Positions 1 through 64,000 of a stretch of 64,000 bases of DNA are shown one piece after another; position 1 is the stretch's first letter; each line of letters starts with the position of its first letter. The stretch is taken from assembly GCF_003121985.1 (NCBI RefSeq), contig NZ_QEWP01000001.1:62001-126000 (forward strand), in the 5' to 3' direction. Source of the stretch: Marinilabilia rubra (lineage in GTDB: Bacteria > Bacteroidota > Bacteroidia > Bacteroidales > Marinilabiliaceae). The translations under genes were made by a program, and so were the position numbers. Under the pieces are notes generated by a model. The model was given only the letters and a program-made list of their open reading frames with translations, searched no databases and was not told the DNA's origin.

Positions 1-1106
1 TCAAAAATCGGGGCCAGCCATTCAAAAAACATCCAGTATGGATATCCAAGTGTGCCAACAGCCTTATATTTAGGATTCAGGAACATTCTTTTATGAAGCC
101 TCAAAGTGTCCATGGTTCCGCGCATCCATCTGTTCCGCTGGCGGCCAAGGGTTTTTAAGGATTCAGGAACTTCAGTCCAGCAAAGAGGGTCCGGGACAAA
201 GTCAACGATGTAGGGGCGTTTCTTCTCGCACATATAGCGGCGCATACGCACCAGCAATTCCATATCTTCTCCGACCGTTGATTTTAAATAACCTCCACAT
301 TTTTTAACGGTTGGAATATCAAACATTCCAATGGCTCCCGAAATCAATAGTAAGCCATCGATTTTTTTCCATGCCATGCGACCAATTAAGAAAGCCCGGA
401 TGTATTCCAGAGCCTGAAAGCGAGCCCAAAGATTGCGTGGAACATGCACCTTGGAAACGTTACCACCTGCGATTCGGCATGAGTTCGCAACCCTGACCAC
501 TGCTCCAACTGCAATCACTTTTTTGGAGGTTTCCTTTAAAAAAGGACGAATCAGTTTAAGAACTGCTTCACGGTCAATCAGAGAATCGACATCCATGGCC
601 ATGAAAAGATCGCTTCGGCAAACATTGACCCCTGCGTTCAAAGCGTCTGCTTTGCCGCCGTTCTCCTTATCAACTACAATCAGTTTCTCAAGGGCTTTAT
701 TTCTGGACTTGTAGATGCCGCGGATGGGCTTGCAGTCTATTTCATAATCGAAAGGATAATAGACCTTTTCTAAATTAAACTCTCTAATGGCCTTTTGCAG
801 AGTATCATCTTTACTTCCATCGTTTACAATAACTATTTCAAGCTTATTGTATTTTAGGGTGAGCAGACCTCTTATATTTTCAACAATACTCATGCTTTCA
901 TTAAAGGCAGGTGCAATTACTGTCACTTTAGGCGCAAAGGTCGACGAAAGAACTCCGTTTAAGTTTCCTGTTTCGGATACTCTCTCATGTTGTTGCAGAG
1001 CCACTCCCGCCATCAGCGCGAAAATAAGATAGGACAGGCAGGCTGTCCCTGCATAAATGGCAACAGCAATCTTCCAGAAGGACGCTATGTCTGCGAAATA
1101 TTCCAT
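1..1106 (-). CDS. Processive family 2 glycosyltransferase (partial, C-terminus off the left edge)
   Basis: A membrane GT2 enzyme predicted to polymerise or transfer a sugar for a surface or exported polysaccharide. About 368 residues are visible. A transmembrane segment (about 10-36) is followed by the GT-A catalytic domain, with NDGS (95-98), the DVD metal motif (172-174), GED (279-281) and QRNRW (323-327), the QxxRW signature of processive synthases. The frame is open to base 1, so the C-terminal membrane segments are missing. The ATG lies 3 bases after the stop of the HEAT gene, so it is the last gene of a tight operon with a YaiO-like protein and a response regulator. E. coli yaiO is likewise next to a GT2 gene (yaiP). 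The sugar substrate cannot be told. Confidence 0.85.
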   Translation of the reverse strand, partial: MEYFADIASFWKIAVAIYAGTACLSYLIFALMAGVALQQHERVSETGNLNGVLSSTFAPKVTVIAPAFNESMSIVENIRGLLTLKYNKLEIVIVNDGSKDDTLQKAIREFNLEKVYYPFDYEIDCKPIRGIYKSRNKALEKLIVVDKENGGKADALNAGVNVCRSDLFMAMDVDSLIDREAVLKLIRPFLKETSKKVIAVGAVVRVANSCRIAGGNVSKVHVPRNLWARFQALEYIRAFLIGRMAWKKIDGLLLISGAIGMFDIPTVKKCGGYLKSTVGEDMELLVRMRRYMCEKKRPYIVDFVPDPLCWTEVPESLKTLGRQRNRWMRGTMDTLRLHKRMFLNPKYKAVGTLGYPYWMFFEWLAPIF

Positions 1107-1109
1107 CGT

Positions 1110-2144
1110 TTAGGCTACTGTTTCCAGAGCTGCCAGTTCTATATTTTGTAAATCTTTTGAGTGATCATGGTTTCTCATCGCTTTTGCAAGCTCTATTTTT
1201 ACAGGCGTTGATTTTTCCCAGTTGAACCACTGAATCAGCATAGACAGAGGTATGTCGCTAAGCATATTTGCCGTTTGCCCGATTCTCTGCCTAACTTCAG
1301 GTTCTTCAGCTTTGTACTTCATGGCCGATTTTAGCCAGAGTTCCCGGTTATTGGTCAGGGCGAAGTAATAAACAGCTTCCGATCTGATTGCAGCCAGGGG
1401 ATCAGTGATGAGTTGGCTGATTTCGCGGTTGTTGGTCGCTTGCTTGAGGTTGCCCATAACCCTGAGGGCAAAAGAAACAACACCCGGGTTATCAACTTTT
1501 AACCATTCGGCAGCGTCTGGTTTTTGTTCCCATTTTGCTATTTCCTGGTACAAATGGATGCGTGCCCAAAGAGAAAAAGGACGATGTAATTGACTGAGAA
1601 ATTCAAAAGGGTCTCTCGTTTTTAATGCCATAACTGAAATTTGAGCCTCCACTCTAAGTTCCAGATGGGTGTCGTCAATGTATTTTTCGGCATAGGGCAC
1701 TGCTTCATGAAATTCCATGGTTCTGGCGTCTCTTAGCCCCTGGGCTACGATCCACCATTTTTTACTTTTAAGTTTCTTGATAATGTATTTCTCCAGTCCC
1801 AGGTTGTAGAACAAATCCTTTATTTTATCAGAAAATTCGCCGCTGAAATTGTGCATTAAGAATATGACTGAATCGAAAAGATATTTTTTCTCACTTTTAC
1901 CCTTTAACCTGCAAATTGTTGAGACCTCTTTATCATCAGAAAGGAGGCAGTCAATCAATAAATCATTGTATTTCTGGTTTTTTCTGAGGTGTTTTGCAGC
2001 TCTTTTTCTGAAAAAGTACTGACGTATCAGTAAAAAAAGCGTTACACTGATAATTATTACAGTTAGTGCCATGGCAGATAATCCCACATAAGAAATTATT
2101 GTGGAGGTGCTTTCTTGTATTATGTTTGAGGAAAGGTCTTCCAT
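1110..2144 (-). CDS. Membrane-anchored HEAT-repeat protein
   Basis: The 344-aa protein has one N-terminal transmembrane segment (about 17-41) and a basic RQYFFRKR stop-transfer, so the long helical part should be cytoplasmic. The remainder is alpha-helical with HEAT-like units, for example around LRVEAQISVMAL and IRSEAVYYFAL. No catalytic motif is seen. It lies between the YaiO-like gene (8-base gap upstream) and the GT2 gene (3-base gap downstream). An adaptor or scaffold role for the glycosyltransferase is inferred from position only. Confidence 0.7.
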   Translation of the reverse strand: MEDLSSNIIQESTSTIISYVGLSAMALTVIIISVTLFLLIRQYFFRKRAAKHLRKNQKYNDLLIDCLLSDDKEVSTICRLKGKSEKKYLFDSVIFLMHNFSGEFSDKIKDLFYNLGLEKYIIKKLKSKKWWIVAQGLRDARTMEFHEAVPYAEKYIDDTHLELRVEAQISVMALKTRDPFEFLSQLHRPFSLWARIHLYQEIAKWEQKPDAAEWLKVDNPGVVSFALRVMGNLKQATNNREISQLITDPLAAIRSEAVYYFALTNNRELWLKSAMKYKAEEPEVRQRIGQTANMLSDIPLSMLIQWFNWEKSTPVKIELAKAMRNHDHSKDLQNIELAALETVA

Positions 2145-2152
2145 AGCTGTAA

Positions 2153-3370
2153 TTAAAATTTATATTCCAGACCTATTTGTGCCAGAAAAACATTTCGCCA
2201 TTTTCCTGAAGAATATTCATCCATGCTGTATTCGCCCTTTATGCGACCATAAATGGGGCCTCCTATTTTTAGTATAGCATAGGCTCCGGTGGATATGCGT
2301 TTGGTGTTCAGTGTTTCAGAAAGTTCAAATTGGCGTTCTGTCCTGTCCGGATTGGTCCCGTATCCCGCATAAAAATGAATATAGCTATTGGGATCTTTTA
2401 AGTAGCGCCTGACAGAGGCTGTAGCTGCTATGCTACTTTCCGGTTCAGGCGAGAAGAAGAGGCGGATTCCGGGATACCATTTCCCCAGGTAACGGCTTGC
2501 TGAGAGGGTGAAGAAAAACAGGTGATCGTCCCAATATAAATACCTGCCTCCCGAAGAAACCTCCCATCCTTTGGAAAGAGTATGGAACCATTCCAGGGCA
2601 CTGCGGTGGGATGGAAAAACGTCCGATTCAGAATATGCATAATTGACATACAGGTAAGAGGACGTTCCCAGAAGCGGATAAAAGTCTAATCCAGCCTGAC
2701 TTCCGGTGAAAGTGGTATCCCCGCTGCCCAGGCTCCCGAAACTGAGCCTTGGAATAAGTTTTAAGTTGTGATCTCCGATAGGTGCTTCTACTGTGGTGGT
2801 GTAAAAACGACGTTCATATGGATCATTAAACCATTGCAGCGATTGCATTACCCGTATGGCTCCGGGAATTTTAAAATTCTCCAGTGATTCTTTTAACTCA
2901 ATAGCTTTTTTATTATTCGGACTTACCCGCAGCAAGTGACTAATGTCGGTTCTGGCTTCCTTAAGCAGGCCATTGCTTGCGTATGCATAGGCACGGTTGT
3001 ATAATAACGTCTCGTTGTCGGGATTTAATTCTAATCCCCGGGATGCATAATCAATAGTTTTGGCAAATTCTTCTGTGGCCAGAAAAACCGAGGAAATAGC
3101 TGTGATGGCTTCATGGTGGGTGGGGTTTTTGTTCAAGACTTCCAGAAGTGTGGCTCTGGCTTTGGAATAGTTTTTTTCCCAGTAAAAAGTTTGTCCTGTC
3201 AGAAATACCAAATCTGTGTTGGAAGGGTAATCATTGCGTTTTTGACACAGCTCCCTTGCCTTCTGGTAAGCTCCGTCCCAGGCAATCTGCCGGATAGAGT
3301 CCAGAGACTGTCCTGAGGCTGAATCCAAACAGAAAAAGAAGAAGATGATTAAGAATAAGTTCTTTTGCAT
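2153..3370 (-). CDS. YaiO-like protein: N-terminal TPR and outer-membrane beta-barrel
   Basis: A 405-aa exported protein. The chosen start gives a clean signal peptide, MQKNLFLIIFFFFCLDSASG. A start 33 bases upstream would overlap the response regulator and put a charged stretch before the signal, so it is less likely. Residues about 20-170 hold TPR-like units (AKTIDYASRGLELNPDNETLLYNRAYAYAS region). The second half alternates aromatic and polar residues and ends in GLEYKF, a terminal aromatic typical of outer-membrane barrels. This matches the YaiO family architecture. Together with the GT2 it could form a polysaccharide synthesis and export unit, with the TPR part in the periplasm. Family assignment is from pattern recognition. 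Confidence 0.75.
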   Translation of the reverse strand: MQKNLFLIIFFFFCLDSASGQSLDSIRQIAWDGAYQKARELCQKRNDYPSNTDLVFLTGQTFYWEKNYSKARATLLEVLNKNPTHHEAITAISSVFLATEEFAKTIDYASRGLELNPDNETLLYNRAYAYASNGLLKEARTDISHLLRVSPNNKKAIELKESLENFKIPGAIRVMQSLQWFNDPYERRFYTTTVEAPIGDHNLKLIPRLSFGSLGSGDTTFTGSQAGLDFYPLLGTSSYLYVNYAYSESDVFPSHRSALEWFHTLSKGWEVSSGGRYLYWDDHLFFFTLSASRYLGKWYPGIRLFFSPEPESSIAATASVRRYLKDPNSYIHFYAGYGTNPDRTERQFELSETLNTKRISTGAYAILKIGGPIYGRIKGEYSMDEYSSGKWRNVFLAQIGLEYKF

Positions 3371-3386
3371 AATAATATTTCTGGTT

Positions 3387-3770
3387 TTAATGGCCGGGTT
3401 CACAGTGCGGTACCTTAAGCAGGTATCCCACTTTCTCCCTTAACGCCCCAACACTGAATGGTTTTGAAACGTAGTCACTCGCTCCCAGTTTTATTGCCTC
3501 TTGAATGTTGTCCTCTTCCGAGAGGGCCGAAACCACAAGTATTGGAATGTCTGACCTTAGTTCATTACGAAGGTAGTTAATAACATCCAAACCGCTGTTT
3601 ACAGGCATCATTACATCAGAAATAACCAACTGAAATACCTGTTCTTTTAACTTCCGGATCGCTATGTCCCCGTTTTCAACCAATTTAACCTGATGGAAAT
3701 CTTCCAACAGTTTTCGTTCAATTATTCTTCCTATCAATCTGTCATCTTCACAAATGAGAATGTTTGCCAT
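3387..3770 (-). CDS. Stand-alone response regulator receiver protein
   Basis: A 127-aa single REC domain: acidic pair D9/D10 (ICEDD), phosphoacceptor D52 in LVISDVMMP, switch residues in VVSALS, and K103 in VSKPF. There is no output domain, so it must act through a partner protein. The start is set at MANILICEDD; the open frame extends 52 codons upstream but that part is AT-rich and unlike a REC domain. It is the first gene of the locus with the YaiO-like protein, HEAT protein and GT2, so phospho-dependent control of the glycosyltransferase machinery is a reasonable inference. No histidine kinase is nearby. Confidence 0.85.
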   Translation of the reverse strand: MANILICEDDRLIGRIIERKLLEDFHQVKLVENGDIAIRKLKEQVFQLVISDVMMPVNSGLDVINYLRNELRSDIPILVVSALSEEDNIQEAIKLGASDYVSKPFSVGALREKVGYLLKVPHCEPGH

Positions 3771-3798
3771 AACTCTGTGTTTTATCGTTGTTTTATTA

Positions 3799-3857
3799 TA
3801 CGTCAGTAAATGATAAAGGTTGTTCGTCAATAAAAAAGTGTTCTTCGTCAATAAAAA
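3799..3857 (-). promoter_or_regulatory. Three direct repeats CGTCARTAAA upstream of the response regulator
   Basis: CGTCAGTAAA at 3801-3810 and CGTCAATAAA at 3825-3834 and 3846-3855. The last two sit in a 14-base identity, TTCGTCAATAAAAA (3823-3836 and 3844-3857), 21 bases apart, about two helical turns. They lie just upstream of the response-regulator gene. A direct-repeat operator is possible but unproven. Confidence 0.4.
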
Positions 3858-3887
3858 TATGACTTTAATGTAAGGATGGATTTGTTT

Positions 3888-3902
3888 TGCAACACTGTTG
3901 CA
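3888..3902. promoter_or_regulatory. Fur/Zur-type operator, copy 1
   Basis: Perfect 7-1-7 inverted repeat TGCAACA-C-TGTTGCA, 43 bases before the chosen start of the Fur-family gene and about 118 bases from the divergent response-regulator start. The 7-1-7 geometry is that of Fur-family boxes. It probably mediates autoregulation of the regulator and the downstream metal transporter. Confidence 0.6.
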
Positions 3903-3926
3903 GTTTGCGTGTTTAATTCGTATCAT

Positions 3927-3941
3927 TGCAACATGGTTGCA
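3927..3941. promoter_or_regulatory. Fur/Zur-type operator, copy 2
   Basis: TGCAACA-T-GGTTGCA, the same 7-1-7 repeat with one mismatch, centred 39 bases from the first copy. It overlaps the upstream candidate ATG at 3933 and ends 3 bases before the ATG at 3945, which favours 3945 as the true start. Confidence 0.6.
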
Positions 3942-3944
3942 TTT

Positions 3945-4355
3945 ATGGAGGATGTTGTAGCTTACATAAAAAGTTTTGGACTGTCAGGGACCCTTATACG
4001 TAAGCAGATTATAAGCTGCTTGTGGGGTGACGGAATTGCTTTGACTCAAAAAGAGATAGAGGAGAGGTTGCCGGGTGAGACCGACAGGGTTACGCTTTAT
4101 CGGACCCTCAGGTTATTTACCGAGAAGGGAGTTATTCACAAAATCGTAATTGATGAAGATACCCGGAAATATAAGTTAGCCGGTTCTTTCCGAAAAAGTG
4201 ACCATGCCCATTTCCATTGCATAAAATGCAACAAATTGCTTTGCATGCCACAGTTAAATGTTGATTTAAACGGCTTGCCTGCCGGTTTTCGCTATCAATC
4301 TGCAAAGCTTGTGGTTGAAGGAATATGCGATTTTTGTTCCCAAAAACAGATGTGA
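3945..4355 (+). CDS. Fur-family metal-responsive transcriptional regulator (Zur-like)
   Basis: A 136-aa repressor with an N-terminal winged helix (LTQKEIEERL...DRVTLYRTLRLF) and a C-terminal dimerisation and metal-binding part carrying HAHFHCIKC, then KLLC and GICDFC, i.e. the CxxC pairs of the structural zinc site. The start at 3945 is preferred over 3933 and 3876 because two operator-like palindromes lie immediately upstream and it gives a standard Fur length. The next gene is a ZnuA-like lipoprotein, followed by its ATPase and permease, so zinc sensing is the best guess. Manganese or iron cannot be excluded. Confidence 0.85.
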   Translation: MEDVVAYIKSFGLSGTLIRKQIISCLWGDGIALTQKEIEERLPGETDRVTLYRTLRLFTEKGVIHKIVIDEDTRKYKLAGSFRKSDHAHFHCIKCNKLLCMPQLNVDLNGLPAGFRYQSAKLVVEGICDFCSQKQM

Positions 4356-4374
4356 AATATATAAATTCATTTCA

Positions 4375-5259
4375 ATGAGATTTAAGAGATTAATATTTCT
4401 AATTGCCTTCCTCATACCCGGAGCATTAGTGTTTTTGCAGTCATGTGGAAATAAAAAGGAAAACGAAGCTGAAATTACTGTTTCTATAGAACCACTAAAA
4501 TATTTTGTTGAAGAATTAACCTCCTGGGATATAGAGGTAAATGTGATGGTTCCAATGGGGGCGAGTCCGGCTACTTATTCACCTACTGCCAGTCAATTAA
4601 CCGGACTTTCTTCCTCTCGGCTGTATGTACAGGCCGGCTATCTGGGGTTCGAACAAGCCTGGATGCCGAGGCTCAAGGAATTGAATCCGGAGTTGAAGGT
4701 TTTAAATCTGTCAACTGACCTTAATTTAATAAGAGGGGAAGACCATGTACATGGAGACCATGTTCATAAGGGCGGAGTTGATCCTCATATCTGGATGTCA
4801 CCTAAAGTTGTTATGGAGTTTTTACCCAGGCTAAGAGAAAGTTTAATTGAAACCTTTCCTGAGTATAAGCAGGAGATTGTTCAACAATATCCGGAGCTTT
4901 ATGGCAGAATAAAAAAACAGCATGAAGCATTTGCCAAATTGGGGACTCATTTGAAAAAGAAGGAATTTATGATTTTTCACCCGGCGCTTACTTATCTGGC
5001 GAGGGATTATGGCTTAAAACAAATTCCCCTGGAGTATGAAGGTAAGGAGCCCACGCCTCAAAAATTGCGCAACCTGATTGATCTGGCCAATAAAGCCAAT
5101 ATAAAGGTTATCTTTATACAGGTTGAATTTGATCGTAAGAGTGCAGGCATGGTGACGGAAGAAACAGATGCCAGCCTTGTGCCTCTTAATCCCCTGGCTC
5201 ATGATTGGGATGGGGAGATGAAACGTATTCATGATCTTTTAGAGGAATATCTTAAATAG
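4375..5259 (+). CDS. znuA: Zinc/manganese ABC transporter substrate-binding lipoprotein (ZnuA-like)
   Basis: A 294-aa lipoprotein: the start at MRFKRLIFLIAF gives a hydrophobic signal ending in LQSC-G (lipobox). The later frame shows the cluster A-I metal-binding fold, with a His-rich loop (EDHVHGDHVHKGG), DPHIWMSP and IFHPALTYLARDYGL. Two positions differ from E. coli-type ZnuA: the first ligand His (GAxxH region) is Ala in MGASPATYSP, and the Asp of DPLG is Asn in LNPLAHDW. The nearby His may compensate. The start lies 19 bases after the Fur-family gene, so they are co-transcribed. The ATPase and permease follow after a 200-base gap holding a repeat. Confidence 0.85.
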   Translation: MRFKRLIFLIAFLIPGALVFLQSCGNKKENEAEITVSIEPLKYFVEELTSWDIEVNVMVPMGASPATYSPTASQLTGLSSSRLYVQAGYLGFEQAWMPRLKELNPELKVLNLSTDLNLIRGEDHVHGDHVHKGGVDPHIWMSPKVVMEFLPRLRESLIETFPEYKQEIVQQYPELYGRIKKQHEAFAKLGTHLKKKEFMIFHPALTYLARDYGLKQIPLEYEGKEPTPQKLRNLIDLANKANIKVIFIQVEFDRKSAGMVTEETDASLVPLNPLAHDWDGEMKRIHDLLEEYLK

Positions 5260-5263
5260 ACGT

Positions 5264-5390
5264 GTCTGTCCATAAAGTACCACTTGCGTCGTTACGCTTA
5301 CCGCCAAAATACTCATCCCGAAGGATCGGGGCTGCGCTTTTGGCAAGCCTAACGCGGTAAATGGGACTTTCTGGACGCGAACTAAATAGT
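5264..5390. repeat. Dispersed intergenic repeat A, copy 1
   Basis: Begins GTCTGTCCATAAAGTAC and continues through GCCAAAATACTCATCCCGA. Bases 5264-5328 match 62161-62224 with scattered C/T and A/G changes. The right end (GGGACTTTCTGGAC) is roughly the reverse complement of the left end, so the unit may fold or be a decayed short inverted-repeat element. It splits znuA from znuC. Confidence 0.7.
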
Positions 5391-5459
5391 GCCAGCAAGA
5401 AAACTAAGGTTTTTCTAAATAATTGTTTTTTGATTCTTAACGCTTAAGAAGAGGAGTTT

Positions 5460-6200
5460 ATGCCAGAACCGCTGATATCTGTTCGTGAAGTTACGGCCGC
5501 ATATAATGGAGATCCTGTATTAACAGATGTAGATCTGGATATTTTCCCGAATGACTTCATTGGTGTAATTGGCCCCAATGGTGGTGGAAAAACGACCCTG
5601 TCTAAGATACTTTTTGGGATTCTAAAACCCCAAAAGGGTAAGGTTTCTTTTCCATCCGGCAGACCCAATATTGGCTACCTGCCACAGGTTTCCCGCCTTG
5701 ATCACTCTTTTCCCATTACTGTTCTGGATGTGGTCTTGTCAGGTCTTTCTTCCAAAGGTACCTGGTGGCGATCATTGACCTCAGGCCACAAAAAAAAGGC
5801 TTTGAATCTGATTACTGAAAACGGACTTGAAGGATTGGCTAATCGCCCTGTAGGTACTTTGTCGGGCGGTCAGCTTCAGAGAGCCCTTTTGGCACGCGCC
5901 ATCATCAACGATCCTCAGGTGTTGGTTTTGGATGAGCCCAACACTTTTGTTGACAGGAACTTTGAAGGTGAACTCTATCAATTGCTTGGCAAACTGAACG
6001 AGACGATGGCCATATTCTTAATCTCACATGATATTGGAACGATTTCCTCCATTGTGAAAACAATCGCCTGCGTAAATGGCACATTGCATTATCACCCATC
6101 CAATGTCCTTACTGATGAGGTCCTGAAAGTTTACAACTGCCCAATAGATTTGATTGCTCACGGTCCGGTGCCTCACCGGGTTTTAAAAAAGCACACATGA
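5460..6200 (+). CDS. znuC: Zinc/manganese ABC transporter ATP-binding protein (ZnuC-like)
   Basis: A 246-aa ABC ATPase: Walker A GPNGGGKT (38-45), signature LSGGQ (134-138), Walker B VLVLDEP (154-160) and H-loop ISHD. DEPNTFVD after Walker B is usual for the metal-uptake (cluster A-I) group. A good ribosome site (AAGAGGAG) precedes the ATG. Its stop overlaps the permease start (ATGA), giving translational coupling. It energises uptake of the metal delivered by the lipoprotein upstream. Confidence 0.9.
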   Translation: MPEPLISVREVTAAYNGDPVLTDVDLDIFPNDFIGVIGPNGGGKTTLSKILFGILKPQKGKVSFPSGRPNIGYLPQVSRLDHSFPITVLDVVLSGLSSKGTWWRSLTSGHKKKALNLITENGLEGLANRPVGTLSGGQLQRALLARAIINDPQVLVLDEPNTFVDRNFEGELYQLLGKLNETMAIFLISHDIGTISSIVKTIACVNGTLHYHPSNVLTDEVLKVYNCPIDLIAHGPVPHRVLKKHT

Positions 6201-7015
6201 TGGATACCCTTTTTTCCCTTTTTCAATATCAGTTTTTTCAAAATGCGGTGGCAACAGCCTTGCTTACAAGTTTGCTGGCTGCTATGATCGGCACCTATAT
6301 TGTGAGTCGCAAAATTGTATTTATCAGTGGAGGTATTACTCACGCTTCATTTGGAGGTATTGGTTTGGCTTATTTTTTGGGATTGAATCCATTTCTTGGA
6401 GCCGTTGCATTTGCCATTACCACCGCCTTGGGCATAGAATGGATTTCTACCAAAGGGAAAATTCGGGAAGATAGTGCAATAGCCATTGTTTGGTCACTGG
6501 GTATGGCGCTGGGGATCATTTTTGTTTTTCTCACACCGGGATATACTCCCAATCTCATGAGTTTTTTGTTTGGAAGTATACTTTCTGTGGGCCGTTGGGA
6601 TATATGGATTTTACTTGCTGTATTGGTGGTTACTGCATTGTTTTTTGTTTTGTTTTTCAGACCGGTTATATACACAGCTTTTGATCCTGAGTTTGCCAGA
6701 ACCAGAGGTCTTCCGGTAGCTTTGATCCGTCATGTAATGGCAGTATTGATTGCGATGGCCATTGTTTTAAGCATCCGGACCATGGGAATCATTTTGGTGT
6801 TGAGTCTTTTTACTATTCCGCAAAATACAGCCATGCTGATGTCCGGTAGATTTAGAAACATTATTTTCGGATCTGCAATTTTTGGTGTTGTTGGCTCGGT
6901 TGTTGGATTACTGACTGCTTCGTTACTGGATATTCCCGGTAGTGCAGCTATTATATTTGTTTTAACTTTACAATTTCTATTACTTAAAGGGTTTATTCTA
7001 TTGAAGTTGAGGTAG
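6197..7015 (+). CDS. znuB: Zinc/manganese ABC transporter permease (ZnuB-like)
   Basis: A 272-aa inner-membrane protein with about eight hydrophobic segments and the ABC-3 family features GGITHASFGGIGLAYFLG near the N-terminus and PQNTAMLMSGRF after a long helix. It overlaps znuC by 4 bases. Family membership fits the zinc/manganese permeases, and the regulator, lipoprotein and ATPase upstream complete the system. Confidence 0.9.
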   Translation: MMDTLFSLFQYQFFQNAVATALLTSLLAAMIGTYIVSRKIVFISGGITHASFGGIGLAYFLGLNPFLGAVAFAITTALGIEWISTKGKIREDSAIAIVWSLGMALGIIFVFLTPGYTPNLMSFLFGSILSVGRWDIWILLAVLVVTALFFVLFFRPVIYTAFDPEFARTRGLPVALIRHVMAVLIAMAIVLSIRTMGIILVLSLFTIPQNTAMLMSGRFRNIIFGSAIFGVVGSVVGLLTASLLDIPGSAAIIFVLTLQFLLLKGFILLKLR

Positions 7016-7020
7016 AGTTA

Positions 7021-8142
7021 TTAACGGCCTTTTCTGTCTTTCCAGCTTTCACGAATAAAAAGACTACCTACACCTGCTGTTAAAATGTAATAAGGGTAGA
7101 TCAATGAAAAGGAAAGAAAGGCCGGGAGACCGGTTCGTACTGAGAAAAAGCTTTTTCCAGAATTAAGTAAGCTCCAGTCTGCCGATGTTTTTATCAATAC
7201 TGCTGCAACCCAAATTGTAAAGAACTGAATCCCGAAGAACAATGCAATAAAAGGCATGATGGCTATAAATGTATTAACAATCAGGATTGTAAGTGCTGTA
7301 TTTCGTGCAAAATGGTCTTCGTATCCTTTGCTTTTCCCCCCCCACCTCATGCGCTGCAGGAGAAATTGTTTTAATGAATCTGCCGGATACGTTTTGGCCA
7401 TTGCCTGGGCCGATTTCAGGTAGATGATTCTAAATGATTGTGACTTAAAGGTGTGAAGAAGAAATACATCATCACCTGATAAGTATTGAGTTCCCTGAAT
7501 ATTTTTGGATGTTTCAAGAAATGACTTCTTTTTAAATGCAAGATTCGCACCACTCGAGATGATTGGATTTCCATTCCCCATTGCGCCTGCTGTAGCTAGC
7601 TGAAGTGCCAGATAATCATTCTGTTGAAACCGGTCAATCCATCTTTTCCCGCTTTCCATGCCCACCGGCATCACTATCATATCCGGATTTTTCTCCAGAT
7701 AGGTCTCGGCAATGGTTTGAAGCCAATCGCGGCTGAAGTGACAATCTGCATCCGTTGTTACAATTAGTTCACCCGTGGCAGAAGAAATTCCGGATCGCAA
7801 AGCCGCTTTTTTACCCTGCTTCTTAGATGATACGATTTTTAACCATTGGTGGCTTTTCTGCAACTGTTTGGCTGTTTCAAACCCGTTGTCTGTGGAGTGA
7901 TCATCGACTAAAACTATCTCCATGTGATGCGGAGAGAAACGTTGTTCCGATAAATTTTTTACCAGCTTTAAAAGGTTTTCTTCCTCGTTTCGAAAAGGAA
8001 TTATTACTGAAATAAAAACACGACCATGAAAATGATGTCCTGTATTGATTTCAGGCAGCTTCAGCCATCCCGACCTGAATTGAAAAATCATTCTGGCATA
8101 ATGGAAAAGAAGAATTGCCGATATAATGGAAAGGTATACCAT
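7021..8142 (-). CDS. Membrane-bound family 2 glycosyltransferase
   Basis: The 373-aa protein has an N-terminal transmembrane segment, a GT2 domain with VDDHSTDN, DADCHF (DxD) and QRMRWGGK (QxxRW), and two to three C-terminal hydrophobic segments. The shape is that of processive or lipid-linked sugar transferases. It ends 6 bases from the convergent znuB stop and belongs to no obvious operon, so the product is unknown. It is distinct from the GT2 at the left edge, being shorter, with other spacing and no YaiO/HEAT partners. Confidence 0.8.
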   Translation of the reverse strand: MVYLSIISAILLFHYARMIFQFRSGWLKLPEINTGHHFHGRVFISVIIPFRNEEENLLKLVKNLSEQRFSPHHMEIVLVDDHSTDNGFETAKQLQKSHQWLKIVSSKKQGKKAALRSGISSATGELIVTTDADCHFSRDWLQTIAETYLEKNPDMIVMPVGMESGKRWIDRFQQNDYLALQLATAGAMGNGNPIISSGANLAFKKKSFLETSKNIQGTQYLSGDDVFLLHTFKSQSFRIIYLKSAQAMAKTYPADSLKQFLLQRMRWGGKSKGYEDHFARNTALTILIVNTFIAIMPFIALFFGIQFFTIWVAAVLIKTSADWSLLNSGKSFFSVRTGLPAFLSFSLIYPYYILTAGVGSLFIRESWKDRKGR

Positions 8143-8234
8143 TGTAAAAACAAAAAAACGGGTGATTTTTGTATGTCAAAAACAACACCCGTTTCGATTT
8201 CTTAAAAATTTGGGAAATATTCTATTCCGGGATC

Positions 8235-9359
8235 TTACTTTTTGGTAAGAATCCAATTTTCCAACTTTTGTTCCTGCAGGATTTTTTCCTGCGCGTTTCT
8301 GGCTTCGGGCAGCGATTCAAATGAAGCTGCACTTACCATGTGTAAGTTGTTGTGCGTGAAATGACTGGCATTTTTGAAGCCTTTTGACTTTAATTCTGAT
8401 ACCAGCTTTTCAGCATTTTGCTGGTTCTTGAAGCTTCCGACAATAACCTGGTGCTTTCCCCGCTTAGCTTTTTCTGCTTCAGCACGTTCAAGTGCTTCTT
8501 TTGCTTCCTGCTCTTTTCTTTGTCTCTCTTCCTCAGCTTTTTTCAACGCAGCACTGTCAACAGCAGGTTTTTTCTTTACAGTATCAACTACTTCTACTTT
8601 CTTGGCAATGGGTACAGTTGCTTTGTCATTATCCCGCCAGACAAGCAAGTATAGCAGTATAAGGGTTACCGGAATTATAATAATCAGAGCAATGGCCCAT
8701 GGGGGAAGGACAAACTTTTTGCGCTCATCATAAACGGGCTCTTTCGGTGGTTTGTTTTTAGTTGTAGCAGCTTCCGGTTTAGTGGGAGGAGGAACTGGTG
8801 GTGCTGCAGCTTTGGCCTCTTCTTTTTTATTCTCCTTATCCGTTTCCTTATCCTCATCAAGGTTCAGAAGCGACTCATCTTTAATCTTCCGTTTCTCTCC
8901 AGCAGGTTTTTTGGTCCCTGTTGGCTTCTCTTTCTTTTCTTCTTTCTCCCCTTTGTCCTCGGGTGCATCATTGTCGATGTCCAAAAGTGAAGACTCAGCT
9001 GTTTGTTCAGAAGGTTCTTCTTCCTCGGGCAAGAGCTCTGTTAAATCAGGATCCTGTGTAAATCGTAAAATTCCATTCTGATCTTTGGTGAAACTTCCCA
9101 GTTTATCAAGAATGTATTCACCTTTTTCATCCAGTTCCTTTTTAATGCTGTCCACAAAGTTTGAAACTTTCTCTGTAGCTTCGGTGGTATCAATACCTTC
9201 CTCTTTGCTAACATGGTTAATCAACAAACCATCGTTAAAACTGAGGAAGTTGTTGAATAATACGGTTGTGCCTGCATCTCGCGAAACAATAAAGGCGCCA
9301 AAATTAGGTACAATTACCCGATTATTGTGTTTAATTAATTCCAGTAAATATTGTTCCAT
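8235..9359 (-). CDS. HU/CCDC81-like and SPOR domain membrane protein
   Basis: A 374-aa protein starting at MEQYLLELIKHNNR; upstream in-frame ATGs precede a non-conserved AT-rich stretch. Residues 1-110 resemble the bacterial CCDC81-type HU domain (VIVPNFGAFIV...LSFNDGLLINHV). An acidic/lysine-rich linker follows, then one transmembrane segment (LPPWAIALIIIIPVTLILLYLLVW region), a charged helix (KKAEEERQRKEQEAKEAL) and a C-terminal SPOR domain (HQVIVGSFKNQQNAEKLVSELK). SPOR domains bind denuded septal peptidoglycan, so a role in division or envelope organisation, with the HU part in the cytoplasm, is likely. This architecture is common in Bacteroidota. Confidence 0.85.
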   Translation of the reverse strand: MEQYLLELIKHNNRVIVPNFGAFIVSRDAGTTVLFNNFLSFNDGLLINHVSKEEGIDTTEATEKVSNFVDSIKKELDEKGEYILDKLGSFTKDQNGILRFTQDPDLTELLPEEEEPSEQTAESSLLDIDNDAPEDKGEKEEKKEKPTGTKKPAGEKRKIKDESLLNLDEDKETDKENKKEEAKAAAPPVPPPTKPEAATTKNKPPKEPVYDERKKFVLPPWAIALIIIIPVTLILLYLLVWRDNDKATVPIAKKVEVVDTVKKKPAVDSAALKKAEEERQRKEQEAKEALERAEAEKAKRGKHQVIVGSFKNQQNAEKLVSELKSKGFKNASHFTHNNLHMVSAASFESLPEARNAQEKILQEQKLENWILTKK

Positions 9360-9477
9360 AATCGGCAAATGATTTTTTAATAATATCATCTTCAGAACAT
9401 AAATATAAAGAGTTTTATACAAAAACAAAATTCTTTTAAAGTATAACAAAGAGCAGAAAAAACAGGAGCATTAAAGG

Positions 9478-9513
9478 TTTGAATATGTCAACCCATAAAC
9501 ATTTGTAAATTTG
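9478..9513 (+). promoter_or_regulatory. Putative ribF promoter
   Basis: TTTG at 9478-9481 and TAAATTTG at 9506-9513, a Bacteroidota-type -33/-7 pair. The 24-base spacer is a little long. Confidence 0.4.
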
Positions 9514-9536
9514 CACATGAAATAAAGAATGATTAA

Positions 9537-10478
9537 ATGAAGATCAAATCTAGTATAGAGGGTCTTAAAGCTTCTCGTCCCGTCCTTACAATGGGTATGT
9601 TTGATGGTGTTCACAAAGGACATGTATCACTTTTGTCACAGTTGGTGGAAAAGGCAAAAGAGGTGAATGGAGAATCCGTGGTGTTGACCTTTTGGCCACA
9701 TCCCCGACTGGTTCTGAGGCAGGATTCAGGGCAATTGCGTTTTTTGACAACTCTGGAGGAGAAGACAAAGCTTATAAGCGAAATTGGGGTTGATCAACTT
9801 GTCATATTACCGTTTACACGTGAATTTGCCGGATTGTCTGCCAGTCGATTTATCCGTGAATATTTGATTGATAAAATCAGAGTTAATCATTTACTGGTTG
9901 GTTATAATCACCGGTTTGGACATGACGGTATTTCCCGGGATAAACTAAATGAACTGGCTCAAAATTACGGATTTGGACTGGATTTCTTCGGGCCCGTTAA
10001 TGTTTTGGGAATGAATCCAAGTTCTACTGCCATTCGGAATTATATCTCGGATGGCGATGTTTGGGAGGCTTCAAGGTTGTTAGGGCGTTTTTATGGCCTG
10101 CAGGGAAGGATTGTGAGTGGTCGCCGGCTGGGAAGAGAGATTGGCTTTCCAACGGCAAATATAGAAATGGACGACCCCCTGAAATTGGTCCCCCATGATG
10201 GTGTATATGCCTGTAAGGTACATTTGCTGGGAAAAACTTTTGGAGGGATGATCAACATTGGTGGCAGACCAACCATAGAAGGCGAAACAGGACATCGGTC
10301 TTTGGAAGTTCATATCTTTTATTTTAATAAAGAGGTTTATTCTGAAGAAATAACCGTTGAGTTTATAAAACGAACCCGTCCCGAAATTAAATTCCCTAGC
10401 CTGGAGGCACTGAAAGAGCGTCTTAGTTTGGATGAGCGGGAAGTGAAAGATATTCTTAAGAAGGAAGGTGTTATTTAG
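9537..10478 (+). CDS. ribF: Bifunctional riboflavin kinase / FAD synthetase
   Basis: The 313-aa enzyme phosphorylates riboflavin to FMN and adenylylates FMN to FAD in the cytoplasm. The N-terminal nucleotidyltransferase domain carries GMFDGVHKGH (20-29) and GYNHRFGHDG. The C-terminal kinase domain starts at about 180 with GRRLGREIGFPTANI. Length and domain order are normal for bacterial RibF. It is a single transcription unit with its own promoter-like sequence. Confidence 0.95.
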   Translation: MKIKSSIEGLKASRPVLTMGMFDGVHKGHVSLLSQLVEKAKEVNGESVVLTFWPHPRLVLRQDSGQLRFLTTLEEKTKLISEIGVDQLVILPFTREFAGLSASRFIREYLIDKIRVNHLLVGYNHRFGHDGISRDKLNELAQNYGFGLDFFGPVNVLGMNPSSTAIRNYISDGDVWEASRLLGRFYGLQGRIVSGRRLGREIGFPTANIEMDDPLKLVPHDGVYACKVHLLGKTFGGMINIGGRPTIEGETGHRSLEVHIFYFNKEVYSEEITVEFIKRTRPEIKFPSLEALKERLSLDEREVKDILKKEGVI

Positions 10479-10542
10479 GTCAGATGTGGTTAATTGCTTG
10501 AGGATGATTGAAAAGCTTTTAGCGAAATTCATATCTATTTCG

Positions 10543-10550
10543 TACCTTTG
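10543..10550 (+). promoter_or_regulatory. Putative ahcY promoter -7 element
   Basis: TACCTTTG matches the Bacteroidota TAnnTTTG -7 box, 73 bases before the ahcY ATG. A T-rich stretch (CTTTT, 10516-10520) sits where a -33 element would be expected. Confidence 0.5.
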
Positions 10551-10623
10551 CAGCCTGAAAAACAAAACCCTTATGTGGTTTGTTCGTAACTTGTTCCAAG
10601 AAAGTATTATTTAGATTTCATAT

Positions 10624-12024
10624 ATGGATTATAAAGTAAAAGACTTGTCTCTGGCTGATTTTGGCCGAAAGGAGATTGAAATTGCGGAAAAAGAGATGCC
10701 GGGATTAATGGCATTGCGAAAGAAACATGGCGAAGAGGCTCCTCTTCGCGGCGCTAAAATCATGGGTTCTTTACATATGACTGTGCAAACCGCGGTTTTA
10801 ATCGAGACCTTGACTGCGTTGGGTGCCGACGTACGTTGGGCCAGCTGTAATATTTATTCTACTCAGGATCACGCTGCTGCTGCTATTGCAAAATCAGGTG
10901 TGCCTGTGTTTGCCTGGAAAGGAGAAACTCTTGAAGAATACTGGTGGTGCACAGAACAGGCACTGAATTTTGGAGAAGGTAAGGGCCCTGATTTGATTGT
11001 GGACGATGGAGGAGATGCCACAATGATGATCCATAAAGGGGTTGAAGCTGAAAAAAAACCGGCTATTCTTGAGCAGGATTACAGTGAGGAGGGAGAAGAT
11101 TTTCGTGAATTGATGGCTTTGCTTAACAAGCATTACAGCGAAGGCAGTGACCGTTGGCAAAAGGTCGCTGAAGGAATTAAAGGGGTTAGTGAGGAGACCA
11201 CTACCGGCGTACACCGTCTTTATCAAATGCTTGATCGCAAAGAACTTTTGTTCCCTGCAATAAATGTAAACGACTCGGTTACCAAATCGAAATTTGACAA
11301 TCTCTATGGTTGCCGTGAAAGTCTGGCCGACGGAATCAAACGTGCCACTGATGTAATGGTTGCCGGAAAAACCGTAGTTGTTTGCGGCTTTGGAGATGTG
11401 GGGAAAGGTTGTGCACAAAGTATGCGCGGTTTTGGGGCACGGGTTTTGGTTACAGAAATTGATCCCATTTGTGGTTTGCAGGCAGCCATGGAAGGTTATG
11501 AAGTAACCACTGTCGAAGCTGCCGTAAAGGAAGCCGATATTTTTGTGACCGCTACAGGTAACCGTGACGTGATTACTGTTGAACATATGGGGCAGATGAA
11601 AGACATGGCCATTGTATGCAATATAGGGCACTTCGATAATGAAATCCAGGTGGAGAAACTTGAAAACCTTCCTGGTATAGAGGAGATCAACATTAAGCCA
11701 CAGGTTGATCAGTTTACTTTTAGCGATGGACACAGTATTGTGCTTTTGTCACGAGGCAGGTTGGTTAACCTGGGAAATGCAACAGGACATCCCAGCTTTG
11801 TAATGAGTAATTCATTTACCAACCAAACTCTTGCGCAACTTGATTTGTGGCAAAACGATTTTGAAATTGGTGTTTACACCCTTTCTAAAAAACTGGACGA
11901 GGAAGTTGCAAGGCTTCACCTTGGAAAGCTTGGTGTAACGCTTACTGAGTTAACTCCTGAGCAGGCCAGTTACATAGGTGTAACACCTGAAGGGCCATTC
12001 AAACCTGAGCATTACAGATACTAG
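10624..12024 (+). CDS. ahcY: Adenosylhomocysteinase
   Basis: The 466-aa enzyme hydrolyses S-adenosylhomocysteine to adenosine and homocysteine, keeping the methylation cycle running. Diagnostic features are [16 protein letters not shown] (74-89), the NAD-binding loop GFGDVG (255-260), [10 protein letters not shown], and the C-terminal PFKPEHYRY. It includes the roughly 40-aa insert (about 145-185) seen in many bacterial forms. It is monocistronic, followed by a strong terminator. Confidence 0.97.
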
Positions 12025-12170
12025 TAGTGGGTTCGCTAAATAGTGTTTCAATTATTTTGCTTTCATTTTTTCTTTCTGCAAGGCAAAATTTTAACGATGC
12101 AGGAAGGGAAAAGGGATGTGAAATATGAAATAGTATTTTGTGATCGCACTACTAATTGAATCGATGCATT

Positions 12171-12207
12171 AAAAACCCGATTGGTGTGGATGCTGATCGG
12201 GTTTTTT
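12171..12207. terminator. Rho-independent terminator between ahcY and the Rieske-like gene
   Basis: AAAACCCGAT, a loop, then ATCGGGTTTTTT. It is T-rich on one side and A-rich on the other, so it can serve both convergent genes. Confidence 0.8.
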
Positions 12208-12224
12208 ATTATTCAGGGAGTGGG

Positions 12225-12668
12225 TTAGTTTGACGAAACAACAAGTATATTATCCTGGGTTACCCCTGTTTGGTAGGAATGAAGACTTTGCCTGGCCGGG
12301 CCTTCTATCAACTCCCCGTTGGGAGAGGCAATCAGAAATTTGGAACCGCAGCATTCACACTCGGCAATGGAAGGATCTTCTTCAATATCTACTGTTACGG
12401 AACAGGATATTTCTTTTTCATACGGGCACATTAAATCAAATGCATAATAAGTTGCCCCGGCATTGTAAATAACCAATCCGTTGACGCCTACCCGGCGTCC
12501 ATCCATGTCTCTGGTAGCAGTGAAAACGGATTTTGAATATTCGGGATAATTGAGGTTGAAATATCCGATAAACCGGCTTTTCGGAAATTCATCTCTAACG
12601 GCATCACCGCAGCTTTCCAAAGCAAAGATGATAAGTATGAATGCAAAAGGATGTACAAATCGTTTCAT
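12225..12668 (-). CDS. Rieske-fold lipoprotein with altered cluster ligands
   Basis: A 147-aa lipoprotein with lipobox LESC (C20). The C-terminal half reads like a Rieske domain: CPY (81-83) in place of the CxH motif, then CECCGSKF (104-111) in place of CPCHGSxF, then GELIEGPARQSLHSY, matching the Rieske GPAxxxL tail. Both His ligands are gone (Tyr83, Cys107), while C81, C104 and C106 remain, with another Cys at 89. It therefore cannot bind a normal Rieske 2Fe-2S cluster. It may hold another metal or cluster, or none. Similar Cys variants may be frequent in Bacteroidota, which I cannot check here. Confidence 0.65.
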   Translation of the reverse strand: MKRFVHPFAFILIIFALESCGDAVRDEFPKSRFIGYFNLNYPEYSKSVFTATRDMDGRRVGVNGLVIYNAGATYYAFDLMCPYEKEISCSVTVDIEEDPSIAECECCGSKFLIASPNGELIEGPARQSLHSYQTGVTQDNILVVSSN

Positions 12669-12795
12669 GGAAAAATTTTTTGATGGTAATTCCGTTGAAA
12701 TTTGAAGATGTATCTTTAAAATTCAATGGGTTTCTTTGGTAAAATCAAAACTTGGGGCTAATTTAGGACTTTAATTTCAAAGAAAAACAATTCAG

Positions 12796-13263
12796 ATGGA
12801 CGGCATCTCCGGAGAAATAATCTACATCATCATCATGCTGGTGATTTTTATCTTTTCCGCCCTTAAAAAGAAAAAGGGCAGAGGAGGTGAAATGCCTGAG
12901 CCTGACAGGGAGGTGGAAAATCCAATGGATGAAGTCTTTTCGCCTTTTAAAGAGATTTTTGGTGACGATGAGGAGGAAGAGGAAAAACCACAGCCAGCTC
13001 CGGTAGCCAGGGAATTCAAAAATGGGCGTAAGGATTTTAAAGATGCACCATTTGTAAAAGAAGATTACGTTTTTACTTCCAATACATCACCCGGCGATGC
13101 GCGTCGACAACGTAAAAACAAAACACCAGGCAGGCAAACAGTTTTAAAATCAGAGGAATCAATGCCTAATGAGTCTGAACAAACCGACTCAGGTCTCCAT
13201 GAATGGTTCGATTTGAGAAAGGCAGTCATTCACTCAGAGATTTTAAAAAGACCCGATTATTAG
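12796..13263 (+). CDS. Hypothetical membrane-anchored acidic protein
   Basis: A 155-aa protein I do not recognise. An N-terminal transmembrane helix (about 6-24, IIYIIIMLVIFIFSAL) is followed by KKKKGRGG, an acidic run (GDDEEEEEKP), a disordered middle and a short C-terminal helix (LRKAVIHSEILKRPDY). The single anchor and long low-complexity tail suggest a cytoplasmic-facing membrane protein. It lies upstream of greA with its own gap. Confidence 0.65.
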   Translation: MDGISGEIIYIIIMLVIFIFSALKKKKGRGGEMPEPDREVENPMDEVFSPFKEIFGDDEEEEEKPQPAPVAREFKNGRKDFKDAPFVKEDYVFTSNTSPGDARRQRKNKTPGRQTVLKSEESMPNESEQTDSGLHEWFDLRKAVIHSEILKRPDY

Positions 13264-13318
13264 TCGGTTACAATACTTTGCTTGTCCGGACTCACTTTTT
13301 TTATTCCGATACATTTGC

Positions 13319-13326
13319 TAATTTTG
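13319..13326 (+). promoter_or_regulatory. Putative greA promoter -7 element
   Basis: TAATTTTG, with a T-rich run about 20 bases upstream. A second match, TACATTTG, lies at 13310-13317. Either could start greA. Confidence 0.4.
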
Positions 13327-13422
13327 CAGCAAAGAGTCCCGGACTATTATATGTCCATGGGATTCTTTTCTTTTTATATACCCATTAATAATAAATTACT
13401 TAAATAATAGGAGGATTAAACA

Positions 13423-13896
13423 ATGTCTAATACGAGTTACATTACCCAATCGGGATTGAATAAACTTCGTGAGGAGTTGGTTCAGTTGGAGTCGGTTGAG
13501 AGACCAAGCATCTCAAAACAAATTGCTGAAGCCCGCGACAAAGGGGATTTATCTGAGAATGCCGAATACGATGCGGCGAAAGAAGCCCAGGGATTGTTGG
13601 AGATGCGTATCGCCAAACTTAAAGAGACGATTGCTACCAGCCGTGTTATCGATGAATCTAAAATCGATACCTCTAAAGTTCAACTGATGAATAAAGTGAA
13701 GATCAAGAATTTGAAAAACAATTCGGTAATGACTTATACCCTGGTTTCTGAGTCGGAAGCAGATCTTAAAGCCGGAAAAATTTCTGTGTCTACTCCTATT
13801 GCACAGGGTTTGATGGGCAAAAAAGTGGGGGATAAAGTCGATATTAAGGTGCCATCAGGTGTTATGCCCTTTGAAATCATAGATATTTCTTTGTAG
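13423..13896 (+). CDS. greA: Transcription elongation factor GreA
   Basis: The 157-aa protein rescues backtracked RNA polymerase by stimulating transcript cleavage. The N-terminal coiled coil carries the family sequence ARDKGDLSENAEYDAAKEAQG with the acidic tip, and the C-terminal FKBP-like domain ends in MPFEIIDISL. The start is supported by an unusually strong Shine-Dalgarno (AGGAGG) 9 bases upstream. It is followed after 61 bases by a HIT-family gene. Confidence 0.96.
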   Translation: MSNTSYITQSGLNKLREELVQLESVERPSISKQIAEARDKGDLSENAEYDAAKEAQGLLEMRIAKLKETIATSRVIDESKIDTSKVQLMNKVKIKNLKNNSVMTYTLVSESEADLKAGKISVSTPIAQGLMGKKVGDKVDIKVPSGVMPFEIIDISL

Positions 13897-13957
13897 ATTT
13901 GAAAGAAGTGATTGCAATTACCCGGATATCAAAAAATCTAATATTCTATCAAAAGTT

Positions 13958-14350
13958 ATGGCAACCATTTTTTCAAAAATTATAGCTGGAGAAATTCCCG
14001 GCTTTAAAATTGCAGAAGACGATCGTTTTTATGCTTTTTTAGACATTAATCCATTGGCAAAGGGGCATACACTGGTTGTTCCAAAGCAGGAGACAGATTA
14101 TCTTTTTGATTTAGAGGATTCCCTTTTGGCAGATATGATGGTCTTTTCTAAAAATGTCGCCAGGGCCATTGAGAAAGCTGTCACATGTAAACGCGTTGGG
14201 GTTGCAGTGTTAGGCTTGGAAGTACCCCATGCACATATTCACCTGGTTCCGATTAATTCTGAAGGGGACATTAGTTTTTCAAAACCCAAGCTGAAATTGG
14301 ATAAGGAAGAAATGGCCGCAATAGCCGAAAAAATTAGATCAGGTTTTTAA
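13958..14350 (+). CDS. HIT-family nucleotide-binding protein
   Basis: The 130-aa histidine-triad protein is a purine nucleoside phosphoramidase-type hydrolase or transferase. It starts IFSKIIAGEIPGFKIAEDD, has LDINPLAKGHTLVVPK, and the catalytic triad VPHAHIHLVPI near residue 90. It is probably co-transcribed with greA and is followed by a strong terminator. Confidence 0.92.
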   Translation: MATIFSKIIAGEIPGFKIAEDDRFYAFLDINPLAKGHTLVVPKQETDYLFDLEDSLLADMMVFSKNVARAIEKAVTCKRVGVAVLGLEVPHAHIHLVPINSEGDISFSKPKLKLDKEEMAAIAEKIRSGF

Positions 14351-14375
14351 GAAGTTTGAGAGTATTACAGCTTCT

Positions 14376-14421
14376 AAAAAAGCCGTCCCCGGAGTTTTCA
14401 CTTCGGGGACGGCTTTTTTTT
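14376..14421. terminator. Bidirectional terminator between the HIT gene and ruvC
   Basis: AAAAAAGCCGTCCCCGG, loop, CGGGGACGGCTTTTTTT. The stem is 11 bp with an A-tract and T-tract, placed between convergent genes. Confidence 0.9.
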
Positions 14422-14493
14422 GTCTTGTCGGACAATTGTCGAAAAAGTTCTTTGCCTTTTCACCATCTCGGCTCTTCTGTCGTTTTACCTTTA

Positions 14494-15054
14494 TTACTTC
14501 ACCCTGCCCGGATTTTGGCGTATGAACTCTTTCCAGCTTTTAGCACCGGTTTGGTTTACCAGGTTTTGCTTCTGAAAGAAATGGCACACTGCTGCAGCCA
14601 GTCCATCTGTTGCATCAAGATATTTAGGCATATCCGTGAGTTTGAGATATTGTTGCAGAAACATCGCCACCTGTTCTTTGGAGGCATTTCCACGCCCTGT
14701 GATAGCTTGCTTGATGCGTAAGGGAGCATACTCAAATATAGGCATAGAACGTGAAAGGGCCGCAGCCATCGCTACTCCCTGAGCTCTTCCCAGTTTGAGC
14801 ATTGATTGTACATTCTTTCCATAAAAGGGTGCCTCAATTGCTAATTCATCAGGATGGTAATGATCTATCAGACCCACCACGCGCTCAAAAATTTTCTGTA
14901 GTTTTAGATAATGGTCTTTGTATTTAGCCAGTTCTAAGACCCCCATGGTGATAACTTTGGGGGTTTTACCATTGACCTCAATGATGCCGTAGCCCATAAC
15001 GGTCGTTCCGGGATCAATCCCAAGAATGATTTTTTCAGCTACTGCTTCAGGCAT
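14494..15054 (-). CDS. ruvC: Holliday junction resolvase RuvC
   Basis: The 186-aa endonuclease resolves four-way junctions with RuvAB. Key parts: [15 protein letters not shown] (first catalytic Asp), [10 protein letters not shown] (catalytic Glu), [13 protein letters not shown], and [15 protein letters not shown] with the C-terminal acidic pair. It is 8 bases downstream of the DUF4286 gene, in an operon reading serS to ruvC. Confidence 0.95.
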
Positions 15055-15062
15055 GTAAAAGA

Positions 15063-15377
15063 TTAGTCTAGCTTATTAAGTACTGAGTTGAAATTGGTCA
15101 CGCGTTCGCCAAACCTGGCTCTGAATTCATTAAATACAGGAACGGTTTCTTTCCTAATGTAATCCAATTGATCATTGGTGGAGCATCTGAACTGAACAGA
15201 AAAAACCAGCATGTCCTGATTGACTTCAGAAAGTACCTGAAATACTTCAGACTCGCTATCGGGAACGCGTTCAGCAACAAAAGGAAACAAATCCTTGTTA
15301 AGCCACTCCTCCCACTGATGACGATAATCGGGAGTAGTATAAAAAGAGGCGTTGAATATGTATTTCTTATCTTTCAT
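15063..15377 (-). CDS. DUF4286 family protein
   Basis: A 104-aa soluble protein starting [14 protein letters not shown]; 12 upstream in-frame codons are less likely. The pattern, a strand-rich start, then [17 protein letters not shown] and a QFRC strand, fits the small alpha/beta DUF4286 family found in Bacteroidota. The function is unknown. It lies directly upstream of ruvC. Confidence 0.75.
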
Positions 15378-15508
15378 GTCTCTTTTGTTGATATGGCCCT
15401 TGATTTTGGGCATAAATTTATTTTAAACTAAAGCTTTCCCTTTTACCCAAATAAAACCAGGCATAAAGCGGAGGGATTGCCTTGATTGGTGAGTCAAAAA
15501 TCAAGAAA

Positions 15509-16780
15509 TTATTTAATAATCTCGGTTCCCATAAATGGAACAAGCACCTTAGGTACTTTTATGCCATCAGGTGTTTGGTTGTTTTCCAGAATGGCTGCCA
15601 CAATGCGGGGAAGTGCAAGTGCACTGCCATTGAGGGTATGAGCCAGCAGTGGTTTCTTTTCACCGGGTTTCTTGTATCTTAACTTAAGACGGTTGGCCTG
15701 ATAGGTTTCGAAGTTGGAAACAGAACTTACTTCCAGCCAGCGTTCCTGAGCGGCGGAGTATACCTCGAAATCATAGGTCAAAGCAGAGGTGAAGCTCAAA
15801 TCTCCGCCGCAAAGACGAAGAATACGCCATGGCAGTTCGAGCTTTTCAACCAGCGACTGTGCATGTGCCACCATTTGCTCCAGCACCTCATAAGAATTTT
15901 CGGGATTAGCCACTTGTACGATTTCTACTTTGTCGAACTGGTGAAGACGATTGAGGCCTCTTACGTGTGCTCCCCATGACCCTGCTTCACGACGGAAGCA
16001 AGCAGAATAGGCACATTGCTTAACCGGCAAATCTTTTTCATCCAGCACAACATCTCTGAAGATGTTGGTTACAGGAACTTCAGCCGTTGGAATTAAATAA
16101 AGGTTATCCTCTGTAACGTGATACATCTGGCCTTCTTTGTCGGGCAGCTGACCTGTTCCAAAACCTGAATCTTCATTAACCAAAAGCGGCGGCAGTACTT
16201 CGTTGTAGCCGGCTTTTGTCGCTTCATCCAGGAAGAAGTTTATCAATGCTCTTTGGAGTTTTGCTCCCCAGCCTTTGTATACCGGAAACCCGGCGCCTGT
16301 AAGCTTGGTCCCCAATTCAAAATCGATTAGGTCATATTTGGCTGCCAGGTCCCAATGGGGCAGTGCTTCCTGAAGTGTGGGCACTTCACCACCTTCCTTC
16401 ACCACTTCGTTGTCCTCTTCACCTTTTCCCTCAGGCACCGATGGGTGAGGAATATTAGGAACCTGTACCAGTAATCCCTGTATTTTCTTCTCAATTTCAC
16501 TCAAATTCGCATTCAGGTTGCGAATCTCCTCTTTTAAACCCGTTGTTTTCTCCCGGGCTTCATTGGCCTCTTCTTTTTTTCCCGACTTAAACAGTTGACC
16601 AATGGACCTGGACAGTGTGTTGAGTTCATTTTGCTTCTGGTCAGCCTGCGTCTGGGTGGCTTTTCTGTCATTGTCCGCAGCCACAATATTTGCAACCACT
16701 TCTTTGGCATCGAATCTCTTGGTTTTCAACCGGGAGATGATTTCTTCCTGATTGTCCTGAATGTACTTGAGTGTGAGCAT
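15509..16780 (-). CDS. serS: Seryl-tRNA synthetase
   Basis: The 423-aa class II synthetase charges tRNA-Ser. An N-terminal long antiparallel coiled coil (about 30-105) binds the tRNA variable arm. The core has motif 2 CFRREAGSWGAHVRGLNRLH and motif 3 LNGSALALPRIVAAILENNQ. Length and order are standard. Start: MLTLKYIQDNQEEI. Confidence 0.97.
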   Translation of the reverse strand: MLTLKYIQDNQEEIISRLKTKRFDAKEVVANIVAADNDRKATQTQADQKQNELNTLSRSIGQLFKSGKKEEANEAREKTTGLKEEIRNLNANLSEIEKKIQGLLVQVPNIPHPSVPEGKGEEDNEVVKEGGEVPTLQEALPHWDLAAKYDLIDFELGTKLTGAGFPVYKGWGAKLQRALINFFLDEATKAGYNEVLPPLLVNEDSGFGTGQLPDKEGQMYHVTEDNLYLIPTAEVPVTNIFRDVVLDEKDLPVKQCAYSACFRREAGSWGAHVRGLNRLHQFDKVEIVQVANPENSYEVLEQMVAHAQSLVEKLELPWRILRLCGGDLSFTSALTYDFEVYSAAQERWLEVSSVSNFETYQANRLKLRYKKPGEKKPLLAHTLNGSALALPRIVAAILENNQTPDGIKVPKVLVPFMGTEIIK

Positions 16781-17126
16781 ATTTTCAGTGTATATTTAAA
16801 TACTTGTAAACGATCTGAGTTCAGGTATAGGGTAATGTTTTTTACCAAAGAATGAAATTTCCTTGGCTGTGCCTTAGGCTAGAGTCAAGTGTAGAATGTC
16901 GGGTAAGCCGTCGCTATTTTTCACCTTGTGCAAATCAACCAAAAAGTAAACATAGCCGTAACTACGTGAGTCTTTTTTTTGAGAAGCATAAGGTAGAAAG
17001 AGCAAGGCTTGGGCCGTCAGACTGTGCTTGACCTGACTCTGGAATCAATCGGGCACAAAAAATCTCCTGAATTTGTTACGAAAGTAACAAAAACAGGAGA
17101 TTCAGAGAATTTTTTTACGAATAAAC
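16781..17126. other. Intergenic region between serS and rpmA with repeat B
   Basis: No gene is supported here. The stretch holds dispersed repeat B (16885-16960) and an imperfect hairpin near 17060-17096 (TCTCCTGAATTTG ... CAAAAACAGGAGA) just before the rpmA stop. That hairpin may terminate the ribosomal protein operon. Confidence 0.6.
16885..16960 (+). repeat. Dispersed intergenic repeat B, copy 1
   Basis: The reverse complement closely matches 62422-62497, sharing TTGCACAAGGTGAAAA and GGCTTACCCGACATTCTACA. Weaker similarity continues outward on the 16960 side. It is non-coding. Confidence 0.75.
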
Positions 17127-17390
17127 TTATTCTGCAACTGCTGGTTCAACTGAAACAAAAGACTTATCGCCTTTTCTTCTGCGGAAAACAACGGTTCCGT
17201 CAGTCAGTGCAAAAATAGTGTGGTCTTTTCCCATGCCTACATTATCACCAGGGTGATGCTGAGTGCCACGCTGACGTACGATAATGTTACCGGCTTTTAC
17301 GTTCTGGCCGCCATAAATCTTGACACCTAAACGTTTACTTTCTGATTCGCGTCCGTTTCTGGAGCTACCTACACCTTTCTTATGTGCCAT
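17127..17390 (-). CDS. rpmA: 50S ribosomal protein L27
   Basis: The 87-aa protein begins [20 protein letters not shown], the typical L27 start near the peptidyl transferase centre, and has [21 protein letters not shown]. It has no N-terminal cleaved extension of the Firmicutes kind. It is 23 bases downstream of rplU. Confidence 0.97.
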
Positions 17391-17413
17391 ATCGCATTAA
17401 CTTTTTTTCGTGA

Positions 17414-17725
17414 TTAACCTTCAATGTTTTCGATCTGAATCTGACTCAGATATTGACGATGACCGTTTTTCTTACGGTAGCCTTTCCGGCGCTTCTTTTT
17501 GAAAACGATCACTTTATTACCTTTCATATGAGACAAAACTTTGGCGGAAACTTTTGCTCCTTCTACTACGGGAGCACCAATTTTAACGTCGCCATCGTTG
17601 TCAACCAAAAGTACCTGGTCGAAATCAACTGAAGCTCCTTCTTCTGCATTGAGGCGATTCACAAAGATCTTTCTGTCTTTCTCTACTTTGAATTGCTGGC
17701 CTCCAATGGATACAATTGCGTACAT
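17414..17725 (-). CDS. rplU: 50S ribosomal protein L21
   Basis: The 103-aa protein starts MYAIVSIGGQQFKVEKD and has the basic segment KKRRKGYRKKNGHRQYLS, characteristic of L21. It is the first gene of the rplU-rpmA operon, behind a very good Bacteroidota-type promoter. Confidence 0.97.
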   Translation of the reverse strand: MYAIVSIGGQQFKVEKDRKIFVNRLNAEEGASVDFDQVLLVDNDGDVKIGAPVVEGAKVSAKVLSHMKGNKVIVFKKKRRKGYRKKNGHRQYLSQIQIENIEG

Positions 17726-17809
17726 TGAATTACAATTTTAAGGTTCTCACCGGCAGGTGGTTCCGCTTTCGGGAATCTCTTTTCTACCTGTTCGGATTAT
17801 TTCGGTCTG

Positions 17810-17841
17810 CAAAAGTAGTAACTTTTTATTTGTCTGGCAAA
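17810..17841 (-). promoter_or_regulatory. Promoter of rplU-rpmA
   Basis: Read on the minus strand: TTTG (17841-17838), 20-base spacer, TACTTTTG (17817-17810). This is the full Bacteroidota consensus, about 85 bases before the rplU ATG. Confidence 0.75.
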
Positions 17842-18019
17842 AATATTGTCTGATAAACTTTTAATTCTCGCTATTGATCCATCTAATTCTTAAAATATTT
17901 ATGCTCTATTATCCAAAATTGTTATTGGGTTTCTGGAAGAATTTATGGAAAAATGAGAATGAGTTGCAAAGGGGCCCTTATTAATCCAAAAAAAATGAGG
18001 GCTGCTAAAAACAAATCAT

Positions 18020-18027
18020 TAATTTTG
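18020..18027 (+). promoter_or_regulatory. Putative asnS promoter -7 element
   Basis: TAATTTTG, 29 bases before the chosen asnS ATG. No clear TTTG lies upstream. Confidence 0.4.
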
Positions 18028-18056
18028 TGGCCTTCAGGAATAAAAATACTAAGCTG

Positions 18057-19496
18057 ATGCAGAGAACTAAGGTAGCCGACCTGCTGAGGTCGAATGATAT
18101 TGGAAAAACATTTACTGTTAAAGGATGGGTGCGTACCCGTAGAGGCAATAAGCATGTGAATTTCGTGGCCCTGAATGATGGGTCGGGCATCAATAATCTT
18201 CAGGTTGTTGTAGACATGGAACAATTTGACGAGGCGTTGGTGCGTCGGATCACAACCGGTGCTGCTGTTTCTGTAGACGGTGAACTTCAGGAATCTCAGG
18301 GGGCCGGGCAGAATGTAGAGTTACTTGCGAAAAACATCGGGATATTAGGTGATAGTGATCCTGATAAATATCCGCTTCAGCCCAAAAAGCATTCGCTGGA
18401 ATTTCTGCGTGAAATAGCTCACCTGCGTTTCCGAACTAATACTTTCGGAGCTATTGCCCGCGTCCGTCATGCCATGATTTTTGCAGTGCATGAGTTTTTC
18501 AATAAAAGAGGCTTTTATAATATCCATACTCCCATTATTACAGCATCCGATGCTGAAGGAGCCGGAGAGATGTTCCAGGTGACCACGCTGGATATGGACA
18601 AGCCGCCGCGTAACGAAGAGGGGAAAATTGATTACTCTAAGGACTTTTTCGGAAAACCTACCAATCTGACGGTTTCGGGACAATTGGAGGGCGAATTAGC
18701 AGCACTGGCCATGTCAGAAATTTATACATTCGGTCCTACCTTCCGTGCAGAAAACTCCAATACTTCGCGCCACCTCTCGGAGTTCTGGATGATTGAGCCG
18801 GAGATGGCTTTTTATGAACTGAAAGAAAACATGGATCTGGCTGAGGAGTTCCTGAAATACCTTCTTCAATATGCTCTGAATAACTGCATGGACGATCTTA
18901 AATTTTTAAGCCAGCGTCAACAGCAGGAGGAGAAAGGCAAGAAGGAAGCTGACCGGTCAATGGAATTGATTGAAAAGCTTAAGTTTGTTTTGGAGAACGA
19001 TTTCGTTCGTTTGACCTACACTGAGGCCATTGATATTTTGGAAAATTCCAAGCCTAATAAGAAGAACAAATTCCAGTATCCTGTAAAAGGTTTTGGAACT
19101 GACCTTCAATCTGAACACGAGCGTTATCTGGTGGAGAAGCACTTCAAAAAACCGGTAATACTGACCGATTATCCTAAGGAAATTAAGGCATTTTACATGA
19201 AGCTGAACGATGATAACAATACCGTTCGCGCCATGGATGTTCTTTTCCCCCAAATTGGAGAGATCATCGGGGGATCTCAAAGGGAAGAGAGCTATGAGAA
19301 ACTTACCGCCCGCATGAAAGAGATGGATATTCCGGAAGAAGAAATGTGGTGGTTCCTTGATACCCGTCGATTTGGGTCTGTTCCACACAGTGGTTTCGGT
19401 TTAGGTTTTGAGCGTATGATGTTGTTCGTTACGGGAATGACCAATATTCGTGACGTTATTCCATTTCCTCGTGCCCCTAAAAGCGCAGAATTCTAA
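18057..19496 (+). CDS. asnS: Asparaginyl-tRNA synthetase
   Basis: A 479-aa class II synthetase. The N-terminal OB-fold anticodon domain ([22 protein letters not shown]) is followed by the catalytic core with motif 2 ([21 protein letters not shown]) and motif 3 ([16 protein letters not shown]). The C-terminal [15 protein letters not shown] is typical of AsnRS and not of AspRS. The start at [10 protein letters not shown] is preferred; a GTG 30 bases upstream overlaps the -7 box. A terminator follows. Confidence 0.96.
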
Positions 19497-19525
19497 ACTT
19501 ATTTTAGAAAAAATATAACTTCTGT

Positions 19526-19563
19526 GAATAGCCGTTTTCGTTTGAGATCGGCTATTCTGTTTT
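19526..19563 (+). terminator. Terminator after asnS
   Basis: GAATAGCCG, 14-base loop, CGGCTATTC, then TGTTTT. The stem is a perfect 9 bp. Confidence 0.8.
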
Positions 19564-19611
19564 ATAACATGTCCGTTGGCAACATTTTTTGTTCAGGAAT
19601 GTTTTTTTAAA

Positions 19612-20454
19612 ATGACTGATCATCTGCATGAAATAACCGAAAAATTAAGAGAGCGGTTTCGTCTTTTTATAGGAATAAGCCTTGGGATTTTTCTCTTTGT
19701 CCTGTTTTTTGAGCCGTTTTCCATCTTGCTTACTGATTTGAAAAACCGGTTGGCTTTTCTGGTCGGACTTTCCGTTATTATTCTTTTTTTAATGGTTCTG
19801 GTGTATGTTGTCTTCACTCATATTATATCGGTCTCCTCTTTGGTATTAAAAGATTGGTTCTTATCATCCTATGTCAAGGGGTTTGTCCTAACAGTACTCA
19901 TAACCATTGCTCTTACTTTCTATTTGCGTTTTGTGGGACAGACAGCGATGTCTTTTTTTAACTTCTTTAAGATCCTGTTTATTTCAATTTTCCCGGCTGT
20001 TGCTACCAGTCTTCACGATGCCATTGAAAATCTTAAGAGGCATAATGAGGCGCTTATTGCAGAAAAAGGTAAAACCCGTCTTCAGGTAGAAAAGTATGAA
20101 GAAAACCTTCTTGCCCGTACCATCGACCTTACTACTGTTGGAACTAAAGATAATTTCAGAGTGGCTGTTGCTGATATTGTCTGTCTTGTTTCGGCTGATA
20201 ATTATGTAGAAGTGATATTTAAGGAAGAGGGGCGGTATAAAAAAAAATTACTAAGAAATACGTTGAAGAATCTTCAGCAATTGCTGGGGCCATATTCTTT
20301 CTTTGTAAGAATTCATAGAATTTGTGTGGTCAATATTCACTACGTCGATCATCTTCGAAAGAGTTTTAACAGCTATTGGGTAAGCATAAAAGGGATGGAT
20401 CGTAAACTGCCGGTTTCAAGGCAATATTTACTGAAGATAAGGGAGGTTCTGTGA
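19612..20454 (+). CDS. Membrane-anchored LytTR-family transcriptional regulator
   Basis: The 280-aa protein has four predicted transmembrane segments in the first 150 residues (FRLFIGISLGIFLFVLFF, LAFLVGLSVIILFLMVLVYVV, GFVLTVLITIALTFYLRFV and ILFISIFPAVATSL regions), a short coiled coil and a C-terminal LytTR DNA-binding domain (FRVAVADIVCLVSADNYVEV ... FVRIHRICVVNIHYV). There is no receiver domain, so it senses through the membrane part or a partner. The start at MTDHLHEI is chosen. The target genes are unknown; an acyl-lipid desaturase lies next downstream. Confidence 0.85.
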   Translation: MTDHLHEITEKLRERFRLFIGISLGIFLFVLFFEPFSILLTDLKNRLAFLVGLSVIILFLMVLVYVVFTHIISVSSLVLKDWFLSSYVKGFVLTVLITIALTFYLRFVGQTAMSFFNFFKILFISIFPAVATSLHDAIENLKRHNEALIAEKGKTRLQVEKYEENLLARTIDLTTVGTKDNFRVAVADIVCLVSADNYVEVIFKEEGRYKKKLLRNTLKNLQQLLGPYSFFVRIHRICVVNIHYVDHLRKSFNSYWVSIKGMDRKLPVSRQYLLKIREVL

Positions 20455-20666
20455 GTTCCGTGGCGAGTGTCAATCACCCCTTTCTTTTGATATTAGTCAC
20501 AAATATCAAAGTCTGGCTTTAGCTCAACAGGCGTTCGCACCATTTTTCTAATTAGGACTTTGAGACATGCTAACTTTGGGCTTTAAGGTTTTTTCCGACG
20601 GGCCCTAAAATTAGGAGTAGAATTCTGTTTTATGCCCTTCGGAGATGCTTTTACTTTTTAGATTAA

Positions 20667-21815
20667 ATGTTAGTAGTTATGAGAAATCAGAAAATTATTT
20701 TTCCCTTTGAGAAAAATCCGGAATTTATCAACGACCTTAGAAAAAAAGTTGATGAGTACTTTGATCAAAACAAGAAATCAAAGTTTGGAAACAGCACTAT
20801 TGTATTACAGTCTGTTTTTATGGGCGCACTTTATATTTTACCCTACGCACTTATGTTGTCAGGAGTTGTTACCTCGGTATGGGGCGTTGTGGCATGCTGG
20901 CTTGTGATGGGAATGGGTATGGCCGGTTTGGGAATGGTGCTTATGCACGATGCCAATCACAGGGTGTTTTCAAAGAATATGACCGTGAATAAATGGCTTG
21001 GAAAGTCTCTTTATCTGTTGGGGGGATTTCCACCAAACTGGCGCCACCAGCATAATACAATGCACCATGGTTTTACGAATATTGAAGGCCACGACGAGGA
21101 TATTGCCCCGGTTGGACTTCTGAGGTTTTCACCACATCGAAAATTACATAGAATTCATCGGTTTCAGCATATTTATGCCTGGTTTTTTTATGGGTTAATG
21201 ACCCTTTCGTGGGTAACAGTGAAAGACTTTGTTCGCATTAACAAATACAGAAAAGACGGGGTTGCTCCATTCAACAAAAAATACAGCACTTACCTTACGG
21301 ATCTGATCATTGCCAAATTACTCTATTACACATTTCTTTTAGTTTTACCGGCTCTTGTACTTCCGGTTGCCTGGTACTGGGTTGTCGGTGGATTTCTTTT
21401 GATGCATTATCTGAGTGGCCTGATATTAACTACGATTTTCCAAACAGCTCATGTGGTACCCAGTTCTGAGTATCCCCTGCCGGCCGGTAATGGGAAGGTT
21501 GAAAACAACTGGGCCATTCATCAGCTTTTAACCACCTCTGATTTTTCCCCAAATGGAAAAGTGTTGTCATGGATGATAGGGGGGCTTAATTTTCAGGTTG
21601 AGCACCATCTTTTTCCCAATATCAGCCATGTTCATTACAAAAACATATCCCGGCTTGTTCAGGAAACGGCTCAAGAATACAATTTACCTTATCACTTTCA
21701 GGATAGTTTCTTCTCAGCTCTTAAGGGGCACTGGAAGATGTTGAAAGACTTGGGGGGACAACCTGTGGTCGTTGGGGGAGAATTAAAAAATAGTGTTTCA
21801 CCTGAAGTACTTTAA
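20667..21815 (+). CDS. Fatty acid desaturase (acyl-CoA/acyl-lipid, integral membrane di-iron type)
   Basis: A 382-aa membrane enzyme that introduces a double bond into fatty acyl chains. The three His boxes are HDANH (94-98), HQHNTMHH (127-134) and NFQVEHH (about 312-318), with four or more hydrophobic segments between. The QxxHH third box resembles front-end (delta-5/delta-6) or linoleoyl-CoA type desaturases. There is no cytochrome b5 domain. A second ATG 12 bases downstream (MRNQKIIF) could be the start. It probably adjusts membrane fluidity. Confidence 0.88.
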   Translation: MLVVMRNQKIIFPFEKNPEFINDLRKKVDEYFDQNKKSKFGNSTIVLQSVFMGALYILPYALMLSGVVTSVWGVVACWLVMGMGMAGLGMVLMHDANHRVFSKNMTVNKWLGKSLYLLGGFPPNWRHQHNTMHHGFTNIEGHDEDIAPVGLLRFSPHRKLHRIHRFQHIYAWFFYGLMTLSWVTVKDFVRINKYRKDGVAPFNKKYSTYLTDLIIAKLLYYTFLLVLPALVLPVAWYWVVGGFLLMHYLSGLILTTIFQTAHVVPSSEYPLPAGNGKVENNWAIHQLLTTSDFSPNGKVLSWMIGGLNFQVEHHLFPNISHVHYKNISRLVQETAQEYNLPYHFQDSFFSALKGHWKMLKDLGGQPVVVGGELKNSVSPEVL

Positions 21816-22532
21816 GGAGTTTGGCTTTGAATGTATGGTTGGAAATTGATAGTTAAACCCGACTTTTATTCTTTTTGAAAATTGAGAAATCAGGGATTGA
21901 AGGTGATTGAATGTAACTGGAACCCGTCTGTTCAGAAAAGGAATGGACGGTTTTTGGGTAGTCTTTGTAATAATTTTTCTTTAAGCTTGGCTGTAGTTTA
22001 AAATCGCAATTTTTCCACAGTCCCCGAATGGGGGCAAATTTGAATAACCCCGGGTACACCTGCCCGGGGTTCAAAATAAGGATATAATCGGTCTCTGAAA
22101 GAGGCCAACATTGCTTAAATCATTAAAATACACGGAATAGTTGCCCCCCCCGTCAGGGACCCTGCAGCTCCGACATCTCCCCCGGGCTTATTTCCCGTGG
22201 GCTTATCTGCCCGGGTTATCTAAGTTTGCCCCTTTTCAGGGACTTGATAGATTAGCATTTTATGCATCATGTAGGTATTTAAAAGAAAAACCTAATTGTT
22301 AATATCATCGCAAATATAAACTAGAGCCTTAAGCTTTTGTAAAAGGCTAAAAAACAATTGTTTGAAGGGAAAGGTATTTTTGTTTTGAAGGGTAGTTTAT
22401 AAGCATAAAATGGCTTGTCTTAAATCTTTTATTTATCCTGTATTCTTTTTGGGGCTAACGATCTATTGTATGATACAAATTGATGGTTCTATTTTTTTTT
22501 CTTAATTTCGTATAAACTCTAGCGTTAAAATT
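21816..22532. other. 717-base non-coding region with GC-rich hairpins
   Basis: No convincing gene. Within an AT-rich setting it holds AACCCCGGG-8-CCCGGGGTT (22046-22071), a CCCGGGC...GCCCGGG stem (about 22182-22214), and three copies of a CCCC/GGGG mini-hairpin motif followed by TTTGCCCC or GGGGCAAA. A structured RNA or a cluster of small palindromes is possible. TAATTTCG at about 22503 may be the promoter of the next gene. Confidence 0.5.
22046..22071. repeat. Perfect 9-bp inverted repeat
   Basis: AACCCCGGG, 8-base loop, CCCGGGGTT. No T-tract follows on either strand, so it is not a simple terminator. Confidence 0.7.
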
Positions 22533-22913
22533 ATGGGACTACTCTCTTCTTTGATGGGAAATGCCGGAATGGTAGATCCTGAAAAACTTAAAGCCGATTA
22601 TTCTAAACTCCTGACCGATAAAGAAGATATCGAGATTGGCTTTAGACTTATCCGCGATACTTTTATTTTTACAAACAAGCGATTACTGCTTATTGACAAA
22701 CAAGGACTTTCCGGACGAAAAACGGAATACTTTTCGGTTGTTTATGGCAGTATCTCACGTTTTAGTATTGAAACGGCAGGGACCTTTGACCTTGATGCCG
22801 AATTGAAAATCTGGATTTCAGGAGAAAGCTCACCCAGTATTCAGAAAAAGTTTAATAAGTCGGTTGATGTTTACGAGGTACAGCAACTACTGGCAAGTCA
22901 CGTTTTAAAGTAA
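22533..22913 (+). CDS. PH-like domain protein
   Basis: A 126-aa soluble protein resembling the bacterial pleckstrin-homology (bPH) family: GFRLIRDTFIFTNKRLLLIDKQG, then YFSVVYGSISRFSIETAG, a DLDAELKIWI strand and a C-terminal helix. Such proteins occur widely as single-domain cytoplasmic factors of unknown function. It is monocistronic. Confidence 0.75.
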   Translation: MGLLSSLMGNAGMVDPEKLKADYSKLLTDKEDIEIGFRLIRDTFIFTNKRLLLIDKQGLSGRKTEYFSVVYGSISRFSIETAGTFDLDAELKIWISGESSPSIQKKFNKSVDVYEVQQLLASHVLK

Positions 22914-23350
22914 CTTTTTTTAACCCTCCTGATTGTTGATTCTATCTCTGATTCATTGCTTATAAAAATTACAGGTACTGAACGTTGCACTTTCTAAATT
23001 GGAGAGAATCATTCCGACAATCAGAAAAACTTCTTTTTAAAATGCAATTATTAACACTGACCTTCTTTTTGTGCTCCTTTTCAGAACCGGTTACTCGTGG
23101 ATATCAAGTAGTTTTTACAATAAAAGAAGCTGTTGCAGATGCTTTTTTTTCAGTCTCATATAGCAAAAGATCCATAAGGAGGTAATTATCGAATTAGGTC
23201 TGGCGGATTCCGATCCGCCACAAGAGATAAAACGGCGGATTCCGATCCGCCGTACCTAATCTGTCATTACCAGGCATCGTCTTTAAAACTGAAAGTACGA
23301 GAAATAGCCGATCAGTTTTCTTTTGTGTTTCATGAATTAAATATGGATCA
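22914..23350. other. Intergenic region with a REP-like inverted repeat
   Basis: A 66-codon frame (22985-23185) has no ribosome site or recognisable domain and is not called. The notable content is the inverted repeat at 23193-23260. Confidence 0.6.
23193..23260. repeat. REP-like element: two GGCGGAT-TCCG-ATCCGCC palindromes in an outer inverted repeat
   Basis: The 18-bp palindrome occurs at 23202-23219 and 23234-23251, flanked by ATTAGGT on the left and ACCTAAT on the right. The whole 68-base unit can therefore fold into one long hairpin or two small ones. This resembles dispersed REP/BIME-type elements. Confidence 0.8.
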
Positions 23351-23881
23351 ATGAACCTGCATCACTTAATCTTCTTGAGAGGATTTGCAACCTTACTGTT
23401 AGGATTTGCCCTTTTTCATTTATTTCTGGGGGTGTTTTTTGACGATTGGTTTCCGGAGCAATCGCAAGTGATCACTTATGCCATTGTTGGATTATCTGTT
23501 CCTCTGGGACATTGGGGGAGCTGTAAAAAAAGAATAAAATATTTGTATTCTCATGATTTTAGGGTACCACAATTTAAAGATTCCCTGCCCAATGCCATTC
23601 AGATTAATTCTCCGGGATTTTCCTGGAAAGAATTTGAAAACCGATTGGGTGAGGAGTTTATTATTACTGCTCATCAGAATGATGCAAATGCCTTTAAGCT
23701 CCGAACCAGGTTGTCATGGAATAAACCGGGGGCTGCTGCTTATTTGACGTACGATGAAAATGCAGGAACTTTAAAATGCTGTTATTTCTCGTTTCCGGGT
23801 TACATACGAAGTGGTACACGGGCCATTCAGCGAATGAATAAAGATATTGTGGAGTTGGCATGGCAAACGGGCAAATCTTAA
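23351..23881 (+). CDS. Hypothetical membrane protein
   Basis: The 176-aa protein has two N-terminal transmembrane segments (FATLLLGFALFHLFLGVFF and VITYAIVGLSVPLGHWG) and a soluble alpha/beta domain from about residue 65. I do not recognise a family. The ATG follows an AT-rich spacer after the REP-like element, and rpoN follows after 110 bases with its own promoter. Confidence 0.6.
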   Translation: MNLHHLIFLRGFATLLLGFALFHLFLGVFFDDWFPEQSQVITYAIVGLSVPLGHWGSCKKRIKYLYSHDFRVPQFKDSLPNAIQINSPGFSWKEFENRLGEEFIITAHQNDANAFKLRTRLSWNKPGAAAYLTYDENAGTLKCCYFSFPGYIRSGTRAIQRMNKDIVELAWQTGKS

Positions 23882-23894
23882 AATACCTGTAATG

Positions 23895-23926
23895 TTTCCT
23901 GATTTCCTGAAATTACTGTAATTTTG
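23895..23926 (+). promoter_or_regulatory. Putative rpoN promoter
   Basis: TTTC (23895-23898), 20-base spacer, TAATTTTG (23919-23926), close to the Bacteroidota consensus. Confidence 0.5.
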
Positions 23927-23991
23927 TAGGAAATGGAGGTTGTTTGATGATACGCAATTCAGCCTTTGCCTAAAATTAACAGGATCATGGA

Positions 23992-25440
23992 ATGCTGAAA
24001 CAAAGTTTAAATCAAAAATTACTGCAAAAGCTGTCGCCGCTTCAGATACAGGTGATAAAGCTTTTGGAAATACCCACTACTCAGCTTGAGCAAAGAATTA
24101 AAGAGGAGATGGAAGAAAATCCTGTGCTCGAACTGGAACGTGATTCTCGTGATCCTGATGATGAGGAAGATGCTGCTCCGGAAACGGAAAATGAGAAGGA
24201 TGAAATGTCTATTGATGCCTATATTCAGGATGAAGACATTCCAGCCTATAAACTGAGCTCCCGAAACTTTTCCAAAGATGATAAACAGGAGGATGTGCCA
24301 TTCTCTTCCGGTACCACTTTTCATGAACATCTGGTGAGCCAGATGGGATTAAGAATAATGGATGACCGACAGGCATTGATCGCCGAGTACATTATTGGAA
24401 ATATTGATGAAGATGGATATCTCAGACGTGAAGTGGATGAGGTTATTGATGACCTTGCCTTCTCTCAAAATGTGGAAGTGGATGAACGCGAAGCTCTTGA
24501 GGTATTAAAAATGGTTCAGGATTTTGACCCTTCGGGCGTGGGGGCCAGGGATCTAAGAGAATGTTTATTACTTCAGCTGGATCGAAAAGACCATGAAGAT
24601 CCCATCGTAGAAAAGGCTCATCATTTGGTGAAGCACCATTTTGATGAGTTTACCCGGAAGCATTACGATAAGATTGAGAAACGCATGCATCTCAAAGATG
24701 GGGAACTGAAGGAGATTCTTGAGGAAATTCTGCATCTCAATCCCAAACCCGGAAGTTCCTACAGTAATCCGGTTACCAAAACGGTGCAACATATTATTCC
24801 TGATTTCATTTTGGATGTTGAAGACGAGAAGCCCAGGTTGTCGCTTAACAACAGGAATGTTCCGGAACTCCGCATCAGCAATACCTACTCCGAAATGTTT
24901 GAAGATTATCAGGCAAACAAAAAGAACCAGAGTAAAGAGAAAAAAGAGGCATTGATGTTTGTTAAGCAGAAGCTGGATTCTGCCAAGTGGTTTATAGATG
25001 CTATCAGACAGCGGCAAAATACACTGTTGACAGTAATGCAATCTATCCTTGAATACCAATATGAGTATTTTCTGGAGGGAGATGAAACCAAGCTCAGGCC
25101 AATGATCCTTAAAGATATTGCTGATAGAACCGATTTGGATATCTCAACGGTTTCAAGGGTCTCGAATAGCAAGTACATACAAACCCACTTTGGTATATTT
25201 CCGCTTAAATACTTTTTTTCAGAAGGCCTTCAGACTGATTCGGGGGAAGAAGTTTCCACACGGGAGATCAAACGGATTCTTCAGGATTGTATTGACAATG
25301 AGGATAAACGAAAACCGTTGACAGATGATAGGCTGGCCGGGATTCTCCAGGAAAAGTCCTACAACATTGCCCGTCGAACCGTTGCTAAATACCGGGAGCA
25401 ACTGAATATTCCTGTGGCTCGCCTCAGGAAAGAATGGTAA
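23992..25440 (+). CDS. rpoN: RNA polymerase sigma-54 factor
   Basis: The 482-aa factor requires enhancer-binding activators. Region I is Gln/Leu-rich (LKQSLNQKLLQKLSPLQIQV), region II is acidic, then come the core-binding domain, an HTH (ISTVSRVSNSKYIQT) and the RpoN box ARRTVAKYRE near the C-terminus. It recognises -24/-12 promoters. No activator gene is within the window. Confidence 0.96.
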   Translation: MLKQSLNQKLLQKLSPLQIQVIKLLEIPTTQLEQRIKEEMEENPVLELERDSRDPDDEEDAAPETENEKDEMSIDAYIQDEDIPAYKLSSRNFSKDDKQEDVPFSSGTTFHEHLVSQMGLRIMDDRQALIAEYIIGNIDEDGYLRREVDEVIDDLAFSQNVEVDEREALEVLKMVQDFDPSGVGARDLRECLLLQLDRKDHEDPIVEKAHHLVKHHFDEFTRKHYDKIEKRMHLKDGELKEILEEILHLNPKPGSSYSNPVTKTVQHIIPDFILDVEDEKPRLSLNNRNVPELRISNTYSEMFEDYQANKKNQSKEKKEALMFVKQKLDSAKWFIDAIRQRQNTLLTVMQSILEYQYEYFLEGDETKLRPMILKDIADRTDLDISTVSRVSNSKYIQTHFGIFPLKYFFSEGLQTDSGEEVSTREIKRILQDCIDNEDKRKPLTDDRLAGILQEKSYNIARRTVAKYREQLNIPVARLRKEW

Positions 25441-25513
25441 GAGGAGTGTGGGGTGTTGTTGTGTTTGCGTAATTGATTACAATTGATTTGAGTGAGAATT
25501 TAATTTCTTTTTA

Positions 25514-26119
25514 ATGAAACTTCTAAGTAAGATACTGTCCTTCCTGTTTCATCCCATGTTGATGCCTACTCTTGGGATTTTCTTTATACTTAACACAGGT
25601 ACTCATCTTTCCTATCTTAGCTTTGAAGTGAAGCGGGTTGTCTACATTATTGTTTTTATCTCCTCCTGCTTGCTGCCAGTCTCATTATTGCCTCTTTTTC
25701 TGCAGATGAAGCTCATAAAAAGTTTTAATATGCAGTCTGCACGGGAGCGTATTTACCCGGTTCTGGCCGCCGGCATTTTTTATTTTCTTGGCTACTTCCT
25801 GCTTAACAGACTCAATATTTCTCAATTAATCGAGGGGTTTATGCTGTCTTCCCTTGTTGCTATTCTGTTATCTGTTGGAATCTCATTTTTCTGGAAGATT
25901 AGTATGCATGCCATTGCCGTGGGTGGGATCACCGGTGTTTTAGCCGGCATTATGTTTAGGTATGGTGTTGATTTGCTTGTGCTGATTTCTGTAATGGTTA
26001 TGGTTTCAGGGGCTACCGCTTCGGCACGCCTTTATCTGAATGCGCACTCTCCCTCTCAGGTTTATTCTGGTTATGCTTTAGGTTTTGCTTTGGTGTTGAG
26101 TGGTGTTTTTCTGGTATGA
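25514..26119 (+). CDS. PAP2-like integral membrane protein
   Basis: The 201-aa protein has about six hydrophobic segments. The end carries ARLYLNAHSPSQVYSGYALG, resembling the last motif of PAP2-type lipid phosphatases (SRxxxxxHxxxDVxxG), but Asp is replaced by Gln and the upstream KxxxxxxRP and PSGH motifs are not seen. Catalytic activity is therefore doubtful. It may be a degenerate or non-catalytic membrane paralogue, common in Bacteroidota. Confidence 0.6.
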   Translation: MKLLSKILSFLFHPMLMPTLGIFFILNTGTHLSYLSFEVKRVVYIIVFISSCLLPVSLLPLFLQMKLIKSFNMQSARERIYPVLAAGIFYFLGYFLLNRLNISQLIEGFMLSSLVAILLSVGISFFWKISMHAIAVGGITGVLAGIMFRYGVDLLVLISVMVMVSGATASARLYLNAHSPSQVYSGYALGFALVLSGVFLV

Positions 26120-26204
26120 TAAGATTGTCATCCAGAGTTTTGCATTATTGATGTTTAGTTTTTAACTTGCATTATATTATTGCAAAATCTAACTCTGATC
26201 CAAA

Positions 26205-27044
26205 ATGAAAACCAGGCTGTTGTTTACATGGCTTTCTGTTTTGTTATTTTCAGTTACAGAAGCTCAAAACTATGATTATCCCTCTCCTGTTACTACCGCC
26301 ATGGGACTGTCAGGTGCCAGCGATACTACTGAGTGGTCGCTGTTTTCCAATCCCGCAGGCTTGTCTTCTGTAAGCCGAATGTCAGGAGGAATCGGCTATC
26401 ACAACGCTTTTGGCATTTCTGCTTTAAGTGCAAGATCTGCGTTTTTCGTGGTTCCAACCCATATGTTAACCCCGGCATTGTCGTATATTCAGTATGGAGA
26501 TGATTTGTATGAAATTCAGACCTTCTCGTGTTCTGCTGCACGTTCTATCTCTCCAATGCTCCGGATGGGAATTCGTTTTGAATATTTGCTCAGGCATATC
26601 TATGGAACGAAAGCTGAAAGTGCCTTTGTGATTGATGCCGGAGTAAATTACAATGCTTCAGAGAATGTCACGATTGCACTTTTTGCCCAAAACCCCGGCC
26701 GAACTGCCATTCTCGATGACTACAATGAATATGTATTGCCTTCTTCTCTGGCTGTTGCTTGCACCTTTCGATTATCATCGTCATTCTTCCTGACTGCAGA
26801 TTTAAATCATCGTGAAGATTTGGCACGTCAATTTTATTCTTTCGGATTGTCTGCCATGGTTCATCAAAAGGCCAGTGTTAGAGGGGGGATTTCGGCCAGA
26901 CCGGTACGCCTGGCAGTTGGGTCAACCTTGAGCTGGAAAAGAGTAGAAATAAACTTTTCAGCCAATTATCACGATCGTCTGGGCCTAAGCACCACTGCCG
27001 GTATTGCATATGCGCTTGATTTTAAGGGAGGAGGTGAAAATTGA
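26205..27044 (+). CDS. PorQ/PorV-like outer-membrane protein
   Basis: The 279-aa exported protein has a signal peptide of about 20 residues (ends VTEAQ), then AMGLSGASDTTEWSLFSNPAGLSSV, a pattern (gained or lost Ala, then NPAGL) seen at the start of PorV/PorQ-type Bacteroidota barrels. Alternating strands run to the C-terminus. It overlaps the next gene by 4 bases, so the pair is translationally coupled. A role in the outer membrane is likely; a link to type IX secretion is only a possibility. Confidence 0.65.
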   Translation: MKTRLLFTWLSVLLFSVTEAQNYDYPSPVTTAMGLSGASDTTEWSLFSNPAGLSSVSRMSGGIGYHNAFGISALSARSAFFVVPTHMLTPALSYIQYGDDLYEIQTFSCSAARSISPMLRMGIRFEYLLRHIYGTKAESAFVIDAGVNYNASENVTIALFAQNPGRTAILDDYNEYVLPSSLAVACTFRLSSSFFLTADLNHREDLARQFYSFGLSAMVHQKASVRGGISARPVRLAVGSTLSWKRVEINFSANYHDRLGLSTTAGIAYALDFKGGGEN

Positions 27045-29062
27045 ATAAATTCTTGTGCCAAACAGCCCTTTCTTTTCTGATGCTTCTGGGCTTTGGCTCC
27101 GCTTGTGTTGCTCAGATTAACGACCAATTGCAAGATTGGGCTTCTGATGTAGCGACTGCTTATGCCGAGGAGTTTGATAGTGAAGATTTGACATTTCTTA
27201 TTGAAGACTTGTTGGCTATCGCCCGTAATCCGATAAATATTAATACAGCGGGCCGGGAGGAATTGGAGCGTATTTTCTTTCTTACGGATTTGCAGGTGGA
27301 AAACATATTGTACAAACGATATGTAAATGGGCAATTTCTCTCTATATATGAACTTCAGGCTGTTGAAGGGCTTCCATTGGAGACTTTAAAAATGTTGGAG
27401 CCTCTTTTGGTTTTTGGGAAAGGAGATAATAAGTATAGGCCATTGAGGGTTTGGGGAGACGCTTTCTTTAGGAGTGAGTTTCAGGTTGAAAGGACTGCAG
27501 GATTTATACAAAACCAGGAAGGTGGCCGTGCTTATATGGGTGATCGGTTTAAAGTTTACAGTCGCACAGAGATGAATACAAACCATGGTTTTTCAGGAGG
27601 TACGATTGCTGAAAAAGATCCTGGAGAGCCAATGTTTTCCGACCGGATTCATGGTCTGGATTTGATGACAGGGTATTTGCATTACGAAAATTCCGGTAAT
27701 TGGCTTAGTGAAGTTGGCGTTGGACAATACACTGCCAGCGCCGGACAAGGTTTGGTACTTCAATCTGGGATGCCTTTGCGTAAAAGCACTATGGTTACAA
27801 ATATCCGTAATAGAAAAGCATCTTTCCGGCCTTCTCTTTCGGCTTCTGAGGCTTCAGGATTTCGGGGTGGCTACGCTTCTTTTGCTTTTGGTGATTTTGA
27901 GGTGACTCCTTTCTTTTCATTAAAAAAACGTGATGGCAGAATTAAAAACGACAGTATTTTAACAAGTCTCAGAGAAGATGGGATGCATCGGTCTTTAACA
28001 GAAATAGAGCAACGACATAATACTGAGGAGACCGCTCTTGGCTTAAAAACCCAATGGTCGGGAAAATGGTTGCAGATTGATGCCGGGCATTTGTCGTATC
28101 GGTTAAACCGTCCTTTGGTGCCGGATCAAAAGCCATACAATCAGTTTTATTTTAGTGGAGATAAGGCTTCTAATAGTTGGGTCTCTTATTTGCTCAGCAA
28201 GAATAATCTGCTGTTTTTTGGGGAGGTTGCCATGAGTGGATATTCTGAAATTGCCTTTTCAAACGGAGTGTTGTGGGGCGCCGCACCGGGTTTTGCTCTG
28301 GCGATGGCTCATCGGTATATACCTAAGAGCTATCAGGCTCCGCTTGCCGGGCCAATGACTCAAAGTTCTTCTTTTTCAGGTGAAAGGGGCTGGTATACCG
28401 GATTTAAATGGGAGTTGCCTGATAGATGGGTACTGTCATCTTATTTTGATTATTACCGTTTTGAGTGGTTGAAATTCAGAGTTGATGCCCCTTCATCAGG
28501 ATTTGACTGGTTGGGAAATTTAGAAAAAGAATTTCGCAATGAAGCAATACTTCGCATTAAAGTCCGTCACCGTGAAAAACCATTAAATCATGCAGAAGAT
28601 ATGAATGAAAACAAGGTTGTAAAGGTTGTTTATGACCAGTTGAAGCTTCAGTACAGGCAATTAATAGGTGATGGATGGCAATTTACAACCCAGGGGCAAT
28701 GGCACTTTGTAAAATCTGATGAACAAAATGAGAATGGTAAGATGTTGTCACAAGATATTAAGTGGAAAAATAACAAACTGAGTATTACCGGGAGGTTTGC
28801 TCTCTTTTCTGCTTCAGATTATCTGGCCCGGTTGTATGCTTACGAACCACATGTTTTATACATGTTTTCGGTTCCTGCCTATTCCGGAAAAGGGGCCCGC
28901 TATCTTTTGTTGGTCAACTACAGATTACTTAATAACCTTCACCTATGGTTGCGGGCGGCCCGCTGGCAATACAGCGATCGCGAAACTATAGGGTCCGGCA
29001 ATCAGTTGATAGATGCTGACAAAAAGACCCAATTGACCTTTCAGATGAGGGTGAAATTCTAG
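27041..29062 (+). CDS. Helix-hairpin-helix plus outer-membrane beta-barrel protein
   Basis: A 673-aa exported protein starting with TTG at 27041, giving a signal peptide (NKFLCQTALSFLMLLGFGSACVAQ). Residues about 60-130 contain ComEA-like HhH units (NPININTAGREELERI ... FLSIYELQAVEGLPLETLKML), and the remaining 500 residues are beta-rich and end in LTFQMRVKF, a typical barrel terminus. HhH motifs normally bind DNA; fused to a barrel they may act in surface DNA handling or simply as protein contacts. It is coupled to the PorQ-like gene. Its stop overlaps the recQ stop (CTAG). Confidence 0.7.
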   Translation: MNKFLCQTALSFLMLLGFGSACVAQINDQLQDWASDVATAYAEEFDSEDLTFLIEDLLAIARNPININTAGREELERIFFLTDLQVENILYKRYVNGQFLSIYELQAVEGLPLETLKMLEPLLVFGKGDNKYRPLRVWGDAFFRSEFQVERTAGFIQNQEGGRAYMGDRFKVYSRTEMNTNHGFSGGTIAEKDPGEPMFSDRIHGLDLMTGYLHYENSGNWLSEVGVGQYTASAGQGLVLQSGMPLRKSTMVTNIRNRKASFRPSLSASEASGFRGGYASFAFGDFEVTPFFSLKKRDGRIKNDSILTSLREDGMHRSLTEIEQRHNTEETALGLKTQWSGKWLQIDAGHLSYRLNRPLVPDQKPYNQFYFSGDKASNSWVSYLLSKNNLLFFGEVAMSGYSEIAFSNGVLWGAAPGFALAMAHRYIPKSYQAPLAGPMTQSSSFSGERGWYTGFKWELPDRWVLSSYFDYYRFEWLKFRVDAPSSGFDWLGNLEKEFRNEAILRIKVRHREKPLNHAEDMNENKVVKVVYDQLKLQYRQLIGDGWQFTTQGQWHFVKSDEQNENGKMLSQDIKWKNNKLSITGRFALFSASDYLARLYAYEPHVLYMFSVPAYSGKGARYLLLVNYRLLNNLHLWLRAARWQYSDRETIGSGNQLIDADKKTQLTFQMRVKF

Positions 29063-31239
29063 TTCCCCACCTCTGAAATAAATTTGATACGAACCATTCT
29101 TACGTCTTCTTCAGAGTATTCATCTTCTCCCAGTTCTTCAAGAGCGGCACCAATATCATCGGTTTCCGCATCTTCTTTGAAATAGTAGAAAATGTCGTCT
29201 CTGTGTTCTTCGTCCATCACCTGATCGATATAATAGTCAATGTTAACACGAGTTCCGGAGTAAACAATGGATTCGATTTCCTGAAGCAATTCAAGTAGTT
29301 CAATTCCTTTTGAACCAGCGATGTCGTCCAGGGAGACTTGTCTGTCAATGTTTTGTATGATCGACACTTTGGACTTGCTCTTGTTGGCGACCGATTTGAC
29401 AACCATGTCCATAGGCCGCTCTATCTCATTTTCTTCAACATGCCTTTTTATCAGGTTCACAAAGTCTTTTCCAAATCGCCTGGCTTTTCCGGCACCAACT
29501 CCCGGCATGTTCTGTAATTCTTCTTGCGAAACAGGATAATAGGTAGCCATGGCTTCCAACGAAGGGTCCTGAAATATAACAAATGGTGGAAGCTCTTTCT
29601 TTTTGGATATTTTCTTGCGCAAATCCTTGAGCATTGAGAAAAGACCTGTGTCAAGCGCGGCTGTACCACCGGCTGTTCTGGTCTCTTGCTCCATTACGTC
29701 ATAGTCATGATCCCGGGTAAGCATAATGCTGTATGGCTTCTGGATATATTCCTGACCTTTTTCAGTAACCTTCAACAGTCCGTAACTTTCAATGTCTTTG
29801 GATAAAAGGCCTGCTACAAGGGATTGGCGGGTAACAGCATGCCAGAATTTTTCATCTTCATCACTTCCACAACCAAATATAGGCAATTCATGATGCTGAT
29901 AGGATTTAATAACACTGGTAACTTTCCCAACCATCACCTGAATCACATGCTCGGTTTTGAATCGTTCTTTTAACTCATTAACAACTTTGAGCATTTTTAT
30001 AATGTGGTTCTTTCCTTCAAATTGCTCTTTGGGATTAATACAGTTGTCACAAGTGCTACAGTTCTCTGGGGTGTATTTTTCCCCGAAGTAGTGCAGCAAC
30101 ATTTTTCTCCTGCATAGCGAAGTTTCAGCGTATGCCACGGTTTCAAGAAGCAGTTGTTTGCCAATCTCCTGTTCTGCAAGAGGTTTACCTTGCATGAATT
30201 TTTCCAGTTTTTGGATGTCTTTGTAGCTGTAAAAAGCTACACAACGCCCTTCTCCTCCGTCCCGGCCAGCCCGGCCTGTCTCCTGGTAATAGCCTTCCAG
30301 ACTTTTGGGAATATCATAGTGAATAACAAATCTGACATCCGGCTTATCAATACCCATTCCGAAGGCGATAGTGGCCACTACAACATCAATTTCTTCCATC
30401 AGGAACTTATCCTGGTTGCCTGTTCTGGTAGCTGCATCCATTCCGGCATGATAGGGCAACGCTTTGATGCCATTAACCACTAGGTTTTCGGCCAGTTCTT
30501 CTACCTTTTTGCGGCTTAGACAGTAGATGATTGCTGATTTGCCGGTATTTTCCTTCAGCATCTTAATGATTTCCCGGGTAGCATTGACCTTGGGACGTAT
30601 TTCGTAAAACAGATTGGTCCGGTTAAACGAAGATTTGAATACATGTGCGTTGAGCATCCCGAGATTCTTCTGGATGTCATGCTGAACTTTTGGAGTTGCT
30701 GTGGCGGTAAGAGCAATTAAAGGTGCCGTGCCTATCTCGCTGATAATAGGGCGAATTCTTCGGTACTCGGGCCGGAAATCGTGTCCCCACTCCGAGATGC
30801 AGTGGGCTTCATCAACAGCATAAAAGGAGATCGGAACCTGTTTCAGGAATTCAATATTCTCTTCTTTTGTCAGCGACTCCGGGGCTACGTAAAGCAACCT
30901 TGTTTTTCCGGATACAACATCATCCTTCACCTGCTGAATGGCAGATTTCGACAGGGACGAGTTTAAGAAATGGGCAATGCCATCGTCCTCGCTGAAATTG
31001 CGCATGGCATCCACCTGGTTTTTCATAAGGGCAATCAATGGGGATATAATGATTGCAGTTCCGTTGAGAATGAGGGCGGGCAACTGGTAACAGAGGGATT
31101 TACCTCCTCCTGTAGGCATCAGAACAAATGAATCATTCCCGTCCAGAACGTTTTGGATAATGGCTTCCTGGTTTCCTTTGAAAGTATCGAAACCAAAATG
31201 TTTTTTCAAATAACCGCTAAGGTCAACTTGCTTAGTCAT
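29059..31239 (-). CDS. recQ: ATP-dependent DNA helicase RecQ
   Basis: A 726-aa superfamily 2 helicase: Walker A MPTGGGKSLCYQLPA, DEAH box VDEAHCISEWGHDFRP, motif VI YYQETGRAGRDG, the RecQ-Ct zinc site (C-R-R, NCSTCDNC), a winged helix, an HRDC domain (LPPFVIFQDPSLEAMA) and an extra acidic C-terminal tail. It unwinds recombination intermediates. The length exceeds E. coli RecQ (609 aa) because of the tail, as in other Bacteroidota. It is convergent with the HhH-barrel gene. Confidence 0.95.
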   Translation of the reverse strand: MTKQVDLSGYLKKHFGFDTFKGNQEAIIQNVLDGNDSFVLMPTGGGKSLCYQLPALILNGTAIIISPLIALMKNQVDAMRNFSEDDGIAHFLNSSLSKSAIQQVKDDVVSGKTRLLYVAPESLTKEENIEFLKQVPISFYAVDEAHCISEWGHDFRPEYRRIRPIISEIGTAPLIALTATATPKVQHDIQKNLGMLNAHVFKSSFNRTNLFYEIRPKVNATREIIKMLKENTGKSAIIYCLSRKKVEELAENLVVNGIKALPYHAGMDAATRTGNQDKFLMEEIDVVVATIAFGMGIDKPDVRFVIHYDIPKSLEGYYQETGRAGRDGGEGRCVAFYSYKDIQKLEKFMQGKPLAEQEIGKQLLLETVAYAETSLCRRKMLLHYFGEKYTPENCSTCDNCINPKEQFEGKNHIIKMLKVVNELKERFKTEHVIQVMVGKVTSVIKSYQHHELPIFGCGSDEDEKFWHAVTRQSLVAGLLSKDIESYGLLKVTEKGQEYIQKPYSIMLTRDHDYDVMEQETRTAGGTAALDTGLFSMLKDLRKKISKKKELPPFVIFQDPSLEAMATYYPVSQEELQNMPGVGAGKARRFGKDFVNLIKRHVEENEIERPMDMVVKSVANKSKSKVSIIQNIDRQVSLDDIAGSKGIELLELLQEIESIVYSGTRVNIDYYIDQVMDEEHRDDIFYYFKEDAETDDIGAALEELGEDEYSEEDVRMVRIKFISEVGN

Positions 31240-31671
31240 AACAAATTCTAACTATTTCTCTGTATCCTACACAAAATCAGCTTGTTATTTCACTTTCCTT
31301 TCATGACCCTCAAAAGCAAACAAATTTAGTATATTAAAATGAAACACAGGCACTATTTTGTTTTTTTATGGGTCGGATCTACGTTAAATGACAGATGCAC
31401 TAAATGCAAATCCCGGGAATGGGGAAGGAGGTTTAACCTCTTGAAATTTTGTTTGTTTTAATGTCGTCCAAGCTATTGGGATGAGGCTTTAAACAATTTA
31501 AGGTTGCTTTATTGAAGATATAAAAAGGGAAGGCTAAAAACAAATTATTTCGAAAGTGTTTTTATCTTCGCATTTAGATTAATAAGATCGTTTTGCCGCT
31601 AATTGTTAAGGATTAGGTTGTAAAACGATTTATTTTGGGGGCAATTATTTTTCAACAATTAAAGCATTGTA
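31240..31671. other. Divergent intergenic region recQ/tatC
   Basis: No gene. It holds a possible -7 box TAAATTTG for recQ (minus, 31328-31321), TATCTTCG (31563-31570) before tatC, and a small palindrome around GGAGGTTTAACCTC (31428-31441). Confidence 0.5.
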
Positions 31672-32490
31672 ATGGGTGATAAGAACCAGACAGAAATGTC
31701 ATTTCTTGAGCATTTGGAAGAGCTCCGTTGGCATTTGGTGCGTTCCTTTTTATATATATTCGCTTTTGCTGTGTTGGCCTTTATTTTTAAAAGCATTGTT
31801 TTTGATGTTATTCTTTTAGGTCCCAGTAATCCCGATTTTTATACCAATCAATTTCTTTGCGATTTATCTCAGAAATTGCATATGCCCGCACTTTGCATCA
31901 ACCAAGAGCAGTTGATGTTGCAGAATATAAACATGACCGGCCAGTTTACCACCCATCTTTGGATTTCCTTTCTGGCAGGAGTTATTGCAGCTTTTCCTTT
32001 AATTTTTTGGGAATTCTGGCGTTTTATAAAACCTGCTCTTTATAAAGAGGAAATACAGCACAGTAGAGGTGCCATCTTTTTTGCTTCTATTCTTTTTACT
32101 GTTGGTATTCTTTTTGCTTACTATATTATCAGCCCTTTGTCGGTTCATTTTCTTGGCAATTATCAGGTAAGTGAAAAAGTGGATAATATCGTGAACCTGG
32201 GATCATACATAGGTACGGTTTCTTCTATTATATTGGCAAGCGGTATATTGTTTGAGTTGCCAATGTTTATTTACTTTATGAGTAAAGTCGGACTGGTGAC
32301 AGCCGATACGCTTAAAAAATACAGGAGGCATTCCATTGTTGTTACTTTAGCAGTTGCAGCAGTTATTACTCCTCCGGATGTTATCAGCCAGGTGTTGGTT
32401 TGTCTGCCTTTGATTTTGCTGTATGAAGCCGGTATTTTAATAGCAAGAGGAGTTGAGCGAAGAAAATCAAAAGAACTGGACACTCTTTAA
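31672..32490 (+). CDS. tatC: Twin-arginine translocase subunit TatC
   Basis: The 272-aa membrane protein is the receptor for twin-arginine signal peptides. It starts with the conserved MSFLEHLEELRWHLVRS and has six hydrophobic segments. A periplasmic loop is extended relative to E. coli (about 45-85, FYTNQFLCDLSQKLHMPALCINQ), with two Cys that could form a disulfide, as in some Bacteroidota. No tatA/B is adjacent. lptB lies 22 bases downstream and is probably co-transcribed. Confidence 0.93.
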   Translation: MGDKNQTEMSFLEHLEELRWHLVRSFLYIFAFAVLAFIFKSIVFDVILLGPSNPDFYTNQFLCDLSQKLHMPALCINQEQLMLQNINMTGQFTTHLWISFLAGVIAAFPLIFWEFWRFIKPALYKEEIQHSRGAIFFASILFTVGILFAYYIISPLSVHFLGNYQVSEKVDNIVNLGSYIGTVSSIILASGILFELPMFIYFMSKVGLVTADTLKKYRRHSIVVTLAVAAVITPPDVISQVLVCLPLILLYEAGILIARGVERRKSKELDTL

Positions 32491-32512
32491 TGAAGTGTCG
32501 TAATCAGATATT

Positions 32513-33280
32513 ATGGAAAACCAGAAGATGAGATTGCATACCGATACTTTGGTGAAACGCTATCGTAACCGGACTGTTGTAAAGGGTGTGTCGGTGGAAG
32601 TGAGTCAGGGCGAAATTGTGGGCCTTTTAGGACCAAATGGTGCCGGAAAGACCACCACTTTTTACATGATTGTAGGTCTCATTACCCCAAATGATGGTGA
32701 GATTTATCTTAATCAGGAGAAAATTACCAACGAACCGGTATACAAAAGGGCACAAAAAGGGATTGGATACCTGGCACAAGAGGCAAGTGTTTTCAGAAAG
32801 CTTAGCGTAGAAGACAATATTAAGGCTGTTCTGGAAATGACAAGCTTTTCAAAGGATTACCAGAAGGAGCGTCTTGAAGAATTGATCCATGAATTTGGGT
32901 TAGGACACATTCGTAAAAGTTTGGGGATTCAGTTGTCGGGAGGTGAACGACGCAGAACTGAGATTGCCCGGGCATTGGCTATTAACCCCAGTTTTATTTT
33001 GCTGGATGAACCATTTGCAGGAGTTGACCCAATTGCCGTGCGTGATATTCAGGAGATTGTAGCCCGTCTGAAATTTAAAAACATTGGTATTTTGATTACC
33101 GACCATAATGTTCATGAAACTTTGTCTATTACTGACAGGGCTTACTTGTTGTTTGAAGGGAATATCCTGAAGGCCGGAACAGCAGAAGAACTCGCTGAGG
33201 ATCCTGATGTAAGAAGAGTGTATCTTGGGGATGACTTTGAACTTCGCAGAAGAAATTTTGAGCATGCCCGGCATTCCTGA
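32513..33280 (+). CDS. lptB: Lipopolysaccharide export ABC ATPase LptB
   Basis: The 255-aa ATPase powers LPS extraction by LptFG. Walker [23 protein letters not shown], Walker [17 protein letters not shown] and [18 protein letters not shown] are all diagnostic of LptB. The start may be the second ATG 15 bases downstream (MRLHTDTL). The C-terminal extension [11 protein letters not shown] is short. Confidence 0.94.
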
Positions 33281-33355
33281 ATGTTTATTTTCAGTGGTAT
33301 ATGGTTGGCAGAAACGGTCTGGTGAAAATGGGGAAGGAATTATTTGAGATTTTTT

Positions 33356-33387
33356 TTTGGATATTGGTAAAATATTCCCGTAATTTG
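33356..33387 (+). promoter_or_regulatory. Putative tRNA-Leu promoter
   Basis: TTTG (33356-33359), 21-base spacer, then TAATTTG (33381-33387), one base short of TAnnTTTG. It is followed after 16 bases by the tRNA. Confidence 0.4.
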
Positions 33388-33403
33388 CAATCGCAAAAAT
33401 GAG

Positions 33404-33485
33404 GCGGACGTGGCGTAATTGGTAGCCGCGCTAGATTTAGGATCTAGTGCCGAGAGGCGTGTGGGTTCGAGTCCCTCCGTCCGCA
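33404..33485 (+). tRNA. tRNA-Leu (anticodon UAG)
   Basis: Acceptor stem GCGGACG/CGTCCGC, D-arm with AATTGG, anticodon stem CTAGA/TCTAG with loop TTTAGGA (anticodon TAG), a long variable arm as in class II tRNAs (TGCCGAGAGGCGT) and T-arm GTGGGTTCGAGTCCC with minor pairing. CCA is not encoded. It is the attachment site of the element that follows: the last part of the gene is duplicated at 39245-39262. Confidence 0.95.
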
Positions 33486-33488
33486 CAA
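33471..33488 (+). repeat. attL: 18-bp direct repeat at the tRNA-Leu 3' end
   Basis: GTCCCTCCGTCCGCACAA, identical to 39245-39262. It restores the T-arm and acceptor end of the tRNA, as is usual for tyrosine-integrase elements. Confidence 0.92.
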
Positions 33489-33491
33489 CCT

Positions 33492-33535
33492 TAAAGGTCT
33501 TTTTACTTGGTTTACAAGCGAAAAGGCCTTTTTTA
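33492..33535 (+). terminator. Terminator just inside the element, after tRNA-Leu
   Basis: A near-perfect 17-bp stem, TAAAGGTCTTTTTACTTG / CAAGCGAAAAGGCCTTT, followed by TTTA. It would replace the native terminator of the tRNA, which is displaced to 39272. Confidence 0.8.
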
Positions 33536-33880
33536 TTTCCGTTTTAGTCAACATTTAGACAACGGTTTTGGAAAAATTATTTTTCTTAATGCCTTGAAGC
33601 TGTTGGAATAATGTTTTTTTTCTTTACCCCCCACTAAGGGCAAATTTGATATTTTGTGAAAAAGAGGGTGGTGTGTGGTTTGGATTTGGTTGGGGTTTTA
33701 TCTGAAAGTGGCCCCCCTGGGCTTGTGGTTTTCTTTTTTCGTTTTGGTCGGTTCCTTTGGTGGTTGGTCTGGTTGTTTCTTTTGTTTATTCCTGTGGGTT
33801 TGGTGGTGTGCCTTGTTTGTTGTGGTATTTGCTTTTATCTTTGTAAGGCAATGCAGTTGCCTGCATTTCATTGAACAAAC

Positions 33881-33918
33881 AAAAAGGCACTCTGAAAAGT
33901 CAGGGCGCCTTTTTTTTT
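33881..33918. terminator. Bidirectional terminator at the end of the element operon
   Basis: AAAAAGGCACTCTG, loop, CAGGGCGCCTTTTTTTTT, with A- and T-tracts on either side. It lies 50 bases beyond the last minus-strand gene. Confidence 0.8.
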
Positions 33919-33967
33919 ATTCTGAATTTATGGAAAGTGTTTACCAGGTAATCATTTGGCTTTTTTC

Positions 33968-34213
33968 TTAAACTTTTCTTTCAATAGATGCCACAACCTC
34001 CATTGATCGGCTGACGGCTCCGGGTGCATCCGGGAAAACATACTTTAAAACGTTGGCCCGGTAGTTTGAGTATAACGTGCCGTCGTACTTCATGCACTCG
34101 CTAAGATAGTCGAAAACGCTATCTGTGGGCGTTACTCCGCTAAACCGTTGGTCATTTGCCAAACGTGATGCCAGGGTGTAGGCTTGTTTGGTTGTTAATG
34201 TGTCGCTGTTCAT
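33968..34213 (-). CDS. Small element protein, unknown (81 aa)
   Basis: A soluble protein with a helical N-terminus (LTTKQAYTLASRLANDQRF) and DSVFDYLSECMKYDGTLYSNYRANVLKYVF. No family is recognised. It is the last gene of the element operon, with a terminator beyond. The sequence before the ATG (TTTTAACAA) is A-rich without Shine-Dalgarno. Confidence 0.6.
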   Translation of the reverse strand: MNSDTLTTKQAYTLASRLANDQRFSGVTPTDSVFDYLSECMKYDGTLYSNYRANVLKYVFPDAPGAVSRSMEVVASIERKV

Positions 34214-34269
34214 TTGTTAAAACTTTAGGATTAATAAAAATAGTAATTGATTTGGGCCAGGGTGTTTAT

Positions 34270-35127
34270 TTATTCCGGTAATTGTGCCGGGTTGGATCTT
34301 TTCATTTGTTTTAATGCTGCTTTGGCTGTCCCTTTGTAATATGCTTCATCCATTTCCTTGGTATAATCTTTTTCATGTATTGGTTTATACCAGACTGTTC
34401 CTTTTGCGTATCGCCTTAAAAAGCCTTCTGATGGTGCTATGCTGTGATCGTATTCTTTAATGCCTGTGGATTGCTTAATGTGGATAAACGAATCTTTTCC
34501 CCCAACTTCATTTCCAACCAAAAGCAAACCCGCATCCATTAAGTAGTAAAGAAGCTTTTCGGGGTTTGGTGGTATTTGGTAATTTAATTTTGTGAGGCCT
34601 TTTTTGATTGCGTGTAAGTAATCAAGCCGGGCCATTAATATACAAGGGGAAAAGATAAGTAGCCCCTCCATTAATGCCCTGCAAACGGCTGTTTTCCTTT
34701 CCGGTGTTAATTGGATAGACGCCCGGTATCTGTCAAAAAATGTTTTACTGAATCGGTAAACCTTATTATTTGCCTTTCCCGAAACAATATTAAACCCTGT
34801 TCCTGGTTGTTGTTTACTTTCTTTTGGTGGGATGCTTAAAAACCCGTCTTGCATCAGGTATTTTATTGCATCCTGAAAAGGGGTTCCGGCTTTTTGTTTT
34901 TCTGCAATGTTGTTGTAGTAATTTAAAACATTTAATTGCGTTACGTCTCTGGTTCCTTTGTGCCCCTCCGCATGATCGTTTAAGGTTGAATAAATTTTAA
35001 CGTATGCCATACGGTCAAATATTGCCAATACTTCCGCTTTTTGTTGGTCGGTTAATTCTGTCGGGGCTGTGGTTGTTTTCGATGCTTTCATTTGTGCCTG
35101 CTTTTTTGAGTTTTTAAAAATGTTCAT
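34270..35127 (-). CDS. Element protein of unknown function (285 aa)
   Basis: The soluble protein is mostly alpha-helical with a Lys/Thr-rich N-terminus. It may contain winged-helix-like segments (TELTDQQKAEVLAIFDRMAYV; PFQDAIKYLMQDGFLSI; PEKLLYYLMDAGLLLV), but no replication or DNA-binding family is recognised with certainty. A start 12 codons downstream (35091) is equally supported, because the 19 bases around each start are duplicated. An upstream GATAGT hexamer array and purine-rich leader (35128-35374) give it a long control region. Confidence 0.65.
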   Translation of the reverse strand: MNIFKNSKKQAQMKASKTTTAPTELTDQQKAEVLAIFDRMAYVKIYSTLNDHAEGHKGTRDVTQLNVLNYYNNIAEKQKAGTPFQDAIKYLMQDGFLSIPPKESKQQPGTGFNIVSGKANNKVYRFSKTFFDRYRASIQLTPERKTAVCRALMEGLLIFSPCILMARLDYLHAIKKGLTKLNYQIPPNPEKLLYYLMDAGLLLVGNEVGGKDSFIHIKQSTGIKEYDHSIAPSEGFLRRYAKGTVWYKPIHEKDYTKEMDEAYYKGTAKAALKQMKRSNPAQLPE

Positions 35128-35141
35128 TTGTACCTGCTTTT
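35087..35141 (-). repeat. Duplicated ribosome-site/start-codon module
   Basis: TTCATTTGTRCCTGCTTTT occurs at 35087-35105 and 35123-35141 (one mismatch). On the coding strand each reads AAAAGCAGGYACAAATGAA, with an in-frame ATG. The two starts are 36 bases apart. Confidence 0.8.
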
Positions 35142-35284
35142 GTGGTTTATTAATAGTCCCGTTTCTCTTTTCTTTTTTTCGCGGAACTTTTTTTCTTTTC
35201 TCTTTTGGGTGTTTAAGGGTAAAAGCTTAAAACTAAGAGGGTGTTTTTTTACCTCCCTTTCCCCAAACCCCTTTCCCTGTCTCT

Positions 35285-35326
35285 TTCATTTTCACTATCA
35301 CTATCACTATCATTATCATTATAGGG
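35285..35326. repeat. Hexanucleotide tandem array (CTATCA-type)
   Basis: ACTATC three times, then ATTATC and ATTATA. On the minus strand it reads GATAGT repeats. It sits in the 247-base gap between two element genes. An iteron-like binding site or slippage-prone spacer is possible. Confidence 0.7.
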
Positions 35327-35374
35327 TTTGTTCGTTTCCTTTAGCTTTGTTTGTATCCGTTTGGGTTAGGTCGG

Positions 35375-35866
35375 TTAGATATTTGGGGCGTGCTCTTTTG
35401 TTATTTTGGCCAGGTAAGTTTTAGCCCTTTCCTGGTCATTTCCGCTTTCCTCGTTTACTTCCTGAAAAAGGTCTATTAGTTGATATTGGTCGAAAACTTC
35501 GTTTTCTGTGCCTTCAATAGCTTTTAAATACTTCTTGAATGAATAAACCAACGGCCCCGGAAGGAAACTTAAATCAAGGTTTGGGTTTATTTCGGGTGGT
35601 TTTCCTCCCCTTTGCCCGTTTGCCCGGTTGGCCTGGACTTTCTTTTCGTATTTTTCCATATCCCGGATGAATTGTTTTTCAAACATTCTGAATGCCATTT
35701 TTAGTTGTCCATCTTGAAAATCTGGTATTGCTCCGGTGGCATTAAACAAATACATTGCTTCTATCAATTCGCCTTTTTGCTCCGTGTTAAGTAATTCGCT
35801 GACTACCTCCCAGCTATCAAAATGGATAATGAAGCTTTTCCGCTTTATTTCTGAAGTGTTATTCAT
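35375..35866 (-). CDS. DUF6291-like phage/mobile element protein
   Basis: The 163-aa protein begins KSFIIHFDSWEVVSELLNTEQKGELIEAMYLFN and continues PDFQDGQLKMAFRMFEKQFIRDMEKYEKKVQANRANGQRGG, matching the pattern of the DUF6291 family that occurs near phage replication genes. The start overlaps the upstream nuclease-like gene by 4 bases (ATGA), with AGGAGGGG as ribosome site, so the two are coupled. The function is unknown; a replication accessory role is a guess. Confidence 0.7.
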   Translation of the reverse strand: MNNTSEIKRKSFIIHFDSWEVVSELLNTEQKGELIEAMYLFNATGAIPDFQDGQLKMAFRMFEKQFIRDMEKYEKKVQANRANGQRGGKPPEINPNLDLSFLPGPLVYSFKKYLKAIEGTENEVFDQYQLIDLFQEVNEESGNDQERAKTYLAKITKEHAPNI

Positions 35867-36339
35867 TTTTTCCCCTCCTTAAAATTTTGATGAATCCAAT
35901 AAAGAAAACCAACGAAGTCATGCGCAATAAAGTAAAGGCCCCCGGCCTGCTCAATATCTTTTTTATATTGCCATTGGTAGCTGCTCATTTTGTCCCCGTT
36001 GGCTTTTATTTCAATCTTTACAGATCGGCCCTTTATGGTTGCGCTTATGTCTGCCGTCCCCCGGTGCATTGTGGTTTTTCCGAATTTGTATAGCCCGTTC
36101 CCCTGTGGAATTGGGGCCCCGATACATTGCACCCTTTCGGCCTGTTGGCCTTTCATGTTTAGGTAGTCAATTATGCACTTCGTTAGGCCGTTGGCGGTGT
36201 TGGTTTCGTAGGTGGGTATCCTTTTCCCGGGGTTCTTTTCCCGGTGAAGTTGTCTAAGCTTTTTCAGGGCCTGTTTTTCCTTGTTTTTGTAGTGCTTTTG
36301 TGTTTGCCCCTTTTCCGAAACTTTTTCTTTTGTATCCAT
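35863..36339 (-). CDS. PD-(D/E)xK / VRR-NUC-like nuclease
   Basis: The 158-aa protein has a basic N-terminus (1-45) and a nuclease-like core: RGTADI (D97), KIEIK (E110, K112), then SYQWQYKKDIEQAGGLYFIAHDFVGFLYWI (Q122 and a Gly-rich strand). G-x-x-D, E-x-K and the YQ helix match the VRR-NUC/Holliday-resolvase-like fold. Such genes are common in phages and mobile elements. It may process replication or recombination intermediates, or act in interference. Confidence 0.7.
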   Translation of the reverse strand: MDTKEKVSEKGQTQKHYKNKEKQALKKLRQLHREKNPGKRIPTYETNTANGLTKCIIDYLNMKGQQAERVQCIGAPIPQGNGLYKFGKTTMHRGTADISATIKGRSVKIEIKANGDKMSSYQWQYKKDIEQAGGLYFIAHDFVGFLYWIHQNFKEGKK

Positions 36340-36352
36340 AGCAACCCCCTTT

Positions 36353-36637
36353 TTAAAATTCCTGGATTGCTTTTTCTATCTCTGAAAACTTGTAGTAAAC
36401 CCGGTTCCCGATGCCGTAACGTTTCAGGATGCCCTTTTTTGTCCAGTTGTGAACGGTGGACAAATCAACCTTTAAAAGCTTGGCGGTTTCGTGCCGGGTT
36501 AAATATTCCGGGGGTGTTGGCGCTTGTAGCTGTTTTTTTAGCTTTTCGGTTTGCGCCTGGAATTGTTCTTGAAGTTGTTCCCTGATTTGCTCTTTAAGCT
36601 GTTCAGGTGTGATTTGGATAAATTCAAAGTTTTGCAT
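36353..36637 (-). CDS. Helix-turn-helix excisionase-like protein
   Basis: The 94-aa protein has an N-terminal Gln/Glu-rich coiled coil (1-38) and a C-terminal MerR-type/HTH_17 domain (YLTRHETAKLLKVDLSTVHNWTKKGIL ... RVYYKFSEIEKAI). These small winged-helix proteins act as excisionases or repressors next to tyrosine integrases. It is separated from the downstream nuclease gene by 13 bases. Confidence 0.82.
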   Translation of the reverse strand: MQNFEFIQITPEQLKEQIREQLQEQFQAQTEKLKKQLQAPTPPEYLTRHETAKLLKVDLSTVHNWTKKGILKRYGIGNRVYYKFSEIEKAIQEF

Positions 36638-36727
36638 CTCATTATTTTTTTAATGTTTAATGCAAAACTCATCTGAACTAATCCGCACTAAAACGGTGAA
36701 CGGTTCAGCTTTGGTTCATTCTATTGT

Positions 36728-37504
36728 TTAGTATGTAATTTTGTCGAATCGCTCTTTAAATTCCGGTGTTGTTTTAATTCCGTTTTCCTCGCAATACAAA
36801 TTTATTTTTTCCATCATTCGTTTTGAATCATAAAAGTTCTTTGTTCCCTGGTGGTTTAGTGTGTGGTTTATGTATTGCCTTACTTGTTTTTTAGTTCCCA
36901 GCATGCTTTGAACGGCCCTTGCAAGATCGCTTACTGTGGTAAACATGGTTTCTTTTTCCGTTCCCGTGTCTGTATTATTTTCTGTCAGATAAAAATATGA
37001 TTTGGATTTTTTAATACAGCCTTGAGCGAATAAGGCCCCGATTTTTACATAAAAGGGCGGTTCTTTGGGTTTTTCTTTTTCGTCTTGTTGGTTTCCTGTT
37101 AGCTCTGTGGGTTGGTCTGCTTTGTTTCGTTCTTTTTCTAATTGCTTTTTTCGTTCTTGTAGGTGGTCGATTATTGCACTAAAATGAATTTTGAGTTCTT
37201 GTTCTTTATTCTCTTGCAAAATTGCTTTCATTTCCCAGTCATAATGGGGTTGTTTTTCTCCTTTTACATTGTGGTAAAGAGTGTTTTCTTTAGTCACCAA
37301 TTTTGATGCAATACCTTTTAATAAAAAAGGTGTGTTTTGGATTTGTTCATAAGTATTTTCTAAGTGATCTATAAAGACCTTTTCTGTGGCTTCATATTTG
37401 GTTTGGAAATCTTTTAAATAGGTTGGGTAAATTTTTTTCAGGTCATCTAAATAAGGCGCAATTTCTGTAATATCAGTATCTTGTATTGTTATTGTGTTTT
37501 TCAT
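36728..37504 (-). CDS. Element protein of unknown function (258 aa)
   Basis: A highly charged, helical soluble protein with a middle Lys/Glu/Pro linker (KERNKADQPTELTGNQQDEKEKPKE) dividing an N-terminal helical domain from a C-terminal domain (FYVKIGALFAQGCI ... LARAVQSMLGTKKQVRQYINHTLN). No family is recognised. It starts 6 bases after the small coiled-coil gene. Confidence 0.6.
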   Translation of the reverse strand: MKNTITIQDTDITEIAPYLDDLKKIYPTYLKDFQTKYEATEKVFIDHLENTYEQIQNTPFLLKGIASKLVTKENTLYHNVKGEKQPHYDWEMKAILQENKEQELKIHFSAIIDHLQERKKQLEKERNKADQPTELTGNQQDEKEKPKEPPFYVKIGALFAQGCIKKSKSYFYLTENNTDTGTEKETMFTTVSDLARAVQSMLGTKKQVRQYINHTLNHQGTKNFYDSKRMMEKINLYCEENGIKTTPEFKERFDKITY

Positions 37505-37510
37505 TTTGCT

Positions 37511-37720
37511 TTAGTGTTTAGAGTGAACAACTTTTAAAGGGGTTTCTTTATTTGGGCTTGGTGTACCTGTTAACATTGACCAAAGTTTGTCATTGTATTG
37601 CTTTAGGTCACTGGTTAAGCTTTCCTGCTCCTGGATTATTTGGTCTTTTTGGTTTATGATCGCCTTCAATGCATTTATTTTTTCCCGTAGTTCTGTTATT
37701 TGTTTATCCTTGCTTTTCAT
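37511..37720 (-). CDS. Small coiled-coil element protein (69 aa)
   Basis: Almost entirely a heptad-type helix (ITELREKINALKAIINQKDQIIQEQES). The start lies 4 bases after the integrase stop, so it is in the same operon. A partner-binding or regulatory role is possible. Confidence 0.6.
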   Translation of the reverse strand: MKSKDKQITELREKINALKAIINQKDQIIQEQESLTSDLKQYNDKLWSMLTGTPSPNKETPLKVVHSKH

Positions 37721-37724
37721 GGTC

Positions 37725-39023
37725 TTATTGGTTTGAAGCTTTGCCGGGTAAAATGGTCATTTGTGCCCGTTGTTCCTCTTCTTTTTCCTGTTTTAAAAGG
37801 TATTCGGCCATTTGTTGGGCAAAGTCAAAAGATGTTTTCCCGATATAGGAATAGAACATTTTTTCGCTACTGTGGCCCGTAATTCGCATTAAAATGGATG
37901 TGGGTATGTCGTTGCCAAAATTATTGGATGCAAAAGACCTCCGGCAAATATGGGATGAAACAAGCTTGTATTTTGGATATTCGCCAACCTTATACCGTTT
38001 TGTTTCGGGGTCTATTAGTTGGCCTGTGGTTGGTGCGTCAATTCCGGCCAGTCTGCAAACCTCCTTTATGTAGTCATTGAATTTTTGGAGGCTTATTTTA
38101 TAGGGTAAACCGTTTTTTAATATCTCTTTTGTTCTTTTTGATACTGGGATTGCAACGGATTTGCCCGTCTTTTTTTGGGTCAGTTCTATATATCGGTATC
38201 CGTTCCGGGTTACAAAGTTGTGTTCTGTAATGTCCAGTAAATCGCCTCCCCTTTGGCCTATATTGCACCCAAACAAAAGCCATTTTTTAGCATTAGCCAG
38301 ATAAGGGGCTGTAATATATGTTTCTTCAATCTGTTTAAGTTCTTCCGGGGTCAGATAGATAACAGTTTCGTTTTTTACTTTAAAACCTGAAACCTTTTTC
38401 AGTTGGGCATGGGTTGGAATTTCGTTTAGTTCCGCATCGGTGCAAACTGTTTTTAAGTTGGAAATAATTCGCCCGGCGTACCCTTTGGAATAGTGTTTTG
38501 TATCCAGCAACCAACGCAAAAACTTATTTCTGTAGGCTATGTTTACGTTTTTTATTTTTGTCGGGGCTTTACCCTCAAATTCTTTTACTATCCTTAAAAG
38601 GGCTTTAAAATCATTTTTCCGGCTTCGGCTTAATCCTATACCCCCTTTTGCGTTTTGCCTTATGTCGGAGGTTTCTATATAGTGCTGTATGTAGTTGGTT
38701 AACCTGTGTAGATCTTCATTAGATTGACCATTGAAAGCATTTATTTTTTGTTGCAACCATGCTCCGTCTATGGTTTTGCCGTCTGCGTAGTCATGGTTGT
38801 ACTGTTCGTTTATATAGGTTGCCAGTTTTTCCAGGGTTATTTTTAGCCTTTTGTTTTCTGGGGTGTTTTGTGATGTCGGTAGGTTTGTTTTTGTGCTCCA
38901 TCGGTCGGAATTGACAAAAAAACCTGTTTTACGTTTAAAAACGTTTTTTCGGTTTACGGAAAATCTTAAATAAATAGGGGCTTTTTCCCCTTTTTTTTGG
39001 AGTAAAAATTTAACAGTTGCCAT
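37725..39023 (-). CDS. Tyrosine recombinase / integrase of the element
   Basis: A 432-aa site-specific recombinase: N-terminal arm-binding domain (KGEKAPIYLRFSVN, Bacteroidota type), SAM-like core-binding domain (about 105-215) and catalytic domain with R258 (GQRGGD), the beta-hairpin Lys in TQKKTGKS, H358-x-x-R361 (SHICRRSF), H384 (TGHSS) and nucleophile Y393. All catalytic residues are present, so it should be active. It is transcribed away from the right att site and catalyses integration at the tRNA-Leu 3' end. Confidence 0.93.
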   Translation of the reverse strand: MATVKFLLQKKGEKAPIYLRFSVNRKNVFKRKTGFFVNSDRWSTKTNLPTSQNTPENKRLKITLEKLATYINEQYNHDYADGKTIDGAWLQQKINAFNGQSNEDLHRLTNYIQHYIETSDIRQNAKGGIGLSRSRKNDFKALLRIVKEFEGKAPTKIKNVNIAYRNKFLRWLLDTKHYSKGYAGRIISNLKTVCTDAELNEIPTHAQLKKVSGFKVKNETVIYLTPEELKQIEETYITAPYLANAKKWLLFGCNIGQRGGDLLDITEHNFVTRNGYRYIELTQKKTGKSVAIPVSKRTKEILKNGLPYKISLQKFNDYIKEVCRLAGIDAPTTGQLIDPETKRYKVGEYPKYKLVSSHICRRSFASNNFGNDIPTSILMRITGHSSEKMFYSYIGKTSFDFAQQMAEYLLKQEKEEEQRAQMTILPGKASNQ

Positions 39024-39244
39024 GCCTTTTTTCCTCTTTTAATTGAACATTTTTCTTTTCATTGAACACACCAAAGTTATTAATTTTAGTCAACCGTTAG
39101 TCAACCAAACGTCAATTTATTGCAATTTCTTTAAATCTTATTCAATTACTTTTTTGATGCAAAAATCTTTGCAAGCCTTTAAAAGCAGGGGTTCCGTGCC
39201 TGTTTATGGGGTGTTGGTAAAATGGTCAAATTTTAGGGGTTAAC

Positions 39245-39262
39245 GTCCCTCCGTCCGCACAA
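39245..39262 (+). repeat. attR: 18-bp direct repeat
   Basis: GTCCCTCCGTCCGCACAA, a copy of the tRNA-Leu 3' end, 221 bases upstream of the integrase start. Confidence 0.92.
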
Positions 39263-39271
39263 ATAAAAAAC

Positions 39272-39315
39272 AAACCGTCTTGATCGACTTCTTGTCGCTG
39301 CGAGGCGGTTTTTTT
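39272..39315 (+). terminator. Displaced native terminator of tRNA-Leu
   Basis: AAACCGTCT, inner stem CGAC/GTCG, AGGCGGTTTTTTT. It lies 10 bases past attR, where the tRNA transcript would have ended before the element inserted. Confidence 0.8.
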
Positions 39316-39378
39316 GATGGAGTAAAGTGGCCATATTTAATACAAACTATTAAAAAAGTACAATGCATTGAAACAATG

Positions 39379-39410
39379 TTTGGCAACTTGTAAATGCTTC
39401 ATTATCTTTG
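39379..39410 (+). promoter_or_regulatory. Promoter of tig
   Basis: TTTG (39379-39382), 20-base spacer, TATCTTTG (39403-39410), a perfect Bacteroidota-type promoter. It leaves a leader of about 160 bases before the ATG. Confidence 0.75.
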
Positions 39411-39579
39411 CACTCGTTTTTGTCTAAACCAGATTGCTGATTCACAAAAAGCAAACTAAGACAATACGGCCTTATTAGTAAAGTATTTTGCACATGGGGC
39501 TGACATAGAGACTCTCTTCTGAAATGAAATAAGTGACTTCTGTGTTTGCCATGTGGCTTTAAAAGAAAACTGTTTTCAC

Positions 39580-40956
39580 ATGAACATTGAGAAAGAACAA
39601 ATTGACGATTTGAATGCCGTTGTGCATATCTCCATTGAGAAGGATGACTATGAACCCCGGGTAGAAAAAGTCTTAAAAGACTACCGGAAGAAAGTTAATA
39701 TGCCCGGATTTAGACCTGGTAAAGTGCCTGCAAGCCTTGTGAAGAAAATGTATGGTAAGGCCGTGTTGGTAGATGAGATCAACAAGCTTGTTTCAGAGAA
39801 TTTGTCGCAATACATCAGCGAAAATAAGCTGGACATTCTTGGAGAGCCACTTCCTTCTGAGAAGCAGCAAACCATCGACTTCGATCAGGATGAGCAGTTT
39901 AAATTTTCATTCGATCTTGGCTTGTCGCCAGAAGTGGAGGTTAAATTAACCAAGCGTGAGAAGCTTCCCTATTACGACATTCAGGTTTCTGATGACATGC
40001 TTGAAGGTCAGAAGAAAAATGTTACCAGCCGCTTTGGAACTACAGAGCCGCGCGAGGAAGCCAATGAAAAATGCATGCTGAAAGGTGACTTTGTTCAACT
40101 CGATCAGAATGGTGAGGAGATAGAAGATGGTATTAAGGCTGAAGATGCTGTAATGTCGGCTACTATCATTAAGGATGAGGACGAAAAGAAGAAGGTTATA
40201 GGTGCAAAGGTGGGAGATGAAATTGTCATCGAGCCAAAGAAAGCATTCCCTAATGAGACTGAAATCTCTTATCTTCTTAAAATTTCCAAGGAAGATGCAG
40301 CCCAGATTGACGGTCAATTCAAATTTACCGTTAAGGAAATTAATGAATATGTTGATCCTGAGTTGAATCAGGACCTGTTTGATAAAATCTTCCCTCCCGG
40401 GAGTGTAACCAATGAGGAAGAATTCACCGCTCAGGTAAAAGAAGATTTGGAGAATGCTCTGAAAATGGAATCAGAATATAAGTTCTCTATCGACGCTAAA
40501 GAAAAGCTGATGGGTAAAGTGGACATAAAACTTCCTGAAGCATTCCTGAAGCGTTGGATCAAGGCTACCAATCAGAATAAGGAAGAGCAAGACTTTACCG
40601 ACGAGCAAATTGAAAACGAAATGCCTCGTTTCCTTGAAGACCTTAAATGGCAGATTATCCGCAACCAGTTGATCACGGATAACGAATTGAAAATTGAGCA
40701 GCAGGATGTGATGGATTTTGCGAAGAAATCTGCACGTATGCAGTTCATGCAATATGGTTTGAACAATGTGCCTGATGAGCATCTTGAAAGCTATGCTGCA
40801 GATATGTTGAAGAACGAAGATCAACAGCGAAGTATGGCCGAAGGTGCCATTAACGACAAGGTAATGGATTTTGTAAAAGAGGCAGTTAAGGTTGAAACGA
40901 AAGAAGTGTCTCGCGATGAGTTTAATAAGTTGTTTGAGGACAATAAGAAGAAATAA
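39580..40956 (+). CDS. tig: Trigger factor (ribosome-associated chaperone)
   Basis: The 458-aa chaperone binds L23 at the exit tunnel and shields nascent chains. The start at MNIEKEQIDDLNAVVHISIEK gives the N-terminal ribosome-binding domain with the signature region NMPGFRPGKVPASLVKKMYGK (GFRxGKxP). The middle domain has lost clear FKBP active-site features, and the C-terminal helical arms end in FNKLFEDNKKK. tig-clpP-clpX is a common conserved order. Confidence 0.92.
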   Translation: MNIEKEQIDDLNAVVHISIEKDDYEPRVEKVLKDYRKKVNMPGFRPGKVPASLVKKMYGKAVLVDEINKLVSENLSQYISENKLDILGEPLPSEKQQTIDFDQDEQFKFSFDLGLSPEVEVKLTKREKLPYYDIQVSDDMLEGQKKNVTSRFGTTEPREEANEKCMLKGDFVQLDQNGEEIEDGIKAEDAVMSATIIKDEDEKKKVIGAKVGDEIVIEPKKAFPNETEISYLLKISKEDAAQIDGQFKFTVKEINEYVDPELNQDLFDKIFPPGSVTNEEEFTAQVKEDLENALKMESEYKFSIDAKEKLMGKVDIKLPEAFLKRWIKATNQNKEEQDFTDEQIENEMPRFLEDLKWQIIRNQLITDNELKIEQQDVMDFAKKSARMQFMQYGLNNVPDEHLESYAADMLKNEDQQRSMAEGAINDKVMDFVKEAVKVETKEVSRDEFNKLFEDNKKK

Positions 40957-40976
40957 TTAGATCTTTACGCTGCACC

Positions 40977-40998
40977 AGGATCCTCTGGGGTCCTTTTG
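40977..40998 (+). terminator. Short terminator after tig
   Basis: AGGATCC, TCTG loop, GGGTCCT, then TTTG. A 7-bp stem with a short T-run. Confidence 0.5.
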
Positions 40999-41014
40999 CG
41001 GCGCAAACATATAC

Positions 41015-41084
41015 TTTTAACCTGAGAATATGTCCATTGCCGAAAACATTTAGTTTTCCGGATGGTTATGTTTTCAGGTTAAAA
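41015..41084. repeat. 70-base hairpin upstream of clpP
   Basis: TTTTAACCTGA (41015-41025) pairs perfectly with TCAGGTTAAAA (41074-41084), with further imperfect pairing inside (GCCGAAAAC / GTTTTCCGG region). It lies between tig and clpP. Confidence 0.7.
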
Positions 41085-41231
41085 TGTTTTTGGACGATGG
41101 ATTCTTTTAGAATTATTTACAGGTTATCATTAGGGTATTTGAACATTCCAATAGATAATTTATAAGTCAATCACGTCCATAACATTTAAATTATTTCTAA
41201 TTTAGCATGTTGTAAACTCAAAATTTTAAAT

Positions 41232-41909
41232 ATGATTGATCCAAAAGATTTTCAGAAATATGCAACCAAACATATGGGCATTAACAGTTTGGTGCTTGAT
41301 AAATACACTGCCGTTACAAGTAGCTATATATCCCCTACTATTATCGAAGAGCGTCAGCTAAATGTGGCCAGTATGGACGTTTTTTCACGTCTTATGATGG
41401 ATCGGATTATCTTTTTAGGGGTGCCTATTGATGACTACGTAGCTAATATTATTCAGGCCCAGTTGTTGTATCTCGACTCTGTTGACTCTACCAAAGATAT
41501 CAGCATTTATTTTAATACACCCGGTGGATCTGTTCATTCCGGTCTTGGTATTTACGATACGATGCAATTTATTTCATCAGATATTCAAACGATCTGTACA
41601 GGAATGGCTGCATCTATGGGGGCTGTGCTTTTGACGGCAGGTACCAAAGGTAAGCGTTCTGCCCTCAGGCACTCCAGAGTAATGATTCACCAGCCAATGG
41701 GAGGTGCACAGGGACAGGCTTCCGATATTGAAATTACGGCACGTGAGATTCTTAAGTTGAAGAAAGAATTGTACGAAATTATTGCCCAGCATTCAGGAAA
41801 TACAGTGAAGAAGGTTGAAAAAGATTCTGATCGTGATTACTGGATGACCTCCGAAGAAGCTTTGAAATACGGAATGATTGATGAAGTGCTTGCGCGAACT
41901 AAAAAATAA
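41232..41909 (+). CDS. clpP: ATP-dependent Clp protease proteolytic subunit
   Basis: The 225-aa serine peptidase forms the tetradecameric chamber used by ClpX. Catalytic Ser in GMAASMGAVLL, His in RVMIHQP and the downstream Asp in KDSDRDYWMTSEEA are all visible. It is followed 54 bases later by clpX. Confidence 0.96.
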   Translation: MIDPKDFQKYATKHMGINSLVLDKYTAVTSSYISPTIIEERQLNVASMDVFSRLMMDRIIFLGVPIDDYVANIIQAQLLYLDSVDSTKDISIYFNTPGGSVHSGLGIYDTMQFISSDIQTICTGMAASMGAVLLTAGTKGKRSALRHSRVMIHQPMGGAQGQASDIEITAREILKLKKELYEIIAQHSGNTVKKVEKDSDRDYWMTSEEALKYGMIDEVLARTKK

Positions 41910-41963
41910 AATGAAATCAACATCCGGAAGTTAAGGATGTTTTATTAGAAGAGACCGATTTTT

Positions 41964-43178
41964 ATGGATAAATGCTCATTTTGCGGAAGAAGCAGGAAGG
42001 ATACAAATTTACTGGTAGCCGGGATTTCCGGTCATATCTGTGACAGTTGTATCGAACAGGCACATTCAATATTGGAGGAAGAGGTTAAGAAGAAAAGTTC
42101 CTTTGATGTGGGTGACCTGAGATTGTTGAAACCTGCAGAGATAAACGCTTTTCTTGATCAATATGTAATTGGTCAGGACGAAGCCAAGAAATATCTTTCC
42201 GTGGCGGTTTACAATCACTACAAGCGACTGTTGCAGAAAGATGACGGGGACGAAATTGAGATTGAAAAATCCAATATCATTTTAGTAGGGGAGACCGGAA
42301 CAGGAAAAACCCTCTTGGCCCGGACCATTGCCAAAATGCTCCATGTGCCTTTCACCATTGTGGATGCCACAGTCTTGACTGAGGCCGGCTATGTTGGTGA
42401 GGATATAGAAAGTATTTTGAGCCGTTTGCTTCAGGCTGCTGATTACAATACTCAGGCTGCTGAAAAAGGCATTGTTTTTATCGATGAGATTGATAAAATT
42501 GCCCGTAAAAGCGATAATCCTTCCATTACCCGTGATGTTTCCGGGGAAGGGGTTCAGCAGGGCTTGCTGAAACTGCTGGAAGGATCAGTGGTCAATGTTC
42601 CTCCCCAGGGAGGGCGTAAACATCCCGATCAGAAAATGATTGCCGTGGATACCAAAAACATTTTGTTTATCTGTGGTGGTGCTTTTGATGGCATTGACCG
42701 TAAGATTGCCCAACGCCTCAATACAAAGGTTGTAGGCTATTCTGCCAGCCGGGATAAGGAGAATATTGATGAAAGCAATTTGCTTCAGTACATCGCCCCT
42801 CAGGATCTTAAGTCATTTGGATTGATTCCTGAGATCATTGGTCGATTGCCGGTTCTTACCTATCTGGATCCACTAGACAGAGACATCCTGCGGCGCATTC
42901 TTGTTGAGCCCAAGAATTCCATCATCCGACAGTATAAAAAGCTTTTTGAAATTGATGGGATTGAGTTGGAATTTGACGATGAGGTGCTCGATTATATTGT
43001 CGATAAAGCTGTTGAGTTTAAACTTGGGGCCCGTGGTCTGAGGTCAATCTGTGAAACCATTATGATCGATCATATGTTCCATACACCATCAAAGAAGGAT
43101 AAAAAGCTTACCATTAAGCTGGATTTTGCTGTGGACCGTATTGAAAGAGCTAATATGGGGCGCTTAAAAGCGAGTTGA
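41964..43178 (+). CDS. clpX: ATP-dependent Clp protease ATPase subunit ClpX
   Basis: The 404-aa AAA+ unfoldase delivers substrates to ClpP. The N-terminal zinc-binding domain carries [10 protein letters not shown] and HICDSC; Walker A is GETGTGKT, Walker [10 protein letters not shown]. The IGF-type ClpP-binding loop region appears near the Gly-rich stretch. Length and order are standard. Confidence 0.97.
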
Positions 43179-43203
43179 TTGTAGAGAATTATGTTTTGCG
43201 ACT

Positions 43204-43236
43204 AAAAAAACCCGGTTGAAGAACCGGGTTTTTTTG
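43204..43236. terminator. Bidirectional terminator clpX/osmC
   Basis: AAAAAAACCCGGTT, GAAG loop, AACCGGGTTTTTTT. Strong and symmetric. Confidence 0.9.
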
Positions 43237-43249
43237 GTTTATAATCCTT

Positions 43250-43666
43250 TCAATCTTCAATCTTGATTTCAGTAGTTATCTCCATGGCTTTTTTGTAAAC
43301 AGCTGATACGCCGCAATACTTTTCTTCTGAAAGATTTACTGCCTTTTCAATTTTATCCTTTGGAAGATCTTTTCCTTTAAACGAATAGATGATATGCATC
43401 TTATCATAGTGCTTTGGATGCTCCTCTGTCATGTTGGCTTCAACAGTGACATTAAAATCTTCCACCTCAACTCTCATTTTTTTGAGGATTGAAACTACGT
43501 CCATGCCGGTGCATCCGGCCAGAGATAAGAGCATTAGAGGTTTAGGTCGAACCCCCTTGTTATCCCCGCCCACTGACGGGTCAGCATCCAATGTTACTTT
43601 ATGTCCGTTCATTTCAGTTTCGAACGACATGTTTCCAGTCCAATTTAGGTCTAATGATGTTTTCAT
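43250..43666 (-). CDS. OsmC-family peroxide-reducing protein
   Basis: The 138-aa protein resembles the OsmC/Ohr group. One redox Cys is in SLAGCTGMDVVSIL and the second in EEKYCGVSAVYKKA, the two positions needed for hydroperoxide reduction. The GVRPKPLMLLSLAGC segment is typical of the YhfA-like branch. It is monocistronic. Confidence 0.88.
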   Translation of the reverse strand: MKTSLDLNWTGNMSFETEMNGHKVTLDADPSVGGDNKGVRPKPLMLLSLAGCTGMDVVSILKKMRVEVEDFNVTVEANMTEEHPKHYDKMHIIYSFKGKDLPKDKIEKAVNLSEEKYCGVSAVYKKAMEITTEIKIED

Positions 43667-44026
43667 GGTTTATCTTTTTTTATCCGACTAATTGATTATT
43701 TCTGTAAAAAGCATTTTCTCTTTCCGTGAACAGGATGAATTTCAAACACCATCCTTTATATCCCATAATTTATGAAAAATAAAGGTTCCTTCATGAAAAA
43801 ATATCAATTAGTCAGGTTCGGTTTTATTTGTTTAGTATATTAGTAATGGTCAAATACTAACTCAAGTGATTGGTAATGATGTAACAAATGGCTGTTTGTA
43901 ATGTTTAAACATTTACATATATATATCAATAGAGTCGTAGTGCAAATATAATCTTTCTTTTTATATTTGTATTAAATATTTATGACAGATGTCAGTTTGC
44001 ATTGTTGCATATCTTAAATATGTATT
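43667..44026. other. Divergent intergenic region osmC/crp
   Basis: No gene. ACTAATTGAT (43687-43696) and ATCAATTAGT (43803-43812) form an inverted pair 106 bases apart. TATATTTG (43962-43969) is a likely -7 box for the crp-type gene. Confidence 0.5.
43962..43969 (+). promoter_or_regulatory. Putative promoter -7 of the Crp/Fnr gene
   Basis: TATATTTG matches TAnnTTTG, 57 bases before the ATG. No clear -33 element is present. Confidence 0.4.
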
Positions 44027-44734
44027 ATGAGAAAATCCCAGGAAATAGTCAGCCCCGAAAATCTTGATTTAAAGACATTTAATATTTTCAAGGGCCTGAC
44101 CGATGCCGAGCTGGAATCTTTGAGCCAAAGTTTGGTTTGCAACAGCCACAAAAGAGGTTCCATCGTTTACAATGAAGGAAGTCGTATTAATGGTTCTTAT
44201 ATTGTAACGAGTGGCGTTTTAAAAATCTACAAGACCGGTTTTGATGGAAAAGAACAGATAATCCGATTTGCCAAGGGAGGAGATTTAATTGGTTTCCGTT
44301 CGATCGTTAGCGATGAATTGGCTTGTACCACTGCCAAGGTGATTCAGGATGCTGTTCTTTGCTACCTGCCCGGAGATATAATTACCAGTTTTATTAAGGG
44401 GAACTCCGAATTTGCCATGTCCCTGATGCGGTTAACATGCCGGGAACTGGGTGAATCCAATAAATTTTTGACCGATATTGCACAGAAGACGGTGCGTGAG
44501 AGACTGGCTGAGGTTTTGTTGCTTCTGATGGACACTTTTGATCTTGACGAAGACCATACTCTCAAAATTTCCCTTACCCGTGAGGAATTGGCCAATATGG
44601 TGGGAACAGCGACAGAATCGGTAATTCGTCTGTTATCCGAGTTCAAATCAGATAAATTAATTGAACTTCATGGACGTAAGATCAAATTATTAAACATTCC
44701 CAAACTGATTAAGATTGGGAATGTCTATGTTTAA
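44027..44734 (+). CDS. Crp/Fnr-family transcriptional regulator
   Basis: The 235-aa protein has an N-terminal cyclic-nucleotide-type effector domain (RGSIVYNEGSRINGSYIVTSGVLKIYK), a dimer helix and a C-terminal winged helix (LTREELANMVGTATESVIRLLSEF). There is no N-terminal Cys cluster of the Fnr type, so oxygen sensing by Fe-S is unlikely. The effector is unknown. It is convergent with larC across 12 bases. Confidence 0.9.
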   Translation: MRKSQEIVSPENLDLKTFNIFKGLTDAELESLSQSLVCNSHKRGSIVYNEGSRINGSYIVTSGVLKIYKTGFDGKEQIIRFAKGGDLIGFRSIVSDELACTTAKVIQDAVLCYLPGDIITSFIKGNSEFAMSLMRLTCRELGESNKFLTDIAQKTVRERLAEVLLLLMDTFDLDEDHTLKISLTREELANMVGTATESVIRLLSEFKSDKLIELHGRKIKLLNIPKLIKIGNVYV

Positions 44735-44746
44735 AACGTTTCTGTT

Positions 44747-45556
44747 TTAATCAAAAAGCAAAACCTTAAGTGGTTCGACAGGAAGATCTTTTGTTCCTCG
44801 TGAGCACCCTTCGGCAAGTGGATTTCTGTCGGAGGGTGGTTGTTCTGTTTCCTTGACCGAAAGGGCACTTAAAACAGCAGCGCCTGTTGGTGTGAAAAGC
44901 TCTGTTTCTATGGGGCCGGCTTGAGCGGGAAGATGATTGTTTTTTATCATTACTGCAGTTGCAGGTGCCGGAACTTTCAGTGTTCCGTGAGAAAAACTGA
45001 TCGAACCGCCGCCCCAGCTTACCGGACTGGTTAGTTTTGCTGTGGTTGGGGCTGATAAATCCTGAAGTCCCATTACCGCTCCTATAACATCGATTAGAAT
45101 GTCCTGTGCTTCATGTAGCCAGGCCTCAGGAACATCTTCCTTATGATGATGGTGGTGTCCCTCACCTCCTGTATGGTGATGATGATCATGATGATGATGG
45201 TCATCCATGTCGAAATCATAGGTTTCATGTGCTTCCTTTTCAGCTTTGATGAGGTGATTAAGCATGTTCACACCAAACTCCCTGTATTTCTTTTCAATTT
45301 TAAAATCTTCGAAAAGGTGCTCAAGAAGATGCATGGCTCTGGATGAAGAAAGGTGTCCGTGATGGTGTTCCACCTCGATAAACAGTCTGGAGCAATTGTC
45401 AGCAGTTTTGAGGTGTCTCACAGTGGCTCTGCCCAATTTTTCTGCGGCACTCTGCATCGCTTTGGTTACCTTATCTGCATCAGCTCCTGCATCAATAAGG
45501 GCTGCAGCAAACATATCTCCGGCTATTCCTCCTCCGGGATTAATATATAATTCCAT
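44747..45556 (-). CDS. larC: LarC-type nickel insertion protein lacking the C-terminal domain
   Basis: In lactate racemase maturation LarC inserts nickel into the pyridinium dithiocarboxylate pincer cofactor in a CTP-dependent reaction. This 269-aa version has the N-terminal domain (INPGGGIAGDMFAAALIDAG, His-rich loop 120-138, AVMGLQDL, TPTGAAVL, SRGTKDLP) and stops at PLKVLLFD, where full-length proteins (about 400 aa) continue into the CTP-binding LarC2 domain. No continuation exists downstream; the crp gene faces it. Either LarC2 is encoded elsewhere or this version works without it. It follows larB by 2 bases. Confidence 0.85.
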   Translation of the reverse strand: MELYINPGGGIAGDMFAAALIDAGADADKVTKAMQSAAEKLGRATVRHLKTADNCSRLFIEVEHHHGHLSSSRAMHLLEHLFEDFKIEKKYREFGVNMLNHLIKAEKEAHETYDFDMDDHHHHDHHHHTGGEGHHHHHKEDVPEAWLHEAQDILIDVIGAVMGLQDLSAPTTAKLTSPVSWGGGSISFSHGTLKVPAPATAVMIKNNHLPAQAGPIETELFTPTGAAVLSALSVKETEQPPSDRNPLAEGCSRGTKDLPVEPLKVLLFD

Positions 45557-45558
45557 TT

Positions 45559-46293
45559 TTATTGGTTTTTTGCAATTAGACCTGAAACAACGGCAGCTCG
45601 AATGCCCCCGTCGATATTTACAACTGTAAGGTTAGGGGCACAGGATGCCAGCATTGAGGTAAGGGCAGCTTCTTTGGCTCTAAAACCATAACCTACCGAT
45701 GTGGGCACACCAATCACTGGAAGAGGCACAAGTGAAGATACAAAAGGCGCCAAGGCCCCTTCCATACCTGCCACCACCACTACTGCCGAAACATTTTGTT
45801 TCATGCCTTCAATCACCGCATCCAATACACGTGTAGGATGAGCGATACCCCGATCTTCAAATACATGAGGCTTTACTCCAAGTGCTTTGAGTGCAAGGGC
45901 ACATTCAGCAGTAACAGGATGATCCGCAGCACCGGCACTTATCACCAAAACGTTTCCTCGTTCTGGAGGCCTTTCACCTATTGCTAACAAATTAGGGGTT
46001 TCTTCAATTTTATATTGTCCGCTGAAATGATTGATGATTTCTTTGTGACAGGAACTTCGGGAGATTAAAACCTGGGAATGTTTTGACAGAAATGCTTCTG
46101 CCATTTCCATAGTTTGATCAGCGGTTTTATATTCTCCATAGATGATTTCCGGTATGTTGATGCGTGCACCGCGATTTACATCAGCTATGTAATTACGGGC
46201 TGTTTCCATCCATTCCAGGGAAAAATGCTGTCGGGCTGCATCCCGGTCCATTTTCCCGGAAGCTATTTGATCATAAAGTTCGTCAAAAGTCAT
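45559..46293 (-). CDS. larB: LarB, nickel-pincer cofactor biosynthesis
   Basis: The 244-aa enzyme carboxylates and hydrolyses nicotinic acid adenine dinucleotide, the first step toward the cofactor. The C-terminal part resembles PurE (AIR carboxylase): VLVISAGAADHPVTAECALAL, VVVVAGMEGALAPFVSSLV and VIGVPTSVGYG. It overlaps larE by 4 bases (ATGA). Confidence 0.92.
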   Translation of the reverse strand: MTFDELYDQIASGKMDRDAARQHFSLEWMETARNYIADVNRGARINIPEIIYGEYKTADQTMEMAEAFLSKHSQVLISRSSCHKEIINHFSGQYKIEETPNLLAIGERPPERGNVLVISAGAADHPVTAECALALKALGVKPHVFEDRGIAHPTRVLDAVIEGMKQNVSAVVVVAGMEGALAPFVSSLVPLPVIGVPTSVGYGFRAKEAALTSMLASCAPNLTVVNIDGGIRAAVVSGLIAKNQ

Positions 46294-47069
46294 AATCCAA
46301 GTTTTTTGTCAAATGCGTTTTTTCTGGCGCCTTCCAGATCCAAAGTGACGAAGGTCGCGATTTGTTTCCCCTTTTCCACAATTTGTGTTCTGAATTCGGG
46401 ATCAATGAGTTTTAAGAAAGTGGCCTTTTCCCGGCATTCAATTCTTAGATGGTCTTCATCATCCATGCGGCAACGCAGATGGTAATCGCCGGTAGCCTTT
46501 AAAATGGTCTGCTCAATTTCACGAATGGTATTGAGGCGTTCAGTGGTAATGTTTAGATTGTAATTGAAACGGGTAGCCAGGCAGCCTTCCATGTTGGCGA
46601 TCACAGGGTCAGATCCCATCGTGAGAGCCATGGTTCTGGCCTGCTCTTTAGTGATGTTGATTTCGGCCAATGGTGATCTGACTCCACCTTGCCGCAATGC
46701 TTTTACACCGGGACGATAGTTTTCTGAATCGGAAGCATTGGTGCCATCAAATACGGGCTCATTCTTTCCTGAAATAACGGGGGCAATGAGCTGCCCCTTG
46801 CAATGATAGCAGCGATCAACCGGGTTGCTCATAATCTTCGGTTCCGGTGTCATGGGTATGATTTCCAGGTTTTGGCAACCCATATTGGCAGCTTGTTCCC
46901 TAATATCTCTCTCAGTGACTCTGTTGAACCCATTGTCTATCCAAACAGGCCTGACATCCAGTCCCGCTTCAATTGCACATCCCAGGATTGAACAACTGTC
47001 AAATCCTCCTGAGAACAACAGGTAAAAGGACGGGGTCTTCTTCAAATGCTCGATTAATATATCTTTCAC
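46290..47069 (-). CDS. larE: LarE, ATP-dependent sacrificial sulfur transferase
   Basis: The 259-aa PP-loop enzyme adds sulfur to the pyridinium ring. The PP-loop is SGGFDS (20-25); the pair RCYHCK (C87, C90) and EGCLATRF (C163) include the likely sulfur-donor Cys by analogy to L. plantarum LarE Cys176. It is the first gene of the larE-larB-larC operon. No LarA racemase is in the window. Confidence 0.92.
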   Translation of the reverse strand: MKDILIEHLKKTPSFYLLFSGGFDSCSILGCAIEAGLDVRPVWIDNGFNRVTERDIREQAANMGCQNLEIIPMTPEPKIMSNPVDRCYHCKGQLIAPVISGKNEPVFDGTNASDSENYRPGVKALRQGGVRSPLAEINITKEQARTMALTMGSDPVIANMEGCLATRFNYNLNITTERLNTIREIEQTILKATGDYHLRCRMDDEDHLRIECREKATFLKLIDPEFRTQIVEKGKQIATFVTLDLEGARKNAFDKKLGL

Positions 47070-47445
47070 AACTTATTTGGCGCTTTTTAATTGGAAATAT
47101 GTATTTAGATTCTGGCGATAACGAATAGTTATTTTCTTTCATCAAACCAACCCTGTGATTTTCTTAAATCTGATATCCGTTTTTTGCTAATTTCTTTGGT
47201 GTTGCAATTTAATAAAAAATTCGTGGCTCCTTTTAACCGGTACCCTTTGTGGCGTTGAACATTAGGAAATAGTGACATGTTCCTTTTCTATAGAGATTTA
47301 TGTGTTTTTTTATATGGTTGAGGTTTGGCAGATATAAAAAAAAGTTGAACTTTTGCTTCGCTAAAAATGCTTATTTCAGTTTGCAAAGAATCTTACTCTG
47401 CCTTAAATTACTGATTGCTTTCTGACGAAAAGAAAACCATTTAAA
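47070..47445. other. Divergent intergenic region larE/acyl-CoA ligase
   Basis: AT-rich; no gene, repeat or clear promoter pair seen. Confidence 0.5.
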
Positions 47446-49095
47446 ATGGAAAAGAACGGATACATAGGGTTAGTGAAATCGGCGCTGGAGAATTATTCCG
47501 ATTTGCCGTCGTTTAGTGATTTTAAAGGGGAAACAATTACTTACCAAGAAGTAGGACAGTATATTTATCGTTGTCACAAAGTCTTTAAAGCGTTAGGGAT
47601 AAAACCAGGTGATAAAGTGGCTTTGATAGGTCGGAACTCCACCAACTGGAGCTTGGTTTATTTGGGAGCTGTTACGTATGGAGCGGTTGTGGTGCCTATT
47701 TTGCCTGATTTTAGTCCTTCCGACATCAATCACATTGTCAATCATTCAGGTTCGGTACTGCTATTTTCAGCCGATTTGATTTTTGACAAAATTGATGAAA
47801 CAAAAATGCCGGGGCTTAAAGGGATAATCTCAATCAATGATTTTTCAGTATTGGTGGATAATCATGGAAAACTTCAAAAAGTTATTGGTAAGGCCAGGGA
47901 GGAATTGGAAAAGCTGGGTGATAAATTTTCAATAAGCAAAATAGAATTCTTTAATCCAAAACCAGATGATTTGATGGTTCTTTCTTACACCTCCGGAACA
48001 TCAGGTTTTTCTAAAGGTGTTTTGTTGCCCCATCGGAGTATATGGTCTAATGTTCAATATGCCCGCGATACCTTTGATATTACGCCGGGAGAGCGTATTG
48101 TGTCCTTTTTACCTTTGGCACATGCTTACGGCTGTTTATTTGAATTTTTGTGGCCGTTTACCGAAGGATGCCATATTACATTCTTATCCAGAACACCTTC
48201 GCCGGCCATTATTACAGAAGCATTCCGCAAGGTAAGACCACATTTGATACTTGCTGTCCCTTTGATTCTTGAAAAAATCTTTAAGAAACAAATTCTTCCC
48301 AAGCTTGAAAAGGGTACCATGAAAACCCTTCTTAAATTACCGGGTTTGAATAAGGTCGTTTACAATAAGGTGAAGGGAAAACTGGTAGATGTGTTTGGAG
48401 GCGAATTTCGTGAGATGATAGTGGGAGGTGCTGCGCTTAATAAAGATGTGGAGATGTTTCTGAGGAAAATTGGATTTCCTTTGACCATTGGATACGGGAT
48501 GACAGAGTGCGGACCCCTTATTAGTTACGCTCCATGGAACAAAACCCAGCCTCACTCTGCCGGTCGCATTGTTCACCGTATGGAGGTGAAAATTGATTCG
48601 GAAGATCCATACAGCAAGGTAGGTGAAATTCTTGTAAAAGGAGAAAATAACATGCTTGGTTATTATAAAAACCAGCTGGCTACAGATGAAATGTTTGACG
48701 ATGAAGGATGGTTGCATACCGGCGACCTTGGTGTTATTGATAAAGACAACTTTGTATACATCAAAGGGCGTAGTAAGAACATGATTTTAGGGCCATCAGG
48801 ACAAAATGTTTATCCTGAGGAGATTGAGGCGATCATAAACAACAAAGAGTATGTACAGGAATGCCTGGTGAGAGACGATGACGGCAAAATTGAGGCTTTG
48901 GTTTATCCCGATTATGAAGCCGCAGATGCCCAAAATCTCGGTGATCAGGAAATTGATGAAATTTTACAGAATATAAAGAAAGAAGTGAACCGTGAGTTAC
49001 CTGCTTTTATGAATGTTTCGAAGATTGTTCTCTTTCCCGAAGAATTTGAAAAAACGCCCAAAAAGAGTATTAAGCGGTATAAGTATCAGTCATAG
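47446..49095 (+). CDS. AMP-binding long-chain acyl-CoA synthetase-like enzyme
   Basis: The 549-aa enzyme adenylates a carboxylic acid and forms its CoA thioester. The AMP-binding motif is LSYTSGTSGFSKGVLLPH, with YGMTECGPLISY and the hinge GWLHTGDLGVIDKDNFVYIKGR; the C-terminal lysine region is KTPKKSIKRYKYQ. It resembles long-chain fatty acid ligases by size. A perfect terminator follows. Confidence 0.9.
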   Translation: MEKNGYIGLVKSALENYSDLPSFSDFKGETITYQEVGQYIYRCHKVFKALGIKPGDKVALIGRNSTNWSLVYLGAVTYGAVVVPILPDFSPSDINHIVNHSGSVLLFSADLIFDKIDETKMPGLKGIISINDFSVLVDNHGKLQKVIGKAREELEKLGDKFSISKIEFFNPKPDDLMVLSYTSGTSGFSKGVLLPHRSIWSNVQYARDTFDITPGERIVSFLPLAHAYGCLFEFLWPFTEGCHITFLSRTPSPAIITEAFRKVRPHLILAVPLILEKIFKKQILPKLEKGTMKTLLKLPGLNKVVYNKVKGKLVDVFGGEFREMIVGGAALNKDVEMFLRKIGFPLTIGYGMTECGPLISYAPWNKTQPHSAGRIVHRMEVKIDSEDPYSKVGEILVKGENNMLGYYKNQLATDEMFDDEGWLHTGDLGVIDKDNFVYIKGRSKNMILGPSGQNVYPEEIEAIINNKEYVQECLVRDDDGKIEALVYPDYEAADAQNLGDQEIDEILQNIKKEVNRELPAFMNVSKIVLFPEEFEKTPKKSIKRYKYQS

Positions 49096-49114
49096 ACTAA
49101 AATAGATCGTTAAT

Positions 49115-49156
49115 TAAATACCCCTGCCAGGTTTTAAAGCCTGCCAGGGGTATTTA
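49115..49156. terminator. Perfect 17-bp bidirectional terminator
   Basis: TAAATACCCCTGCCAGG, 8-base loop, CCTGCCAGGGGTATTTA, between convergent genes. The T-tract is short (TATTTA), but A/T bases end both arms. Confidence 0.8.
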
Positions 49157-49174
49157 ATACATACACAATACAGA

Positions 49175-49810
49175 TCAAGATTCTTTCCTGAGATAAATAT
49201 TCCCACTTATTGTTTTAAGCGTAACCGGAGTTTTTCCTCCGTTAACATCGGCCTCCACTTTTGTGCCTACTAAAGATTTCTTCTGATTTTTCGATTCCAT
49301 GTCCATATCGGAATAAACTTTTCCTGAAATGGATTTTATTTTCAGGTTAATTGAACTTTCAGGTTTGATGGTTAAGTCTATAAATCCACTGATGGTTTTT
49401 ACATCAAGAGCGCCTTTATGCCCCGTCAAATCGACATTTCCATTTATGGTTTCAATGAATAACCGACAGTTTTCCGGAACATAAATCTTTCCGAAAATAT
49501 CAGCGTCAAAATGGTTTTTATTTTCTCGGAATGAATTCTCGAGTTTGATAGTTTCAGTGGTTTTCTTTTCTTCCAGAAGATACCAATCATTGTGTTGATT
49601 GTCATCGATATTGACACTGAGATCGGCTTTTACCACATCCTTGTCCCACGCCGTAACTATTATTGAGTCAATAATGTTGAGGTTGATTCTCACATCCATC
49701 CCTGGTTTCCAATCCAGGGTTTTATGGATTATTCGTTGCGCATTCGCAGCAATATCTGCAATACCGGGAATGATTATTAATAAAGCCAGAATAATTTTAA
49801 AGCGTTTCAT
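49175..49810 (-). CDS. DUF4097-like exported beta-strand repeat protein (copy 2)
   Basis: The 211-aa protein has a signal peptide (FKIILALLIIIPGIADIAANA) and beta-helix-like strands with repeated GNVDL/GKVYS/GNIYL turns (ISGFIDLTIKP, ISGKVYSDMD, ISGNIYLRKE). This pattern is that of DUF4097-type proteins, often adjacent to ECF sigma/anti-sigma genes. It probably acts in the periplasm or at the surface. It is the last gene of the sigma operon. Confidence 0.8.
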   Translation of the reverse strand: MKRFKIILALLIIIPGIADIAANAQRIIHKTLDWKPGMDVRINLNIIDSIIVTAWDKDVVKADLSVNIDDNQHNDWYLLEEKKTTETIKLENSFRENKNHFDADIFGKIYVPENCRLFIETINGNVDLTGHKGALDVKTISGFIDLTIKPESSINLKIKSISGKVYSDMDMESKNQKKSLVGTKVEADVNGGKTPVTLKTISGNIYLRKES

Positions 49811-49822
49811 AATTATAGTGAT

Positions 49823-50629
49823 TTATTTGTCTCGTAAATAAATGTTGCCGCTGATGTTTTGTATAGACAGGTTAACCCCACCTCCATTGATGGAGCCTTC
49901 TGTTTCACTGGCCATCCCCCCGATTTGAGGAAGGCCTTTAGCCCTTCCGTCGCTGGCAGAAGCTTGTTTCTTAAGTGTTATATCAAATCCCGTATAGATT
50001 TTTCCTGTAATGGATTTGAGACTTATATTTGCTCCGGTTGAAGGAGGTAATGCTATGTCTATGAGTCCGCTGACACTTGTGATCGATGAAGGAGCTTCCT
50101 GACTGAGTGCTGAAAAAGTGCCTTCAATATCTCCGCTGATGGAGTGAAAGACTGCAGGGCCGGTGATTGCCTCAAATTTAACATCTGCTGCCAGTGTTTT
50201 TACCTCAATAGCGTTTGAAAGGCTTTGGATATCAATTTCTTTACCTGCAAATGGACTTGTGTAATTGGCTGATACAGCAAGGTTTCCTGGAATGTGAACA
50301 GTGTAATGATAATCGTTGTCGAACTGGAAAGAAGCTGTAAGTGTAATGTTTGTGCCTGATTGAAGCAAAGAAAGGCCCAATCCGGTATTATCAATATTGC
50401 CATTCACTGGCCTTAGTCCCTCTGCTCTTTCGTCTTCCTCTTTGGGGACTTCCCTGTCAGTCTCAATTCTGATGGAATTGTCTTCACTTTGTTTTATTAA
50501 GATGGTTCCCGGAATCTGCTCGATCAGGATCTTTCTTACATCTTTTAGTTCTTTCTCGAAGTACGACTGCGATTGGGCTGAATAACTTGCCACTAAAAAT
50601 GCAATGGCAACAATTATTGTTGTTTTCAT
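49823..50629 (-). CDS. DUF4097-like exported beta-strand repeat protein (copy 1)
   Basis: The 268-aa paralogue of the downstream protein has a signal peptide (ends YSAQS) and repeats such as ISGDIEGTFSAL, VSGLIDIALPP, ITGKIYTGFD and ISGNIYLRDK. It probably arose by tandem duplication with divergence. It lies 60 bases downstream of the anti-sigma gene. Confidence 0.8.
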   Translation of the reverse strand: MKTTIIVAIAFLVASYSAQSQSYFEKELKDVRKILIEQIPGTILIKQSEDNSIRIETDREVPKEEDERAEGLRPVNGNIDNTGLGLSLLQSGTNITLTASFQFDNDYHYTVHIPGNLAVSANYTSPFAGKEIDIQSLSNAIEVKTLAADVKFEAITGPAVFHSISGDIEGTFSALSQEAPSSITSVSGLIDIALPPSTGANISLKSITGKIYTGFDITLKKQASASDGRAKGLPQIGGMASETEGSINGGGVNLSIQNISGNIYLRDK

Positions 50630-50689
50630 GTTTTTAAGTTTTGATGTTAATAAAAAGTGAATATCCGGCCGGGATACTTAAGTTCTGGA

Positions 50690-51472
50690 TTAAAGTAGTA
50701 CTGTCAAGGCTTCCTGCGCTTCTTGTTTTACCATTTCATGTGTTTGTTGATCGGCCTCAAATTCCTGCAAGGTTGGCACCACACTTTTTTCATGCATCTG
50801 TACCAACATTTTTATCAAAACAATTTGTATTAATGGATCGGATTGCTCTTTAAGCGATGCAGCCATGGCCGACCTTATGTCCTGGTGAACTGCAAATTGC
50901 TGAAGTGCATTGACCGCTGCCAGCCGTACGTTCACACTGGGGTCGCTATTTAAAGTTTCGATAAGCGTTTCGGTTACCTGAGATGATGGCTGGTTTATTT
51001 GTTCGGCATATTGTACGGCCTTTAAACGATCACTTGGAGATTCTTTAGTAATAAGAGCAGCCATCAGCATTTGACGCATCTGTGAGATTTCTGTTTCCAG
51101 GTTGGCAATGGAGGCTGATTCTGTCACAGAATTGGTTCGTAAAAGCAGTCCGGCAGTTGTTCCGGCAAAGAATATGACAATTGCTGCAGCAATTTCTCTC
51201 CATGAAAAATTAAGGGTGATGGTCATGCTGCGTTTTGAGATATCCTTGTTTTGAGAAATTTTTTCTTTAAAATTCAGTTCTGAATTTTGCGGAGGATCTA
51301 TTTCAGGAGTTGACAACAGCATTTTATCAAACGCCTTTATTTCTTCCAGTTCCCTAAGGCATTCACTACAATGAGAGAGATGCTCCTCAACCACTCTCTC
51401 TTCCTTCTCAGCAAGTTCGTTTTCAAAGTAAGCCGTTAGAAGATTTTTTATGTCAGGATTGTTACATTTCAT
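50690..51472 (-). CDS. Anti-sigma factor with zf-HC2 and HEAT-type repeats
   Basis: The 260-aa protein opens MKCNNPDIKNLLTAYFENEL and carries the zf-HC2 motif H31-x3-C35-x2-C38 plus C3, then a transmembrane helix (IAAAIVIFFAGTTAGLLL region) and a periplasmic helical part with HEAT-like units (VRLAAVNALQQFA; PLIQIVLIKMLVQM; PTLQEFE). It should hold the upstream ECF sigma factor at the membrane. An in-frame ATG 27 bases upstream overlaps the sigma stop and is less likely. Confidence 0.83.
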   Translation of the reverse strand: MKCNNPDIKNLLTAYFENELAEKEERVVEEHLSHCSECLRELEEIKAFDKMLLSTPEIDPPQNSELNFKEKISQNKDISKRSMTITLNFSWREIAAAIVIFFAGTTAGLLLRTNSVTESASIANLETEISQMRQMLMAALITKESPSDRLKAVQYAEQINQPSSQVTETLIETLNSDPSVNVRLAAVNALQQFAVHQDIRSAMAASLKEQSDPLIQIVLIKMLVQMHEKSVVPTLQEFEADQQTHEMVKQEAQEALTVLL

Positions 51473-51485
51473 ATTAATATCGGGT

Positions 51486-52025
51486 TTAAGCGTTTTCAAA
51501 ATAATGTTCTCTGAGTTTTTTAAGGGCCCGGTGCATTCTTACTTTGATGGCACCGACTGAGATCCCTGTGATCTCGGAAATAGCTTCATATTTCATCCCC
51601 TGAAACCGGCTCAGACTAATTAGTTCGCGGTCAGATGCCTGGAGACTTTCCAGTGCTTTGTAGAGTTCCTTTATTTTTTCTTCCTTTTCACCGGCGTCGG
51701 TATCATCCGGGGCCTCGGTTATTAATCTCTGAGGGAGTTGTATGGACTTTTGATGCTTTTGTTTTTCATAATCGCGTTTCACCAGATTTCGGGCAATGGT
51801 AAACATCCATTTCCTGAACATAGCCCCTTCTTTGTAACTGTTGCGATATCTGAGAATACGGAAGAAAACTTGCTGAACAAAGTCCTCGCTTTGATGATAT
51901 TCTGTCCCAATTTGCATAAAGAAATTGAACAGGTGTTTCTGGTGTCGCCTGTATAAAAACGATAGCAATTCTGTGTTACCATTCTTTACATCCAGCATTA
52001 TTTCTTCGTCAGTTAGCGAATTCAT
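51486..52025 (-). CDS. ECF-type RNA polymerase sigma factor
   Basis: The 179-aa sigma factor has region 2 (LYRRHQKHLFNFFMQIG ... DFVQQVFFRILRYR) and region 4 (RELISLSRFQGMKYEAISEITGISVGAIKVRMHRALKKLRE). It should direct the operon of its own anti-sigma and the two DUF4097 proteins. A GTAACC motif upstream is of the type recognised by ECF factors. Confidence 0.92.
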   Translation of the reverse strand: MNSLTDEEIMLDVKNGNTELLSFLYRRHQKHLFNFFMQIGTEYHQSEDFVQQVFFRILRYRNSYKEGAMFRKWMFTIARNLVKRDYEKQKHQKSIQLPQRLITEAPDDTDAGEKEEKIKELYKALESLQASDRELISLSRFQGMKYEAISEITGISVGAIKVRMHRALKKLREHYFENA

Positions 52026-52059
52026 GCATTTTATTCTTTGTTTGCCCTTAAATATCCTT

Positions 52060-52080
52060 AAAGGTAGAAAAGGTTACACA
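52060..52080 (-). promoter_or_regulatory. Possible autoregulated ECF promoter
   Basis: On the minus strand TGTAACCTTTTC begins at 52080, about 55 bases before the sigma ATG. A GTAAC-type -35 is common for ECF sigma targets. The -10 is not clear. Confidence 0.3.
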
Positions 52081-52126
52081 GGTTTTGTTAATTTTATTTT
52101 CTGAACTCACTATAATTAACAGAATA

Positions 52127-52957
52127 ATGGCTGAACTGGAAATTATTACATTGGTAGAAAATCTGGCCTATCAGCAGAGCACAAAGGGGGAACACGGTCT
52201 TTCATTGGTGGTAAGAGCGGGAGGTAAACAAATACTTTTTGATACAGGCCAATCCGGATTGCTGGAAGAAAATGCTCTACAGATGGGTGTTGATCTTTCT
52301 GCCATTGACATGGTGGTGATAAGCCATGGTCATTACGACCATACAGGTGGACTGAAACGTTTTTTCGAAGTGAATGATCATGCTCCGGTTTTATTGAAAT
52401 CCAAAGCTCTTGGAGAGAAGTTCTCGGGCAGTACAGGAACACGAAGGTATATTGGCATTGATAGGGAGGTGGCAGAACAAAATGCTCAACGTTTCAGAAT
52501 CATTGATGCCATTACTGAAGTTTCACCGAATTTGAAAGTGATAACCGATATCAGTCATTATTATAATTTTGAACAGTCTTCTCAGGTAATGATTGTTGAG
52601 AAAGAAGGTAGAACCATGGCTGATCCTTTCGAAGATGAGTTATTTATGGTTTATGATCATCCGGAAGGATTAACGGTTTTTACCGGTTGTGCTCACCGCG
52701 GAATCGGAAATATTTGCCGAACAGCAATGGAGGCGACGGGAAATAGCAATATTAAGTTGGTGCTGGGAGGGACCCATCTGAAAGGTGCCTCACAGGGGCG
52801 TATTTCAAAAACCATTGATGCCTTTTTGGACATTGATGTAGCAAAATTCGGTCTTTGTCATTGCACCGGGTTGCCTGCTTTTATGCAGTTCTCGGAAGAG
52901 TTTCCCGAACAGGTAAGATATGCCCATGTTGGCACACGCTTTCAGCCTTACGATTAA
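52127..52957 (+). CDS. MBL-fold metallo-hydrolase (COG1237 type)
   Basis: The 276-aa hydrolase carries SHGHYDHTGGL (HxHxDH), FTGCAHRGIGN, GGTHLKG and HCTGLPAF. The MvHH-like spacing matches the group related to the dihydropteroate-like beta-ribofuranosylaminobenzene phosphate synthase. The physiological substrate is not known here. Start at MAELEIITLVEN. Confidence 0.82.
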   Translation: MAELEIITLVENLAYQQSTKGEHGLSLVVRAGGKQILFDTGQSGLLEENALQMGVDLSAIDMVVISHGHYDHTGGLKRFFEVNDHAPVLLKSKALGEKFSGSTGTRRYIGIDREVAEQNAQRFRIIDAITEVSPNLKVITDISHYYNFEQSSQVMIVEKEGRTMADPFEDELFMVYDHPEGLTVFTGCAHRGIGNICRTAMEATGNSNIKLVLGGTHLKGASQGRISKTIDAFLDIDVAKFGLCHCTGLPAFMQFSEEFPEQVRYAHVGTRFQPYD

Positions 52958-52960
52958 GAT

Positions 52961-53452
52961 CTATTTGCGGTTGTAGTTTAAATAAGAATATGAAAGTCCG
53001 TTTTTGGGGTCGGTATACGGACCTTCCTTTTTCACAATTTCCCATTGGTCTGGACTAATTTCGGGAAACCAGGTATCAATGCCTTCAAAACTGTAATGAA
53101 TAAGGGTCAGATAAATTTCTCGGGCTTCTGAAAAAAACAGTTTGTAGATTTCTCCGCCGCCAATGATGAAAACTTTTTCATCAGCACTGCAAATATTTTT
53201 AATTTCTTCAATGTGGCTGATGATGTCACACCCGGGAGCAAAAAAATCTTTCTGCCGGGTAAGTACAATGTTTCTGCGATTAGGCAAAGCCCCTTTGGGG
53301 AGCGCCTGATAAGTTTTACGTCCCATCACAATCGTGTTCCCGGTTGTGAGTGCTTTAAAGCGCTTCAGGTCTTCGCTGATGAAGGCCGGCTGGTCCCCGT
53401 TGATGCCAATTCCGTTGTTTTTGTCAGTAGCTACTATTAAAGAAATATGCAT
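52961..53452 (-). CDS. folA: Dihydrofolate reductase
   Basis: The 163-aa enzyme reduces dihydrofolate with NADPH. It starts ISLIVATDKNNGIGING, has IVMGRKTYQALP, VFIIGGGEIYKLF and the C-terminal WEIVKKEGPY. It lies 18 bases downstream of thyA, the usual functional pair because thymidylate synthase makes dihydrofolate. Confidence 0.95.
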   Translation of the reverse strand: MHISLIVATDKNNGIGINGDQPAFISEDLKRFKALTTGNTIVMGRKTYQALPKGALPNRRNIVLTRQKDFFAPGCDIISHIEEIKNICSADEKVFIIGGGEIYKLFFSEAREIYLTLIHYSFEGIDTWFPEISPDQWEIVKKEGPYTDPKNGLSYSYLNYNRK

Positions 53453-53470
53453 GTGATCGTTGTGAATTGA

Positions 53471-54265
53471 TTAAACCGAAATTTTACCTTTGATGTGTGG
53501 ATGAGGGTCATAATCGCTCAGTTTAAAATCTTCGAATTTAAAATCGTCAATGTCTTTGACATCCGGGTTGATGGTCATTTTTGGTAAATGTCTTGGTTCA
53601 CGGGTCAGCTGCAACTTAACTTGTTCTAAGTGGTTCAGATAAATGTGAGAATCACCTAATGTGTGCACAAAATCGCCCGGCTCAAGATTGGTTACCTGAG
53701 CCACCATCATGTTAAGCAAAGCATAAGAAGCAATATTGAACGGAACGCCAAGAAAGATGTCGGCACTTCGCTGATAAAGCTGGCAGCTGAGCTTTCCGTC
53801 AGCCACATAAAACTGAAACAAAATGTGACAGGGAGGTAACTGCATATTTTCCAGTTGACCTACATTCCATGCACTCACAATGTGCCGGCGTGAGTTGGGG
53901 TTGTTTTTAATGGATTCGATAACTTGTTTCAACTGATCAATGTGCCCTCCGCGGTAATTGGGCCATGATCGCCACTGGTAACCGTAAATAGGACCCAATT
54001 CTCCGTTGTCAAGAGCCCACTCATTCCAGATTCTCACTCCGTTCTCCTGCAGATATTCTACATTGGTGCTGCCTTTAATGAACCAAAGCAACTCATGAAT
54101 GATGGATTTCAAATGCATTTTTTTTGTGGTTAACAGAGGGAACCCTTCCTGAAGGTTAAACCGCATTTGGTGTCCAAAAACACTGATGGTACCTGTGCCT
54201 GTTCGGTCTTCTTTCCTGATGCCTTCATCCATCACTCTTTGCAGTAGTTCTTTGTATTGTTGCAT
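53471..54265 (-). CDS. thyA: Thymidylate synthase
   Basis: The 264-aa enzyme methylates dUMP. The catalytic Cys lies in [12 protein letters not shown], followed by [26 protein letters not shown] and the C-terminal [10 protein letters not shown]. The length equals E. coli ThyA. It is followed by folA. Confidence 0.97.
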
Positions 54266-54270
54266 GGTTG

Positions 54271-55380
54271 TTATTCTTTTGCAGCACCGGGTGCCAGTTC
54301 TAATGTTGTTGAAATCGGATAGTGGTCGGAGTAATCGACCTTATAGCGCTTAAAGTTATAAGAATTAAATTCTGCAGCATGAAAAATGTAATCAATACGG
54401 AGCGAGGGCAGGCGCCCGTTATAGGTTCCACCCAGGCCTTTGCCGGATTCCCGGAAGGCATCTTTGAGGTTGCCTCTCATGGTCCTGTAAACATACGAAA
54501 TGGGCGTGTCGTTAAAGTCGCCACACACAATAACGGGATAGGGTGAATTGCTGATATGATTAGACAATGTTTCGGCCTGTGTGGAGCGTTGACGAAATGC
54601 CCGTGACATTTTTGTGACTATTTGCTGAATGCCCTCCCGCTGTTGTTCGTTCATCTCAAAGCGCAGACTGTCAATTACATCAAAATCGTGGGGGTTAAAG
54701 CCAATAGATTCCAGGTGGTTATTGAATACACGAACAACGTTACCGTTGATATTTATATCCGAGAAGATTGACATGTTTTTGCTTTCTTTGAAAAGAAGAG
54801 AGCCTTTGTTGACAATTGGATATTTTGACAAAGTCGCAATGCCATATCCGGCCCCTCGTCCATTGTCAAATCTGTATTCTACATGCTGATACCCCATTGC
54901 CCTGAAGCGCGCTCTTGTTTGATTGGGGAGAAACCCTTCTTTTCGTTCTGATGTGAAGTATTCCTGAATGCAAAGGATATCAGGTTTTTCGCTTCTGAGA
55001 AAGTTGTAAATGGCTTCCGGTGTGTTTTCCCGGCCCGACCAGTTGTAAAAATCAAACATCCTTGCGTTATAGGACATCACCTTGACAGGTGTGTGCATCG
55101 CTTCGGGCTTTTGGGCTCCGTTCAGTTGAAAAACATTGCTCCATTGGTTCCAGGTGAGGGCCAGTGCCAGCAAAGGAATTAGTAATCTTTTGCTTTTGCG
55201 GAAAGTATGGCCTGTGAAGAGCAGCAGGTTAATCACCCATAATACCGGGAATGCAAAGCCCATGAGGGTAAGAAAATGGATTTTTACCGGGCTGATATAA
55301 ATTGTGGCCACTGATGCCAGCAATAAAAGTGCAAAAGCAAGTGTGATGAAAAATGATATGGATTTTAAAAAACGTCTCAA
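54271..55380 (-). CDS. Endonuclease/exonuclease/phosphatase-family membrane protein
   Basis: The 369-aa protein has two to three N-terminal transmembrane segments (about 8-75) and a C-terminal EEP (Mg-dependent phosphodiesterase) domain: [31 protein letters not shown] and YSDHYPIS. The substrate may be a phospholipid, nucleic acid or phosphoester. It is 11 bases downstream of rhomboid 1. Confidence 0.88.
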
Positions 55381-55391
55381 GGCAAAGGGGT

Positions 55392-56285
55392 TTAATTTTC
55401 GTCCTTACTGGCGTTGAACAGCGTTTTCTTTTCTTCTTTGGATAAACTTTCGTAGCCGCTGTTTTTAATTTTTTCCAGAATTTTGTCGAGTTCTTTTTGT
55501 CGCTTCACTTTATGGGCATTATACTCCATGTCTGTCATGGGCCGGCTGTGGGTAACCCTCATCCGTGACCTCTTTTTAAAAAGATCTCCTGTTCGTGAGG
55601 CTGCCTTGTCAAAAAATCCTCCTGTAATTTTACCTTCAGATAATTTCCATCCATAGTACAATCCTATGAGGGCTCCTCCTATGTGAGCCAGGTGCCCTCC
55701 CGCATTGTTCATTCCCGGAATACTTATTAAATCAATGATAAAAGCTATTAAAGCCAGATACTTAAGTTTGACGGGGCCTACTAAGAAAAGATAAACCGTA
55801 AAATTTGGACGAACTCTGGCTACCGCAAAAAGTATGGCCATAACTGATGCCGAAGCACCTAACAAGATCGCTTCACCTCCGACCGAATGGAAAGCAGGAA
55901 GAAGGTTGAAAGATAAGATATAAATGGCTGCACCACCTAATCCACCCCAGATATAGATGGTTAATATCTTGCGGTCGTCAATAAGTTGGGTAAAGAGTCG
56001 GCCAAACCAATACAGGTAAAGGACATTAAACAAAACATGAAAGAAGTCATAATGCAGAAACATATATGAGAATAGCGTCCAGGGCTTAAATAACAAGCTC
56101 ATAGGATCGGACGGAACCGATAGCCAGCTTACCAGCAATTGAATAGAAGAAGGGGCATACCCAACTAGCAGCAGGATCAACTGCAGGAGTTTTATCACTA
56201 CAAATACTCCAATATTGACGTAAATCAATTTGGTAAGCGTGGTTCCTTCTTTAAAGGATTCTTTTATCTCGTCCCAGATGCTCAT
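55392..56285 (-). CDS. Rhomboid intramembrane serine protease 1
   Basis: The 297-aa protein has six transmembrane segments, nucleophile S145 in GASAS (143-147) and H201 in GHLAHIGG, the Ser/His dyad. A charged C-terminal tail follows (DMEYNAHKVKRQKELDKILEKIKN). It is in tandem with a second rhomboid. Confidence 0.9.
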   Translation of the reverse strand: MSIWDEIKESFKEGTTLTKLIYVNIGVFVVIKLLQLILLLVGYAPSSIQLLVSWLSVPSDPMSLLFKPWTLFSYMFLHYDFFHVLFNVLYLYWFGRLFTQLIDDRKILTIYIWGGLGGAAIYILSFNLLPAFHSVGGEAILLGASASVMAILFAVARVRPNFTVYLFLVGPVKLKYLALIAFIIDLISIPGMNNAGGHLAHIGGALIGLYYGWKLSEGKITGGFFDKAASRTGDLFKKRSRMRVTHSRPMTDMEYNAHKVKRQKELDKILEKIKNSGYESLSKEEKKTLFNASKDEN

Positions 56286-56294
56286 ATCTGCAAA

Positions 56295-57158
56295 TTAATA
56301 ATAAATTCCTTTATTCTTCCAGTATTTTATCAGAATGAACCCGAAAAGCATACCTCCCAGGTGAGCCCAGTGGGCCACATTGTCCATGGAAGAATTGCGT
56401 ACACCCATGAAAAGCTCAATCAAACCATAGATAATTACAAAGTACTTGGCTTTGATTGGAATAGGTGGGAAAAGAAGCATTAATTGAATGTTGGGAAACA
56501 ACATCCCGAATGCCAGAAGGATGCCAAATACAGCTCCTGATGCTCCCACCGTTACAAAACTATCGAGGTACGAATTCCTGTATTGAACTACAAATTCTTT
56601 GGAAATCGCAATTGCTTTGTCCGGATTGGTGCTGACCAGTTGGTTATAGGTTTCCACAAACTGGTCGTAATTTTGCTTCATTGCCATTGACCGGGGCACA
56701 TAGTGCTGATCCAGAAACGCCTGAAGGGTTTCAGTTGATGAATTGTTCAGGTAATGTGTGATGGCTTGCATAACCGGGGCTACATCCATGTACTGGGTTC
56801 CAATATGGATGAGTGCCGCCCCTATACCCGTTACAAAATAATAGATCAGGAACCGTTTGGTTCCCCATACCATTTCAAGATTTCGCCCAAACATAAAAAG
56901 GGCAAACATGTTGAAAAACAGGTGGAAGAATATAATGCCTTCGCGCGGAGAAAAATAAGCATGCAAAAACATGTAAGACACCAACTGGAAAGGGTTAAAG
57001 GATTCTGCAGTAGGTAAATGAAGTCCCAGGTAGTCTTCTATTCTAAATCCAAATGTGCTGAAAAAAACCAAACTTGCCACATAAAATATGACGTTGATTA
57101 TGATGAGGTTTTTTACGGCGGGAGTCAATCCTCCAAAAGGTGATGTTCCTACGTTCAT
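56295..57158 (-). CDS. Rhomboid intramembrane serine protease 2
   Basis: The 287-aa protein has S207 in GASGAV and H266 in HWAHLGG. It carries an unusual extracytoplasmic or loop insert of about 75 residues (about 122-200) between membrane segments that paralogue 1 lacks. It is 9 bases upstream of rhomboid 1, so co-transcribed. Confidence 0.9.
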   Translation of the reverse strand: MNVGTSPFGGLTPAVKNLIIINVIFYVASLVFFSTFGFRIEDYLGLHLPTAESFNPFQLVSYMFLHAYFSPREGIIFFHLFFNMFALFMFGRNLEMVWGTKRFLIYYFVTGIGAALIHIGTQYMDVAPVMQAITHYLNNSSTETLQAFLDQHYVPRSMAMKQNYDQFVETYNQLVSTNPDKAIAISKEFVVQYRNSYLDSFVTVGASGAVFGILLAFGMLFPNIQLMLLFPPIPIKAKYFVIIYGLIELFMGVRNSSMDNVAHWAHLGGMLFGFILIKYWKNKGIYY

Positions 57159-57239
57159 TGTGCTATCCTAAAGGTTTATAATTGTCGGGGCAACCTGCAA
57201 TATCGATGCCAACTAAATGTTCTGTCAACTTGTCTTCAA

Positions 57240-59126
57240 TTATCTGAAGCGTTTATCCAGTTCTTCATTATCCAGAATCGAAAAAACCGTTTTTCCGGAA
57301 GGTGTATAGTTAGGGGCGGTGCAAAGAAACAATTTGTTGATCAGTTCTGCCATTTCCGATTGGGATAAAACCTCTCCCGGTCTCATACAGGCATTACGGG
57401 CCATTATTGCGGCCAGTTGTTCTTTGATTTCATTTTCGGGATCAACTTCTCCGCTTTTGAATGCATCTAAAATAGCATCAATTAATTTGGTTGCATTGAC
57501 ATTTTTGATGAATGAAGGCTGACCGGTAATGGCAAATGTGCAATTGTCATGTTCCTGTAATTCAAATCCAAATATCCTCAGATCCTGGTTTATTTCCCTT
57601 AGGAGGATGGCATCTTCTTCGCTGAAAGAAACCTCTTCAGGGAAAAGCGACTGTTGAGAAACAGATGCTCCCGACTGAATGTTTTTTAAAAAATCCTCAA
57701 ACAAAATCCGCTCATGTGCCCGACGTTGGTCAATGATCATGATCCCTGACTTCACCGAAGTGATGATATACTTGTTTTTGATCTGAAAATACAGGGTTCC
57801 GGTTTCTGTTCTGTCACTTCCTTCGGATGAAGGCAACGTTACCTGCTTTATTGATTCAGGTTCTTCCATGTTTTCACGTGAAGGCAAAATGACTGCTTCC
57901 GGTTCATCGTCTCTCCAGAAATCATCCCCTGATGTTTCAAAACCTTCATAAAGAGATTCCCAGTTGGATGATACGGGAGAAGATGAAGTTCTGGAAGTTG
58001 AGGGTCTTGTTGATTCAGGTTCAAAAGGATTGTAGTCCGGGTTTATACTAACCGAAGGAACGGCAACAGGTTCATCTTTCCGGAAGGTGGGAATTTCAAT
58101 TCCATCAGTCTGGTCAAAGTCAATTGAAGGCACCATATTAAATTTCCCTAAAGCTTCCCGGACCGATGCACTGACTATTTTCCATACGGACCGTTCATCT
58201 TCAAATTTTATTTCAGTCTTGGTAGGGTGGATATTGACATCAATGATCGACGGGTCTGCTTCGAAAAAGAGAAAATAAGGAGGACAATGATCTGCCTGAA
58301 TTAAGTTCTCGTAAGCCGATGTTACAGCTTTGTGTAAATAAGGACTCCGCATGTAGCGGTTATTGATAAAAAAGAACTGGTCCCCCATTGTTTTCTTGGC
58401 GGCCTGCGGTTTTCCAATAAAACCATGAATATTGATGACTGAAGTTTCTGTTTCCACCGGAATTAGCTGGGCGTTTGAATTTTTGCCCATAACGCCTGCA
58501 ATGCGCTGTTTGAGGTTTGTCGTCGGTAAATTAAACAGCACTTGTTCGTTGTGGTTAAGAGAAAAAGTAACGTCAGGATTTGCCAATGCAATTCTCTGAA
58601 ATTCGTTGACAATGTGTCTTAATTCGGTGGCATTGGTCTTTAGAAATCGGCGACGCGCTGGCACGTTGAAGAACAGGTTCCTGATCATGAAATTACTTCC
58701 CGGAGCGCATGTGACAGGCTCCTGATTTTCTACCTTCGATCCGGATATTTCAATTTTAGTTCCAAGCTCCTGTTCATGCGGTCTTGTTTTTAGTTCAAGC
58801 TGCGCAACAGCCGCAATGGATGCCAGAGCTTCTCCCCGGAAACCCATTGTTCGAATGGCAAAAAGATCATTGGCATTTCTGATTTTCGAGGTTGCGTGCC
58901 TCTCAAAAGCCATCCGGGCATCCGTTTCACTCATGCCGCAACCATTGTCAATGATTTGCACAAGTGTTCGCCCTGCATCCTTTACTATTACTTTAATGTC
59001 CGTACTTCCTGCATCTACCGCATTTTCCACCAATTCTTTAATGACCGAAGCCGGGCGTTGTATAACCTCCCCGGCTGCAATTTGGTTGGCAACGGAATCT
59101 GGCAGCAATTGAATGATATCTGACAT
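57240..59126 (-). CDS. mutL: DNA mismatch repair protein MutL
   Basis: The 628-aa protein couples mismatch recognition to repair. The GHKL ATPase part (IQRPASVIKELVENAVDAG, DNGCGM, TMGFRGEALASI) is intact. The C-terminal endonuclease motif DQHA(x)2E is DQRRAHERI (466-474), so the motif His is Arg, and no CPHGRP is seen before TPSGKTVF near the end. Nicking activity is therefore doubtful. The gene sits downstream of a small conserved membrane protein. Confidence 0.95.
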   Translation of the reverse strand: MSDIIQLLPDSVANQIAAGEVIQRPASVIKELVENAVDAGSTDIKVIVKDAGRTLVQIIDNGCGMSETDARMAFERHATSKIRNANDLFAIRTMGFRGEALASIAAVAQLELKTRPHEQELGTKIEISGSKVENQEPVTCAPGSNFMIRNLFFNVPARRRFLKTNATELRHIVNEFQRIALANPDVTFSLNHNEQVLFNLPTTNLKQRIAGVMGKNSNAQLIPVETETSVINIHGFIGKPQAAKKTMGDQFFFINNRYMRSPYLHKAVTSAYENLIQADHCPPYFLFFEADPSIIDVNIHPTKTEIKFEDERSVWKIVSASVREALGKFNMVPSIDFDQTDGIEIPTFRKDEPVAVPSVSINPDYNPFEPESTRPSTSRTSSSPVSSNWESLYEGFETSGDDFWRDDEPEAVILPSRENMEEPESIKQVTLPSSEGSDRTETGTLYFQIKNKYIITSVKSGIMIIDQRRAHERILFEDFLKNIQSGASVSQQSLFPEEVSFSEEDAILLREINQDLRIFGFELQEHDNCTFAITGQPSFIKNVNATKLIDAILDAFKSGEVDPENEIKEQLAAIMARNACMRPGEVLSQSEMAELINKLFLCTAPNYTPSGKTVFSILDNEELDKRFR

Positions 59127-59191
59127 TGGCCTGTCTGTTCTTGCTGTTAGTCCTGTTTAGTGAAGATTCTATTTTAGATTAACCAGTCATT

Positions 59192-59521
59192 CTACATAAA
59201 GAACTGGCTGTACCATTCGTAGGCAGAATTGAGCAGATAATAGAACAAGACAATCAAAGCTATAAGGATTATAACCAATCTGAGGTTGGATTTTTTGCGC
59301 TCACTTCTGCTGATCTCGAAATGAGATTTAATTCTACGCCGCATGCCTCCGCGTATCCTCTCCTTATATCCTTGCTGGTCCATCTCTTTTTCAACGGGCA
59401 ATCCCATCTCTCTCCTAATTTCTCTTTCCCTCGCTTGGCGCTCCTCCTTCTCCGGATTGTAATATATGGGATCGTATTGAAACCTCCGGTGTCTTGGGAT
59501 TTTAATAAATGTAAACCTCAT
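59192..59521 (-). CDS. Small conserved membrane protein upstream of mutL
   Basis: The 109-aa protein starts RFTFIKIPRHRRFQYDPIYYNPEKEER, has a basic/acidic charged middle and a single C-terminal transmembrane helix (LRLVIILIALIVLFYYLL). It is 65 bases upstream of mutL. The function is unknown. Confidence 0.7.
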   Translation of the reverse strand: MRFTFIKIPRHRRFQYDPIYYNPEKEERQAREREIRREMGLPVEKEMDQQGYKERIRGGMRRRIKSHFEISRSERKKSNLRLVIILIALIVLFYYLLNSAYEWYSQFFM

Positions 59522-59746
59522 AATGCTCCATTTAGATATACAAAAGTAATAAATCCATTTCTTCTTTCAGCCTTTTCTTTTCTTCCTTCTTAGCTTTATT
59601 TGATAGAAATCGATTGATTCGTTTGAGTTTTCTTAGTAATGCTTGATTTACAATATCGGATTCAGTTAAACAAATAATTATCAGTCTCTTTATTTGTTTG
59701 TATATTTTGTTTAACTTGTGCTCCCAAACCCCAAATACCCTGAATT

Positions 59747-61285
59747 ATGCTTGTTAAAACTTTTGGGGCAGCCGTAACCGGTATTGATGCCATTACCATT
59801 ACTATTGAAGTAAATGTAACACGGGGCATCCGGTTTTTTCTTGTAGGCTTGCCCGACAACGCCGTTAAAGAGAGCCAGCAACGTATTGAATCTGTTTTTA
59901 AAGAGATGGGGCACAAGTGGCCCGGCAAACGGATTGTTGTGAATATGGCCCCGGCCGATACCCGCAAAGAGGGTTCTGCTTACGATCTTCCCATTGCCAT
60001 TGGCGTTTTAGCTGCTGATGAGCAAATCAATTCCTGCTCCATTTCTGATTACATGATGATGGGAGAGTTGTCTCTTGATGGGTCTATTCATCCCATTAAG
60101 GGGGCTTTACCCATTGCCCTTAAAGCTCGTGCAGATGGATTTAAAGGTTTTATTGTACCTAAACAAAATGCCCGTGAAGCCGCAGTCGTCAAAGGGTTGG
60201 ATGTTTACGGGGTAGAATCTTTCAAAGAGGTGGTTGACTTCCTGACAGGAAGGAATGACCTGAAGCCTGAAATAGTTGATACCGATGCTGAGTTTCTAAA
60301 AGAACAATCCCGCAGTGAGTTTGACTTTGCCGATGTAAAAGGTCAGGAAAGTGTCAAAAGAGCATTAGAAGTTTCGGCTGCAGGAGGGCACAATTTAATA
60401 ATGATTGGGGCTCCGGGCTCCGGAAAATCCATGTTAGCGAAGCGCCTTCCTACTATTTTACCGCCTCTCACACTCAATGAGGCTTTGGAAACCACAAAGA
60501 TCCATTCTGTTGCCGGGAAGTTAAATGGTAACATTTCACTGTTGACGCGCCGCCCATTTCGAAGTCCTCACCACTCAGTTTCAGATGTGGCCTTAGTTGG
60601 AGGTGGATCTTATCCCCAACCCGGAGAGATTTCTTTATCTCATAACGGGGTTCTTTTTTTGGATGAATTACCTGAATTTAAGCGCACGGTTTTGGAAGTG
60701 ATGCGACAACCCTTGGAAGATCGCACCATCTCTATTTCAAGGGCACGTTTCACGATTGATTATCCTGCAAGTTTTATGATGGTGGCCAGTATGAATCCTT
60801 GTCCTTGTGGGTTTTACAATCATCCGGAGAAGCAATGTGTGTGCAGCCCCGGGGTCGTGCAGAAATATCTGAGCCGGATTTCAGGTCCATTGCTGGATCG
60901 CATCGATTTGCACATTGAAGTGGTGCCTGTTCCTTTTGAGAAACTTGCAGATCAGAGGGCAACAGAGGACAGCACTGCCGTAAGGAAGAGAGTGATTAAG
61001 GCCAGGGAAATTCAATCTAAAAGGTTTGAGGAGCATCCCGATATTCACTGTAATGCACAAATGACCAGCAGGCTGTTGGTGAAATTTGGTACCCCCGATG
61101 AGAGCGGGCAGGCCATTCTTAAGAATGCTATGGAGAAACTGGATCTCTCGGCCAGAGCTTATGACCGAATTCTGAAGGTGTCCCGAACCATCGCCGATCT
61201 TGAAGGAAGTGAAAGAATTGAAGCGCATCATGTGGCCGAGGCTGTTCAATACCGAAGTTTAGACCGGTCGGGATGGGCCGGATAA
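59747..61285 (+). CDS. comM: YifB/ComM-family Mg-chelatase-like AAA ATPase
   Basis: The 512-aa protein has an N-terminal Lon-like domain, Walker A GAPGSGKSML, Walker B VLFLDELPEF, a C4-type region CPCGFYNHPEKQCVC and a C-terminal Mg-chelatase-subdomain helix. ComM-type ATPases promote branch migration during natural transformation. The role here is unknown. Confidence 0.93.
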   Translation: MLVKTFGAAVTGIDAITITIEVNVTRGIRFFLVGLPDNAVKESQQRIESVFKEMGHKWPGKRIVVNMAPADTRKEGSAYDLPIAIGVLAADEQINSCSISDYMMMGELSLDGSIHPIKGALPIALKARADGFKGFIVPKQNAREAAVVKGLDVYGVESFKEVVDFLTGRNDLKPEIVDTDAEFLKEQSRSEFDFADVKGQESVKRALEVSAAGGHNLIMIGAPGSGKSMLAKRLPTILPPLTLNEALETTKIHSVAGKLNGNISLLTRRPFRSPHHSVSDVALVGGGSYPQPGEISLSHNGVLFLDELPEFKRTVLEVMRQPLEDRTISISRARFTIDYPASFMMVASMNPCPCGFYNHPEKQCVCSPGVVQKYLSRISGPLLDRIDLHIEVVPVPFEKLADQRATEDSTAVRKRVIKAREIQSKRFEEHPDIHCNAQMTSRLLVKFGTPDESGQAILKNAMEKLDLSARAYDRILKVSRTIADLEGSERIEAHHVAEAVQYRSLDRSGWAG

Positions 61286-61359
61286 AAAAATATTGATTTA
61301 CTTTGTAAATTATAAACTTTATCTTGGTTTGAATATAATTTACTTGAACAGCTTATTAT

Positions 61360-62061
61360 ATGGCTAAGAAGAAAAATGATCGGAATATGTCGGCAAACAG
61401 TTTAATGGATCCTATTGGACGACTTATGGGACTAAGATACAAATCGCATCCCTGGCATGGGATTGACCTGGGTGATCATGCACCTAATGAGGTAAATTGC
61501 TTCATTGAAGTGGTGCCTACAGATACAATTAAATATGAAATTGATAAAGTTAGCGGATACCTAAGGATTGACCGTCCTCAGAAATACTCCAACGTAACGC
61601 CTACTCCCTATGGTTTTTTACCACAAACCTATTGTGGTGAAAATGTAGGCAATTATTGCGCCTCCAAAACTGGTAAGAAAGATATAATGGGTGATGGAGA
61701 CCCCTTGGATATTTGTGTGTTGACCGAGAAGGATATGACTCACGGTGATATTATAGCCCAGGTTGTTCCTGTTGGGGGATTTCGTATGATTGACGGCCTT
61801 GCAGCAGATGATAAAATCATTTCTGTCCTAAAAGGAGATGTGGTTTATGGTGATTTCAAGGATATTACCGATTTGCCTGAGTTGGTGATTCAACGGCTTA
61901 AGCACTATTTTTTAACTTACAAAGATATGCCCGGAATGAGCCGGGAATCAGAAATTACACATGTCTACAATGCTGAGGAAGCAAGGGAAGTAATTCGAAT
62001 GTCAATTAAAGATTATGAGGCGCGTTTTGAGAATTTACGGAAAGCGCTTAGAAACTATTAA
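61360..62061 (+). CDS. ppa: Inorganic pyrophosphatase (family I)
   Basis: The 233-aa enzyme hydrolyses PPi. It carries the signature DGDPLDICVL and the strand pattern VSGYLRIDRPQKYSN, YGFLPQTYCGE. It is longer at the N-terminus than E. coli PPase. A hairpin follows the gene (62108-62138). Confidence 0.93.
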   Translation: MAKKKNDRNMSANSLMDPIGRLMGLRYKSHPWHGIDLGDHAPNEVNCFIEVVPTDTIKYEIDKVSGYLRIDRPQKYSNVTPTPYGFLPQTYCGENVGNYCASKTGKKDIMGDGDPLDICVLTEKDMTHGDIIAQVVPVGGFRMIDGLAADDKIISVLKGDVVYGDFKDITDLPELVIQRLKHYFLTYKDMPGMSRESEITHVYNAEEAREVIRMSIKDYEARFENLRKALRNY

Positions 62062-62107
62062 TCAGGATAGGGTTTTAATTTTTATTTAAGAGTTTAGCTA
62101 AACCCCA

Positions 62108-62138
62108 AGAGGGTAGGAATCGAAACTTCTTACCCTCT
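62108..62138. terminator. Hairpin after ppa
   Basis: AGAGGGTAGGAA, 7-base loop, TTCTTACCCTCT (one G-T wobble), then GTTGTTCC. The T-tract is weak. Confidence 0.55.
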
Positions 62139-62160
62139 GTTGTTCCAACATTCACCTAGA

Positions 62161-62333
62161 GTCTGTCCATAAAGTACTATTTGTGTCGTTATGCTTGCTG
62201 CCAAAATACTCATCCCGAAGCATCCCGGGACTCCGTTTTTGGCAGCTTCGCTCCCGAAGACTCGGGATTGCAACTGGCATTTTCTGACCAGACGCATGAC
62301 TAAAAACAAATTTTACTTAGTTTATAGACAGGC
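62161..62333. repeat. Dispersed intergenic repeat A, copy 2
   Basis: The first 64 bases match 5264-5328. The left end GTCTGTCCATAAA pairs with TTTATAGACAGGC (62321-62333) at 11 of 13 positions, so it has imperfect terminal inverted repeats. An internal ATCCCGAAG / ACTCGGGAT pairing is also seen. Confidence 0.7.
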
Positions 62334-62421
62334 ACTCACCTAGTGTGACAATTACTAAATTCATTCACTAATTTCAGGCGCTTTTTTTCTTTCTGCTTCG
62401 TTGGGGCTTTTAACCATAGCT

Positions 62422-62497
62422 AAGGCTATGCTTACTTTTTTGTTGTTTTGCACAAGGTGAAAATATCGGCGGCTTACCCGACATTCTACACTTGCTT
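62422..62497 (-). repeat. Dispersed intergenic repeat B, copy 2
   Basis: Inverted copy of 16885-16960, sharing TTGCACAAGGTGAAAA and GGCTTACCCGACATTCTACA. Confidence 0.75.
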
Positions 62498-62556
62498 GTA
62501 TTTTAATAGATTATTTATGAATGAATAAGGTTAGTTGAAAGGGGTTTTGTCTGGTT

Positions 62557-64000
62557 TTATTTGTTGAAATTACTATCAATGCTAAAGTAGCTAATGGCTT
62601 TCTGGAGGTGTTCGATTTCATCGGTGAATTCATGCGCCATACCGTTTATGTTCTCGGAGGTCTGAGCATTCATTTGCGAAACTTTATCCAGTTCCATTAA
62701 AGCATTGTTGATCTGTGTTGCTCCGGCATCCTGTTCCTTTGAAGCTGCAGATATCTCCAATACCAATTCGTTGGACTTATTGATTTTTGGCAGTAGATCT
62801 ACAAAAATTTGCATGGCATTTCGGGCATTATCCACACTGTTGGTAGAAAGTTGGTTGATTTTTGAGGCATTTATGCGACTTCGTTCTGCAAGTTTACGAA
62901 CCTCTGCAGCTACAACTGCGAAACCTTTTCCCTGCTCCCCTGCTCTGGCTGCTTCAATGGCCGCATTCAGGGAAAGAATATTGGTTTGCCTGGCCACGTC
63001 TTCAATTAGAACCACACTTTCGTAAATGTTCTCAATAGCAGATACAGCTTGTCTTAGGATTTTTTCTCCATTTTGGGCTTCACTGGCAGCCTCTGAAACC
63101 AGCATTTCTGTTTGTCTGGCATTGTCCGCATTTTGACTGATGTTGGAACTCATCTCCTCCATCGATGCGGATAACTCTTCGGTCGAACTGGCTTGTTCGG
63201 TCGCGCTTTCTGAAAGAGAGGCTGCTGAGCTGTTCATCTCCTCACTACCATTATGCACAATCTCCGATGCATTAAAGGCCTGTTGTATCATTTCAGAAAT
63301 CTTAACTTTCATAGCTTCGAATGCTACAGTTAGCTGGCCTAATTCATCCTTTCTTTGGAGATATTCTTTGTTGGGCCTTCCTGTCAGGTCACCTTCTGAA
63401 AATCTGCGTGCAAGTGACGATATTTCAACCAGTGGAGCAGTTATGTTGCCGGATAACCAGACAACTACTCCTAGTGTTAAGGCCAGGAATATGATGCTTA
63501 AGATAATACTGTTGGTTTTGATGGGTTGGATGATGGCCAATAGTTCATCGGTGGGGGCAACAAGAATGGTTGTCAGGCCTGTGTTGCCTACTGCCATTGA
63601 TATAATTTCGTGCCCTTTCTTGTCAAATTTCTGATCGGTCAGAATTGTTGTTTCTTCGTTGTTAAGGAGTTCTTTAACGACTCCCTTTTCAAGAATGGCA
63701 TCGATATTCATGTTGATTTGACTTTCATCGCCTGAAATCAGGATCTTGCCAACTTCGTCAACCATCCACATTTTACTGTTAGGTGTAATTTTCCTGCTGT
63801 TAAAAGCTTCCACAACCACTGTGGGGTTTAAGCTTAATCCCGCTACACCTGATGGATTTGAAGGATTGCCCATTAAAATGTTATAGAAAAAAAATGTTTG
63901 ATCCAACTCGGCATTGTAATCATAGTTTAGCGATTTCTTTTTTCCGGAGCTGATAGTTTGAAAAAACCAGCTGTCATCCGAATCAGACGGATCTACCACA
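62557..64000 (-). CDS. Methyl-accepting chemotaxis protein (partial, N-terminus off the right edge)
   Basis: Partial (about 480 aa visible). An extracellular sensory part of dCache type leads into a transmembrane helix ([20 protein letters not shown]), HAMP ([24 protein letters not shown]) and the signalling helical hairpin with the conserved tip ([41 protein letters not shown]). It transmits chemical signals to CheA/CheW. The start lies beyond the window. Confidence 0.93.

Follow-up and report, generated by a model that had tools for sequence, protein, structure and literature searches.

What does a receiver domain without an output domain do in an operon with a polysaccharide synthase, in a bacterium whose genome has no match to either GGDEF or PilZ? 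This question is raised by one end of a 64,000-nucleotide stretch of Marinilabilia rubra DNA (the window). According to the accessible part of PMC12802240, what is known of how synthase-dependent exopolysaccharide pathways are controlled after translation concerns mainly c-di-GMP. Here we favour, with moderate confidence, a synthase-dependent exopolysaccharide system controlled post-translationally by a phosphorylated receiver that would act on a HEAT protein and its glycosyltransferase. The parts of this system, their order, their predicted topology and their conservation were obtained by computation.

Results

An operon of receiver, exporter, HEAT and synthase genes

The features of the locus are the following:

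3387..3770, minus strand: RR1, a stand-alone receiver (single-domain response regulator), 127 aa; Pfam Response_reg, 1.6e-24
2153..3370, minus strand: predicted TPR and YaiO-family outer-membrane beta-barrel protein, 405 aa; PF19413, TIGR04390
1110..2144, minus strand: membrane-anchored HEAT-repeat protein, 344 aa; family profile and AlphaFold model
1..1106, minus strand: GT2, a processive-type family 2 glycosyltransferase; Pfam Glyco_tranf_2_3, 3.8e-20
C1:61083-61472, outside the window and downstream of GT2: RR2, a second stand-alone receiver

As the sequence-only reading had proposed, the four genes lie in one tight operon, all on the minus strand and separated by gaps of 16 (RR1/YaiO), 8 (YaiO/HEAT) and 3 bp (HEAT/GT2). 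The link that it drew between a receiver, a GT2 with QxxRW and an outer-membrane TPR/barrel protein was also borne out, in both domains and residues. The window edge cuts the GT2, leaving its first 368 aa inside; the full-length protein has 476 aa (C1:61676-63106), and RR2 starts 203 bp past the end of its gene. Note that the open reading frames were called mechanically, with start sites and a few overlaps uncertain; we placed the RR1 start at the ATG at 3770, while the longest in-frame reading frame would begin at 3926. A promoter/terminator scan gave about as many hits as shuffled sequence (12 vs 11.1; 5 vs 5.5) and was not used, no kinase gene was seen beside the operon in this genome, and a search of viral contigs found no relative. 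A second, diverged REC-YaiO-HEAT-GT2 cluster is present on C15 of the same genome.

A candidate synthase, its exporter and a HEAT partner

The catalytic D residues are present in the GT2, and the Q, R and W of QxxRW were found in 81/81 sequences; the GED motif belonged to the search pattern, so its conservation is not independent. These sequence features are those of a putative inner-membrane processive GT2, and the families listed for the protein are all of the glycosyltransferase type. Among the E. coli proteins compared, it scored 100 bits against PgaC (24% identity across 391 aa) and 45 bits against YaiP, while falling well below the PgaC equivalog TIGR03937 (120.8 bits vs a cut-off of 422.3).

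The YaiO protein carries, in addition to its TPRs, strong matches to PF19413 (9.3e-31, 107.6 bits vs a cut-off of 23.9) and to NCBIfam TIGR04390 (79.5 bits vs 32). By eye its N terminus resembles a signal peptide, which is followed by TPR helices and 14 predicted strands. When its AlphaFold model (pLDDT 92.8) was searched with Foldseek, the best match was the E. coli cellulose exporter BcsC (3e-9), with PelBC at rank 49; the BcsC match is modest, having a TM-score of 0.41 and general porins close behind. Family and modelled fold thus point to a periplasmic TPR plus outer-membrane beta-barrel exporter.

Taken singly, the HEAT protein of the window matches Pfam HEAT_2 only weakly, at 8.1e-4, which does not reach the cut-off. 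The family profile, on the other hand, matches alphaRep HEAT proteins, and AlphaFold models the protein as a helical-repeat solenoid (pLDDT 90.9) with alphaRep and armadillo matches, which together identify an alpha-solenoid of HEAT repeats. Since Foldseek and VIA-align retrieved helical-repeat proteins of many kinds with this model, the matches indicate the fold and no function. The predicted topology is one N-terminal hydrophobic helix followed by about 300 aa in the cytosol: across the family, 295-350 aa follow the last hydrophobic segment in 73/77 proteins, and the flank after that segment is the more positive one in 71/77.

REC-HEAT-GT2 is the conserved unit

Two collections were used: the named loci, chosen by GT2 likeness as the top 80 among at least 579 and counted under length limits that omitted the short ones, and a separately drawn sample of 148 Bacteroidota genomes. 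In the latter, 45 GT2 matches occurred in 40 genomes, and a HEAT protein abuts 44 of the 45 (43 by profile and one by Pfam HEAT_2); in the other direction, 30 of 31 HEAT matches lie beside a GT2 match. Both profiles derive from members of the module and were applied with strict cut-offs, and these figures measure the exclusivity of the two subfamilies and not of all GT2 or HEAT proteins. The pairing was also found at 76 of the 78 named loci having enough upstream DNA. At L133, the HEAT reading frame was absent from the mechanical calls and was recovered in the profile check. Leaving out its own genome, the module is present in 18/36 sampled genomes of the window's class (Bacteroidia).

Closer to the window, the HEAT gene occurs in 7 of 61 genomes (own and related), and the order of the four genes is intact in 6/6 of those inspected, own included. 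Dispersal of the genes in close relatives, which would have spoken against the sequence-only reading, was not seen: 2/4 same-genus genomes keep them together and the remaining two have no HEAT match. Across the wider set, the conserved core is REC-HEAT-GT2 with a variable position of YaiO, which is in the same-strand run at 40/66 long loci, anywhere in the locus at 57/66 and not found at 9/66. The gene linkage recurs far beyond chance, and the set is widespread among Bacteroidota.

A receiver of at most 160 aa lies within the run at 55/69 named loci and is absent from it at 14; in the genome sample a receiver is upstream of the GT2 at 34/45 loci (31 of them small reading frames), and 11 have none there, two of which (L132 and L163) stop at a contig end. 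The receiver is thus not indispensable.

A receiver equipped for phosphorylation

RR1 consists of a REC domain only and has the complete set of phosphorylation residues (acid pocket E8/D9/D10, phospho-acceptor D52, S81 and K103), which identifies it as a single-domain response regulator. Among 60 receivers of the named loci, D52 is kept in 58, and S/T81 and K103 in all; in the other two, E replaces D52 and the acid-pocket residues are changed too. RR2 is the closest RR1 paralogue in the genome (45%, 4e-29; next best 1e-15). Several loci begin with a hybrid histidine kinase gene, and such kinases, with HisKA, HATPase and REC domains and some with Hpt, are found upstream at loci of several relatives; Hpt-like proteins are also encoded nearby.

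Does this receiver touch the synthase? It is possible that synthase and exporter are as described here while the receiver makes no contact with them and serves as a phosphorelay intermediate or phosphate sink, in the manner of Spo0F or DifD, with another output, the HEAT protein being only an assembly scaffold. The Hpt-like proteins, the loci whose run has no small receiver and the nearby paralogue RR2, which recalls activator/sink pairs, are all in keeping with this, and DifD is described as a sink in the accessible part of PMC12802240. Distance correlations over 48 loci (HEAT-GT2 0.75, REC-GT2 0.60, REC-YaiO 0.58, REC-HEAT 0.30) also lend themselves to it, in that REC and HEAT show no covariation other than that through GT2 (-0.27 after GT2 is removed). 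However, REC tracks the periplasmic/outer-membrane YaiO as closely as it tracks GT2, so these correlations show shared history and not contact, and we discarded them as a test of REC-HEAT contact. Against a receiver without contact, the receiver adjoins the synthase genes across several classes of the phylum with its phosphorylation residues kept, and it stays by HEAT-GT2 at loci where YaiO is elsewhere. We consider this alternative rather unlikely, and a receiver acting on HEAT-GT2 the better account.

The probable product

The YaiO protein might have another role, and the product might be a periplasmic or membrane-bound glycan, comparable to the membrane-derived oligosaccharides of E. coli and decorated with phosphoglycerol or phosphoethanolamine by a Sulfatase-fold transferase. 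A neighbour family whose tested members have this fold, one of them resembling phosphoglycerol transferases, is indeed present in 24/80 loci and fused to the GT2 in L085, and the nine long loci where YaiO was not found would fit. This possibility is nevertheless improbable: YaiO accompanies the module at most long loci and has BcsC as its best fold match, and the window cluster has no such transferase gene, the two matches in the genome being on other contigs. In the case of a 390-aa neighbour family, one member had no Pfam or NCBIfam match, and the PDB matches of a seven-row profile did not improve on E 0.7. An exported polysaccharide remains our preferred product.

Modules with and without GGDEF proteins

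Control by c-di-GMP is common in synthase-dependent secretion though it does not define it. The window's own genome gave no GGDEF or PilZ match, and at a threshold of 1e-8 GGDEF was found in 0/19 of the Bacteroidia genomes with the module. Outside this class, at least 7 of the 12 sampled genomes that have both the module and a GGDEF match encode a GGDEF protein within the module locus, and in L131 and L135 receiver domains and GGDEF occur in one protein, which occupies the place of the small receiver. That a cyclic nucleotide is the ancestral and still the main control, with the receiver governing only its enzyme and another nucleotide binding HEAT or GT2 in the window's class, would accommodate these loci but is very improbable, given the lack of GGDEF just described and the fact that neither the HEAT protein nor the GT2 of the window has a listed nucleotide-binding domain.

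A bolder form of our preferred reading, which we put forward only tentatively, is that in Bacteroidota without c-di-GMP a phosphorylated single-domain receiver binds a dedicated HEAT adaptor and so directly switches a widespread polysaccharide synthase. A two-component system would then have replaced c-di-GMP control, a change that could be traced through the related modules of other classes, which carry GGDEF proteins, some of them fused to receiver domains in the same gene position. The GT2 tree gave no direction for the age of the GGDEF-linked modules: its deep forks are open and its outgroup branches very long.

Discussion

The locus shares with the Bcs cellulose and Pga PNAG systems a membrane GT2 with QxxRW and an exporter made of TPRs and an outer-membrane barrel. 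It differs from them in adding a HEAT protein and a stand-alone receiver, in its short exporter of 14 predicted strands, in a GT2 far under the PgaC cut-off and in a genome without the c-di-GMP domains searched for. The E. coli yaiO-yaiX-yaiP-yaiS locus likewise combines the YaiO barrel family (PF19413) with a GT2. Unlike the window protein, E. coli YaiO (257 aa) has no TPR hit, and the genes annotated in the stretch examined include yaiX and yaiS but no HEAT or receiver gene. The GT2, moreover, is nearer to PgaC than to YaiP. The idea that yaiO-yaiP is a two-gene version of this cluster is a weak model, and equating the cluster with yaiOP was rejected by direct comparison.

Two other systems offer a comparison. 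According to the accessible parts of the respective papers, phosphorylated EpsW of Myxococcus activates EpsZ post-translationally (PMC12802240), and E. coli NfrB-NfrA is a GT2 with a TPR outer-membrane protein that makes exopolysaccharide under dedicated post-translational control (PMC8669469). EpsZ, however, belongs to a Wzx/Wzy pathway, in which it is the phosphoglycosyl transferase, whereas here a processive-type GT2 has a HEAT partner and we infer the contact between receiver and enzyme. As compared with the available description of NfrB-NfrA, the window GT2 has glycosyltransferase-type families alone, and the exporter has no Pfam match to NfrA_C, which E. coli NfrA does carry.

Both the switch and the polymer are inferred in the model that follows. 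The GT2 would use a nucleotide donor to build a sugar polymer and move it through the inner membrane, and the TPR and YaiO barrel protein would carry it over the periplasm and the outer membrane. The HEAT protein would be a dedicated partner of the GT2, with one helix in the inner membrane and its solenoid in the cytosol. A phosphorelay, for which the hybrid histidine kinases next door in several relatives, some with Hpt, are candidates, would phosphorylate the stand-alone receiver, which may then dock on the HEAT-GT2 complex and thereby start (or stop) synthesis. For RR2, present in the window's genome, the model would assign the role of a further input or of a sink for phosphate.

The regulated polysaccharide synthesis and export machine put forward in the sequence-only reading is thus supported in part, namely by the tight operon, the GT2 residues, the TPR-barrel with its modest fold match to BcsC and the receiver residues; the yaiO-yaiP comparison is weak, and the conserved unit is REC-HEAT-GT2. 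The remark that such a machine is not well described agrees with our literature searches, in which no title or abstract among the best matches dealt with this gene set, although coverage extends to few subscription papers and absence is unproven.

To our knowledge, the control of such synthases in bacteria without c-di-GMP is an open question. The module is common in the window's class, its parts are conserved and a kinase lies alongside at several loci, so that this question is now accessible to genetics. If the receiver acts directly, control by single-domain receivers, reported for an initiating transferase, would extend to polymer synthases.

The operon and its surroundings

The window covers bases 62001-126000 of contig C1 in the 5.38 Mb genome of Marinilabilia rubra. 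The operon is compact, with gaps of 16, 8 and 3 bp between the first four genes listed here. A second, diverged cluster lies on another contig, C15.

RR1: minus strand, 127 aa, stand-alone receiver (REC)
TPR + YaiO barrel protein: minus strand, 405 aa
HEAT protein: minus strand, 344 aa
GT2: minus strand, 476 aa, 368 of them in the window
RR2: second stand-alone receiver, 129 aa, 203 bp past the GT2 and outside the window
L009:4775-9682 (contig C15): diverged REC-YaiO-HEAT-GT2 cluster, with a hemerythrin-domain protein after it

The nearest relative of RR1 in its own genome is by far RR2 (45%, E 4e-29; next best 1e-15), and RR2 is therefore probably a local duplicate. A downstream receiver is also present in two genomes of the same genus, in which one other gene separates it from the GT2; in locus L010 this gene belongs to the haemolysin-III family. 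In the C15 cluster, YaiO was recognised at E 6e-50, the HEAT-like protein is 18% identical and the GT2 49%. Its receiver is unusual; the common MPxxSG stretch is missing, with D52 and the lysine kept.

Divergent to the operon, window positions 3876-7015 encode a regulator of the FUR family, a binding protein of the ZnuA type and, named by eye, the ATPase and the permease of an ABC system; a similar-looking set follows in two same-genus genomes. Positions 7021-8142 encode a further GT2 of 373 aa with no adjoining HEAT or receiver gene; by eye, a similar gene occupies the same place in L011 (13053-14171).

Conservation of the module

The sequence-only reading had treated the four genes as one linked unit. 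In support of this, a single-sequence search found a HEAT match in 7 of 61 own and related genomes, and the receiver-YaiO-HEAT-GT2 order was intact in all six that were read (G000, G002, G003, G005, G019 and G043; that is, all but G058). G003 belongs to the same genus as the window. We then considered the best 80 of at least 579 GT2 loci, picked by GT2 likeness (the named loci). All but one came from records titled as Bacteroidota groups, the exception being L033, a short contig titled Armatimonadetes. HEAT lay within the same-strand run in 76 of the 78 named loci having at least 1.1 kb upstream (exceptions L026 and L065), and a receiver of at most 160 aa was in the run in 55 of the 69 having 4 kb upstream. 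YaiO was present in 57 of the 66 loci over 12 kb, and in 40 of these it belonged to the same-strand run.

In a second sample of 148 Bacteroidota genomes, drawn separately, module-derived profiles (HEAT cut-off 1e-15; GT2 cut-off 1e-80) gave 31 HEAT matches, spread over 27 genomes, and 45 GT2 matches, spread over 40; the surroundings of all 45 were read. The profile placed HEAT directly upstream of 43 (weakest L132, E 5e-5), and Pfam HEAT_2 added one more, L136; beside the GT2 of L139 no HEAT was found. Conversely, 30 of the 31 HEAT matches adjoin a GT2 match (exception G083). A receiver was found upstream in 34 of the 45 GT2 loci, although three of these (L131, L133 and L135) have, instead of a small receiver, an ORF of 541-595 aa that also carries GGDEF. 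None was found in the other 11, two of which (L132 and L163) stop at a contig end. Note that a single run in L148 (G202 C19:139000-158500) contains two HEAT-GT2 pairs separated by YaiO, the receiver accompanying the first pair only.

Synthase, exporter and HEAT protein

Synthases of this GT2 type are polymerases that also translocate their product, and TPR-barrels are exporters. The Q, R and W of QxxRW were present in 81 of 81 GT2 sequences, and the window GT2 has the expected motifs. Among the E. coli proteins compared, PgaC was the nearest (24% over 391 aa, 100 bits) and YaiP the second (45 bits). Since the score against the PgaC equivalog profile, 120.8, is far under its cut-off of 422.3, the polymer cannot be named. 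The predicted exporter model (pLDDT 92.8) comprises a TPR part and 14 strands; its top PDB match was E. coli BcsC (E 3e-9, TM-score 0.41 by query length), with general porins close behind and the PelBC exporter at rank 49.

The predicted model of the HEAT protein (pLDDT 90.9) is a single long N-terminal helix followed by a helical solenoid; in some family members the number of hydrophobic segments is higher and reaches eight. Of the two flanks of the last such segment, the one that follows it is the more positive in 71 of 77 members, and 295-350 residues follow this segment in 73 of 77. Because of this charge and length, the positive-inside rule predicts a cytosolic solenoid, where the receiver could meet it.

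Receivers and kinases

No output domain was found in the receiver. Across 60 receivers (58 from named loci, RR1 and RR2), 58 carry D and 2 carry E at position 52, all have S/T81 and K103, and 59 have E or D at acid-pocket position 8. In L057:5419-5772 and L059:5834-6235 the phospho-acceptor D is replaced by E and acid-pocket residues are altered; these receivers are possibly locked in one state.

A large (>500 aa) receiver-bearing protein is in the run in 16 of 69 named loci, typically immediately ahead of the small receiver. All five tested (L041, L072, L149, L151 and L160) combine HisKA, HATPase and REC; a C-terminal Hpt match is present in three of them (L041, L151 and, under cut-off, L160). 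In L129, HisKA and HATPase occur but REC does not. A 239-251 aa Hpt-matching protein sits between kinase and receiver in L055, L078, L080 and L090, the Pfam cut-off being exceeded only in the last two; at this position L149 has a 247-aa protein whose sole match is a sub-threshold REC. The gene anatomy of these kinase-bearing loci is that of a phosphorelay with the stand-alone receiver as its end point. In the 18.5 kb of locus L001, which holds the M. rubra operon, the sole kinase-like gene seen is part of a gene pair that looks LytTR-type (named by eye) and is separated from RR2 by about 11 kb.

Neighbouring genes

A family of ~680-aa proteins occurs in 24 of the 80 named loci. In the stand-alone member tested, a Sulfatase-fold domain was recognised that weakly resembles phosphoglycerol transferases and a lipoteichoic acid primase, and in L085:7857-11453 GT2 and Sulfatase-fold domain are fused (1199 aa). 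L056, L065 and L067 have GT2 ORFs of 1021-1180 aa, similar to this fusion in length. Given this family, the polymer may often be phospho-substituted. Such a gene is absent from the window cluster; both matches found in the genome lie on other contigs.

In the Marinifilum and Labilibaculum loci L052 and L068, whose runs lack a small receiver, a CotH-family protein (L052:5425-6741 and L068:5450-6733) stands between YaiO and HEAT. A 390-aa family (L064:2952-4121 and relatives), with many invariant aromatic and acidic residues, occurs in 19 of the 80 loci and adjoins YaiO in several; the member tested matched nothing in Pfam or NCBIfam, and searching the PDB with a small profile gave no credible match.

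Relation to c-di-GMP

Neither GGDEF nor PilZ was matched in the M. rubra genome. At 1e-8, GGDEF was found in 78 of the 148 sampled genomes; in the window's class, which we take to be Bacteroidia, it was found only in G097 out of 37 genomes, the own one included. The module is present in 18 of the 36 sampled genomes of this class, own genome not counted, and GGDEF in none of its 19 module-bearing genomes at the same threshold. In other classes, 12 of 21 module genomes have GGDEF, which lies within the fetched module locus in at least 7 of the 12 (G068, G104, G108, G110, G118, G205 and G207; the position in G142 is not listed); the matches listed for G064, G153, G157 and G200 are on other contigs. 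In L131:4167-5951 and L135:3395-5032 one protein with two receiver stretches and GGDEF (Pfam) takes the stand-alone receiver's position, immediately upstream of HEAT-GT2. L140 and L141 have a GGDEF protein nearby (Pfam); in these two and L142, three of the seven, no upstream receiver was found. Since GGDEF is present in some module genomes and absent from others, the module occurs both with and without c-di-GMP enzymes.

A proposed control mechanism

Our analysis shows the parts, their order and exclusivity, the conserved catalytic and phosphorylation residues and the predicted topology. We propose that the phosphorylated receiver would act on HEAT-GT2. Distance correlations over 48 loci were 0.75 for HEAT-GT2, 0.60 for REC-GT2, 0.58 for REC-YaiO and 0.30 for REC-HEAT, the last falling to -0.27 with GT2 taken out. 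With no receiver-HEAT signal beyond GT2 in these loci, the receiver could dock on the GT2 itself; alternatively, shared history may be all that the correlations reflect.

The nearest precedent for a phosphorylated receiver acting on HEAT-GT2 is EpsW of Myxococcus (PMC12802240): this single-domain receiver acts after translation to activate EpsZ, a phosphoglycosyl transferase. The same paper describes DifD as a phosphate sink, and its introduction describes post-translational control of synthase pathways as well characterised, often involving c-di-GMP. NfrB-NfrA is a GT2 system under c-di-GMP control (PMC8669469). No published description of the REC-YaiO-HEAT-GT2 gene set was found in the literature searched, in which subscription journals are mostly not covered. 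The polysaccharide machine as such is of a known kind; the new part would be its proposed control by receiver and HEAT protein.
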